Shown one piece after another: positions 1-40,751 of a DNA stretch of 40,751 nt (within the stretch, counting starts at the first letter, position 1; each line of letters starts with the position of its first letter). The DNA lies in contig CASFOT010000095.1 of NCBI GenBank assembly GCA_949296305.1, positions 1 through 40,751 of the forward strand. The letters run 5' to 3'. The notes below the pieces were generated by a model that worked only from the letters and a program-made list of their open reading frames with translations, had not been told where the DNA came from and did not search any database. The position numbers were made by a program, and so were the translations under genes. The DNA comes from an uncultured Erysipelotrichaceae bacterium (lineage in GTDB: Bacteria; Bacillota_I; Bacilli_A; Erysipelotrichales; Erysipelotrichaceae).

Positions 1-16
1 AAATAAGAGGTGATAC

Positions 17-763
17 ATGATGGAAATCAACTCCTTGCAAAATGCACAAGTCAAAAAATGGACGAAATTAAAACAAAAAAAATACCGGGATGAATATGGC
101 TTATTTTTAATCGAAGGCGAACATCTGATCGAAGAAGCCGCAAAAGCTGGACTGATCGAACGGATCCTTTGTCCAAAAGATCGTGTGCATGCTTTTCAAA
201 CTTACCCTTGCACCTATGTGACTCAGGCCATCCTCGACAAGATCACAGACAGCGTGTCTGGAAATGATATCGCAGCTGTTTGCCGTTTCCCAGCATCAAG
301 ACCGATCGAAGCCAAACGGTGGGTCTTATTAGACCGCGTACAAGATCCAGGAAATGTAGGAACGATCATCCGCACGGCATACGCATTTGGTTATGATGCC
401 GTCTTATTATCCAAAGGATGCGCAGATCCTTACAGCGATAAAGTCATCCGTTCGACGCAAGGTGCACTCTTTCATTTACAAGTAGAAACGGGTTCTTTAG
501 CAAAAAAGATCCAGGAGCTGCAGCAACAGCAGATTCCAGTCTATGCCACTGCTTTGCATCATGACAGCACCCCTCTTTCTGATCTGCCTAAAACCGATCG
601 ATTTGCTATGATATTCGGCAATGAAGGACAAGGCGTCAGCGAAGAATTGATTCAGATGAGCACGGCAACTGTATTTATCGAAATGGAACGATTTGAGTCT
701 TTAAATGTTTCTATCGCAGCCGGAATCGCGCTCTATCAGATGAACAGGAAAGAAAATAGATGA
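17..763 (+). CDS. SpoU/TrmH-family rRNA 2'-O-methyltransferase
   Basis: This is a SPOUT-class RNA methyltransferase that likely transfers a methyl group from S-adenosylmethionine to a ribose 2'-OH in rRNA (RlmB/TsnR-like). The three SpoU motifs are visible: LDRVQDPGNVGTIIRTA near residue 105, MIFGNEGQGVS near 200, and LNVSIAAGIALYQ at the C-terminus. The N-terminal ~95 residues form the usual substrate-binding domain (NAQVKKWTKLKQKKYR). At 248 residues it is of normal length. A GAGGTG ribosome site precedes two consecutive ATGs (17 and 20), and either could be used. It is followed by its own terminator. The exact rRNA position modified cannot be told from sequence. Confidence 0.9.
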   Translation: MMEINSLQNAQVKKWTKLKQKKYRDEYGLFLIEGEHLIEEAAKAGLIERILCPKDRVHAFQTYPCTYVTQAILDKITDSVSGNDIAAVCRFPASRPIEAKRWVLLDRVQDPGNVGTIIRTAYAFGYDAVLLSKGCADPYSDKVIRSTQGALFHLQVETGSLAKKIQELQQQQIPVYATALHHDSTPLSDLPKTDRFAMIFGNEGQGVSEELIQMSTATVFIEMERFESLNVSIAAGIALYQMNRKENR

Positions 764-766
764 TCA

Positions 767-802
767 ACGTACGGCGTGCATGCATTCTGCCATACGTTTC
801 TT
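767..802 (+). terminator. Terminator after the rRNA methylase
   Basis: Arms ACGTACGGC (767-775) and GCCATACGT (789-797) pair with one G-U, with a 13-nt loop followed by TTCTT. The T-tract is short, so strength is uncertain. Confidence 0.55.
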
Positions 803-820
803 ACAAAATGGACAGAATGA

Positions 821-848
821 TTGACTTTTTAACAGAACATGCTACATT
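821..848 (+). promoter_or_regulatory. Promoter of the ABC exporter operon
   Basis: TTGACT (821-826) and TACATT (843-848) are separated by 16 bp. They lie between the preceding terminator and the ribosome site AAAGGAG just before position 906. Confidence 0.5.
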
Positions 849-905
849 GATGTTAGATAGAGGAAACTTTACGTCTGATATCAACGTAAAACTAAAAGGA
901 GATCA

Positions 906-1634
906 ATGATTATGATTGAAATCAAACATGTAACAAAAACATTTGGCACAAAAAAAGCAGTGGATGATCTGGACTTGGTTATTCCTACCGGTGAGATCAT
1001 CGGCTTTATCGGCCCCAACGGGGCAGGCAAGACTACGACGATCAAAATGATGACCGGTGTTTTGAACCCAGATAAAGGCGATATTTTGATCAATGGGAAA
1101 AGCATTCAAAAAGATCCGTTAGAAGCAAAACAGCAATTCGGGCTCGTTCCTGACAGTCCCGACATGTTCCTGCGGTTAAAAGGAATTGAATATCTGAATT
1201 TCATGGGTGATATTTATGAAGTTGACACAGCCATTCGTCAACAGCGGATCGAGTCGTTAGCCGAAGCATTTGAGATGAAAGATGCTTTAAATGATAAGAT
1301 CTTATCTTATTCTCATGGTATGCGGCAAAAGATCATTATCATGGGTGTTTTGTTAAATGAACCAGAAGTATGGATCTTGGATGAGCCGATGACTGGTTTG
1401 GATCCGCAGTCCAGCTTCCGTTTGAAACAGATGATGAAAGAACATGCTGCTAAAGGAAAGACGGTCTTCTTCTCCACACATGTCTTAGAAGTTGCGGAGA
1501 AACTATGCGATAAGATTGCGATCATCGCCCATGGCAAGATGATCTATTTTGGCACATTAGAAGAACTGCGTGCACAGCACGGAGAAAACCAAAGCCTGGA
1601 AGAGCTGTTCCTTGAGGTAACTGAAAATGAATAA
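906..1634 (+). CDS. ABC exporter ATP-binding subunit
   Basis: This is an ATPase that would power the membrane protein encoded immediately downstream. It shows Walker A GPNGAGKTTT near residue 38, a variant signature SYSHGMRQK near 137, Walker B VWILDEPMTGLDP, and the switch histidine in STHVLE. The length (242 residues) fits a single-domain drug/peptide-type ABC ATPase (EcsA or CcmA-like). The ribosome site AAAGGAG serves either ATG 906 or ATG 912; 912 has the more usual spacing. The 3' end overlaps the next gene by 8 bp, indicating translational coupling. The substrate is unknown. Confidence 0.93.
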   Translation: MIMIEIKHVTKTFGTKKAVDDLDLVIPTGEIIGFIGPNGAGKTTTIKMMTGVLNPDKGDILINGKSIQKDPLEAKQQFGLVPDSPDMFLRLKGIEYLNFMGDIYEVDTAIRQQRIESLAEAFEMKDALNDKILSYSHGMRQKIIIMGVLLNEPEVWILDEPMTGLDPQSSFRLKQMMKEHAAKGKTVFFSTHVLEVAEKLCDKIAIIAHGKMIYFGTLEELRAQHGENQSLEELFLEVTENE

Positions 1635-3270
1635 ATTTTGGTCATTAGTACGGGTTCAGTTTAAATGCGGTGCGATCGCAGCAACCGATGGCACGACCAA
1701 ACAGTGGAAGAAAATCTTGCTTTATTTATTCTTGTTGATCTGTATGCTGCCTACCTTAGGCATGATTGCTGTCGGATTCTATTATGGTTTTGACATGATG
1801 CGCATGTTGGATCAAGCAGGTTATTTGATGAATATCGGTTTTTTGATCACCTCTTTTATCATCTTCCTGTTTTCCATCTTTGCGATTCCTAGCATCTATT
1901 ATTTCAGCAAAGATATCGATCATTTGTTGGTATTGCCGATCAAGCCGGAATGGATCCTTACGTCCAAACTGATGGTCTGCATTTTCTATGAGTATTTATT
2001 TGCTGCAGCAGTATTGATTCCGATGTATGGTTCCTATGTGATGCAGATCGGCTTCTCGTTCTTTTCTTTGATTGCATTTGTCGTGATCTTTTTGACCTTG
2101 CCGATCTATCCGTTGGTGCTCAGCAGCATCTTAACGATGATCGTCATGCGCTTTGTCCCATTTTTCAATAACCGTGACCGCTTCAATCAGATCGGAGGGA
2201 TCATCGTCGTTGCTGCAGCCTTAGCTCTATCTTTCTGGATGCAGACATTGAAAACAGGAGACTTCGATGTGATCCTCCAAGCATTGATCGACGGCAACAA
2301 TTCATTGATGCAGATCGGAACGGTCTTATTCCCGTTTGTCCCTGCAGCAGCGATTGCTTGCTTTAACGGTGATTTCTTGCAGCTGCTTCTCTATGCAGGC
2401 ATCATCGTTCTCAGCTTCGCCGTCTTTCTCATTTGTGGAAAATTCTTATATTTCAAAGGTGCGATCGGCAGCAGCGAGACCTCACATTCCCGCCGCAGAT
2501 TTGATAAAAAACAGCTGCACAGCAGCATGCATCGGTCTGTGTTCCGTACCTACCTCAGCAAAGAATTCAAATTATTGTTCCGTACGCCAGTCTTCTTTAC
2601 CAACTGCGTATTAACCGCCATACTGATGCCTCTTGTCTTGAGCATTGCTGTTTTCACCTCCTTGGAAGGCATTAACCTAAAAGCAATGATCACACCGCAA
2701 ATGATTGCCCATCTTCCTAATGTATGGGCCCTTGCATTAGTCATCGGCTTTTTGATCGGTTTATTTATGGGCGGTATCAATATGATCAGTGCCACGGCCA
2801 TTTCAAGAGAAGGAACAAATGCCTATTTCATGAAATACATTCCGGTACCCATGATGACCCAAGTAACAGCAAAACTTGCTTGCGGCACGCTGATTTCACT
2901 GATCAGCGCATGGCTGATGCTGATTCCATTCCATCTGTTGTTAAGCTATCCGATCTATCTGGATCTGCTGATCATCGCAGGTTCTACTTTAAGCACGATC
3001 CTCATCAATGTATTCGCCATCATCGTTGACATGCTGCGGCCAAAACTGGTCTGGGAACAGGAAACAGCGGCCGTTAAGCAAAACTTAAATGGCGTCATCA
3101 GCATGATGTTTTCCATTCTCTTAGCCGTCGTATTTGGTACACTGTTGTATAAAGCATGGGAATATGCCGCAATCATGGCAGTCATCTTGCTCATTGCACA
3201 AGTCGGCATCCTCATCGCATTATACTTTGAATTGAAGACCGCCTGCAGAAGGCTGATTGAAAAAATCTAG
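1627..3270 (+). CDS. ABC exporter membrane subunit
   Basis: A 547-residue polytopic membrane protein with roughly twelve hydrophobic segments, for example starting at residues ~30, 70, 110 and 150 and again over the last 120 residues. A basic cytoplasmic stretch (SHSRRRFDKKQ, around 290) splits the two halves. The architecture resembles EcsB/YthQ-type exporter subunits paired with a single ATPase. It overlaps the ATPase gene by 8 bp and is followed 8 nt later by the next gene, so the three form one operon. No substrate can be assigned. Confidence 0.85.
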   Translation: MNKFWSLVRVQFKCGAIAATDGTTKQWKKILLYLFLLICMLPTLGMIAVGFYYGFDMMRMLDQAGYLMNIGFLITSFIIFLFSIFAIPSIYYFSKDIDHLLVLPIKPEWILTSKLMVCIFYEYLFAAAVLIPMYGSYVMQIGFSFFSLIAFVVIFLTLPIYPLVLSSILTMIVMRFVPFFNNRDRFNQIGGIIVVAAALALSFWMQTLKTGDFDVILQALIDGNNSLMQIGTVLFPFVPAAAIACFNGDFLQLLLYAGIIVLSFAVFLICGKFLYFKGAIGSSETSHSRRRFDKKQLHSSMHRSVFRTYLSKEFKLLFRTPVFFTNCVLTAILMPLVLSIAVFTSLEGINLKAMITPQMIAHLPNVWALALVIGFLIGLFMGGINMISATAISREGTNAYFMKYIPVPMMTQVTAKLACGTLISLISAWLMLIPFHLLLSYPIYLDLLIIAGSTLSTILINVFAIIVDMLRPKLVWEQETAAVKQNLNGVISMMFSILLAVVFGTLLYKAWEYAAIMAVILLIAQVGILIALYFELKTACRRLIEKI

Positions 3271-3278
3271 GTGATGCT

Positions 3279-3821
3279 ATGATCTTGATATATCTAGGCA
3301 GACAAAAAGACCAACAGCCGGCATTTGAACAAGTCATGAAGAAACTTTCGCTGACTTGCCGTTTTCTAGATGACCAGGAGACCGCTTCGACGCTCCATGC
3401 GCTCTTTACCCAAACAGACAGCAAACAGCCGCCGCATCCTCTTGACCATCCTTTGATGGTCATGAAAGATCTGCGTGACGACCAATTTCAAGTTTTGATG
3501 GAAAATTTGAGAGCGGCCGGCTTGGAAATGAAGCGAAAAGCCATGTGGACAAAACATAATCAGGAATGGTCATTTGTTGAGCTGGCCGAAGAAATAGAAG
3601 AAGAACATCAATATTTTGCAGATCTGGAAAGGTTATATGCATTTTTTGAAGAAAGCAATCATCTAGATCCATCGGCATACACGAAAGAAAGCTGGCATGC
3701 ATATGCCTTTGAATTAACTCAAATCTATCAGCAGATCCAAAATCAGCAGCCTTCTGCTGAGACACTAAAGCAAATGCTTCAGCAAGCAAAAAAAGCAAAA
3801 CAACAATTACAAAAACAATAA
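3279..3821 (+). CDS. DUF3783-like protein
   Basis: A 180-residue soluble protein of unknown function. The central part (MVMKDLRDDQFQ, then AAGLEMKRKAMWTKHNQ and a glutamate-rich EL-EE-EH segment) resembles DUF3783, which has a conserved lysine-alanine-x-x-threonine core. The C-terminal 50 residues are rich in Q and K and probably form a coiled coil. A ribosome site (AGGTGATGCT) begins at the stop of the ABC membrane subunit, so the gene is the third member of that operon. The family assignment is from memory of the motif. Confidence 0.7.
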   Translation: MILIYLGRQKDQQPAFEQVMKKLSLTCRFLDDQETASTLHALFTQTDSKQPPHPLDHPLMVMKDLRDDQFQVLMENLRAAGLEMKRKAMWTKHNQEWSFVELAEEIEEEHQYFADLERLYAFFEESNHLDPSAYTKESWHAYAFELTQIYQQIQNQQPSAETLKQMLQQAKKAKQQLQKQ

Positions 3822-3823
3822 TA

Positions 3824-3916
3824 AAAACGTTGATGAAAGAGGGTACATCTGAACCCCATAAAGTTAGACAGAAAGTTTAGCGATTAGAGGTCGATACAAT
3901 CTTTTATCAACGTTTT
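3824..3916. terminator. Long-loop terminator between convergent genes
   Basis: The arms AAAACGTTGATGAAAGA (3824-3840) and TCTTTTATCAACGTTTT (3900-3916) pair over 17 bp with one G-U. They are followed by T-rich sequence on the plus strand, and the opposite strand is also T-rich. The loop is 59 nt, far longer than in a normal terminator, and holds an IS-end-like segment. It sits between two converging genes and could serve both. Confidence 0.7.
3841..3899. mobile_element. Possible remnant of an IS3-family element end
   Basis: The loop of the terminator contains TGAACCCCATAAAGTTAGAC, which resembles the terminal inverted repeat of IS3/IS150-group elements (typically CCCCxxAAAGTTxGACA). About 50 nt of presumed element sequence follows. 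No transposase, second end or clear target duplication is visible, so this would be a solo end left after deletion. Confidence 0.45.
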
Positions 3917-3919
3917 ATT

Positions 3920-4444
3920 TTATCTTTTTTCGTGCAGCAGCTGATATTGCTTCAGGGTCGTCAAATAATTCGTTGCACTTCTTTTTTTATTAGGAACCAG
4001 CACTTGGTATTTGATGCCATCACTCGTTTCTTCCAACGGTTCTCCTTCCTGCATCGCCCGCAAGAACAAATCTTTCCCTTTGATCTTTAACAAGCTTTGA
4101 AACAAGCCATAACGAAGCGATGCTTCATATCCATTCACTTTTTCAGAAAGTTCATTTACGAGCTGCTGCAGCTGTGCTTTCAATAATCGTTTATCCAGAT
4201 TAGACTTAAACAGCATATAGATTTTGCCGCCCGCTTTGATCTGTGTCGCTTGTGCAACGATTTGCTGACCTTCGATCGCATGATAAGCATCCTGAATTAA
4301 CTGCGCCAAATACCCTTTGCGCAGCGCAGGATCATCAGCTAAAAATGCCTCATCAATCTGTATTTCGATCGACAGTGTTTCAACGATTTTCCCATGTTTA
4401 AATACACCCATCAGCTGATGTACATAAATAACCGGATACTTCAT
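3920..4444 (-). CDS. Hypothetical protein, 174 residues
   Basis: I do not recognise this family. The protein is soluble, has no signal peptide or membrane segment, and alternates short strands with amphipathic helices (AYHAIEGQQIVAQ; LLKAQLQQLVNELSEKV). The C-terminus is basic (NKKRSATNYLTTLKQ). A clear ribosome site (GAGGAATAAA) precedes the ATG. It lies 14 nt after the next upstream small gene on the same strand, so the two are probably co-transcribed. Base composition matches its neighbours. Confidence 0.75.
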   Translation of the reverse strand: MKYPVIYVHQLMGVFKHGKIVETLSIEIQIDEAFLADDPALRKGYLAQLIQDAYHAIEGQQIVAQATQIKAGGKIYMLFKSNLDKRLLKAQLQQLVNELSEKVNGYEASLRYGLFQSLLKIKGKDLFLRAMQEGEPLEETSDGIKYQVLVPNKKRSATNYLTTLKQYQLLHEKR

Positions 4445-4458
4445 TTTATTCCTCTTTT

Positions 4459-4725
4459 CTATTTGTGCTGCCAGCGATAGTACTCTTCATCTTTTTCTTT
4501 TGAGATTTCGACCGGCGTCTGTTTTTCATATAAATAAAATGTTTCTTGTGCAAACATATCAATAAACTGTTCAAACGACAAGACATAATGCAACTGTGCC
4601 CCTTGTATGTGCACACGATCATTTCGGATGCCGCAATAAATCTGCTTATTATGATTGCGGTAAAAGACGATAGCGCCTTCTTTTAAATACCGACATGCCT
4701 GTTCAAAGCTTTCGTTTTCTTCCAT
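4459..4725 (-). CDS. Hypothetical small protein, 88 residues
   Basis: A small acidic protein of unknown function (begins MEENESFEQACRYL, ends EEYYRWQHK). The ATG at 4725 is chosen because AAGGGGATCAT lies directly upstream; an upstream in-frame ATG at 4785 has no ribosome site. The sequence has a compact alpha/beta look with several tyrosines and no transmembrane segment. It appears to form a two-gene unit with the 174-residue protein downstream. Confidence 0.7.
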   Translation of the reverse strand: MEENESFEQACRYLKEGAIVFYRNHNKQIYCGIRNDRVHIQGAQLHYVLSFEQFIDMFAQETFYLYEKQTPVEISKEKDEEYYRWQHK

Positions 4726-4890
4726 ATGATCCCCTTTTCTATCTAATGATACCATTGATCCTGTGAATTGAACAGCAAGAATCATCTGAATTCCAGTTAA
4801 TATTACCTGGGAAATATCATTACGTTCTCTTAACCTTACTTATCAGCCATCATTCTCGTCGATGGCACGATCCAAAGATAATCAAATAAG

Positions 4891-4926
4891 GCATCCTTGA
4901 AGTTGCAATTAGCTCATTCAAGATGC
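4891..4926 (-). terminator. Possible terminator after the flavoprotein gene
   Basis: On the minus strand GCATCTTGAA pairs with TTCAAGGATGC with one bulged base, followed by CTTATTTG. The T-tract is poor, so this may only be a stem-loop. Confidence 0.35.
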
Positions 4927-4939
4927 AACACCATCACTT

Positions 4940-5563
4940 TTACAGCGACCGGACAAAATTGGTTGCAATTTTCTTTTCTTTCTCAGGCAGTCCATATTTT
5001 TCTTTACCTAAAGCGATGCTGCGCATCAAAAAGACCATATTTCGAGCTAATGTGCGCATCGTCTGCAAACCCTCTTCATCGTGGAGGGCTTCCCCAATTG
5101 CTCTTCCATGCACGCTGTTCCAATATTGGCTGGAAGCGATCGGCATGCCGCTGATCGTAAAGTACTTATTCAATTCATCAAATGTTGACGATAAACCGCC
5201 TCTTCTTGCTACGCAGACTGCTGCACCAACCTTCATGCATTTATCAAAACGCGTGCTGTAAAACAAGCGGTCTAACAATGCAATCAAAGATGCATTTGCA
5301 GATGCATAATACACAGGACTGGCAACGATTAAAGCGTCACATTGTTCAAACAACAAAGCACACGCATTTACCAGATCATCAAAAACACACGTTCCTTTTT
5401 CATGACATTTACCGCAGGCAATGCATCCTCGTACTGCCTGAGTGCCGATCAATATAGTTTTCGTTTCAATGCCTTCGGCCTTAAAGACTTTTTCCATTTC
5501 ATTCAGCGCGATCGACGTATTCCCTCCTTCACGAGGACTTCCATTGATCATCAATACGTTCAT
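4940..5563 (-). CDS. Iron-sulfur flavoprotein (NADPH-dependent FMN reductase fold)
   Basis: A flavodoxin-like protein that likely binds FMN and a [4Fe-4S] cluster and carries electrons or reduces quinone-like or xenobiotic compounds. The N-terminus has the FMN phosphate-binding loop NGSPREGGNTS (residues 7-17). Cysteines at 47, 50, 53 and 59 (C-x2-C-x2-C-x5-C) match the iron-sulfur flavoprotein group. SPVYYASANASL near 102 is the second flavin contact. The 207-residue length is normal. A ribosome site (AGAGGAGAAAATAAA) precedes the ATG. It is separated from the amylase by a terminator, so it is probably expressed alone or by read-through. Confidence 0.88.
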   Translation of the reverse strand: MNVLMINGSPREGGNTSIALNEMEKVFKAEGIETKTILIGTQAVRGCIACGKCHEKGTCVFDDLVNACALLFEQCDALIVASPVYYASANASLIALLDRLFYSTRFDKCMKVGAAVCVARRGGLSSTFDELNKYFTISGMPIASSQYWNSVHGRAIGEALHDEEGLQTMRTLARNMVFLMRSIALGKEKYGLPEKEKKIATNFVRSL

Positions 5564-5584
5564 TTTATTTTCTCCTCTCTATGT

Positions 5585-5609
5585 GAAAAGGAGCAGATCA
5601 ATTGCTCCT
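5585..5609 (-). terminator. Terminator after the GH13 amylase gene
   Basis: On the minus strand AGGAGC (5609-5604) pairs with GCTCCT (5594-5589) across a 9-nt loop, followed by TTTTC. It lies just after the amylase stop and before the flavoprotein ribosome site. Confidence 0.7.
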
Positions 5610-5615
5610 ATTTTC

Positions 5616-6923
5616 TCATCCAATGACTTCTACGACCATAGAAGTCAACGGTTCCATCGTTAATTCATCTAACGCGATCTCTTTTTTATTGATCAGATCA
5701 TATCCTTTTGTCACACCATTTGGTGCATGGAAACAATAAGGCAGATCTTCTGCATTGATGATCGTCCAGATTCGTTTCCCTTCATAACTTCGTTCAAATG
5801 CACACTGCAGGTTCGTGATCATCACATCATGAAAATCGCCTTGCTGCAATGCAGCCTGTTCTCGATGGATCAGCGCCAATTGAGCGATCCATTCGCTTAA
5901 TACGTTAAACCATGGCTGATCGAAACAAACACGCAGATTGAGATCGCCGTCTTCTTTTCTGCCGGTTGCGTTCCATTCGCTGCCATAATAAATGCATGGA
6001 ATGCCCGGCATCGTAAACAGCATTGTATAGATCAACGGCAGATGACGGCTGTCCTGCAGGATGCTGGCAATACGCGATACATCGTGATTATCCACAAAGT
6101 TAAACAAATGCTTCCCTTTATACAATGTCCATTGTTCCGGACCAAACTGGCGTTTCAATGAATGCATGATCTCAAACATGTTATTTGAATTAAAACTGGA
6201 ATACAGTCCTTTATAACATTCATAGTTTGTTGCGCTGTCCAACATCTCAGGGTTTACCCAACGGTTGTAATCACCATGCAGCAATTCCCCCAGCAAAAAG
6301 AAATCCTCTTTTAACCCTTTGCAATGCGCATGCAGCAATTTTAAGAATGAAGCAGGCAGACAATACGCTACATCTAAACGTAAACCATCAATATCAAATT
6401 GATCGACCCATTCTTTGATGCAATCAAACAAATAAGATACGACAGCCGGATTTTCCAAATTCAGCTTCACAAGATCATAATGTCCTTCCCAGCCTTCATA
6501 CCAGAAGCCGTCATGATCATTTGAATCGCGGGAGAAATCTAAATAAAACCAATCACAATAAGCAGAAGCTTGCCTATTTTGCTTTACATCTTCAAATGCC
6601 CAGAAACCGCGGCCAACATGATTGAATACACCATCCAATACGACACGGATGTCATTTTCATGCAGCGTTTGGCATAACTGTGCAAAATCTTCGTTCGTTC
6701 CCAAACGACAATCGATACGACGATAATCTCTCGTATTATATCCATGTGTGTCACTTTCAAATACAGGAGAGAAATAGATTGCATTGACATGTAATTTCTT
6801 TATATGCTCGATCCACTCTTCGATCTTCTGTAATCGATGGCACAATACACCGTCATTTTCAAACGGTGCACCACAAAATCCTAAAGGATAAATCTGATAA
6901 AAAACACTCTCTTCAGCCCACAT
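5616..6923 (-). CDS. GH13 alpha-amylase-family glycosidase
   Basis: An intracellular alpha-glucan hydrolase (no signal peptide) of the cyclomaltodextrinase/maltogenic type. All GH13 motifs are present: region I DGVFNH (97-102), region II GLRLD with nucleophile Asp184, region III LLGELLHGD with acid/base Glu213, and region IV VDNHD with Asp281. The 435-residue length covers the TIM barrel and a short C-terminal domain; the N-terminal CBM34 module of classical neopullulanases is missing. The ribosome site AAGGAGGATCAGC is strong. A partial CcpA-like site lies in the leader, consistent with catabolite control. The exact substrate (maltodextrin, cyclodextrin, pullulan) cannot be told. Confidence 0.92.
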   Translation of the reverse strand: MWAEESVFYQIYPLGFCGAPFENDGVLCHRLQKIEEWIEHIKKLHVNAIYFSPVFESDTHGYNTRDYRRIDCRLGTNEDFAQLCQTLHENDIRVVLDGVFNHVGRGFWAFEDVKQNRQASAYCDWFYLDFSRDSNDHDGFWYEGWEGHYDLVKLNLENPAVVSYLFDCIKEWVDQFDIDGLRLDVAYCLPASFLKLLHAHCKGLKEDFFLLGELLHGDYNRWVNPEMLDSATNYECYKGLYSSFNSNNMFEIMHSLKRQFGPEQWTLYKGKHLFNFVDNHDVSRIASILQDSRHLPLIYTMLFTMPGIPCIYYGSEWNATGRKEDGDLNLRVCFDQPWFNVLSEWIAQLALIHREQAALQQGDFHDVMITNLQCAFERSYEGKRIWTIINAEDLPYCFHAPNGVTKGYDLINKKEIALDELTMEPLTSMVVEVIG

Positions 6924-6952
6924 TGCTGATCCTCCTTATCATCTATTTATTA

Positions 6953-6968
6953 TGAACATACGCTTACA
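6953..6968 (-). promoter_or_regulatory. Partial cre-like (CcpA) site upstream of the amylase
   Basis: On the minus strand TGTAAGCGTATGTTCA matches the left half of the cre consensus (TGWAARCG) fully but the right half poorly. It sits about 30 nt before the amylase start, downstream of a TAAAAT box. Confidence 0.3.
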
Positions 6969-7037
6969 TCGTTATGTTTATTTTACCAAATTTCACATAC
7001 AAAAAAAAGAATTGACTTCTGTTATAAACTATAAAGC

Positions 7038-7097
7038 AAAAAAAGGAATTTCTTTCGAAATTCCATAAAATGAAAAGCTGTCTTTCGACAGCTTTTC
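7038..7097 (-). terminator. Tandem terminators ending the PTS operon
   Basis: Two perfect hairpins follow the IID stop on the minus strand. GAAAAGCTGTC / GACAGCTTTTC (7097-7072, 11 bp) has a 4-nt loop, and GGAATTTC / GAAATTCC (7064-7045, 8 bp) is followed by seven T. Both loops read GAAA on the minus strand, a stable GNRA-type tetraloop. Confidence 0.88.
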
Positions 7098-7130
7098 GGA
7101 TAGTCGGGTTGAGAGAGTATAATCCAACTA

Positions 7131-8018
7131 TTACACGCGGATTTCCCAAGGCATTGGTAATGCTGGTGTATATCCACCACTCTGATACCAAATACCGAAT
7201 GCACAACCAATGATACCGATTACCAACAGTAACAGGATCAGTTTAACTGGTGTGAAGTTCTTCTTGATGATCAGGAAGTAGCACATCAAAGTTAACAACA
7301 ATGGTAACAAGCAAGGCAAGATGCTATCTAAGTAGTTCTGGATTACCAGTGGATCACCCTGTCCGTTAGGGATAGAGATTGCCAGCTGAGTTCCACCACC
7401 GTAGTTAGCGATCAAAGCACCGATAATGAATACACCTAATACAGAAGCAGCATGTGTGATTTCTTTTGCATGAGCAGTCATCATAGCCACTGCTTTTGTA
7501 CCCATGTTGTAAGACCAATACATCAAACCATAACGCAGTGCCATTTCAACACCGAATGCGATTACAAAGTACAGAATTGGACCGATCCAGCTGCCGTCGA
7601 TTGCCATCTGAGCAGTCATACCAGCAACGATTGGGATCAATGTCATCCAGAACAATGCATCACCGATACCACCTAATGGAGCGGCAACAGAGATACGTAC
7701 AGAACGGATTGTCTGAATATCCATTTTCTGTTGTTCCATTGATAATACCATACCCATAACAAATGTAACAGCGAATGGGTGAGTATTTAAGAAGTCCAAG
7801 TTATGAGTCATTGAAGCAGCTAAGTCTTCTTTGTTTGTATGAATTTTCTGAAGACCTGGCAGCATAGCCCACAACCAACCAGCTGACTGCATACGCTCAT
7901 AGTTGAAGCAAGCCTGCAGCTGGCAAGAACGCCAAACCATCTTGTTTAAAGTTTTGTTATCCAGTCTAGGAGCAGGAGTTAAGTCCTTGTATTGCAACAT
8001 TTCATTACTAGATGCCAT
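7131..8018 (-). CDS. PTS mannose-family IID component
   Basis: A membrane subunit of a mannose/fructose/sorbose-family phosphotransferase permease. With IIC it forms the sugar channel. The 295-residue length and the MVWRSCQLQACFNYERMQ start followed by GWLWAMLP and the GGIGDALFW segment are typical of IID. Several hydrophobic helices lie in the C-terminal half. The ATG at 8018 is chosen because GGAGGTATGAGTG precedes it. It overlaps the end of the IIC gene by 11 bp. Subunit architecture matches AgaE-type (galactosamine/GalNAc) as well as ManZ-type systems; the agaS gene further along favours the former. Confidence 0.93.
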   Translation of the reverse strand: MASSNEMLQYKDLTPAPRLDNKTLNKMVWRSCQLQACFNYERMQSAGWLWAMLPGLQKIHTNKEDLAASMTHNLDFLNTHPFAVTFVMGMVLSMEQQKMDIQTIRSVRISVAAPLGGIGDALFWMTLIPIVAGMTAQMAIDGSWIGPILYFVIAFGVEMALRYGLMYWSYNMGTKAVAMMTAHAKEITHAASVLGVFIIGALIANYGGGTQLAISIPNGQGDPLVIQNYLDSILPCLLPLLLTLMCYFLIIKKNFTPVKLILLLLVIGIIGCAFGIWYQSGGYTPALPMPWEIRV

Positions 8019-8805
8019 CACTCATACCTCCTTCTGCATTTTTAGAAATTGAGTTGATTCTGAAGTCCAACAGTGCGATAGCGATACCGATGAATGCAAC
8101 CAGAATCAAAGCAGCAGATGCTGTAGCAGCAACGTTTCCAAACAGCAGAGCCATTGCGAAACCAGCTAACAGCCATCCCCACATGTCAGCAGCCATCATG
8201 ATCTTCATCAGGATAGAGAAACCGACGAAACGCATCATTCCACCAGCAGCACCAAGACCTGCCATGAACCATGTAGCGCTTTCTTTGAAGCTTTCCAGTG
8301 CAGGAGCAACTGTTACACCACCAACGTATGCAACGATAGCGATTACTGCAAACAATGCACCTAAACCAGTCATGTGGATTGCCAAGCAAGCAGAAACACC
8401 TTTTGGATTAGCTTCTTCAGCAGCTTTGTCAGCTTTTGCCATCAAAGCAGAAGTAGCAGTAAAGATCAAAGTAACGATATACTGTCCAAAAGTAGCAAAG
8501 ATCATACATGCACCTAATGCAGTGTTGATATCCATGTCTGCTTTAACAGCAAAGATCATGGCAACGATTCCACCAAGTACAGCGTTCGGAGGCTGAGCTC
8601 CACCGATTGGCATATTACCAACCATCATCAGCTCGTAAGTACCGCCGATAGCAAGACCAGTTGTTGGGTCGCCTAAGATCACACCAATAATTGGACAAGC
8701 GATCATAGGACGATAAATCAACTCAGTCAGTGAGAATTGGTCGATAGCGAAGATGAAAGTAACAACTGCTAACAACACAATTTCGATAACACTAATATCT
8801 CCCAT
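8008..8805 (-). CDS. PTS mannose-family IIC component
   Basis: The sugar-translocating membrane subunit, 265 residues with about seven or eight hydrophobic helices. Recognisable segments are DPTTGLAIGGTYELMMVGNMPIGG (given in parts: GLAIGGTYEL, GNMPIGGAQPPN), which match the IIC family. The ribosome site GAAAGGAGAACATT precedes the ATG. It sits second in the IIB-IIC-IID operon, with an unusual 96-nt gap after IIB and an 11-bp overlap with IID. Sugar specificity cannot be read from the sequence. Confidence 0.93.
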   Translation of the reverse strand: MGDISVIEIVLLAVVTFIFAIDQFSLTELIYRPMIACPIIGVILGDPTTGLAIGGTYELMMVGNMPIGGAQPPNAVLGGIVAMIFAVKADMDINTALGACMIFATFGQYIVTLIFTATSALMAKADKAAEEANPKGVSACLAIHMTGLGALFAVIAIVAYVGGVTVAPALESFKESATWFMAGLGAAGGMMRFVGFSILMKIMMAADMWGWLLAGFAMALLFGNVAATASAALILVAFIGIAIALLDFRINSISKNAEGGMSDGI

Positions 8806-8831
8806 AATGTTCTCCTTTCAATGAACGTCTA

Positions 8832-8867
8832 GGGTAAACGTTTTTCCCTTTTTCATTTTCGAAAAAG
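8832..8867 (-). promoter_or_regulatory. IIB-IIC spacer with stem-loop and cre-like palindrome
   Basis: Within the 96-nt gap, a 7-bp stem CTTTTTC / GAAAAAG (8848-8867) with a 6-nt loop adjoins the near-palindrome GGGTAAACGTTTTTCCC (8832-8848). The latter has the CG centre and flanking bases of a cre site at about 11 of 14 positions. It may be a processing or stabilising element, or an internal CcpA site. Confidence 0.3.
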
Positions 8868-8901
8868 ATTGAATAAAATTCCCTTTTCTTTTTATTAACG
8901 A

Positions 8902-9378
8902 TTATTTCCAAAGCTTTTCAAGATCTTCAGCAGCAGTGTCTGGAACACGACGAATTTCGAGTTCTACACCCAGCTCCTGCAATTTCTTGAAGCATGCAAC
9001 ATCGTCATCGTTAACTGCAACGGATGTAGCAACCTGACGTTTGCCATCAGCCATATGCATATTTCCGATGTTGACTTTTTTGATTGGCACACCGCCTTCA
9101 ACCAAGCGAAGTACATCCTGAGGTGTTTCACAGATAATGAAAATTTTCTGTGCTGGACTAGCCTTGCTAATGATCTGACAAGTTTTTTCAATAGAGAAAT
9201 AACGAGTCTGTGCATAAGATGGGGCTGCCATGTTCATCAATCCCTGACGGAACTGATCATTTGCAACTGCATCGTTTGCAACCAGAAGCAGGTTAGCTCC
9301 GATTACACCAGTCCACTGTGTAGCTACTTGGCCGTGAATCAGACGATTGTCAATACGAGTTAACATAATATTTGGCAT
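8902..9378 (-). CDS. PTS mannose-family IIB component
   Basis: The cytoplasmic phosphotransfer subunit that passes phosphate from IIA to the incoming sugar. The start MPNIMLTRIDNRLIHGQVA carries the active His15 in the hallmark DxRLIHGQV motif. The 158-residue length is standard. The ATG is preceded by GGGAGAGAATA. It is the first gene of the operon transcribed away from the divergent AraC regulator, so the shared intergenic region should hold its controls. The matching IIA subunit is not adjacent but at 14461-14889. Confidence 0.95.
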   Translation of the reverse strand: MPNIMLTRIDNRLIHGQVATQWTGVIGANLLLVANDAVANDQFRQGLMNMAAPSYAQTRYFSIEKTCQIISKASPAQKIFIICETPQDVLRLVEGGVPIKKVNIGNMHMADGKRQVATSVAVNDDDVACFKKLQELGVELEIRRVPDTAAEDLEKLWK

Positions 9379-9772
9379 TATTCTCTCTCCCTTCTACCAT
9401 AAATAATGAACCAAACAAGCTGGTTTTTCAAAATCACTTAATTAAGAAAACCCTTTCATCAGCTCGGTTTCATTTTATGTGAATAGTCCGTACATTTCTT
9501 TACACTTTTTAAAAATTGATTTGTACTTTTTAGTATTCACAGACTTTTTTTTGCAAAGAAATACAATAAATGTCAAAAAAATCTATTTTCCGTGAAATTT
9601 TGTCCATCAATTATTTAATATTTTTCATCAATTTTGGATAATTATGTGATAAATCTCTATATTTAGATTTTACTAATTTTTTTAATTTTCTTCTATATTT
9701 TATCTGTTTTGCATTATAATATAAAAAAGTAAATATTATTCTTTATGTTGAATCATGAGGGGAGAATGGAAT
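9379..9772. promoter_or_regulatory. Divergent control region between PTS operon and AraC gene
   Basis: This AT-rich 394-bp gap has three visible elements. An inverted repeat GTGAATA (9479-9485) / TATTCAC (9534-9540), centres 55 bp apart, each arm followed inward by GTAC, could be the AraC-type operator pair. AGAAAACCCTTTCATC (9445-9460) differs from a good cre site only at its centre (GG for CG on the minus strand). TATAAT (9715-9720) probably serves the AraC gene. A TAAAAT box on the minus strand at 9473-9478 without a -35 could be the activator-dependent PTS promoter. Confidence 0.45.
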
Positions 9773-10954
9773 ATGTTCAATCGTACAACTAGTTTTCTTT
9801 TTAGCAAGTATGGGGAGATCTTCCGAACCATGCCAGATCCAGATTCCAATGTGATGCGCAATGCACGCATCTCCAATGTTCGCCTTCGTGAAAAAGAAAT
9901 GCACTATTTTATGAATTATGACCGTCCGGTCTACGTACGTTCTCTGAGCGGCATCATCATGCTGGTGGTCGCAACGAAAGACAATCCGCAAGCCTATGAA
10001 CGTTTCATCATTCACCGTGTAGTAAAGATTCGCCCAAGCACGATCTTCAATTTCATTTCCGTTTCACAAAATGCCCGTTATGAGATTTGCTATCAAAGCG
10101 CCAGCAAATATGAAGAAATCGCAACACACGACGGCCAGCCGATCGTTTATGAACGTTTGGTTCCAAAGATCAACATTCAAGAAATCTTATGCTGCTATTA
10201 TCAAGTACGCAACTCCAATTACTATTTCCCCGGAGAAACGCATAATTATTTTGAATTGACATATATTGATAATGGCTCCTTGACGACCAATGTCGATGGT
10301 GAAGAGTATCAGTTAGAAAAATTAGATCTGCTGGTATATAGCCCTGGGCAATTTCACACCCAAAGCACAAGTGCAGATACCTCTTGCAGCTATCTGACCG
10401 TCATGTTTGAAATGGAATGCGAAAATTCTTACTTATTGACCAACCGCGTGTACCATGCCCATAAACAGATATACACGGCTTTGACCAATTTTATCAAAGT
10501 AAGCCAATTAGAAAATATGTATGACGATGATCTGATGATCTGTTACCTGAAAGAAATCTTGATCCACATCCTGCAATACGACTTTAAAGATGATGAAGCG
10601 GTCTCCAGCTCACCGATGCAGGAACGCTTTGAAAGCGAATTGTTAAATGAGATCATCCAGTACATCAATGCACATATCTATGAACAATTTACGATCGAAG
10701 AAATCTGTCATCAATTTTCTATTTCACGTTCTTCCTTGCAGACTTTGTTTAAGAAGAACTTAAAGGTAGCGCCAAAGCAATACATCAGCAATCTGAAGTT
10801 AAACAAAGGCAAGGTTTTGATCAAAGAAAGCACACATACCATTTCAGAAATCTCTGCGATGCTCGGTTTTACTTCCGTACATTACTTTTCAAGAAAATTC
10901 AAACAGGAATTTGATATCACGCCAAGTGATTATGCCAAATCAATCTATCATTAA
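9773..10954 (+). CDS. AraC-family transcriptional regulator
   Basis: A DNA-binding regulator, probably activating the divergent PTS operon. Three parts are visible: an unrecognised N-terminal ~130 residues, a cupin-like sensor (LELTYIDNGSL, VYSPGQFHTQ) around 150-210, and a C-terminal AraC double helix-turn-helix (about 290-393: FTIEEICHQFSISRSSLQ, ISEISAMLGFTSVHYFSRKF). Start 9773 is preferred over the in-frame ATG at 9755 because GAGGGGAGA lies properly upstream of it. A terminator overlaps the stop. The likely ligand is the PTS sugar or its phosphate, inferred from position only. Confidence 0.9.
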   Translation: MFNRTTSFLFSKYGEIFRTMPDPDSNVMRNARISNVRLREKEMHYFMNYDRPVYVRSLSGIIMLVVATKDNPQAYERFIIHRVVKIRPSTIFNFISVSQNARYEICYQSASKYEEIATHDGQPIVYERLVPKINIQEILCCYYQVRNSNYYFPGETHNYFELTYIDNGSLTTNVDGEEYQLEKLDLLVYSPGQFHTQSTSADTSCSYLTVMFEMECENSYLLTNRVYHAHKQIYTALTNFIKVSQLENMYDDDLMICYLKEILIHILQYDFKDDEAVSSSPMQERFESELLNEIIQYINAHIYEQFTIEEICHQFSISRSSLQTLFKKNLKVAPKQYISNLKLNKGKVLIKESTHTISEISAMLGFTSVHYFSRKFKQEFDITPSDYAKSIYH

Positions 10955-10988
10955 AAACTGCTGTATCAAAACGGCAGTTTTCTTTATT
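10954..10988 (+). terminator. Terminator of the AraC regulator gene
   Basis: AAAACTGC (10954-10961) pairs with GCAGTTTT (10974-10981) over 8 bp with a 12-nt loop, followed by CTTTATT. It starts at the last base of the stop codon. Confidence 0.85.
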
Positions 10989-11003
10989 ATTCTCTTATTA
11001 TTA

Positions 11004-11032
11004 TTGCGAATGCGTGATAATAGTGCTAGAAT
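11004..11032 (+). promoter_or_regulatory. Promoter of the lysine-riboswitch operon
   Basis: TTGCGA (11004-11009) and TAGAAT (11027-11032) are separated by exactly 17 bp. They end 13 nt before the riboswitch aptamer and lie after the AraC terminator, so the downstream operon is an independent unit. Confidence 0.75.
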
Positions 11033-11045
11033 GAAAACAGCCTTG

Positions 11046-11192
11046 TTTTTAAGTAGAGGTGCGTTGATTATGAGTAATGCATGGGAGACCGAAAGTCTGC
11101 GAACATGCGTGAAAGGATGATACGCCGAAGCAAATGAGTCAGATCATTTGCTGGGGATATGTTTAACAGACATATCACTGTCCTTTTGAAGG
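11046..11192 (+). promoter_or_regulatory. Lysine riboswitch (L-box)
   Basis: The conserved core is clear: AGAGGTGCG at the 5' side, GAGTA in P2, AAAGG, GCCGAAGCAAATGA with its pairing TCATTTGCTGG (P5), the hairpin GATATGT / ACATATC (P4), and the closing ACTGTC (11177-11182). A G-U-rich P1 stem forms from TTTTTAAG (11046-11053) and CTTTTGAAGG. A terminator follows 38 nt later, so lysine binding should stop transcription (OFF switch). It controls a YfcC-family transporter and an M20 hydrolase. Confidence 0.93.
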
Positions 11193-11229
11193 ATGCGCTC
11201 TTAAAGCAACAAAGTCCTCATAAAAGATC

Positions 11230-11263
11230 GCCTTTGCTTGTTTTGAGATGCAAAGGCTTTTCT
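11230..11263 (+). terminator. Riboswitch expression-platform terminator
   Basis: GCCTTTGC (11230-11237) pairs perfectly with GCAAAGGC (11250-11257), followed by TTTTCT. It lies between the lysine aptamer and the transporter ribosome site (AGGGGG), as expected for lysine-induced termination. Confidence 0.88.
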
Positions 11264-11305
11264 ATTATAGGGGGATTTTTATGGAAAAAAAAACGCAAGT
11301 TAAAA

Positions 11306-12667
11306 ATGCCGCATGCGTATGTCATCATCTTCTCCATGACGATCTTGACTGCTATTTTGGCAAACATCGTTCCTGCCGGTACGTTTGATCGTATCACAGA
11401 TGCAGATGGCAACGAAGTTGTTGTCGCCGGCAGCTATCATCTCGTAGAAAAAGTAGGATGCAGCATATTCGATATGTTCAAATCCATTCAATTGGGATTT
11501 GTTGACAGTGCTCAGATCATCTTCTTCATCGTATTTGCTTATGCATTCGTTTATGTCATGATCAAAAACGGAACATTCGATGCTGTTGTCGGATTTATCC
11601 TTCGCCGCATCAGCAATCGCATCCATCTGATCATTCCTGTATGCATGCTGTGCTTTGGTATCTTAGGTTCGACCATGGGCATGTTCGAAGAAACGTATGG
11701 TCTGCTTCCTGTCTTTATTTCAATTGCTGCCGTGATCGGCTATGACGCGATTGTCGGGGGAAGCATCATTTACTTAGGTGTTGCCATCGGGTTTGCCGCA
11801 GCGACGATCAACCCATTTACGATCGGTATCGCTCAGCCGATTGCCGGTGTTCCTTTGTTTTCTGGATTGGGCTATCGAGTGTTCTGCTTTGTCATCTTCA
11901 TGGGCATTGCCATCTGGTATGTCATGCATTATGCAAAAAAAGTCAAGAAAGATCCAACAAAGTCTTATCTTCATGGTATTCCTTTAGAAATGCAGGAAAT
12001 CGGTTCGAAAGAAGAACTCATGAGCAAGTCCTTTACACTGACTCATAAGATCAGCTGTCTGATCTTTGTATTCACCATCATCATGCTGCTCGTTGGAACG
12101 ATCCAGCTCAAATGGTATATTGATGAAATTGCAACGTTGTTTATCATCATGACGATCATCACTGGGTTGATCTCTCGTTTTACACCTAGCGAAATTTGCG
12201 AATTCTTCATTGAAGCCAGCAAAGAGATGATGTATGGTGCTTTGCTAGTAGGGATCAGCCGCAGCATCCCGCTGATCATGGAAAATGCCTATATCATTGA
12301 TACGATCGTCAACTGGCTGGCAAACATGCTGCAAGCATTCCACGGAGCTGCCAGCGCCATCGGCATGCTGTTTGTACAAAATATCATCAATTTCTTTATT
12401 CCAAGCGGTGCCGGACAAGCATTAGTAACCATGCCGATCTTAGCCCCTGTGGGGGAAATGGTCGGAGTCAGCCGTCAAGTAAGTGTATTGGCATACCAAT
12501 TCGGTGATGGTTTCTCAAATATATTCTGGCCGACAAGCGTCTTCATGATGTGCGGCATCATGCGATTGCCAATCAATAAATGGTATAAATTTGTCACGCC
12601 GCTCTTTGGTTTGTTATTTATCGCAGAAATTGTTTTGCTGATCGTGGCTATGATGATCGGTTATTAA
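11306..12667 (+). CDS. YfcC/DcuC-family transporter (start out of frame)
   Basis: A polytopic permease of the YfcC branch of the DcuC family (PF03606), 453 residues from the first in-frame ATG. Family hallmarks are IVPAGTFDR near the start, GMFEETYGLLPVF, AAATINPFTIGIAQ, VPLFSGLGYR, and FFIPSGAGQALV. The best ribosome site (AGGGGG) serves ATG 11281, but this is out of frame: nine A follow ATGG, while eight would give MEKKRKLKMPHAYV, the expected family start. ATG 11306 has no ribosome site. Lysine riboswitch control and the M20 partner suggest import of lysine or a lysine conjugate; the substrate is inferred. Confidence 0.85.
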   Translation: MPHAYVIIFSMTILTAILANIVPAGTFDRITDADGNEVVVAGSYHLVEKVGCSIFDMFKSIQLGFVDSAQIIFFIVFAYAFVYVMIKNGTFDAVVGFILRRISNRIHLIIPVCMLCFGILGSTMGMFEETYGLLPVFISIAAVIGYDAIVGGSIIYLGVAIGFAAATINPFTIGIAQPIAGVPLFSGLGYRVFCFVIFMGIAIWYVMHYAKKVKKDPTKSYLHGIPLEMQEIGSKEELMSKSFTLTHKISCLIFVFTIIMLLVGTIQLKWYIDEIATLFIIMTIITGLISRFTPSEICEFFIEASKEMMYGALLVGISRSIPLIMENAYIIDTIVNWLANMLQAFHGAASAIGMLFVQNIINFFIPSGAGQALVTMPILAPVGEMVGVSRQVSVLAYQFGDGFSNIFWPTSVFMMCGIMRLPINKWYKFVTPLFGLLFIAEIVLLIVAMMIGY

Positions 12668-12679
12668 AAGGAGCATTCT

Positions 12680-13840
12680 ATGGATATTCGTGAACTGCTT
12701 TTGCAAGCGGAGGATTCGCTTGCCGCAAAAATAGAAGAAATTAGTGAAACGATCTTTGAACATCCGGAATTAGGGATGAAAGAACACTTTTCCAGCAATT
12801 ATCTCGCAAAATGTTTAGAAAGTTATGGATTTACGGTAACGATTCCTTATTTGAATATGGATACGGCTTTCCGGGCAGAATTCTGCTGCGGAAGCGGTTT
12901 GACAAAAGTGGCCTTTTTAGCTGAATATGATGCGCTGCCAGGTTATGGTCCAAACGGCGATCAAAACGCACATGCCTGCGGACATAACTGGATCGCAGCA
13001 AGCACGTTAGGTGCGGCCTTGACCTTAGCACAGCTCAAGGATCACTTTGATGGAACGATCGTCGTGATCGGTACTCCGGCTGAGGAAACCATCGGCGGAA
13101 AATGTGATCTGGTAGAGCGCGGTGCGTTTGATGATATCGATGCAGCCATTCAAATGCACTTAGGCGCAGAAAATAACACTAACGTCATCACATTGGCCAT
13201 GGACTCCATCGAATTTAACTTTGAGGGAAAAGCCGCACACGCTGCTGCATATCCTCAGCTGGGAATCAATGCGCTGGACGGCGTCCAGCTTATGTTTGCC
13301 GGTGTCAACGCATTACGCCAGCACATGCAAAGTGACGCCAGAGTCGCCGGGATCATCACAAAAGGCGGCAGTGCTTGCAACACCGTGCCCGATCAAGCGA
13401 GCTGTCAATTCTATATCCGTGCCGCAAAGCGTAGTTATCTTCAGGAACTGACTGAAAAGATCATCAACTGTGCAAAAGGAGCTGCACTGATGTGCGGTGC
13501 CAAATTGGAATATCATAACTTTGAAAATTCATATGATGATCTGATCTATCATGAGGGACTGCGGACATTGTTACGCAGACATTTGGAAGAACTTGGTGTA
13601 AAACACTTTGTAGATCAGGATGCACAAGCCAGTGGTTCAAGCGACATTGGCAATGTTTCCCAAGTATGTCCAAGCGTATACTGCGAGATCGATACCGGTG
13701 CTGATCCAAAAGTATTTGCGCATCACGAAGACTTTTTATCCTATGTGCATGGTGATGCAGCCCGCAATACCTTGCATACAGCAGTCAAAGCGATGGCATT
13801 AACCGCACTCGATGTCTTCAAAGACCCAGCGCTCTTATAA
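12680..13840 (+). CDS. M20-family amidohydrolase/dipeptidase (PM20D2-like)
   Basis: A metal-dependent amide hydrolase, 386 residues. AEYDALPG (81-88) and HACGHN with Cys100 and His102 are the M20D metal-site motif; GTPAEE with Glu135/136 holds the catalytic base, and QMHLG gives His160. The sequence style (YDALPG-HACGHN) is that of PM20D2, a dipeptidase known to cut beta-alanyl-lysine and related dipeptides, rather than aminoacylase HipO. About seven extra residues (PNGDQNA) separate the two halves of the motif. The gene starts 12 nt after the transporter with an AAAAGGAG site, so both are under lysine control. The reaction on a lysine conjugate is inferred. Confidence 0.88.
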   Translation: MDIRELLLQAEDSLAAKIEEISETIFEHPELGMKEHFSSNYLAKCLESYGFTVTIPYLNMDTAFRAEFCCGSGLTKVAFLAEYDALPGYGPNGDQNAHACGHNWIAASTLGAALTLAQLKDHFDGTIVVIGTPAEETIGGKCDLVERGAFDDIDAAIQMHLGAENNTNVITLAMDSIEFNFEGKAAHAAAYPQLGINALDGVQLMFAGVNALRQHMQSDARVAGIITKGGSACNTVPDQASCQFYIRAAKRSYLQELTEKIINCAKGAALMCGAKLEYHNFENSYDDLIYHEGLRTLLRRHLEELGVKHFVDQDAQASGSSDIGNVSQVCPSVYCEIDTGADPKVFAHHEDFLSYVHGDAARNTLHTAVKAMALTALDVFKDPALL

Positions 13841-13844
13841 AAAA

Positions 13845-13873
13845 GACCATAAAGATCTATAGATCTTTTGGTC
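13845..13873 (-). terminator. Terminator of the VOC-protein gene
   Basis: On the minus strand GACCAAAAGATC pairs with GATCTTTATGGTC (one bulge, TATA loop), followed by six T. It overlaps the far end of the opposing M20 transcript. Confidence 0.65.
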
Positions 13874-13889
13874 CCCTTCAAGTATGATC

Positions 13890-13926
13890 GATGTTTTCGC
13901 TGTTCAGCAGAAAACATCTTTTTTTT
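13890..13926 (+). terminator. Terminator of the lysine operon
   Basis: GATGTTTTC (13890-13898) pairs perfectly with GAAAACATC (13910-13918), followed by eight T. This is a strong plus-strand terminator. Confidence 0.9.
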
Positions 13927-13939
13927 ACACGCTTTTGTT

Positions 13940-14323
13940 CTACACAGTAATCTCGATCTGATTTCCTTCTAAGCCAACGATGCAGCTTTCATAATATCCA
14001 TCACCAGACGTGCGAGGACCACTGACCACCGCATATCCATCTTTTTTCATTTGATCGGTAAGTTCATCTACTGCTTCTTTGCTGCCGACAGAAAAAGCAA
14101 TATGGATATACCCTGTCCGTGTCATCGTTTTCTTTTCATCTTCCATGACAGGTTTATGCATGATCTCCAAACGTGCTCCATCATCAAATTGCAGAAAATA
14201 GGAACGAAAATCAGTCGTTTTATTATGATATCCCTCATTGGGTTGTGCATGGAAATATCGAACAAAAAATTCTTTTGCCTTTTCCAGATCCGTGACATAC
14301 ATCGCTATATGTTCTATTTTCAT
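13940..14323 (-). CDS. VOC (glyoxalase-like) family protein
   Basis: A 127-residue vicinal-oxygen-chelate fold protein. It opens [20 protein letters not shown], the usual metal-ligand His with betaalpha start, and ends with the paired module [19 protein letters not shown], whose Glu is the second ligand site. Such proteins act as lactoylglutathione lyase, dioxygenase or thiol-resistance enzymes; which applies here is not visible. The ATG at 14323 is chosen because GGAGGGGAT lies 7 nt upstream; the longer frame to 14389 lacks a ribosome site. It appears monocistronic, with its own terminator. Confidence 0.85.
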
Positions 14324-14427
14324 CATATCCCCTCCAATACTTGAAATGTTTTCTTTGAATCTATTATAACACACAGAAAACCGCTTCATTTACAAAGTAT
14401 CTCTATTGAGATCACAAGACATCAAAC

Positions 14428-14453
14428 AAAAAAAGAGGAAGACCTGCTTCCTC
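14428..14453 (-). terminator. Terminator of the agaS-IIA operon
   Basis: On the minus strand GAGGAAG (14453-14447) pairs with CTTCCTC (14441-14435) around a 5-nt loop, followed by seven T. Confidence 0.88.
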
Positions 14454-14460
14454 CTCTTCA

Positions 14461-14889
14461 TTAAATACCGTCTTCCGATTCAACCTGTTCTACAGGTTTG
14501 AATTCATAGCGGATCACCTGGTCTTTACCAGTATTGATTGCCATATTTGTCAGCATTTCCAATTCTTCAACAAACTGACGGCCCATATTGACTTCGATCA
14601 GCATTGGCAGATTGCTTCCTGCGATGATTTCAACATTTCCACGTGGATATCCGCACATTACTGCAGTTTTGAAAGGTGAACCACCTGCTAAATCAGAGCA
14701 TACCAAGATTCCCTGGCACTCTTTCAATTCGTCCATTGCTTTGTTCAGCTTTTTCTCTAGATCTTCTACAGAATCGCTTGCTTCAAAATCTACAGCACGA
14801 TAGTTCTGCAGATCACCAGCGATTAGTTCTAAAGAACTAGTCAGACCACTTGCAAAATGTCCATGTCCAGTAACGATTAAACCTAACAT
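14461..14889 (-). CDS. PTS mannose-family IIA component
   Basis: The first phosphotransfer subunit of a mannose-family PTS; it accepts phosphate from HPr. The start MLGLIVTGHGHFASG places the active His at residue 9. LVCSDLAGGSPFKTA near 80 and GSNLPML near 106 are further IIA motifs. The 142-residue length is standard. It lies 71 nt after agaS on the same strand and must be the partner of the IIB-IIC-IID genes at 7131-9378, since no other subunits are present. Its start has an odd arrangement: the strong ribosome site lies 34 nt upstream, separated by a hairpin. Confidence 0.93.
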   Translation of the reverse strand: MLGLIVTGHGHFASGLTSSLELIAGDLQNYRAVDFEASDSVEDLEKKLNKAMDELKECQGILVCSDLAGGSPFKTAVMCGYPRGNVEIIAGSNLPMLIEVNMGRQFVEELEMLTNMAINTGKDQVIRYEFKPVEQVESEDGI

Positions 14890-14930
14890 TTTCCTAAATG
14901 CACACAACGCATTCGTGTGTGCTCTCCTTT
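14883..14930 (-). promoter_or_regulatory. Hairpin and 9-codon ORF between ribosome site and IIA start
   Basis: On the minus strand AAAGGAG (14930-14924) is followed by a stem GCACACACG / CGTTGTGTGC (14922-14900, one bulged T, AATG loop) and then by ATTTAGGAAA and the IIA ATG at 14889. A small ORF, MRCVHLGKC, starts in the loop at 14912 and stops at 14883, overlapping the IIA start. Folding would bring the ribosome site near the IIA ATG. A TATAAT box at 14952-14947 suggests a possible extra promoter. Confidence 0.5.
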
Positions 14931-14960
14931 CTTTCTAATTATTCTTATTATAGCGTACTT

Positions 14961-16139
14961 TTACTTTTTTGTATATGGATGTAAGATAACTCCTTTTACT
15001 ACACGGTTTACTTCTCCTGTAGGACATGGATTATCTGGTGTGATTGCATATGACAGTGATTTAAACAGAGCGATCATCTGTGCTACTGTGATATATGCAA
15101 AACCTAACCACATGTTATCATGTTCGTTTTCCATGTTGAAAGCAACCGTATAGTCAACCAAGCTTGCAATTTCATCATCTTGTTTGTTCATAACTGCCAA
15201 GATCTTGTTGCCTTTACGCTGTCCGCTCATCTCTTTGATTAAGTCTACTTCATACTGACGTGTATAAGCATCATCGCTTACATAAACAACAGTCAACGTA
15301 TCATCATTGATGATTGATTTAGGTCCATGACGGAATCCCATTGGAGAATCGAAGCAAGTACATACTTTACCTGCTGTCAGCTCTAACATTTTCAGCTGAG
15401 ATTCCTGGGCGATTCCTTTCAATGCATTTGCGCCTAAGTAAACGATACGGTTGAAATCATAGCCATCAACGATGTCAGCTGCTTTGTTCCATCCGTCTTC
15501 CAGCACTTTTTCAGTAGCTGAGATCACGTCTTCAAATTCTGCAGCAATTTCATCAATACGATCCAAGTTGAAGCACAATGCAGTTGCTAACATCATGTTT
15601 GAGAAGCTGCTTGTCATAGCGAAGCTCTGATCATGTGTCTCTGGAGTCAAATTGATCGCATAAGCGTTGTGGCGAGTTTCAGCAGCTTTTGATAAAGCAC
15701 CTTCATTATTGCATGTTACGAATAAATGATATACATTTTCTCCGCATACTTCGTCTGCAACATTTACTGCACCAACAGATTCTGGTGAATTTCCTGAACG
15801 GCCAAATGATACTAATAACGTTGGGCGAGTCTGAGAAAGATAATTCTCTGGTGTAGCTACAATATCCGTAGTTGCATAAGATTTTACCTTAAAGCCGTTT
15901 GTTCTGTTCAAAAAAGAATACAATGCATTACCTACATACTCACTTGTTCCAGCACCTGTTAAAATGATATCATAATCTGCTTTATCCAATACATTTGCAA
16001 TAAAGCTGCGGATCGCTTCTTTTTCATTTTTGATCTGTGCAATTGTCTTCTTCCAAGTAGCCGGTTGCTGATGAATCTCAGTTGCTGTGAAAGTACCAGT
16101 CAGTGATTCCCATGTTGCGTTGTCTTTACCAAAAATCAT
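14961..16139 (-). CDS. agaS: AgaS, galactosamine-6-phosphate deaminase/isomerase
   Basis: A double-SIS-domain sugar isomerase of the AgaS family. AgaS proteins convert galactosamine-6-phosphate to tagatose-6-phosphate with loss of ammonia. The family segments are all present: ILTGAGTSEYVG near 60, SFGRSGNSPESVGAV near 113, ETHDQSFAMTSS, LKMLELTAGK, MGFRHGPKS, DAYTRQYEVDLI and GEVNRVVKGVILHP at the end. It is 392 residues from ATG 16139, which has AAGGAG at good spacing; the ATG at 16148 touches the ribosome site. It is first in an operon with PTS IIA. Deacetylase, tagatose-6-phosphate kinase and aldolase are absent from the window. Confidence 0.93.
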   Translation of the reverse strand: MIFGKDNATWESLTGTFTATEIHQQPATWKKTIAQIKNEKEAIRSFIANVLDKADYDIILTGAGTSEYVGNALYSFLNRTNGFKVKSYATTDIVATPENYLSQTRPTLLVSFGRSGNSPESVGAVNVADEVCGENVYHLFVTCNNEGALSKAAETRHNAYAINLTPETHDQSFAMTSSFSNMMLATALCFNLDRIDEIAAEFEDVISATEKVLEDGWNKAADIVDGYDFNRIVYLGANALKGIAQESQLKMLELTAGKVCTCFDSPMGFRHGPKSIINDDTLTVVYVSDDAYTRQYEVDLIKEMSGQRKGNKILAVMNKQDDEIASLVDYTVAFNMENEHDNMWLGFAYITVAQMIALFKSLSYAITPDNPCPTGEVNRVVKGVILHPYTKK

Positions 16140-16156
16140 CTCTAACATCTCCTTCT

Positions 16157-16176
16157 CATCAGTGGTAGTTCTGATG
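16157..16176 (-). promoter_or_regulatory. Leader stem-loop before the agaS ribosome site
   Basis: CATCAG / CTGATG form a 6-bp stem with an 8-nt loop, ending 2 nt before the AAGGAG site of agaS. It may influence translation or mRNA stability; no regulator is known. Confidence 0.35.
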
Positions 16177-16192
16177 CCTCTTTACATCTACT

Positions 16193-16220
16193 ATTATAGC
16201 GAATGTTTGCACTTATTCAA
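16193..16220 (-). promoter_or_regulatory. Promoter of the agaS-IIA operon
   Basis: On the minus strand TTGAAT (16220-16215) and TATAAT (16198-16193) are separated by 16 bp, about 55 nt before the agaS start. Confidence 0.75.
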
Positions 16221-16281
16221 ACTCCTCTTGATATCTTTGTTAAATTGTACAAAAAGATAGTTAATTTATTATCGTTTTCAG

Positions 16282-16309
16282 TTGTCATGTAAGTTTTGTC
16301 TGTTATAAT
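16282..16309 (+). promoter_or_regulatory. Promoter of the 206-residue membrane protein gene
   Basis: TTGTCA (16282-16287) and TATAAT (16304-16309) are separated by 16 bp, 25 nt before the ATG at 16334. Confidence 0.7.
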
Positions 16310-16333
16310 GGTAGTCAGAAAGCAGGTGTTTTT

Positions 16334-16954
16334 ATGAAACAAAAAGATAGATCTGCTGGTAAAAACAAGACACAGACCAGTATGATCGGCGGTTTCAGCG
16401 TATATCATGACGACAAAAACCGAACGATATATTATAACCGCATCACAAAAAGAGCCTTTGTGATCAAACCGAATGATTTTAATACATTTCAGACCTACAA
16501 TATGCGCATATTCTTAACATTAGCAGTCATCATCGTATTGTTTTCTTTCTCAAATACGTTCTTGGCGAATCCAATTTTCGCCATCGGCATCGGCGTTTTG
16601 GTCTTTGCGGTCTTACAGATCAAATTCAACGGCTTTTTAAACCGCTGTACCAGCATTGCGCACTTCGACACGAAACGCGCCTATGGACATATTCAGATCT
16701 TATCTACGGAAGAAGCAAAGCGGATCATCTTGAAAGTCATTCTTTTTATCGCTTTGGCCGTCTTGGTCGTTTACAATTCCTATGCCCAGCATTACAATGC
16801 ATTATCCTTGGTCATCAGCTGGCTGTTAGCCATCTATGCCGCATTCCAAGTAATCGTTCTGCTTGCTGCGCTGAATTATAAACGTGCTCATCCGGATCTA
16901 GATCTTAGTTTTCTGAAAGAAGCTCAGCCAAAAAGAAAAAATGCAAAAAAATGA
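16334..16954 (+). CDS. Hypothetical membrane protein, 206 residues
   Basis: I do not recognise the family. The protein has a basic N-terminus, then four predicted membrane helices in two pairs (about 58-80 and 82-102; 136-155 and 158-180), and a basic tail (AQPKRKNAKK). This resembles small integral membrane proteins with cytoplasmic ends. AGCAGGTG serves as ribosome site. It is a single-gene unit with a promoter and a perfect terminator, and is the only plus-strand gene in the 14-38 kb stretch. Confidence 0.75.
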   Translation: MKQKDRSAGKNKTQTSMIGGFSVYHDDKNRTIYYNRITKRAFVIKPNDFNTFQTYNMRIFLTLAVIIVLFSFSNTFLANPIFAIGIGVLVFAVLQIKFNGFLNRCTSIAHFDTKRAYGHIQILSTEEAKRIILKVILFIALAVLVVYNSYAQHYNALSLVISWLLAIYAAFQVIVLLAALNYKRAHPDLDLSFLKEAQPKRKNAKK

Positions 16955-16974
16955 ATCTCCGGATTCATTTTTTT
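16949..16974. terminator. Bidirectional terminator
   Basis: AAATGAATC (16949-16957) pairs perfectly with GATTCATTT (16962-16970) around a 4-nt loop, with T-tracts on both strands. It serves the plus-strand membrane gene and the converging acetyltransferase operon. Confidence 0.9.
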
Positions 16975-17005
16975 ATTAAAAAAGCGAAGATTTCTCTCCG
17001 CCAGC

Positions 17006-17914
17006 CTATAAGTTATGATTCCACATCGGTTTGCGCAGCAGCTCAAAAGCATCCAATGCATGATGTACATTGCAATTATATAATTTATTGAATAACGCAA
17101 TGTTGTTTAACCGCGCCATCAGATAGGCTTCTCGCCGTGGAATGGCAAATGGAAATACTTTTTCGATCTTTTCTGCTTGAGAAACGATCAGCTGTACACC
17201 ATTAACATCACGAGCCGCATAACTGATCAGCTGTTTAAACGCCTTAGAGTCCAGATAAACAATTTCGCTTATCTTTGCTTCCTGATGCTCGATCACATAA
17301 AGACAATACCCTTTCAGTTCTTCCTGTTCATAATAAAAACAAATCTTTTCGCCGCTTGTTTTCACCCGCTGCAGCAAATATTCATAATACCGCTCATCCC
17401 GCAAAAAATAACCGTCGAAATGCCGGACAAACTGCTGGTATAAAGCGGCCATCTGTTCGCTGTTCCCATGAACTTGGACCTGGCTGCATTTATTACGCCT
17501 GCAGTCATTCGAAGACAATAAGTACCGTTTGCTCGTATGCACACATTTAAATCCATAACGCTCAAACAATCGGGGATTCATGACATACATCAATGAAATC
17601 AACTGATTATGGCTTGCTTCATCCAACGCAGCTTGAAGCAGTGTGCGCATTTTATGACGGCGCCGATAATCTGGCAGCGTCGCGATCGAATCAAATAAGG
17701 ATACCTCCAAGCGATAGCCGCGAAACTGCATCTGTGCAACGACTGTCTGTAAAGTTGCGATCACTTTGCCATCTTCCGCAATGTACAGACATCGTTCCGG
17801 ATCAAAACGCCGTTTGAATGATGTTTCCAGCATTCGCCGGTGCATATTCGGATACGCCGTCTCCAATAGATGGAAAATTTCCGTCTCACATTGCCAAGCC
17901 CCTCTGTTAATCAT
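17006..17914 (-). CDS. GNAT-family N-acetyltransferase (Eis-like)
   Basis: A 302-residue acyltransferase. The N-terminal half holds the GNAT core: YIAEDGKVIATLQ, then FDSIATLPDYRRRHKMRTLL, the acetyl-CoA pyrophosphate loop (RxxxxR type), and MNPRLFERYGFKCVHTSKRY. The long C-terminal extension is as in Eis-like multi-acetyltransferases with a second GNAT-like domain. The ribosome site GGTGGAAAA precedes the ATG. It begins 8 nt after a small membrane protein gene and shares its operon. The substrate (amine, peptide or antibiotic) is unknown. Confidence 0.82.
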   Translation of the reverse strand: MINRGAWQCETEIFHLLETAYPNMHRRMLETSFKRRFDPERCLYIAEDGKVIATLQTVVAQMQFRGYRLEVSLFDSIATLPDYRRRHKMRTLLQAALDEASHNQLISLMYVMNPRLFERYGFKCVHTSKRYLLSSNDCRRNKCSQVQVHGNSEQMAALYQQFVRHFDGYFLRDERYYEYLLQRVKTSGEKICFYYEQEELKGYCLYVIEHQEAKISEIVYLDSKAFKQLISYAARDVNGVQLIVSQAEKIEKVFPFAIPRREAYLMARLNNIALFNKLYNCNVHHALDAFELLRKPMWNHNL

Positions 17915-17922
17915 TTTTCCAC

Positions 17923-18186
17923 CTACTCCTCATGATCGATCGTCTCTTCACTGTACTCTACATCGATCACATCTGCATCTTTTTTTTGTGAACGATATTC
18001 ACTGCCAGCATCCGATGTATATGGCTGCTGCTCTTCAAAATACGCTCGATATTTTTTACGCATGACATAATTGCGATACAAACTATACAAAAACAAGATG
18101 AGAAATACTGGCAGCAGATACGGCAGCAAAGCAAAAAACAAGGTTCCGATGACGAACATGATCAACAACAAAATCAATACTTCCAT
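17923..18186 (-). CDS. Small membrane protein, 87 residues
   Basis: An unrecognised small protein with a hydrophobic N-terminal 40 residues (two closely spaced helices, MEVLILLLIMFVIG and LLPYLLPVFLILFLY), a basic junction YRNYVMRKKYR, and an acidic, tyrosine-rich cytoplasmic tail ending EETIDHEE. The topology suggests an N-terminal hairpin anchor with a cytosolic tail. A TATAAT box lies at 18224-18219 on the minus strand. It is co-transcribed with the acetyltransferase. Confidence 0.7.
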   Translation of the reverse strand: MEVLILLLIMFVIGTLFFALLPYLLPVFLILFLYSLYRNYVMRKKYRAYFEEQQPYTSDAGSEYRSQKKDADVIDVEYSEETIDHEE

Positions 18187-18244
18187 ATCTGTTCCTCTCT
18201 TTCTGTTGCTTTATGTATATTATACGCTAAAGAGAACCTAAAGA

Positions 18245-18268
18245 AAACAGTTTCCAAAGAAACTGTTT
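18245..18268 (-). terminator. Terminator of glgB
   Basis: AAACAGTTTC and GAAACTGTTT pair perfectly over 10 bp around a 4-nt loop; on the minus strand TTCTTT follows. Confidence 0.85.
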
Positions 18269-18275
18269 CATTACA

Positions 18276-20099
18276 TTATTTTACAACTTCTAATAAGATA
18301 CCGCCAAAAGCAGGCACATCCACTTCGATCATATACGGTTTGTTATTTCGGCTGACACGTGCCGCATGGCATTTCTGCGCAGGTGCATCCACACTGCCGC
18401 CATAACGATTCCATTCCGTATTGAGCACTTCGGTATAAGTACCTTTTGTTAAGACGCCAAACACTTCATGACTGTAATGGTTTGGAGAGAAGTTCAAAAT
18501 GACGACAAAATCTTTGTCTTTTCCCTTACGGATATAAGAGAATAAATTCTTGTCCGCATTATCTGCATCGATCCATTCAAAACTTTCCCAGCTGTAATCA
18601 TTCTCATACAGTGTTTTTTCTTTCATATAGAATTCGCCCAATTTAGAAAAATACTGATGGAAGGCATCATGTGCCGGATAGCTTAATAAGAACCAGTCAT
18701 TTTCTTTTGTTTCATCCCACTCGCGCCAATGAGCCAGTTCATTGCCCATAAAATTCAGTTTTTTGCCTGGATGGGTAAACATATACAAATATAACGTACG
18801 TGCTTGAGCAAATTTCTGTTCATAACTTCCCCACATCTTATTGACGATCGTCGCTTTTCCATGCACGACCTCATCATGGCTGAATTCCATCAAGAAACGT
18901 TCAGAATAGAAATATGCCATAGAGAACGTTATATTGTTATGGTGCCATTTACGATATACAGGGTCTTTTTTCAAATACTTCAACGTATCATTCATCCAAC
19001 CCAGATCCCATTTATAATCAAAGCCAAGACCGCCGTCAAACGTACTCTTCGTTACATTTGGGAAATCGGTTGAATCTTCAGCGATCAGCATGATCTTTCC
19101 CTGATAACGTTCATTCAGCAGAAAATTCATGCGCTTCACAAAATTCAAAGCTCCTTCATTAACGCCAAGCTGCTTATTTCCATGCCAGAAAATCGCATTG
19201 GAAATGGCATCCATGCGCAAACCGTCAAAATGATAGACATCGATCCAGAAAGAAGCGGCAGACATCAAAAATGACCGTACTTCTTCCTTCCATAGATCAA
19301 AGTTTGCCGTTCCCCACTGGCTGTCAGCATCATGTGCCTGCGGATATTCATATACCGGCGTTCCATCAAAATAAGAAAGCGAAAAATCATCTTTCACAAA
19401 ATGCACCGGAACAAAGTCCATGATGACACCAATGTTCGCCTTATGTGCCTCATTGACCAGATACATCAAATCATGACAGCTGCCAAAACGGCTCGTTACT
19501 GAAAAATAACCAGAACATTGATAGCCCCAGGAACCGTCAAATGGATATTCACACAGCGGCATCAGTTCGATGTGTGTAAAATGATTGTCCTTTACATATT
19601 TGATCAGCTTTTTAGCAATTTTACGATAATTAACAAAAGTTTCTTCTTCGCCCTTCATCCAAGAACCAATATGTACTTCATAAATATTGATTGGCTGATC
19701 AAAACCTTTGGTACGTTTTTTCAACCATTCTTCATCTTTCCATTGATCCCATGAAAGATCTTCGACAACACTGGCTGTATTTGGACGCAGTTCACTATAA
19801 AAAGCATATGGATCCATCTTATCGACAACACGACCGGTTGCTTGTGTAATTCGATATTTATATGAATCGCCTACTTTTACTCCTTTGATATATAAGCTCC
19901 ATGTTCCACGGTCATCTATTTTACGCATTTTGTGGCCTTTGCATGCCCAGTCATCAAAAGAACCAATCACTTGGATCTGCTGTGCATGCGGTGCATACAC
20001 CGTAAACCGCACGCCCTCTTTTTCTGGATGTGCGCCATAAAAACGATAGGCCTCTAGTGAATTTCCTTCATGATAATCTTTTAAATATTGTGCTTTCAA
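18276..20099 (-). CDS. glgB: 1,4-alpha-glucan branching enzyme GlgB
   Basis: This enzyme makes alpha-1,6 branches in glycogen by cutting and re-attaching alpha-1,4 chains. The N-terminal CBM48 module (FTVYAPHAQQIQVIGSFDDW) precedes the GH13 barrel. Catalytic motifs are MDFVPVHF, GLRMDAIS (nucleophile Asp), LIAEDST (acid/base Glu) and FSHDEVVHGK. The 607-residue length is slightly below the usual ~630. The start is a TTG at 20099, supported by AAAGGGG 9 nt upstream and by the lack of an in-frame ATG. No glgC, glgD, glgA or glgP gene is beside it, which is unusual for Firmicutes. Confidence 0.95.
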   Translation of the reverse strand: MKAQYLKDYHEGNSLEAYRFYGAHPEKEGVRFTVYAPHAQQIQVIGSFDDWACKGHKMRKIDDRGTWSLYIKGVKVGDSYKYRITQATGRVVDKMDPYAFYSELRPNTASVVEDLSWDQWKDEEWLKKRTKGFDQPINIYEVHIGSWMKGEEETFVNYRKIAKKLIKYVKDNHFTHIELMPLCEYPFDGSWGYQCSGYFSVTSRFGSCHDLMYLVNEAHKANIGVIMDFVPVHFVKDDFSLSYFDGTPVYEYPQAHDADSQWGTANFDLWKEEVRSFLMSAASFWIDVYHFDGLRMDAISNAIFWHGNKQLGVNEGALNFVKRMNFLLNERYQGKIMLIAEDSTDFPNVTKSTFDGGLGFDYKWDLGWMNDTLKYLKKDPVYRKWHHNNITFSMAYFYSERFLMEFSHDEVVHGKATIVNKMWGSYEQKFAQARTLYLYMFTHPGKKLNFMGNELAHWREWDETKENDWFLLSYPAHDAFHQYFSKLGEFYMKEKTLYENDYSWESFEWIDADNADKNLFSYIRKGKDKDFVVILNFSPNHYSHEVFGVLTKGTYTEVLNTEWNRYGGSVDAPAQKCHAARVSRNNKPYMIEVDVPAFGGILLEVVK

Positions 20100-20246
20100 G
20101 AGAAAACGCCCCTTTCTTCTGTCTGCTACTTTTATTCTACTCTATTTTTAAGAGAAAAACGATAAAATTTTGTAATTTCTCTATCGAATTGTAATGGGTT
20201 TCATCGTATTCATTCCTTGCCAGCCATAACGATGAAGAAAAAAGAG

Positions 20247-20290
20247 AAAAGTGCTGATATTTTCATCATTTCAAAATCAGCACTTTTTTT
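20247..20290. terminator. Bidirectional terminator
   Basis: AAGTGCTGAT (20249-20258) pairs perfectly with ATCAGCACTT (20276-20285); T-rich runs follow on both strands. It ends the ABC drug-exporter operon on the minus strand. Confidence 0.85.
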
Positions 20291-20313
20291 ATTTTCATAG
20301 AAAGACAGGAATA

Positions 20314-22182
20314 TCAATCCATCTCCAAGGCCCCTGTATACAACTGGTAGTAAACACCTTTTTTTGCCAGCAGACTTTCATGGTTTCCACGTTCGATGAT
20401 CCGTCCTTGATCCAATACCATGATCACATCTGAATTCTTGATCGTAGACAGACGATGGGCAATGACAAAGGTCGTTCGTCCGCTCATCAGCTTATCCATG
20501 CCGTCCTGTACCATTTTCTCCGTACGGGAGTCGATCGAACTCGTTGCTTCGTCCAAGATCAATACCGGCGCATTTGCCAAGGCTGCACGAGCAATGGATA
20601 ACAGCTGACGCTGTCCTTGTGACAAAGACGTACCATCACCGCTCAAATACGTATCATAGCCATGTTCCAGATGACGAATAAATTCATGAGCATTTGCTAG
20701 TTTCGCCGCTGCGATAACTTCTTGATCGCTAGCATCCGGCTTTCCATAACGGATGTTGTCGCGGATCGTTCCAGAGAACAGATGCGTATCCTGCAATACG
20801 ATGCCCAGCGATTTGCGGAGCGCTGCTTTTTTGATCAGTTTGATATCGATGCCATCATAGGTGATCGAACCTTTCTGAATATCATAAAAACGATTGATCA
20901 AATTGGTGATCGTTGTCTTTCCGGCACCTGTTGCCCCGACAAAGGCGATCTTCTGTCCAGGTTTTGCATACAGTTCAATATCATGCAGTACGGTTTTATT
21001 AGGGACATAACCAAAAGTAACATCATGGAAGAGCACTTCTCCGCGCAATGGCACATATTCTACTGTTCCATTGGCACGAGGATGACGCCAAGCCCATTTA
21101 TTGGTATATTCCTGGGTCTCAACGATTTCTCCTTGTTCATTTTCTTTATAACGCGTCAGCGTTACCATGCCTTCATCCACTTCAACTTTTTCATCCATCA
21201 AAGCAAAGATTCGTTCTGCACCAGCCATGGCCATGGCAACGGAGTTCATCTGCATGGAGATATTCGATATCGGCATATTAAATGAACGGTTCAACTGCAA
21301 GAAAGAAGCCAGTCCCCCTAATGTCAGGCCGGTCCATCCGCCAATCGCAAGAACACCGCCGATCAGCGTAGAAAGCACATAAGAAATATTACCAATATTG
21401 GCAATGACCGGCATTAAGATGCTTGCATACGTATTCGCCTTATAACTGCTTTCAAACAAATCTTCATTGATCTTATTGAAACCGTCAATGGCTTCTTGTT
21501 CATGCGTAAAGACCTTGATGACCTTCGATCCTTCCATCATCTCTTCGATGTATCCATTTTCACGTCCAAGGTTTTCCTGCTGTTTCTTAAAGTTTTGTGC
21601 AGAATTGCCGCCGATCTTTCCTGCAATCTTCAACATGATCGTTACCATCACAAATGATACGATGGCTAATGGCCAAGAAATGACGATCATGGAAACACCA
21701 ACAAACAAGACATTGAACCCTGCCTGCAATGTCTGTGGGATGCTTTGCGTGATCACCTGTCGAAGCGTATCCGTATCGTTGGTATACACGCTCATGATAT
21801 CACCATGCGGGTGTGTATCAAAATAAGCAATCGGCAGCTGTTCCATATGCTCAAACAAATCATTACGTACGTTGCGTAACGTTCCTTGTCCCACATTGAC
21901 CAAGATCCGATTATATAAGAATGTCGAGAAAACACCCATGAGGAACACACACATCATGACCAGCAAGATCTGCAGCAGAGGCGCAAAATCCGGTACAGCA
22001 GTTTGTGTCAAAGGGGTAATATAATCATCGATCAAAACACGTACAAAAAGCGAAACTGATACGTTTGCCACGCTGCACAAGATGATCAGCACCAAAGTGA
22101 TCAAACAAGAAAATTTATAATGGCGGATCACATAACTTAACAAACGGCCAAGCACTTTAAAATTCATATGTCGCTTATTCAT
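20314..22182 (-). CDS. ABC multidrug exporter, canonical half
   Basis: A full half-transporter (six-helix membrane domain plus ATPase), 622 residues. Walker A is GATGAGKTT, the signature is LSQGQ, and Walker B is VLILDEATSSID with the catalytic glutamate. It pairs with the preceding gene as a heterodimer of the BmrCD / LmrCD / TM287-288 type. A hydrophilic insert of ~40 residues between the membrane and ATPase domains (EVDEG to EYVPLRGE) is typical of this subunit. The ATG at 22182 is chosen because AAAGGAG lies 9 nt upstream; it overlaps the end of the partner gene by 8 bp. Confidence 0.93.
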   Translation of the reverse strand: MNKRHMNFKVLGRLLSYVIRHYKFSCLITLVLIILCSVANVSVSLFVRVLIDDYITPLTQTAVPDFAPLLQILLVMMCVFLMGVFSTFLYNRILVNVGQGTLRNVRNDLFEHMEQLPIAYFDTHPHGDIMSVYTNDTDTLRQVITQSIPQTLQAGFNVLFVGVSMIVISWPLAIVSFVMVTIMLKIAGKIGGNSAQNFKKQQENLGRENGYIEEMMEGSKVIKVFTHEQEAIDGFNKINEDLFESSYKANTYASILMPVIANIGNISYVLSTLIGGVLAIGGWTGLTLGGLASFLQLNRSFNMPISNISMQMNSVAMAMAGAERIFALMDEKVEVDEGMVTLTRYKENEQGEIVETQEYTNKWAWRHPRANGTVEYVPLRGEVLFHDVTFGYVPNKTVLHDIELYAKPGQKIAFVGATGAGKTTITNLINRFYDIQKGSITYDGIDIKLIKKAALRKSLGIVLQDTHLFSGTIRDNIRYGKPDASDQEVIAAAKLANAHEFIRHLEHGYDTYLSGDGTSLSQGQRQLLSIARAALANAPVLILDEATSSIDSRTEKMVQDGMDKLMSGRTTFVIAHRLSTIKNSDVIMVLDQGRIIERGNHESLLAKKGVYYQLYTGALEMD

Positions 22183-23920
22183 CGTCATCCGCTCCTTTCT
22201 TCTGTGTCTCGTAGACTTCTTGATAGATCGCATTGCTCTTCAGCAATTCTTCATGTGTACCGATTCCCTCGATCACACCATCATTGAGCACGATGATGCG
22301 GTCTGCATCTTCAATCGAAGAAATCCGTTGGGAAATGATCAATTTCGTCGTATCCGGGATATCTTCACGGAATGCTTTACGGATCAATGCATCCGTTTTC
22401 GTATCTACTGCACTGGTAGAGTCATCCAAGATCAAGATCTTTGGCTTCTTCAACAGCGCACGTGCAATACATAAACGCTGTTTCTGTCCGCCGGAAACAT
22501 TGCTTCCGCCTTGTTCGATATACGTATCATAGCCTTCTGGGAAGCGGGCGATAAATTCATCTGCCTGTGCCAATTGACAAGCTTTGATCATCTCTTCATC
22601 CGTTGCCTGATCATTTCCCCAGCGCAGATTCTCTTTGATCGTGCCAGAGAACAATACATTTTTCTGCAATACCATAGCTACTTCATTACGCAGCGTATCC
22701 AGATCATATTCTTTGACATTGCGGCCGCCAACATAGACCGCACCCTTTTGCACATCATATAAACGCGGGATCAACTGAACGAGCGTTGATTTCGCACTTC
22801 CCGTTCCCCCTAAGATACCGATTGTTTCGCCGCTGGCAATTTCCAAATTGATATCACGCAAGACCGCATCATCCTCGTCTTTATCAAACTCATGCATATA
22901 ATAATTGAATGACACATGATCAAAACGAATCGATCCATCGTTGATTTCATAAACAGGCTGTGCCGGGTTATGGATATCGCTCGTTTCCTCTAAAACTTCT
23001 ACGATACGTTTTGCGGAAGCTGCAGACATCGATACCATGACAAAGATCATAGAAAGCATCATTAAACTCATCAACAGCTGCATCGTATACGTAAACATGC
23101 TCATGAGTTCACCGGTTGTTAACGAACCAGCAACGACAAACTGCGCACCAAACCAGCCGATGGCCATGATGCAGGCATACATAGCCAGCTGCATCATCGG
23201 CGAGTTCAAAACCAACACTTTCTCTGCTTTACAGAACATCTCATACAATTTTTCAGAAGCGCCTTTGAACTTCTCTGTTTCCACATCTTCCTTTACATAT
23301 GCTTTTACCACACGCATATTGGTTATATTTTCCTGTACACTGGCATTGAGATCATCATATTTACGGAATACCTTGCGGAAAACCGGATACGACAGTAAGG
23401 TGATCAATGTTAACGCAACACCTAAGAAAACCAGCGCATACAAGAAATAGACAGCCAATCCTGCATGAATCGAGAAAGTCATCACCATCGCTAAGATCAG
23501 CATCATCGGCGCACGCACACACATGCGCAAGATCATCATATATGCGTTCTGCACATTGGTCGTATCCGTCATCAAGCGGGTAATCAGACCGGCAGTCGAA
23601 TAACGGTCGATGTTATGAAAAGAAAACCGTTGGATGTTTTCAAACATCGCACGACGAAGATTCTTTACAAACCCTGCCGATGCGTAAGAGGCACATTTGG
23701 CACTCATCGCACCGCAAGCAAGTGAAAGAAAAGCAACGATAAGCATGATCACGCCCATGATCACTGCGGTTTTCATATCTCCTTTCATTACACCATTATC
23801 AATGATATACGCCATCAATATTGGCAAAGCCAACTCTAGTCCAACTTCACCGATCATAAATAAAGGTGCCTTGATCGAAGCGGCTTTATACTCTTTTAAT
23901 TCTTGCAATAACCGTTTCAT
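22175..23920 (-). CDS. ABC multidrug exporter, degenerate-site half
   Basis: The partner half-transporter, 581 residues, with a six-helix membrane domain and an ATPase. Walker A is GGTGSAKST, the signature VSGGQ, and Walker B LILDDSTSAVD, where Asp replaces the catalytic Glu. In known heterodimeric exporters this marks the degenerate ATP site, formed with the partner's signature. The ATG overlaps the MarR stop codon as ATGA, with AAGGAGGAG upstream, so translation is coupled. The likely role is export of drugs or other hydrophobic compounds under MarR control; the substrate is unknown. Confidence 0.93.
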   Translation of the reverse strand: MKRLLQELKEYKAASIKAPLFMIGEVGLELALPILMAYIIDNGVMKGDMKTAVIMGVIMLIVAFLSLACGAMSAKCASYASAGFVKNLRRAMFENIQRFSFHNIDRYSTAGLITRLMTDTTNVQNAYMMILRMCVRAPMMLILAMVMTFSIHAGLAVYFLYALVFLGVALTLITLLSYPVFRKVFRKYDDLNASVQENITNMRVVKAYVKEDVETEKFKGASEKLYEMFCKAEKVLVLNSPMMQLAMYACIMAIGWFGAQFVVAGSLTTGELMSMFTYTMQLLMSLMMLSMIFVMVSMSAASAKRIVEVLEETSDIHNPAQPVYEINDGSIRFDHVSFNYYMHEFDKDEDDAVLRDINLEIASGETIGILGGTGSAKSTLVQLIPRLYDVQKGAVYVGGRNVKEYDLDTLRNEVAMVLQKNVLFSGTIKENLRWGNDQATDEEMIKACQLAQADEFIARFPEGYDTYIEQGGSNVSGGQKQRLCIARALLKKPKILILDDSTSAVDTKTDALIRKAFREDIPDTTKLIISQRISSIEDADRIIVLNDGVIEGIGTHEELLKSNAIYQEVYETQKKGADDDE

Positions 23921-24360
23921 TGAACAATCTCCTCCTTTGAAATATTGCATAACAGACGCAGCAATACCGAACGAGTCATTTCCAGATCCTCTTTGCTGAG
24001 CCCTCGATAAAGCCGTTCTTCCATTGCTTTAAAATTGAGCTCCAGCTGTTTTCCGCACTGATAAGCTTTATCGTCCAACACGATCTGCTTATAGCGATGA
24101 TCTTTCTTGCTCGCCTCATAGTGCAGATATCCTTTTTCTTCCAAACGTTTGAGCACGCCTGTGATCGTCGGTTTACTGATGTGAAAATAATGTTCCAGAT
24201 CACGTGGATTGATTTCTTTTTCATCATGCTGAAGCAGAAATACAAGAACACGTACTTGAAGTGATGGAAGTTGTAAGTCTTCATTGCGGAGATCAAGATC
24301 TTTGCGAATCCGAATATCGATCATCCGCAGCAAATTCGTGATTTTCAAATTTTCATCCAT
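23917..24360 (-). CDS. MarR-family transcriptional regulator
   Basis: A 147-residue winged-helix repressor. The core LQVRVLVFLLQHDEKEIN, DLEHYFHISKPTITGVLKRLEEKGYL, and the wing EASKKDHRYKQIVL are classical MarR. It is the first gene of an operon with two exporter halves and probably represses its own promoter until a ligand binds. ATG 24360 is chosen because GGGAGGTGAGAG is just upstream. A 26-bp dyad directly after the -10 box is the expected binding site. Confidence 0.92.
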   Translation of the reverse strand: MDENLKITNLLRMIDIRIRKDLDLRNEDLQLPSLQVRVLVFLLQHDEKEINPRDLEHYFHISKPTITGVLKRLEEKGYLHYEASKKDHRYKQIVLDDKAYQCGKQLELNFKAMEERLYRGLSKEDLEMTRSVLLRLLCNISKEEIVQ

Positions 24361-24381
24361 TCTCTCACCTCCCGCCATTTA

Positions 24382-24436
24382 GTTAGTATGCTAATTAGTA
24401 CATTAACAATTATAGTGAGTTCTCTTCAAGTGTCAA
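24382..24436 (-). promoter_or_regulatory. Promoter and MarR operator of the exporter operon
   Basis: On the minus strand TTGACA (24436-24431) and TATAAT (24414-24409) are 16 bp apart. Immediately downstream is a 26-bp imperfect dyad (24407-24382; ends GTTA / TAAC, centre TAATTA, 20 of 26 positions symmetric). Its position over the transcription start fits repression. Confidence 0.8.
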
Positions 24437-24496
24437 GAGAAAAAGAACGTTTTCTCTCTTTCTTTCAAATATCGCTTGCACCTCCTGTTTTTTTAC

Positions 24497-24546
24497 AAAA
24501 AAAAGGTAAGTGACATCTTACGTCAGAAGATGGCAATTACCTTTTT
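24497..24546. terminator. Bidirectional terminator after tagO
   Basis: A long imperfect hairpin (24505-24541: GGTAA / TTACC, TG / CA, CATCTT / AAGATG) has eight A on one side and T-tracts on both strands. It ends the mbl-tagO operon and shields the MarR promoter. Confidence 0.85.
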
Positions 24547-24590
24547 GTTGTCCTCCATTTTATTTATATGATTCCACGATATCTTGATAT

Positions 24591-25667
24591 TCATTTTGCT
24601 TGATCACTTTGTACATGTTTCCGATTCAGCTTTTTTTTCACTCTTCGTGCAATTGAAAGGATCGGATGATATTTATCCGAGATCATGCCGGAAACCTCAA
24701 TGAAAAGCTCCACCATGAACATGATAACAAACAAAGAAATCAGGCCAATTCCCTTATTGATCATATAACAATAAGCAGTCAAGCCAAACATTGCAGTAAC
24801 GATGCACATGATGATCACCGTGTTTTTATGTCCAAATTTATTCATCAGCTGATGATGAATGTGGCTCTTATCTGCTTCTGAAAATTTATGTCCTTTTAAC
24901 GTTCGCCGCAAGATCGCACTCAGTGTATCAATGATCGGCAGCCCCAGCAATAACAAAGGCAATGCCAGCGTCATGATCGTCGAGCTCTTAAAGCCCAATA
25001 AAGAGATGGCAGAAATGATGAACCCAAGAAACAATGCACCGCAGTCACCCATGAAGATGCTGGCTGGATGCGCATTATAGACAAGAAAACCTAAAGTTGC
25101 CCCTGCTAAGATCAAGGAGATCATCTCTACGTCGCTTCTTCGCTCAATGACCGCTAACATTGCAATGACCACCAAGATGATCACGCTGATCCCGCCGCAT
25201 AACCCATCTAATCCATCAATGAGATTTACTGCATTAGTAATTCCTGTGATCCATAAGAAAGTGACAATGACCGAAACGACACCCATGGAAATGGTGATGC
25301 CAAACGGCAGGCGGATCACATCCAGCGTCACACCAGAAGCAATCAATACAATTGCGGCCACCACTTGAAAGCCAAATTTATATAATGGCCGAAGATTGAC
25401 AAAATCATCTGTCAGGCCCCCGATGAACATGATCGTTGATCCTAATAAGATCCCATTCATCGCCATATCGGTCTTGATAAAAACAGCCATAGAGATGATA
25501 AAAGCCAAGTAGATCGCAACACCACCGATCCGCACGATCTTCCCTGAATGCACCGTACGTTCATTGATCTGTGCAAACCCATCCAGACGAAAAGCAATCC
25601 GTTTGACGACCGGTGTCAATACCAATGAGATGGTAAAGGGAAGAATGACAAATAGAATATCATTCAT
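24591..25667 (-). CDS. tagO: UDP-GlcNAc:undecaprenyl-P GlcNAc-1-P transferase (TagO/WecA type)
   Basis: An integral membrane enzyme that starts wall-polymer (teichoic acid or polysaccharide) synthesis by linking GlcNAc-1-P to undecaprenyl phosphate. It has about eleven membrane helices in 358 residues. Family motifs are GGLTDDFVNLRPLYKFGFQ (Asp pair), ITNAVNLIDGLDGL, FMGDCGALFLGF, and the cytoplasmic His motif KSHIHHQLM. It lies 21 nt after mbl in the same operon, linking lipid-linked polymer priming with cell-shape control. The precise polymer made is not visible. Confidence 0.9.
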   Translation of the reverse strand: MNDILFVILPFTISLVLTPVVKRIAFRLDGFAQINERTVHSGKIVRIGGVAIYLAFIISMAVFIKTDMAMNGILLGSTIMFIGGLTDDFVNLRPLYKFGFQVVAAIVLIASGVTLDVIRLPFGITISMGVVSVIVTFLWITGITNAVNLIDGLDGLCGGISVIILVVIAMLAVIERRSDVEMISLILAGATLGFLVYNAHPASIFMGDCGALFLGFIISAISLLGFKSSTIMTLALPLLLLGLPIIDTLSAILRRTLKGHKFSEADKSHIHHQLMNKFGHKNTVIIMCIVTAMFGLTAYCYMINKGIGLISLFVIMFMVELFIEVSGMISDKYHPILSIARRVKKKLNRKHVQSDQAK

Positions 25668-25688
25668 AATGAAACCTCGTTATCAAAT

Positions 25689-26675
25689 TTATCCGACCAA
25701 GTGCAGATTTTCCAGCAAGATCCCTGTACCTTCAGCAACACAGCGAAGCGCATTGTCGGCCACAAATACCGGAATGTGAAGTTCATCACGCAGCAGCTCA
25801 TCCAAGCCTTTCAACAGAGAACCGCCTCCTGTCAGCACAATGCCGCGCGTTACGATATCTGCAGCTAATTCCGGCGGTGTATTTTCTAAAACTGTACGGC
25901 ATGCATGCACGATCTCGGCTAAACGCTCATTCAAGCAGCCTTGGATCTCTGCACTGTTCAGCTGGATGCTGATCGGTAATCCGCTGACCAGATCTCGGCC
26001 GCTGACTTCCATCACATCTTTTGTAGAACCTTTCCATGCAGTACCGATCTTCTTCTTCACTTCTTCTGCTGTACGATCACCGATCAGCAGTTTCTTTTCT
26101 TCTTTGCAGAATTTGATGATCTCACGATCCATGGCATCACCTGCCACACGCAGCGATGTACTCGTGATGATCTCTCCTAATGAAATGACCGCAACATCGG
26201 TCGTACCGCCGCCGATATCTAAGACCATGCAGCCGCTAGGTCTGCCGATATCCAGTCCAGCGCCTACTGCCGCTACTTTTGGTTCTTCTTCAATATAAAC
26301 TTTTTTTGCGCCGCTGCGGTAAGCCGCATCACGGATTGCATTGCGCTCTACGCTTGTAATATTGCTTGGACAGCAGATCAAAATGATCGGACGTCGAAAC
26401 ATTCCTTTCAATTCCAGTTTTTTAAAGAAATAATTCAACATGATCTCCGTCACTTCAAAGTCAGCGATAACACCGTCTTTCAATGGACGGATCGCCATCA
26501 TCTTTCCTGGTGTACGGCCTAACATTTCTTTTGCTTCACTGCCGGCAGCTAAACAGCGTTTTGTCTCTGCATCAATGGCCACAACGCTTGGCTCATCAAT
26601 GACGATTCCTTCACCTTTGACATACATCAATATATTTGCTGTTCCTAAGTCGATTCCAACTTCTTTTGAAAACAT
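25689..26675 (-). CDS. mbl: MreB/Mbl rod-shape actin homologue
   Basis: A bacterial actin that directs cell-wall elongation from the inner membrane face. Actin-fold motifs are GIDLGTANILMYVKG (phosphate 1) at the N-terminus, VLDIGGGTTDVAVIS (phosphate 2) near 150, and IVLTGGGSLLKGLDELL (adenosine). The protein has 328 residues, slightly below the MreB average. ATG 26675 is chosen because GGAGG lies 7 nt upstream; an ATG at 26681 abuts it. Its position near spoIID and spoIIQ matches the Firmicutes spoIID-spoIIQ-spoIIID-mbl cluster, hence Mbl rather than MreB. Confidence 0.93.
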   Translation of the reverse strand: MFSKEVGIDLGTANILMYVKGEGIVIDEPSVVAIDAETKRCLAAGSEAKEMLGRTPGKMMAIRPLKDGVIADFEVTEIMLNYFFKKLELKGMFRRPIILICCPSNITSVERNAIRDAAYRSGAKKVYIEEEPKVAAVGAGLDIGRPSGCMVLDIGGGTTDVAVISLGEIITSTSLRVAGDAMDREIIKFCKEEKKLLIGDRTAEEVKKKIGTAWKGSTKDVMEVSGRDLVSGLPISIQLNSAEIQGCLNERLAEIVHACRTVLENTPPELAADIVTRGIVLTGGGSLLKGLDELLRDELHIPVFVADNALRCVAEGTGILLENLHLVG

Positions 26676-27077
26676 GAACATTCCTCCAAACTTAATTTTC
26701 TGATGATCCCTCATCTGCTAAGCACTTCCATGAAAAGCAAGTGCTTGATAGCTTCTATATTCTATCACTTTTTTCAACAAAAACAAATAGATTGAAAGCA
26801 ACAGCCGATATTTCACATTTTTCGACAAATCAAAAAAGGGCCTGCTTTGGATGCCCCAGCATGTTGACAAACGATCTACTTCAAAAGCATTGAAAAGCAA
26901 TGGCTAAAAAGTGGGGATGATAAACCATTTTTCAGGCAGTTTTAGACAAATGACGGCTTAAGACTGCCTGCTTTTTATATAAAAGTGGAGACTAAAAAGA
27001 CCGTATGACAAAAGTCTGCTCAAAGAGCGACTTTATCAACGGTCTGAGCCATTCTTTGAATGCCCGTTTTTGTACGA
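26676..27077. promoter_or_regulatory. 402-bp gap between spoIIQ and mbl
   Basis: This gap holds no convincing gene; SpoIIID, usual at this place, is missing. On the minus strand TTGTTT (26786-26781) and TAGAAT (26764-26759), 16 bp apart, could be the mbl promoter. The mbl leader contains a perfect 8-bp stem AAGCACTT / AAGTGCTT (26720-26746) with an 11-nt loop. A plus-strand terminator-like hairpin CAGGCAGT / ACTGCCTG (26933-26970, then CTTTTTAT) has no obvious plus-strand gene. Confidence 0.45.
26994..27044 (-). terminator. Terminator of the spoIID-spoIIQ unit
   Basis: On the minus strand a long hairpin with stems GACCGT / ACGGTC, AAAGTC / GACTTT and GCTC / GAGC (27044-26999) is followed by five T. 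It lies 34 nt after the spoIIQ stop. Confidence 0.75.
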
Positions 27078-27710
27078 TCACTGGCCAATCAACGCATTGA
27101 ACTCTTCAGCTGTCTTGCCATACACATTTTCAGGATCCGTTAATTGTCCGTCGATCTCGACCACCAGATGCAGATGATTTCCAAGATCTTTGCCATACAC
27201 GCATGTTCCTGCAGAAGCGATCACATCTCCTTGTTCCACATGATCACCTTTTTTTACTTTCACATCATTGAGGCTTTGCATCGTTACCGTCATCGTTTCA
27301 CTTTGAATGACCACGGTATTTCCGAACAATTCATCCTCTCGGACATCGCTGACTTCCCCATCCATCATCGCGATGATTTCAAAGGCTTCTCCATCTTTTG
27401 TATAGTCGATTCCCTGCGAAGAACGATACACTTCTTCAAATTTCACAAATGTATCGGTCTTGTTTTCTTCACCATCAAAATAGTCTACTGTGATCACAGC
27501 ATCAACTGCAAACGGCTTCTGTACGATTTGCGGCAATTCTTCATCTGGCAAGGGAAGGATCACCTCTTGATCTTCGGCTACGGTCGGTTCTGTTTGCGGA
27601 TCTTGATTCATCATCCATGTCAAGGTTCCTACCGCAATGATCAAAAAGCAGGACATAACGACGATTCCTCTTTTTTTCCATCGGATCGTTTTATTTTCAT
27701 AACTGAGCAT
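27078..27710 (-). CDS. spoIIQ: SpoIIQ-like M23 (LytM) domain membrane protein
   Basis: A single-pass membrane protein (helix at about 15-32, GIVVMSCFLIIAVG) with an extracellular LytM domain, like the forespore protein SpoIIQ that pairs with SpoIIIAH to build the feeding channel and aid engulfment. The LytM motifs are SQGIDYTKDGE near 110 and NHLHLVVEIDG near 182. The first zinc-ligand His (normally HxGxD) is Ser here, so the peptidase site is incomplete, as also reported for Bacillus SpoIIQ. The linker is rich in acidic residues. It lies 33 nt after spoIID, with AGAGGTGATAAA as ribosome site. Confidence 0.85.
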   Translation of the reverse strand: MLSYENKTIRWKKRGIVVMSCFLIIAVGTLTWMMNQDPQTEPTVAEDQEVILPLPDEELPQIVQKPFAVDAVITVDYFDGEENKTDTFVKFEEVYRSSQGIDYTKDGEAFEIIAMMDGEVSDVREDELFGNTVVIQSETMTVTMQSLNDVKVKKGDHVEQGDVIASAGTCVYGKDLGNHLHLVVEIDGQLTDPENVYGKTAEEFNALIGQ

Positions 27711-27743
27711 TTTATCACCTCTATCCCCATTATGCCCATGCCT

Positions 27744-28664
27744 TTAAGAATTATACACATCGTCTAGCTGTATGCCGCTGTAATAATGTTTTAATATCTC
27801 CGTATAACTTTTCCCTTCCAGCGCCATCCCTTGCGCCCCTTCCTGGGACATGCCCACCCCATGGCCGGACCCCTTGATCGTAAAAATGACCTGTTCTCCT
27901 TGCACTTTGATCGTAAAACAGCTTGACCGCAATTGTAAGGCTTCCCGGATCTCACGTCCGCTGTAGCTCTGATCATCGATCTGTACAGTTTTGACATAGC
28001 CGCTTTCATAAGAAGCACTCACTTGTATGGAGGAAACCGATGCATCCTTTCCCAATGCTTGGCCAAGCGCCTCTTTCGTACATTGAAACGTACTGATGTA
28101 ATCTTCATCTGTTGTTTCGTCCCAAGGGGAATCCACACTGCGCAGATAAGCCAGTGCACTGTTGTAATATTCTTCACTGTTGGCTGTTTTCCCAGCACTG
28201 CTGGCGAAAAAGAAGGCAGTGATCGGCTTTCCTTCATAGGTCATGATCTCGCCTCTTGTTGCATCGACTGCTTCTTCTACCCGCTGCCTGCTCGTTTCAT
28301 ATTGTCCTTTCCAAACGGCCTGAAGCTGTTCATCATCCAAATACACTTGTGAGGCAGTCGTATCATCCACTTTATAGTTGCGCGAAGCGACAAATGTACG
28401 AGCAGCGACCGCTTGTGCTTTCAAAGCCTCCATTTCATAGGACGGTGACATTTCTGATCCGACGACACCTTTCAGATATGTTTCCAATTCGATTTCAAAG
28501 GTCTCTTCTCCGCGGGTCAACGACACCATTTTTTTTGTTTGTTCCTTTTTTTCACTGTCACTTACTCTTACGATCGATTCAAACATATTCACTTGCTGGA
28601 CCCACAAAAACAAACAGCAGAAAATGACAGCACCCAGCAAAAACACTTTGATCTCTAAACGCAA
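27744..28664 (-). CDS. spoIID: SpoIID, sporulation lytic transglycosylase
   Basis: A membrane-anchored murein lytic transglycosylase that trims septal peptidoglycan during engulfment. After one N-terminal membrane helix (VFLLGAVIFCCLFLW) come the hallmark ETYLKGVVGSEMSPSYE (catalytic Glu in GSEM), ALKAQAVAARTFV, FFFASSAGKTANSEEYY, and GSGHGVGMSQEGAQGMA near the C-terminus. The start is unclear: a TTG at 28664 with GAGG 10 nt upstream is preferred; the frame stays open to 28685 without an ATG. It pairs with spoIIQ downstream. Confidence 0.92.
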   Translation of the reverse strand: MRLEIKVFLLGAVIFCCLFLWVQQVNMFESIVRVSDSEKKEQTKKMVSLTRGEETFEIELETYLKGVVGSEMSPSYEMEALKAQAVAARTFVASRNYKVDDTTASQVYLDDEQLQAVWKGQYETSRQRVEEAVDATRGEIMTYEGKPITAFFFASSAGKTANSEEYYNSALAYLRSVDSPWDETTDEDYISTFQCTKEALGQALGKDASVSSIQVSASYESGYVKTVQIDDQSYSGREIREALQLRSSCFTIKVQGEQVIFTIKGSGHGVGMSQEGAQGMALEGKSYTEILKHYYSGIQLDDVYNS

Positions 28665-28706
28665 AAAAATCACATCCTCATACAACTATATGAGAACGTG
28701 ATCAGA

Positions 28707-30305
28707 TTATACACTACGCTCTTTTAGTTTTTTGCGATAATCTCTCGGGGTCATCTGATGATATCGCCGGAACACTCGATCAAAATAATACGGATCTTCA
28801 AAACCGACACGTTTAGCGATCTCTTTGATCGATAAATTTGATTCATGAAGCAAGACCAACGCCTCTTTCATCTTCACCTCATTGATATAAGCAATCATCG
28901 TCTGCCCAACTTCTTGTTTGAACAACCGGCTGGCATAACTCGGAGATACTTGAAAATGCATGGCAACTTCAGCCAAGCTCAACGGACGATGCAGGTTCTT
29001 GTGGATAAATTCCATCCAGTCGCTTACATCTCTGCGATATCGCGGCTGGTTCTTCTCATTGATCCACAGCTCCATCGCTGTCCAGATCTGCTGCATCTCC
29101 ATGCGCAGCTGCGTCAATGTCTCACAATAAAAGATGACCGTACCTGCATCCTCAAAAGGAAAATGTTTGCTTTGCAGACGGAATGTGCTCTCTCGTCCTT
29201 CCACATTATTCACGATGAAGCTGCAATAAGCCAAGACATCTCTTGGCAATATCTGGTACTCTTCCATATAATCCAGCATCTGTGTCTGAATCGATCGCAC
29301 CCGTTCAAAATCCTGCATGAGCACTGCATTGAACAGCTGTTGATGAAAACCGACCTTATTGGGATGCAAGCGTTGAAAATTTGGTTCTAATGCATCACGG
29401 ACCATCAAGATATGCTCCGTTTCATAAAAGCGGTTTTGACTGCATTGCAGCAGCTGATCAAATTGATCCATCATTTCCTGTGCTTTTGTGAAAGGTTCGC
29501 TGATGACGACCGTCATATCATAATTTAACAATTGCTGTATCTGTGTATGCAGCGAACGTACTAAAAACAAGATCTGCGTAGGATCGTTGGAGCGAAATAA
29601 AACTACGACACTGTGCTGATTCAAAAATAAAGGAACCGCTTCTGGCAGAGCCATGTGATTTTCTTTCAAGATCTGTTCCAGCTGCATGCGCAAATGCTTT
29701 CGATCGATCTTTCGCTGATAATGAATGAGATGGATCTGATCGATGCGCAGATAAGCCATCAGGACCCCTTCTTTCAGAAAGTCATAATACGGATGTTGTA
29801 AGACCTTCTCAAAATCTTCTGCTTCGCTGGAATGGTCTTCTTTGCGCAGCAGCAGGCATTGCTGAAGCTCACGGATCACACCATCTACGACAGCCGCATG
29901 ATGGCGTTTATTTTGATTCACTTTGGCTTTTGCCTCTTCGATGGCTGCCTGAAGACCTTCTTTGGTCAAAAGTGAAAATAAAAGCAGATCGTCGATGCCG
30001 CTGCGAATGTAAGAACGTACGCGGTAATAGGAATAATTGTCCATAAATAATAAGATCTGGACATTTTCATCCATACGGCGGATCTGGTGAATCAAAGAAA
30101 TGCGGTCCAATCGCTTTCCGCTGACACCGATCAGAATGATATCTGGATAAATTTCCCGATATAAACGATAAGCGGTTTTGCTGTTTTGCGCAAATGCAAT
30201 CAATTCACAGGAAAGCGCATGCCAATTGACCATGTTTTTGATATGCAGCTGGCGGCGCATATCTTCATCAACGATGATGACCTTATAAACCTTAGGTGAG
30301 TCCAT
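28707..30305 (-). CDS. AraC-type response regulator with degenerate receiver
   Basis: A YesN-like two-domain regulator, 532 residues: an N-terminal receiver (1-125), a ~290-residue linker, and a C-terminal AraC DNA-binding domain (about 430-530: LSLAEVAMHFQVSPSYASRLF, SIKEIAKRVGFEDPYYFDRVF). The receiver keeps the acidic pair (DED 13-15), but Gly60 stands where the phosphorylated Asp should be (PDIILIG), the conserved Thr/Ser site appears to be Met88, and Phe110 takes the place of the conserved Lys. No histidine kinase is nearby. It overlaps the DUF1146 gene by 14 bp. It probably works without phosphorylation; its targets are unknown. Confidence 0.9.
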   Translation of the reverse strand: MDSPKVYKVIIVDEDMRRQLHIKNMVNWHALSCELIAFAQNSKTAYRLYREIYPDIILIGVSGKRLDRISLIHQIRRMDENVQILLFMDNYSYYRVRSYIRSGIDDLLLFSLLTKEGLQAAIEEAKAKVNQNKRHHAAVVDGVIRELQQCLLLRKEDHSSEAEDFEKVLQHPYYDFLKEGVLMAYLRIDQIHLIHYQRKIDRKHLRMQLEQILKENHMALPEAVPLFLNQHSVVVLFRSNDPTQILFLVRSLHTQIQQLLNYDMTVVISEPFTKAQEMMDQFDQLLQCSQNRFYETEHILMVRDALEPNFQRLHPNKVGFHQQLFNAVLMQDFERVRSIQTQMLDYMEEYQILPRDVLAYCSFIVNNVEGRESTFRLQSKHFPFEDAGTVIFYCETLTQLRMEMQQIWTAMELWINEKNQPRYRRDVSDWMEFIHKNLHRPLSLAEVAMHFQVSPSYASRLFKQEVGQTMIAYINEVKMKEALVLLHESNLSIKEIAKRVGFEDPYYFDRVFRRYHQMTPRDYRKKLKERSV

Positions 30306-30498
30306 TAAAGATCGTCAGCTCCAATAAAAAGCTGCCACACAGATAAGCAAGTGCCATAGCTAAGATCAAAAACAGCAGTTGCGCTTTCATCGGCTGACGC
30401 ACATTGACAAAGCGGTCAAATTGAACACCGCTCAAAGCAAAGAGTGCGGCCAAAAAGCAAATTAGATAGATTGCCAGCTTCACGATTGCATACACCAT
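30292..30498 (-). CDS. DUF1146 (YwzB-like) small membrane protein
   Basis: A 68-residue protein with two membrane helices (about 5-24 and 41-60) joined by a short basic loop, VNVRQPMKAQLLFLILAMALAYLCG being characteristic of DUF1146 (shown here only by its key part: QPMKAQLLFLILAMA). Its function is unknown. In Bacillus the family member ywzB lies near spoIID, which matches the order here. GAGGGATCTCG precedes the ATG. Its stop overlaps the start of the response-regulator gene, so both are translated together. Confidence 0.8.
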   Translation of the reverse strand: MVYAIVKLAIYLICFLAALFALSGVQFDRFVNVRQPMKAQLLFLILAMALAYLCGSFLLELTIFNGLT

Positions 30499-30570
30499 CG
30501 AGATCCCTCATTTCTCCTTTTATTGTAACGGATGTTTTCTTCTTTTTCAAACAGTCAGAAACAGGAGCGC

Positions 30571-31812
30571 TTAATCAGCACTCCCGTTATTTTTTATCGG
30601 CACATTTCCATGGGTTTCCGGCCGTCCTCCATTATTCACATAGATTGCACTCGAACCAAACACCATCAGAAACAGCATGGCCGTCTGGATCCAGTTCAAT
30701 GTATGATCAAAAAGACCATGAATCAACACCGTTAACAAAAAAGCAGCGATCAAAGCAAACAATGGCACATCGAAGCGTTTGGTATACAGGCGGATGATTT
30801 CTTTTATATTTTCCCAAAAAGCAGCAAACATGAGCAGCAAGCCGATCAAACCGTGGCTTAATAACGGATCTAAGAACACGTTATGTGCATGCATCGCTCT
30901 TCGCCCATCATAAAGCTTGTAAAAAATCTGATAACACTGCGGTCCTCCGCCAAAGAGCAGATGGTCTTGAATGGCCATGACTGCTGTTTTCCAGATCCGC
31001 CCGCGTACGATAAATGAATCCAAGAAACCACTGCGCGGCAATAAACTTGGATCGATCCATACCGCACTGACACCGCTGAGCAGCAAGCCCATGGAAACCA
31101 TGAACGATTTCCAATGCCTCGTCAACAGAAACATCACCGGGATCGCAACGATAAACGATGCCCATGCTGTGCGGCAGCCAGTCAGATACAAGGCAAACAA
31201 ATTCAATAAGATGATGCCCCAATAAAACAAGATCCGATGCAGCTTTTCTGAATACAACAGCTTATAGACACAGCAAAGCACAAGAAATTCGATCATCATC
31301 GCATAGAAATTTGCATTATAAAAAGTAGAGTTGACACGCCAATGCGGCGCATCTTCTATTTCCAGATCAAAAAAGCTGTAGCCAAAATGATCGATGATGC
31401 GGAAATATTCCATGATGGCCCAAATAAAGCAGAAGATGGAAATGATACAGCATGCATCGATCAGCAAAATAAACAGGCGTTTATTGATGATGCTTCGATA
31501 AAACATGTAATACACAAAGATCAGCAGCATTGCAAAAGACTGCAGCATGCCAATCTGATTGGAATACATCATTGAAGTGACAAAAGAAACCAGACAGAAC
31601 AGAAAAAACAGAAAGGCCCGCGGTGTGTTGCGGATGATCGTGATCAGCTGATGGGTTGCTGCCAGATAACAAAGCGTAAAGACAATCGCGGCAATCGAAC
31701 AGAAATATGGCAGAAATATCGAGCATGTCACAAACATGATCAAATATTCTTCAAACGTATAGCCATCGAGCTTGCGATGGTAAAACGCTTTGGCCCTATT
31801 GATCCATTCCAT
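30571..31812 (-). CDS. O-antigen ligase/polymerase-like membrane protein
   Basis: A 413-residue membrane protein with about eleven helices and a large extracellular loop. The loop holds GGGPQCYQIF and MHAHNVFLDPLLSHGLIGL, the signature of the Wzy_C/O-antigen-ligase family. In a Gram-positive host it would polymerise or attach a wall glycan or capsule unit rather than act on LPS. It begins 13 nt after ispE, with AGGAGGAAAAGCT as ribosome site, so it is at the end of the rnmV-rsmA-ispE operon, an uncommon place. No other glycan genes except tagO are in the window. Confidence 0.85.
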   Translation of the reverse strand: MEWINRAKAFYHRKLDGYTFEEYLIMFVTCSIFLPYFCSIAAIVFTLCYLAATHQLITIIRNTPRAFLFFLFCLVSFVTSMMYSNQIGMLQSFAMLLIFVYYMFYRSIINKRLFILLIDACCIISIFCFIWAIMEYFRIIDHFGYSFFDLEIEDAPHWRVNSTFYNANFYAMMIEFLVLCCVYKLLYSEKLHRILFYWGIILLNLFALYLTGCRTAWASFIVAIPVMFLLTRHWKSFMVSMGLLLSGVSAVWIDPSLLPRSGFLDSFIVRGRIWKTAVMAIQDHLLFGGGPQCYQIFYKLYDGRRAMHAHNVFLDPLLSHGLIGLLLMFAAFWENIKEIIRLYTKRFDVPLFALIAAFLLTVLIHGLFDHTLNWIQTAMLFLMVFGSSAIYVNNGGRPETHGNVPIKNNGSAD

Positions 31813-31825
31813 AGCTTTTCCTCCT

Positions 31826-32665
31826 CTATCCTTTTCGTTTTACGATCTGCGCAAAGTATCCCATTTTTGCATACCGTTCTTGAAGACGCAGCAGTTTCTC
31901 CCGGTCGCGATCGATCGCGAATACCGTTGAACCGCTCCCTGACATCAATGCACCGTTGACCCCGTCTGCTTGCAAAGCTTTTTTCAGCTTTTCTACTTCT
32001 GGATTGATCTGAAATGCACTGTATTCAAGCGTATTTCCTAAACATTTGCATAACTGCTCATACCGATCTTCGATCAGACAGTGTTCGATCCAATCGATAT
32101 CCGGATGTTCCACTTTGGCAAAATCCAATAATTGATAAGCTTTTCCTGTCGGCACACCGGTCGATGGTTTGACAAGCAGAATATCAAAACGGCAATGATC
32201 CTGCAACGGAAAAACCTGTTCTCCGATCCCTTCGACGCGCGCGCTCTGATTCAGCACACAGAAAGGCACATCGGCACCCACTTGCTTTGCACCTTTTGCC
32301 ACTTCTTCGATCGGCGCTTGGATCTCTGCCAATTCCATCGCAGCACGGATGATCGCACCTGCATCAGCGCTTCCGCCTGCTAAACCTGCTTCCATCGGGA
32401 TGCGTTTTTCCAATCGGATCCGAAAATGTGCATGCATGTTCCATTTTTCACGCAGATATTCCAACGCTTTAAAGATCAGGTTGTTCTCATTTACCGGCAC
32501 CCGTTCATCAAAACAAATCAATTCATCACGATCTGCCAGTTCCACTTCCAATGTATCATGCAGCGACAGCGGCAGCATGATCATGCGCAGATCATGATAT
32601 CCATCTTCGCGCCGCCTGACAACATCCAGCGACAAGTTAATTTTCGCATTTGCTTCCACTTTCAT
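31826..32665 (-). CDS. ispE: IspE, CDP-methylerythritol kinase
   Basis: A GHMP-superfamily kinase of the MEP isoprenoid pathway; it phosphorylates CDP-methylerythritol. Motifs are KVEANAKINLSLDV at the start, the ATP-binding GLAGGSADAGAII near 95, and ALMSGSGSTVFAI near 250. The protein has 279 residues. ATG 32665 is chosen because GAGG lies 9 nt upstream and the family begins at the KxNLxL motif; the frame upstream only runs into rsmA. The gene overlaps the end of rsmA by 29 bp, a coupling common in Firmicutes (rnmV-rsmA-ispE). Confidence 0.95.
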   Translation of the reverse strand: MKVEANAKINLSLDVVRRREDGYHDLRMIMLPLSLHDTLEVELADRDELICFDERVPVNENNLIFKALEYLREKWNMHAHFRIRLEKRIPMEAGLAGGSADAGAIIRAAMELAEIQAPIEEVAKGAKQVGADVPFCVLNQSARVEGIGEQVFPLQDHCRFDILLVKPSTGVPTGKAYQLLDFAKVEHPDIDWIEHCLIEDRYEQLCKCLGNTLEYSAFQINPEVEKLKKALQADGVNGALMSGSGSTVFAIDRDREKLLRLQERYAKMGYFAQIVKRKG

Positions 32666-33509
32666 GTTCATATACCTCATATAGATGTAAAAAGGCAGGG
32701 AGATCCAGCTGTTCACTGCGGATATTCGGCGCGATCCCAGCTTGTTCCAATATACGTTCTGCCATCTCTTTATTTTTACAGCATGCAGAAAAATTATTTA
32801 AGATCGTTTTCCGGCGCATGGCAAAACAAGCCTTCACCATCGCAAAAAACCGGTCTTCATCTACTGGCAAATGTTCAATGAAACGAAACTGCAGCACCGC
32901 ACTGTCCACATTTGGTTTTGGCATAAAGACATTACGCGGCACTTTCATTACCGGATGCACGCTGCAGCGAAACTGCGTGATCACGCTGAGCGCATTGTAA
33001 TCTTTGCTGCCAGGCTTTGCATAAAACCGGTCAGCTACCTCTTTCTGCATCATGACCGTAATGGCATCGATCTTTGCATCAGATTCAAAGATCTTAAACA
33101 AGATCGGGGTCGTTATATAATAAGGAAGATTGGCCGCAATGACCACATCATAGCCTTTCTCACGATAACGTTGTACCCATGTTTCCAGGTCCACTTGCAA
33201 AAAATCTTCCATTACCAATGTAAAATTGGTTTCTTCTGCTAACGTATCTGCCAGCACTGCAGGCAATCGTTCATCGATCTCAAAAGAAACGACTTCTTTT
33301 GCATACGCACATAGAAACTGTGTCAATGCGCCGATACCAGGACCGATCTCAAAAACAACACAATGGTCGCTGATGACTGCATGACGGGCGATCTTGTCAA
33401 CGACACCGCTCTCTACCAAGAAATTCTGTCCATAACTCTTTTTTGCGAACAATGAATGCCGTTCTAAGATTTCCTTGGTAACTGATGGTGTGGCTATCAC
33501 CTTTTTCAT
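32637..33509 (-). CDS. rsmA: RsmA (KsgA), 16S rRNA dimethyladenosine transferase
   Basis: This methylase dimethylates two adjacent adenines near the 3' end of 16S rRNA and acts as a late 30S assembly check. SAM-binding motif I EIGPGIGALT (near 54), acidic motif II SFEID, and catalytic motif IV NLPYYITTP (near 127) are present; KSYGQNFLVE is the N-terminal signature. The 290-residue length is normal. The start codon overlaps the rnmV stop as ATGA. Confidence 0.97.
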   Translation of the reverse strand: MKKVIATPSVTKEILERHSLFAKKSYGQNFLVESGVVDKIARHAVISDHCVVFEIGPGIGALTQFLCAYAKEVVSFEIDERLPAVLADTLAEETNFTLVMEDFLQVDLETWVQRYREKGYDVVIAANLPYYITTPILFKIFESDAKIDAITVMMQKEVADRFYAKPGSKDYNALSVITQFRCSVHPVMKVPRNVFMPKPNVDSAVLQFRFIEHLPVDEDRFFAMVKACFAMRRKTILNNFSACCKNKEMAERILEQAGIAPNIRSEQLDLPAFLHLYEVYEHESGSKCEN

Positions 33510-34048
33510 GCAAATCCTCCCTTCTCCAGCTGTTCACGTACTTCCTGTACACTGATTTGCAATAAATTAAAACGTTTTAATAACGTCTTCGCATTTGGCT
33601 TTCCCAAATGATATACACTGCCCAGCCATTCACGCCGTTTTGCACTGTCATCATTTCCCTGTAATCCTAACAAAAGCATATCATCCATCGTAAAACATGG
33701 TTTGATCTCTTCAACATAGGTAAAACAGTGGGCTAACGCTTCTTCCAGATCTTGGCGGCCGGCATGTTCCACTCCTACTTTTTTCGGTGTCTTTGCTTTA
33801 TTTTTTTCAATATAAGCATTTTTACAGCCTTCCACTTCCGCATTGATCTTCTGCCGGATCTTTTCTCCTGGATGATCCGGATCTGTAAAGATGATCACAC
33901 CACAGCGTCTTTTTGCATCTTTGATCAATTCGATCGTTTCTGCTGTCAGAGAAAGGCCATTGGTCTCGATCGTCTCACAATCAAAATACTGTTTTAATAC
34001 ATTGCTATCATGATGCCCTTCAACGACGATCACTTCTTTGATTTTCAA
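33506..34048 (-). CDS. rnmV: Ribonuclease M5 (RnmV)
   Basis: A TOPRIM nuclease that matures the 5S rRNA precursor. The Toprim motifs are IVVEGHHD (catalytic Glu) at the start and IFTDPDHPGEKIR (DxD) near 55. The 180-residue length is normal. The start is a TTG at 34048 with AAGGGGGTAGG upstream; no ATG is in frame near it. It heads the rnmV-rsmA-ispE operon. A TATAAT box on the minus strand at 34138-34133 may be the promoter. Confidence 0.95.
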   Translation of the reverse strand: MKIKEVIVVEGHHDSNVLKQYFDCETIETNGLSLTAETIELIKDAKRRCGVIIFTDPDHPGEKIRQKINAEVEGCKNAYIEKNKAKTPKKVGVEHAGRQDLEEALAHCFTYVEEIKPCFTMDDMLLLGLQGNDDSAKRREWLGSVYHLGKPNAKTLLKRFNLLQISVQEVREQLEKGGFA

Positions 34049-34183
34049 TGAACCTACCCCCTTACTTGTTGGTATTATCGCATAGAATCACTTTTTTTTC
34101 ATTAAATATTTCACATCTGTAAGTCTAACGATCATTATATCCTCATTTTTCACTTATTCTTTTTTATTTATATCGATCGCCCC

Positions 34184-34210
34184 AAAAAAAGAGGCACTTG
34201 CATGTGTGCC
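34184..34210 (-). terminator. Terminator after the small ORF
   Basis: On the minus strand GGCAC (34210-34206) pairs with GTGCC (34197-34193) around an 8-nt loop, followed by CTC and seven T. It ends the YitT-PHP-small-ORF unit. Confidence 0.7.
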
Positions 34211-34217
34211 CGTTTTG

Positions 34218-34304
34218 TTATCTTGCGATCGGTTCAACAGAAATGCTGGAACCTTGTTCTTTTGTATTTTCCATCATCAATGTCAAAGCGACCTGATCAT
34301 TCAT
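34218..34304 (-). CDS. Small ORF, 28 residues
   Basis: An ORF of 28 codons (begins MNDQVALTLMMENTKEQG, ends SVEPIAR) starts 18 nt after the PHP phosphatase stop, with AGAGGAAAGG well placed before its ATG, and stops 7 nt before a terminator. The peptide has no membrane segment. Its position and ribosome site suggest real translation, but there is no family support. Confidence 0.45.
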   Translation of the reverse strand: MNDQVALTLMMENTKEQGSSISVEPIAR

Positions 34305-34322
34305 TTGTACCTTTCCTCTTAC

Positions 34323-35123
34323 TTAAAGCTTATGTTGAATGTTAAGATCCTCTGCAAAAGAAAGTGTTAACCCATCGATCACTTGATCGACCAAAGCAAA
34401 ACGTTCGATCATTTTATACTCGGAAGGCGCATGCACATCCAATCCGTAAACAACCTGATTGCCTGTCTGCTGTGCAATCTCCCAGAATCGCCGATAAGGA
34501 TATGACAAACGCTTCTCTTTTCCCAACAAACGCACGCCATATTTAACGCCGCCCAAATTGACTTCCAAAGGCACATTCGCTTTTTTGGCCGCTTCACAGA
34601 TCATCTTTGCGGCGGTCTCACAGCTTTCATCCCATGTTTCTCGTCCATACATAAACAAATCAGGATGAGCGACGATATCTGCTAATCCTTCTTCCAACGC
34701 TTCTTTGATCTGCCCTGCGTATAACAATACATGTGCTGGATCGTTTTCCAGATAATAATCGCCCAAAGCCTGTCCATCACGCAAAGCCATTGAATGCTGA
34801 CCGATGATGCAATAATCCATCTGCGCACGATAAGCACGAATTTCTTGTTTAAATGCCTGGTAATTTTCAATTTCCAAACCGATATATATGTCGATCTGTT
34901 CCTTATATTTTTTCTGCAGCGTTTTGATCGAATGGATATATTCCTCCAGCTCGCTCATATCCATGCGTTCACGTTCATTATATTGTCCCGGATAAGGAGC
35001 ATGATCACTAAAGCCGATTTTTTGATACCCTGCTTCGATTGCAGCCAGCACATATGCCTCATCGTCTCCATACGCATGTCCACAGCGTTTTGTATGGCCA
35101 TGAAAATTAAATGTCTGTTTCAT
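34323..35123 (-). CDS. PHP-family (histidinol-phosphatase-like) phosphatase
   Basis: A 266-residue metal-dependent phosphoesterase of the HisK/PHP type. Metal-binding motifs are FHGHTKRCGHA (4-14), SDHAPYPG near 40, QHSMAL near 111, VAHPDLF near 150, and GLDVHAP near 230. No histidine biosynthesis genes are nearby, so it may act on another phosphomonoester. It begins 12 nt after the YitT gene with AGAGGAG upstream, and the small ORF follows. A second PHP gene is at 36607-37437. Confidence 0.88.
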   Translation of the reverse strand: MKQTFNFHGHTKRCGHAYGDDEAYVLAAIEAGYQKIGFSDHAPYPGQYNERERMDMSELEEYIHSIKTLQKKYKEQIDIYIGLEIENYQAFKQEIRAYRAQMDYCIIGQHSMALRDGQALGDYYLENDPAHVLLYAGQIKEALEEGLADIVAHPDLFMYGRETWDESCETAAKMICEAAKKANVPLEVNLGGVKYGVRLLGKEKRLSYPYRRFWEIAQQTGNQVVYGLDVHAPSEYKMIERFALVDQVIDGLTLSFAEDLNIQHKL

Positions 35124-35135
35124 ACTATCTCCTCT

Positions 35136-36008
35136 TTAGAAATCTTCATCTTCATAAGTAAAGCCGAGCCCGTGCACTTCATCGGTATCTGTAACGATGA
35201 TAAATGCGTTGGGATCTACTTTCAGCACTTCATGTTCCAGCAAAGGATATTGTTTCTTTGAGACGACGACCATGATCACCGGACGGTTCTCATGCGTATA
35301 GCCTCCATGCCCGCTCAAGATCGTCGTTCCTCGATACAGTTCTTGATGGATATACGCCAGCATTTCTTCATAACGTTCTGAGATGATCATGCAGTTTTTT
35401 GATTTGATCGCCCCTAAAGTCAGCATTTTATCAATCGATATGCTGCTGATAAACACAGAAAGGATCCCGATCAATGCCGCTTGAAAACCATAAGTAGCCA
35501 CACCCAGCATCACCGTCAAAGCATCGGTGACCAATACCAAGGTAGCCAATGGGATATGCGTAAATTTATGCAAGACCAAAGGCGGAATATCCATGCCTCC
35601 GCTGCTGGCGCCGCAACGAAAGATCAAACCAACACCGCACCCCATCAGCATGCCTCCATAGATCGTAGCCAGATAACGATCCATCACAAAATAATCTTTG
35701 GGAAAATAAGCAGCGATGATCCACGACAGCAAAGAAATCAATACAGGATAAAAGATCGTCGATGCCAGTGTTTTCAATGCAAACCGCTTTCCAAGGAACA
35801 GCAGTCCCACAAAAAACAGCGCAATCGTCAACACATTGATCATGATCGTGGGTTCGACCTGGATGAGCGGTTGCAAAGCCACTGCAATTCCGGTAACCCC
35901 TCCGGTCAACACATCATTAGGCAAGATAAAAACCGTTACACCAACTGCCAGCAGCAGATTGCCCATGATGACCAACAACATGTCTTTGATCGTTTCTTTT
36001 TTCATCAT
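35136..36008 (-). CDS. YitT-family membrane protein
   Basis: A 290-residue integral membrane protein with about six N-terminal helices (two YitT_membrane repeats; GVTVFILPNDVLTGGVTGIA and FRCGASSGGMDIPPLVL are typical) and a C-terminal soluble DUF2179 domain from about 215 (RGTTILSGHGGYTHENRPV, then DPNAFIIVTDTDEVHG). Transport of an unknown solute is suspected for the family. AAAGGAGCAGCC precedes two ATGs (36008, 36005). It forms an operon with the PHP gene. Confidence 0.92.
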   Translation of the reverse strand: MMKKETIKDMLLVIMGNLLLAVGVTVFILPNDVLTGGVTGIAVALQPLIQVEPTIMINVLTIALFFVGLLFLGKRFALKTLASTIFYPVLISLLSWIIAAYFPKDYFVMDRYLATIYGGMLMGCGVGLIFRCGASSGGMDIPPLVLHKFTHIPLATLVLVTDALTVMLGVATYGFQAALIGILSVFISSISIDKMLTLGAIKSKNCMIISERYEEMLAYIHQELYRGTTILSGHGGYTHENRPVIMVVVSKKQYPLLEHEVLKVDPNAFIIVTDTDEVHGLGFTYEDEDF

Positions 36009-36053
36009 AAAGGCTGCTCCTTTCTTTTCTGTAACAATTATAGCATGTTAAAA

Positions 36054-36083
36054 AAAGAAAAAAAGAGCTACGGATCTTGTAGC
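36054..36083 (-). terminator. Terminator of the secreted-protein gene
   Basis: On the minus strand GCTAC (36083-36079) pairs with GTAGC (36071-36067), followed by TCTTTTTTT. A TATAAT box for the YitT gene follows at 36042-36037. Confidence 0.7.
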
Positions 36084-36123
36084 ATCTTTTCCGGTGATTT
36101 AAAAATTGAACCCTGCTGCAGAT

Positions 36124-36507
36124 TCAAGAAAACAAAGAAGCCAGCCATGATTTTGGTTCTACTTCTGCCACACAATAATTCCACTGAGCAAGTGTGCCTT
36201 CTACGGTTGCTCCTTTTCCATCTCCTTGTGTGAGCACTAAGGTCCCCATTTTCATCTGTGCGGTCACATCTTCACTTTCAAATAAGGAGAGATTGTGTAC
36301 CAATACCGTATATCTGCTGTCTTTTTGAATGCCCATCATCAATTTCTGGTATGTATCCTGCATCTGTTTTTGGAATGGGTAGGTCTCCGCGCAATCTGAA
36401 TCAAAATGCATCTCAAAAGGAACACCTTCACTGTTTCTAGCAATGACGCCGCCACTGAGCACCAACAGCCACATCATGGTAACAACAACGATTTTTTTGT
36501 AACTCAT
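36124..36507 (-). CDS. Hypothetical secreted or anchored protein, 127 residues
   Basis: I do not recognise the family. Residues 1-24 look like a signal peptide or single anchor (MSYKKIVVVTMMWLLVLSGG). The exported part contains a short acidic region with one Cys (DSDCAETYPF) and a second Cys near the end (NYCVAEVEP), which could form a disulfide. ATG 36507 is preferred because GAGGTGAAGATCC lies upstream; the frame extends to 36540 without a site. It lies alone between two terminators. Confidence 0.65.
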   Translation of the reverse strand: MSYKKIVVVTMMWLLVLSGGVIARNSEGVPFEMHFDSDCAETYPFQKQMQDTYQKLMMGIQKDSRYTVLVHNLSLFESEDVTAQMKMGTLVLTQGDGKGATVEGTLAQWNYCVAEVEPKSWLASLFS

Positions 36508-36567
36508 ATGGATCTTCACCTCATATTGAAAGTATGGCATTTATTTCCTTTCTTAAACATCACTTAT

Positions 36568-36597
36568 AAAAAAAGGACCCTTGCAGGTGAAGGATCC
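36568..36597 (-). terminator. Terminator of the membrane-protein/PHP operon
   Basis: On the minus strand GGATCCTT (36597-36590) pairs with AAGGGTCC (36582-36575), one G-U, 7-nt loop, followed by seven T. Confidence 0.88.
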
Positions 36598-36606
36598 TGA
36601 TCAAAC

Positions 36607-37437
36607 TTACGAAAGAGGATGAAAGATCGGCTGCATCGCTTTAAATGTACAGAATTGGGTAAAACCGATTTCCCTGAGCGTTCTTTTTGCTTCATCGATA
36701 TACGTGCCAAGATGTGCCGGTGCGTGAGAATCACTGCCGATCGTGATGATCGTTCCTCCCAGATCATGATATAAACGCAAGATCCGCTTGTCAGGCAGCA
36801 TCGAATCTAATCCATAGCGATGAAACGATGTATTCACCTCAATGCCCTTTCCATCCGCAATGACCGTTTTCAATATCTGCTCGATCTGATCATAATGATG
36901 AATAAAACCGTCATAACCATCTGAATCATCATAGCGCTTCATCAGATCCAAATGCCCCAGCACGCTGTAATCATGATAACGCTGAATGACCTCATACAAT
37001 TCCTGATAATATGCGGTATAATACTGTGCTTCGCTTTGACCTTCCTGAAATTCACGGATATGAAACTGACGGTCGTTCACCTGATGAATCGAGAGAATCA
37101 CAAAATCCAATGGCCACATTTGCTGAAGCTGCTGAAATGCCGGGATCGTATGTGTCTGCATGCCGAATTCCAATCCTTTGCGCAGCACGATCTGTCCCTG
37201 ATATTTTTCTTGAAGTGCTTGGATCTGTGCAAAATACAACGGGTAGTTCACATTGAGCACGGCATGTTTCTTCGTTTCTTCATCCAATCCCATCGGATCC
37301 AGTTTCACGCCGTAATCTACATGATCGCAAAAACAGATTTCATCCATCCCTTTTCTTATGGCATCTTTGACACAGTCTTCCATTGGATAAAGCGAATCAT
37401 CGCTGTATTCCGTATGTACATGATAATCGCAAAACAT
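36607..37437 (-). CDS. PHP-family (HisK-like) histidinol-phosphatase
   Basis: A 276-residue PHP phosphoesterase. Metal ligands lie in DYHVHTEYSDDSLYP (4-18), CFCDHVDYG near 40, LSIHQVND near 115, VLGHLDLMKRY near 165 and TIGSDSHAPAHLG near 235. It resembles HisJ/HisK histidinol-phosphate phosphatase more closely than the paralogue at 34323 does. It is the third gene of an operon behind two membrane proteins, with AAGGAGCAGTAT before the ATG. No other his genes are in the window, so the true substrate is open. Confidence 0.88.
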   Translation of the reverse strand: MFCDYHVHTEYSDDSLYPMEDCVKDAIRKGMDEICFCDHVDYGVKLDPMGLDEETKKHAVLNVNYPLYFAQIQALQEKYQGQIVLRKGLEFGMQTHTIPAFQQLQQMWPLDFVILSIHQVNDRQFHIREFQEGQSEAQYYTAYYQELYEVIQRYHDYSVLGHLDLMKRYDDSDGYDGFIHHYDQIEQILKTVIADGKGIEVNTSFHRYGLDSMLPDKRILRLYHDLGGTIITIGSDSHAPAHLGTYIDEAKRTLREIGFTQFCTFKAMQPIFHPLS

Positions 37438-37452
37438 ATACTGCTCCTTTTC

Positions 37453-38004
37453 TTATGCGGATTGACGATAAATGGTATACGCATGGATAAAAAAGCCCCA
37501 GAAGACATACTGAATGACTTTGATCGCAATCAACAGCAGCGAACTGAACATGATGATTTGCGGCATGAACAAAAGCAGCAGGATCAAGGTGCATGCTTGA
37601 ATGACCGCCATGGCGATCCACAAGTTCATCAAAACAGCGCCATGCAAATGTATTTGTTTTTGCTGTTCGATCTCTTGCAATCCTTTGACCAAGAAAAATA
37701 AAACAAACAGATGCAAGATCATTGATAAGATCAGCGCAAGATAGCCCCATGTAACAGCGCCAAAAATCTGTTCCGTCCATAAAAGCTGCTGTGAAAAAAA
37801 TAAAGCAAGGATATAACTGAGCATGTTGATCAAAAACATGGCGATGGAAACGCCGATGGCCTTTTTAAAATAATGACTGCTTTCTTCTAATTGCACACAA
37901 TCAATGATGATCAGCACATAACCGACAAATGTCGGAACGACCTGTGTATTATTGATATTGAGCGTGATAAATAAAAATCCCAGACCGATCGTTATCAGCA
38001 ACAT
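37453..38004 (-). CDS. Membrane protein, 183 residues (pair member A)
   Basis: An unrecognised integral membrane protein with about five or six helices. It begins with a helix, then QVVPTFVGYVLIIID, and has VKGLQEIEQQKQ in a cytoplasmic loop near 112. The same two landmarks (P-x-x-x-GYxL near the N-terminus; KGLxELE near 110) are in the gene immediately upstream, suggesting a diverged tandem duplication. AAGGAGGCGATTTT precedes the ATG. It lies between its paralogue and the PHP gene in one operon. Confidence 0.72.
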   Translation of the reverse strand: MLLITIGLGFLFITLNINNTQVVPTFVGYVLIIIDCVQLEESSHYFKKAIGVSIAMFLINMLSYILALFFSQQLLWTEQIFGAVTWGYLALILSMILHLFVLFFLVKGLQEIEQQKQIHLHGAVLMNLWIAMAVIQACTLILLLLFMPQIIMFSSLLLIAIKVIQYVFWGFFIHAYTIYRQSA

Positions 38005-38047
38005 AAAATCGCCTCCTTTTTTTCATTGTATCACATAACATTCTTTC

Positions 38048-38575
38048 CTAACTTCTTTTCTGGCTTCGCTTCCACCAAAATCGGATGGTCAAAACGATGC
38101 AGACGCCCATGAAACCCCATGCAACGATACAGTTTGCAATCACAAAGACAACCAATGGAAATACCGCAAAATGGATCCCGGCAAATGAAAGATTCACATA
38201 GATGCTGATGATCCGAATCCATCTGCCATGCCAATCACATCCATAACGATTCTCCAGTTCGATCAATCCTTTTCCAGCATGATGCAGCATCAATGTAGAT
38301 ACGATCGGCAAAGCAACTGCCTCCGTCATCATAGAAATGATTGATTGACGGGCATAAAACAGATGTTCGATCAAACAGAAGAACGAACAACAGGCACTGA
38401 CCAGCGCATAACGGATCCCTGGGTCTGTAACTCGTTCATCTCTTTTTAATAACCATCCCCCAAGCGCAAACAGCAGGTAACCGATCCACACCGGTGTCAA
38501 AGAAGGCTGATCCGAAAACATCTGTATAGCTTCATCGATAAACAAGAATAAACATCCGCCTATGATCCCAAACAT
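38048..38575 (-). CDS. Membrane protein, 175 residues (pair member B)
   Basis: An unrecognised integral membrane protein with about five helices. TPVWIGYLLFALGG (near 28) and GKGLIELENRYG (near 105) align in place with motifs of the next gene, so the two are probably distant paralogues that may work as a heteromer. The C-terminus is basic (WWKRSQKRS). A good promoter lies upstream at 38608-38635, making this the first gene of the operon. Confidence 0.72.
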   Translation of the reverse strand: MFGIIGGCLFLFIDEAIQMFSDQPSLTPVWIGYLLFALGGWLLKRDERVTDPGIRYALVSACCSFFCLIEHLFYARQSIISMMTEAVALPIVSTLMLHHAGKGLIELENRYGCDWHGRWIRIISIYVNLSFAGIHFAVFPLVVFVIANCIVAWGFMGVCIVLTIRFWWKRSQKRS

Positions 38576-38607
38576 TTGTATTCCTCTTTCTTCCCATTAT
38601 TATCTTA

Positions 38608-38635
38608 AGTATAACATTTCCGTTCTTAAATACAA
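38608..38635 (-). promoter_or_regulatory. Promoter of the membrane-pair/PHP operon
   Basis: On the minus strand TTGTAT (38635-38630) and TATACT (38613-38608) are 16 bp apart, 33 nt before the ATG at 38575. Confidence 0.7.
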
Positions 38636-38662
38636 TCGGCTTCCATGCCGGATACACATGGT

Positions 38663-38692
38663 TTGACAGTGATTTTACATATTTGATAAAAT
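38663..38692 (+). promoter_or_regulatory. Promoter of addB
   Basis: TTGACA (38663-38668) and TAAAAT (38687-38692) are 18 bp apart, 27 nt before the ATG at 38720. Confidence 0.7.
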
Positions 38693-38719
38693 TTACGTAA
38701 TCGCAAAGTAGGTGATCAA

Positions 38720-40751
38720 ATGACTATGCTTGAACAATTTTCTTTTGGCAGCACCGTGCTGATCAACGATGCATTACGTCTGCCTTTTCAACAATCATTA
38801 TTGAAAGAAAATACCGGCTTGTTAGGTGTTTCCTTTCTCTCTTTGTCCGCTTGGATGGATCAATTGGTTCATGAAGATCTTCACACAGATCAGTTATTGT
38901 TCGTTTATCGAGAAACGTTAATGAAGCATCAAGAGCAATTTTCGATCTTTCGTTCTCAGTTTCAAGATGCGGCTTTTCTCAAAGAATGTGCACAATTTGC
39001 GGCTGAACTAAAGCTATATGATGTTTCTCTTGATATGCTGCCGCAGCGAAATGAAAGCGAGAAAGAATTGAAAGCGATCTTATCGCTGCTCATTCCCTTC
39101 ACGAATGAAGCGGATCATCAAAAGCAAATATTGGCAAAGATTCAAGCAATGGAAGATGCTTCACGATTGTGGATCTATCCTTCTTTTTTCACATACTTTC
39201 AACAGCAGGTCGTCGATCTGCTGCTTCAAAAAGGTGCACAGCTGATCACCTTTACGTTTGATCAAAGGGATCCGCAGTTTTATTCTGCAGTCAACATGCG
39301 GCAGGAAATCGAAGGGATCGCGCAACAGATCATCGAGCAAGACCAACCGGCAGATGACATTGCTTTGTGCGTATTAGACCCTTTTTATGAAGCGTTGGCT
39401 TGTCAGATCTTTGAACGTTATCAGATTCCTTATACTTTGCTTTCGACCCATGCCAACAATGAATTAAGCATGCAGGTAGAAGCATGGCTCCGCTACCTTG
39501 CACAGCCTGATTCCAACACATTGCAAACATTGCTCACCAGTAAGATCTTTGCTTTTGATACAGATGCATTTCTGCGATATGCACAGCTCTTCCAGCAAGA
39601 AGTCCATGAACCGATCCTGCCAAAAGCAAAACAAGCAGAGGCAAATGCATTGGTCGATACCTATACGCTGACACAATTACAGCGCTTAGAAGAGAAAGCG
39701 ATGCTGCAGCAGCCCATGCTGTCAGCGGTGTTGCAGAAAGCCCAACAGCTTCCCCCACAGGAGACCTTATCTTTTCTGTGTGCTTTCTTCGCTGAGCGCT
39801 ATTCCTCACCAAACAGCGCACAAGTCCGCTGCATGAAACAGATCCAGACACTTTTTCAAGAAGCATATCTTTACATCCATACCCAAGAAGATCTCTTGTT
39901 CTTAGCACAGCTGTTAAATGAAAAAAAGCTGTCAAACAGTTATGATCAATTGGGCGGTGTGCTCGTCCATACGGTCCATGACCTGCATTATGAACGCAAG
40001 ATCCGCTATGTCTGCGGTGCAACCATGAATGCCTGGCCTAACTTTGCTGCAAGAAGCGGTCTCTTTGATGAACGGTATTGCGCAAACTTGTCTTTGCCTT
40101 CCATGGAACAGCGTTACCAACAGCATCTAGCCCAGTGTGAAAAGCTCTATCATGCACAATCTACACTGATCATCACTTATCCATTAGGCAGCTATGAAGG
40201 AAAAAACAATGAAGCTTCCTTGGAAATCGAACAATACATGGAACGCTGCGGCATTGCGCTGCAAACACTGCCGCTTACCAATGTTCACGCTTCAAAACAT
40301 CGCTTTCATTCACTCGACCCCATGATCGCCCATCAGCTTTATCTGCAAAACAATGAATTACGCGGTTCCATCTCAGCTTTTGAACGTTACCGTCAATGTC
40401 CATTCTCTTATTTTCTGCGGTATGGACTGCATTTGAAGAAACAGAAAAATGAGATCGATAATGCCCAGATCGGCTCTTTGATCCATGTTTTGTTACAACA
40501 ATTATGCGAACAATACGGAAAAGCCTATGTTGATATACAGGCAGAAGAATTGGCACAGCGGATCAAAAACGAATGCAACACATTGATCCAGCTCTATCCA
40601 CAAAGAGCTTCTGCCATCATGCAGATGCAAAAACGTTTGAACAGCCAACTCACTGCTCTATTCAAACGCATGGCTTCATTAGAAGCACACAACCATCTCC
40701 ATGTACGGGCACAGGAACAGCCGTTTACTTATACGCTGTCCTTAGATGATG
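38720..40751 (+). CDS. addB: AddB/RexB-type helicase-nuclease subunit (partial, 3' cut by window)
   Basis: The N-terminal 677 residues of the AddB subunit of the AddAB/RexAB DNA-end resection complex, which processes double-strand breaks for recombination. GSISAFERYRQCPFSYFLRYGL near 550-570 (key part: RQCPFSYFLRYGL, Cys560) marks the start of the C-terminal PD-(D/E)xK nuclease with its first iron-sulfur Cys; IDNAQIGSLIHVLL follows. The N-terminus (SFGSTVLINDALRLPF) has no Walker A loop, unlike Bacillus AddB but like RexB proteins. AGGTGATCAA precedes the ATG. addA would be expected just beyond the window. Confidence 0.88.
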   Translation, partial: MTMLEQFSFGSTVLINDALRLPFQQSLLKENTGLLGVSFLSLSAWMDQLVHEDLHTDQLLFVYRETLMKHQEQFSIFRSQFQDAAFLKECAQFAAELKLYDVSLDMLPQRNESEKELKAILSLLIPFTNEADHQKQILAKIQAMEDASRLWIYPSFFTYFQQQVVDLLLQKGAQLITFTFDQRDPQFYSAVNMRQEIEGIAQQIIEQDQPADDIALCVLDPFYEALACQIFERYQIPYTLLSTHANNELSMQVEAWLRYLAQPDSNTLQTLLTSKIFAFDTDAFLRYAQLFQQEVHEPILPKAKQAEANALVDTYTLTQLQRLEEKAMLQQPMLSAVLQKAQQLPPQETLSFLCAFFAERYSSPNSAQVRCMKQIQTLFQEAYLYIHTQEDLLFLAQLLNEKKLSNSYDQLGGVLVHTVHDLHYERKIRYVCGATMNAWPNFAARSGLFDERYCANLSLPSMEQRYQQHLAQCEKLYHAQSTLIITYPLGSYEGKNNEASLEIEQYMERCGIALQTLPLTNVHASKHRFHSLDPMIAHQLYLQNNELRGSISAFERYRQCPFSYFLRYGLHLKKQKNEIDNAQIGSLIHVLLQQLCEQYGKAYVDIQAEELAQRIKNECNTLIQLYPQRASAIMQMQKRLNSQLTALFKRMASLEAHNHLHVRAQEQPFTYTLSLDD

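Follow-up and report, generated by a model that had tools for sequence, protein, structure and literature searches.

A kinase-less AraC/YesN-type regulator with a degenerate receiver at the DUF1146–spoIID locus of Merdibacter

Pseudo-receivers and YesMN-type systems

Pseudo-receivers (PsR) have been defined as recognisable receiver domains lacking at least one of five active-site residues, and account for ∼6% of bacterial receivers (PMC12632262); their on/off switching "remain[s] a mystery" in the words of the same 2025 review. The atypical regulators ChxR, HP1043, RitR and JadR1 covered there are orphans combining a receiver fold devoid of phospho-residues with a DNA-binding output. The regulator described here, encoded in a window of 40,751 nucleotides (the whole stretch of DNA analysed) from an uncultured Erysipelotrichaceae bacterium of the genus Merdibacter, resembles them in these respects, but differs in its AraC-type output and GGDEF-like middle domain, and in the survival of a kinase-bearing state at the same locus in relatives of Merdibacter. 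A literature search across titles and abstract openings returned no description of the locus or of AraC-type pseudo-receivers; "AraC" is absent from the main text of PMC12632262, and in the portion of PMC4395418 searched the sole word-start match is "Arachnida".

A second comparison is offered by the YesMN systems, including Geobacillus AraT and XynC, in which a receiver is likewise combined with an AraC-type helix-turn-helix (HTH), and whose domains are among the best solved matches to the regulator. YesMN pairs habitually adjoin sugar genes, whereas the Merdibacter regulator has no kinase, no phospho-pocket and no sugar-transport genes beside it. Loci of this type in Clostridium and Eubacterium multiforme (L087, L089, L090 and L091) encode a canonical regulator with, unlike Merdibacter, a kinase-like gene directly upstream; a 718-aa enzyme, which we take to be galacto-N-biose phosphorylase-like, lies nearby together with genes resembling a sugar ABC transporter (the PTS, sulfatase-like and phosphorylase-like names given to neighbour genes are likewise our assumption). 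The pairs of Longicatena caecimuris (L060) and Amedibacillus dolichus (L061) are orthologous in place and protein (31–32% identity), differing in the presence of the kinase and in a canonical receiver.

The Merdibacter protein belongs to a known class, the pseudo-receiver regulators, and is of YesN descent. Its special value lies in the stages found at one address: a kinase-bearing form, kinase-less forms whose pocket is intact, and two or more forms in which it broke separately occupy a single locus in related gut bacteria. With L. caecimuris DSM 29481, A. dolichus DSM 3991 and M. massiliensis Marseille-P3254 as named strains among them, these stages allow swap and ancestral-state work on the sequence in which the kinase went first and the pocket later.

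The regulator and its receiver domain

The regulator gene is an uninterrupted reading frame (ATG start, no internal stops), with the following features:

28707..30305, minus strand: AraC/YesN-type atypical response regulator, 532 aa (open reading frame, Pfam, orthologues 72% and 71% identical)
29919..30305, minus strand: pseudo-receiver domain, ∼residues 1–129, (beta-alpha)5 fold intact in the model, with G60, M88, L107 and F110
29403..29765, minus strand: GGDEF-like domain, ∼residues 181–301, GGDEF motif absent (HS at 231–232), from model strand/helix order and Foldseek
28731..29006, minus strand: AraC-type double helix-turn-helix, residues 434–525 (PF00165/PF12833; AraT C-terminal domain 6swi, Z 18.4)

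With a receiver at its N terminus and an AraC double HTH at its C terminus, the protein has a YesN-type architecture. Pfam recognises the DNA-binding domain (HTH_AraC 7.2e-24, HTH_18 3.4e-22), while the Response_reg (PF00072) score, 21.4 bits, falls short of the 30.2-bit cut-off, and the middle region has no Pfam match over cut-off. In an alignment with 13 orthologues the columns of the phospho-Asp, Ser/Thr and Lys are occupied by Gly60, Met88 and Phe110, respectively, bearing out the preliminary description; three of the five receiver residues are changed (D60G, S/T88M, K110F) and the acidic pair is kept (Asp13 and Glu14, then Asp15). Further swaps put Leu107 in place of the switch aromatic, Lys64 in place of Pro at D+4 and Arg68 in place of Gly at D+8. 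On these residues the receiver would be classed as a PsR and, with Gly60 in all three Merdibacter species, as an aspartate-less receiver (ALR); judged by its sequence the regulator is a YesN protein by descent and a two-component regulator no more. Among 14 other PF00072 matches in the window genome, Asp and Lys are kept in all 14 and the full set of five residues in 13. A second, partial pseudo-receiver in this genome (G000:C57:6217-6543, L204) has lost the acidic pair and Ser/Thr and retains Asp and Lys.

The same locus is found in Merdibacter massiliensis Marseille-P3254 (G001) and Candidatus Merdibacter merdigallinarum (G002), both congeneric with the window genome, whose regulators (72% and 71% identical, respectively) share the three losses, with Gly60 and Met88 common to the three species and position 110 occupied by Phe, Tyr and Phe in the window species, M. 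massiliensis and Cand. M. merdigallinarum. Sequencing error is an unlikely source of changes that two more species share. Nor does a different Asp serve as candidate acceptor, the acceptor column of the regulator's alignment row holding none. Phosphorylation or another modification at some other residue (a Ser/Thr kinase could be the enzyme) has a reported parallel in GlnR (PMC12632262), but with an acceptor column devoid of Asp we regard it as quite improbable here. Cys33 lies 19 residues past Glu14, the DD+19 spacing of the redox-switch Cys in HP1021-type regulators; it was rejected as a special trait of the degenerate form, being present in canonical relatives too; 17 of 38 alignment rows have it.

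An AlphaFold2 model of the regulator (38 rows, mean pLDDT 86.9, pTM 0.61) orders the chain as five beta-alpha units, strands and helices in GGDEF order (∼181–301), further helices and the HTH, with pLDDT of 80–94 in blocks of residues 11–130; the receiver fold is intact in the prediction. The best solved matches to the receiver are the AraT REC domain (6swb_A) and KdpE D52A (4l85_C), tied at Z 19.1 over 126 and 120 aligned residues, a match of fold that is blind to conformation. Receiver–GGDEF proteins (PA3702, WpsR, DgcR, PleD) fill Foldseek rows 1–15, at TM-scores that are low (0.21–0.34 of the query) owing to different domain packing. PF17853 was found, below cut-off, in one paralogue. The long linker through which the preliminary description envisaged ligand sensing consists of the GGDEF-like domain and a helical part and is the least conserved region of the regulator; the remodelled receiver pocket is no worse a candidate for the sensor.

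Across the three Merdibacter species 85 of 119 receiver positions (7–125) are identical, and conservation of the receiver (77.2% identity) matches that of the HTH (77.8%) and exceeds that of the linker (64.6%). Receiver dN is 0.14–0.17, against dS of 0.9–2.6 where computable and saturated elsewhere, and the codon tests are limited by dS being saturated or uncomputable for many pairs. The Merdibacter receiver is maintained, as conserved as the DNA-binding domain. The proposition that the receiver is simply decaying and the DNA-binding part alone matters is suited to genomes G144 and G140, in which receiver identity falls to 20% against 78% for the HTH (dN 1.12 versus 0.12) and the receiver looks relaxed, but given the parity of the two domains in Merdibacter it is highly improbable for that genus.

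Conservation is pronounced around the former acceptor, with 13 of 15 residues at positions 58–72 identical in the three Merdibacter, and 28 receiver positions show one residue throughout Merdibacter and another throughout the four kinase-bearing orthologues, nine of these positions lying at 58–68 or 88. Pseudo-receivers that bind ligands exist (PMC12632262), and it is conceivable, if doubtful, that the lost pocket has become a ligand site in which the loop G60-V-S-G-K-R-L-D-R, Met88 and Phe/Tyr110 bind a small, perhaps anionic, molecule and signal to the AraC domain, although conservation would also fit a fixed structural role. More tentatively still, a two-component regulator may have been converted to a one-component sensor by rebuilding of the pocket (GVSGKRLDR, Met88, Phe/Tyr110) for a new effector, with all stages alive at one address.

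Paralogous AraC-type regulators were observed in Cand. M. merdigallinarum (L041:16472-18151 and L041:4672-6372), Massilimicrobiota (L039:8925-10592) and Dielma (L040:6295-7860); the second acidic residue is lost in all four, and L041:16472-18151 has Ala at the phospho-Asp position.

The locus with and without a kinase

Among the 272 genomes of the family, 15 gave a regulator match with an E-value no higher than 1e-25; in 14 the gene lies at the DUF1146 locus and in one (G026, Dielma) elsewhere. With the canonical Longicatena protein as query and a threshold of E 1e-45, a second search covering both the family (272) and the order (315) brought in G218 and G038, the gene of the latter not being at the DUF1146 locus. 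At all 14 loci the gene immediately upstream of the regulator, or of the kinase–regulator pair, is DUF1146; downstream follow spoIID (12), spoIIQ (13) and mbl (seen in 9), the exceptions for spoIID being G008, in which it does not come after the regulator, and G144, with none on the contig. In G008 (L038) kinase, regulator and spoIIQ follow one another without spoIID in between, and that genome has no spoIID match at E 1e-30. A G029 contig breaks off within a related regulator, of which it keeps the C-terminal 61 residues; a 528-aa ORF separates this fragment from spoIID, and a spoIIQ-like gene comes next. The receiver and any kinase lie beyond the contig end. G029 (L170, L149, G029:C144) is probably a fifteenth locus member and was excluded from the regulator-less set and from all 14-locus counts.

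A kinase gene stands between DUF1146 and the regulator in four of the 14 genomes, from four genera: G008, G240 (L. caecimuris), G064 (A. dolichus) and G065. In each it encodes 545–563 aa with His_kinase (PF06580) and HATPase_c domains, and all five receiver residues of the partner regulator are canonical (DDE, ITDLK, Ser, YLLK). At the other ten loci, including those of the three Merdibacter, which lack the adjacent YesM-type kinase of a YesN system, the kinase is missing; no kinase gene lies beside the regulator in the window, as had been observed at the outset. Six of the ten have degenerate receivers and four (the g54 loci L062, L063, L064 and L065) retain every residue of the phospho-pocket. 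Beyond Merdibacter, the degenerate receivers have followed different routes: G146 has Glu at the phospho-Asp and Arg at the Lys position, with the first acidic residue gone; G144 retains Asp and Lys, with the acidic pair and Ser gone; G140 has Ile at Asp, Ala at Ser/Thr, Arg at Lys and no acidic pair. A canonical pocket accompanies a kinase at the locus in 4/4 cases versus 4/10 without one (Fisher p 0.085; the rows are related).

Kinases elsewhere in the genomes were also considered. Strong full-length matches to the Longicatena locus kinase occur, among the 14 genomes, solely in the four with a kinase at the locus. The window genome has a single PF06580 kinase and the four g54 genomes have one or two apiece; none was found by the same search in M. 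massiliensis, G002, G146, G140 or G144, the completeness of these assemblies being 99% for M. massiliensis, 100% for G146, 86% for G002, 86% for G140 and 66% for G144 (window genome, 86%). Each of the eight kinases (one in the window genome, seven in g54) has its own adjacent regulator, and a relocated YesM-type partner was accordingly rejected, neither the window genome nor any of the four g54 genomes having a PF06580 kinase to spare. The name of orphan given in the preliminary description holds as far as YesM-type kinases are concerned, the sole PF06580 kinase of the window genome having a regulator of its own. Any PF06580 kinase in the genome accompanies an intact pocket in 8/8 cases and a broken pocket in 1/6 (Fisher p 0.003, uncorrected for kinship), the window genome being the exception with its own PF06580 kinase and a broken pocket. 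Since these four g54 genomes keep the pocket with neither a locus kinase nor a spare YesM-type kinase, kinase loss alone does not break the pocket.

In a tree built on linker and HTH columns, with the receiver excluded, the Merdibacter trio (100/100), six g54 genomes (99/99) and G144 with G140 (100/100) are well supported and deeper forks are weak. Placement of the six degenerate receivers in one clade is rejected (p-AU 0.009), which means two or more separate breakages of the pocket; a grouping of all ten kinase-less rows is not rejected (p-AU 0.28), and kinase loss may have been a single event. At 17 of 20 spoIID loci from relatives DUF1146 immediately precedes spoIID and the regulator is absent, indicating that the pair was probably inserted; the other three are L180 and L188, with neither DUF1146 nor regulator in the stretch examined, and G029. 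The simplest history would be insertion of a YesMN-like two-component pair between DUF1146 and spoIID in an ancestor, subsequent loss of the kinase and damage to the pocket afterwards.

The regulator is probably the surviving half of a YesMN-like pair, now a kinase-free DNA-binding regulator with a folded, selected pseudo-receiver. In the Merdibacter line the kinase gene would have been lost, the regulator now starting within the final bases of DUF1146, and its receiver would have shed its phospho-chemistry (D→G, S/T→M, K→F/Y, switch Tyr→Leu) while being retained as a folded domain under selection. The phosphorylation-independent action proposed in the preliminary description is well supported by the residues, the absence of the kinase in synteny, the conserved receiver and the separate degeneration in sister lineages, from which we infer it. 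We would guess that the pseudo-receiver fixes the protein in a DNA-binding-competent, probably dimeric state, and that output is set by protein level or some effector, with both effector and targets a matter of conjecture.

Neighbouring genes, promoters and the sporulation reading

The neighbours of the regulator in the window are:

30522..30550, minus strand: sigma-A-like promoter TTGAAA-17-TACAAT of the DUF1146–regulator unit, hexamers identical in three Merdibacter
30292..30498, minus strand: DUF1146 (YwzB-like) small membrane protein, 68 aa (PF06612)
28668..28703, minus strand: hairpin containing a sigma-E-like -10 (CATATAGT, 28692-28685) and the spoIID Shine-Dalgarno (GAGG, 28679-28676)
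27744..28685, minus strand: spoIID, longest ORF (TIGR02870, 271.7 bits, cut-off 234.75)
27078..27710, minus strand: spoIIQ-like M23 peptidase (PF01551; NF053738 107.6 bits, below cut-off 250)
25689..26714, minus strand: mreB/mbl (PF06723)

The overlap with DUF1146 and the position just before spoIID were correctly described; the regulator start overlaps the DUF1146 end by 11–14 bp in Merdibacter (14 bp in the window), and comparison with sister species suggests a spoIID start at TTG, 28664. TTGAAA-17-TACAAT ends 17–23 bases ahead of DUF1146 in all three Merdibacter, within diverged surrounding DNA, and is predicted to be a vegetative-type promoter from which DUF1146 and the regulator would be expressed jointly. 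Promoter-like signals number 15 against 12.7 in shuffled sequence, and terminator-like signals 7 against 5.8; as both counts are near those of shuffled sequence, the promoter assignment rests on conservation.

A covarying hairpin lies between the regulator and spoIID, with the -10, identified against the sigma-E consensus, in its 5' arm and loop, the Shine-Dalgarno in its 3' arm and a T run after it. The same design, in other letters, is found in four g54 genomes, G146 and G014, the last being a locus in which DUF1146 immediately precedes spoIID and there is no regulator. A sigma-E-like promoter and a hairpin of its own, a design present even in G014, make the control of spoIID look separate from the regulator.

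These observations bear on the suggestion, made in the preliminary description, of a switch tied to sporulation or envelope state and acting on its neighbours. Its address beside spoIID, spoIIQ and mbl, at the frequencies given above, and the presence of Spo0A in 14/14 and SpoIVA in 12/14 locus-bearing genomes lend a sporulation role weak support. Against it, spoIID has the promoter and hairpin just described, the regulator shares a sigma-A-like promoter with DUF1146, the DUF1146–spoIID–spoIIQ order exists without the regulator at 17 of the 20 relatives' loci, the regulator-bearing form is rare (14 of 272 family genomes), and a heat-resistance sporulation test at 80 degrees is reported to have been negative for M. 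massiliensis (PMC6538751). We consider such a switch unlikely.

The hairpin was sampled by scanning 32 spoIID loci, from which 12 with hairpins were chosen, three of shifted register dropped and nine kept, a choice that favours pairing; among these nine loci 14 pairs hold in 95.2% of cells, with both-side changes at 9 pairs versus 4.8 in shuffles. It is weak or absent at many other relatives' spoIID loci, and an Rfam search of 25600-31900, up to E 1, gave no match. From the arrangement of its arms, read-through RNA would hide the spoIID ribosome site, while RNA from the predicted sigma-E promoter would not. A hairpin-hidden ribosome site has a precedent in phage T4 lysozyme.
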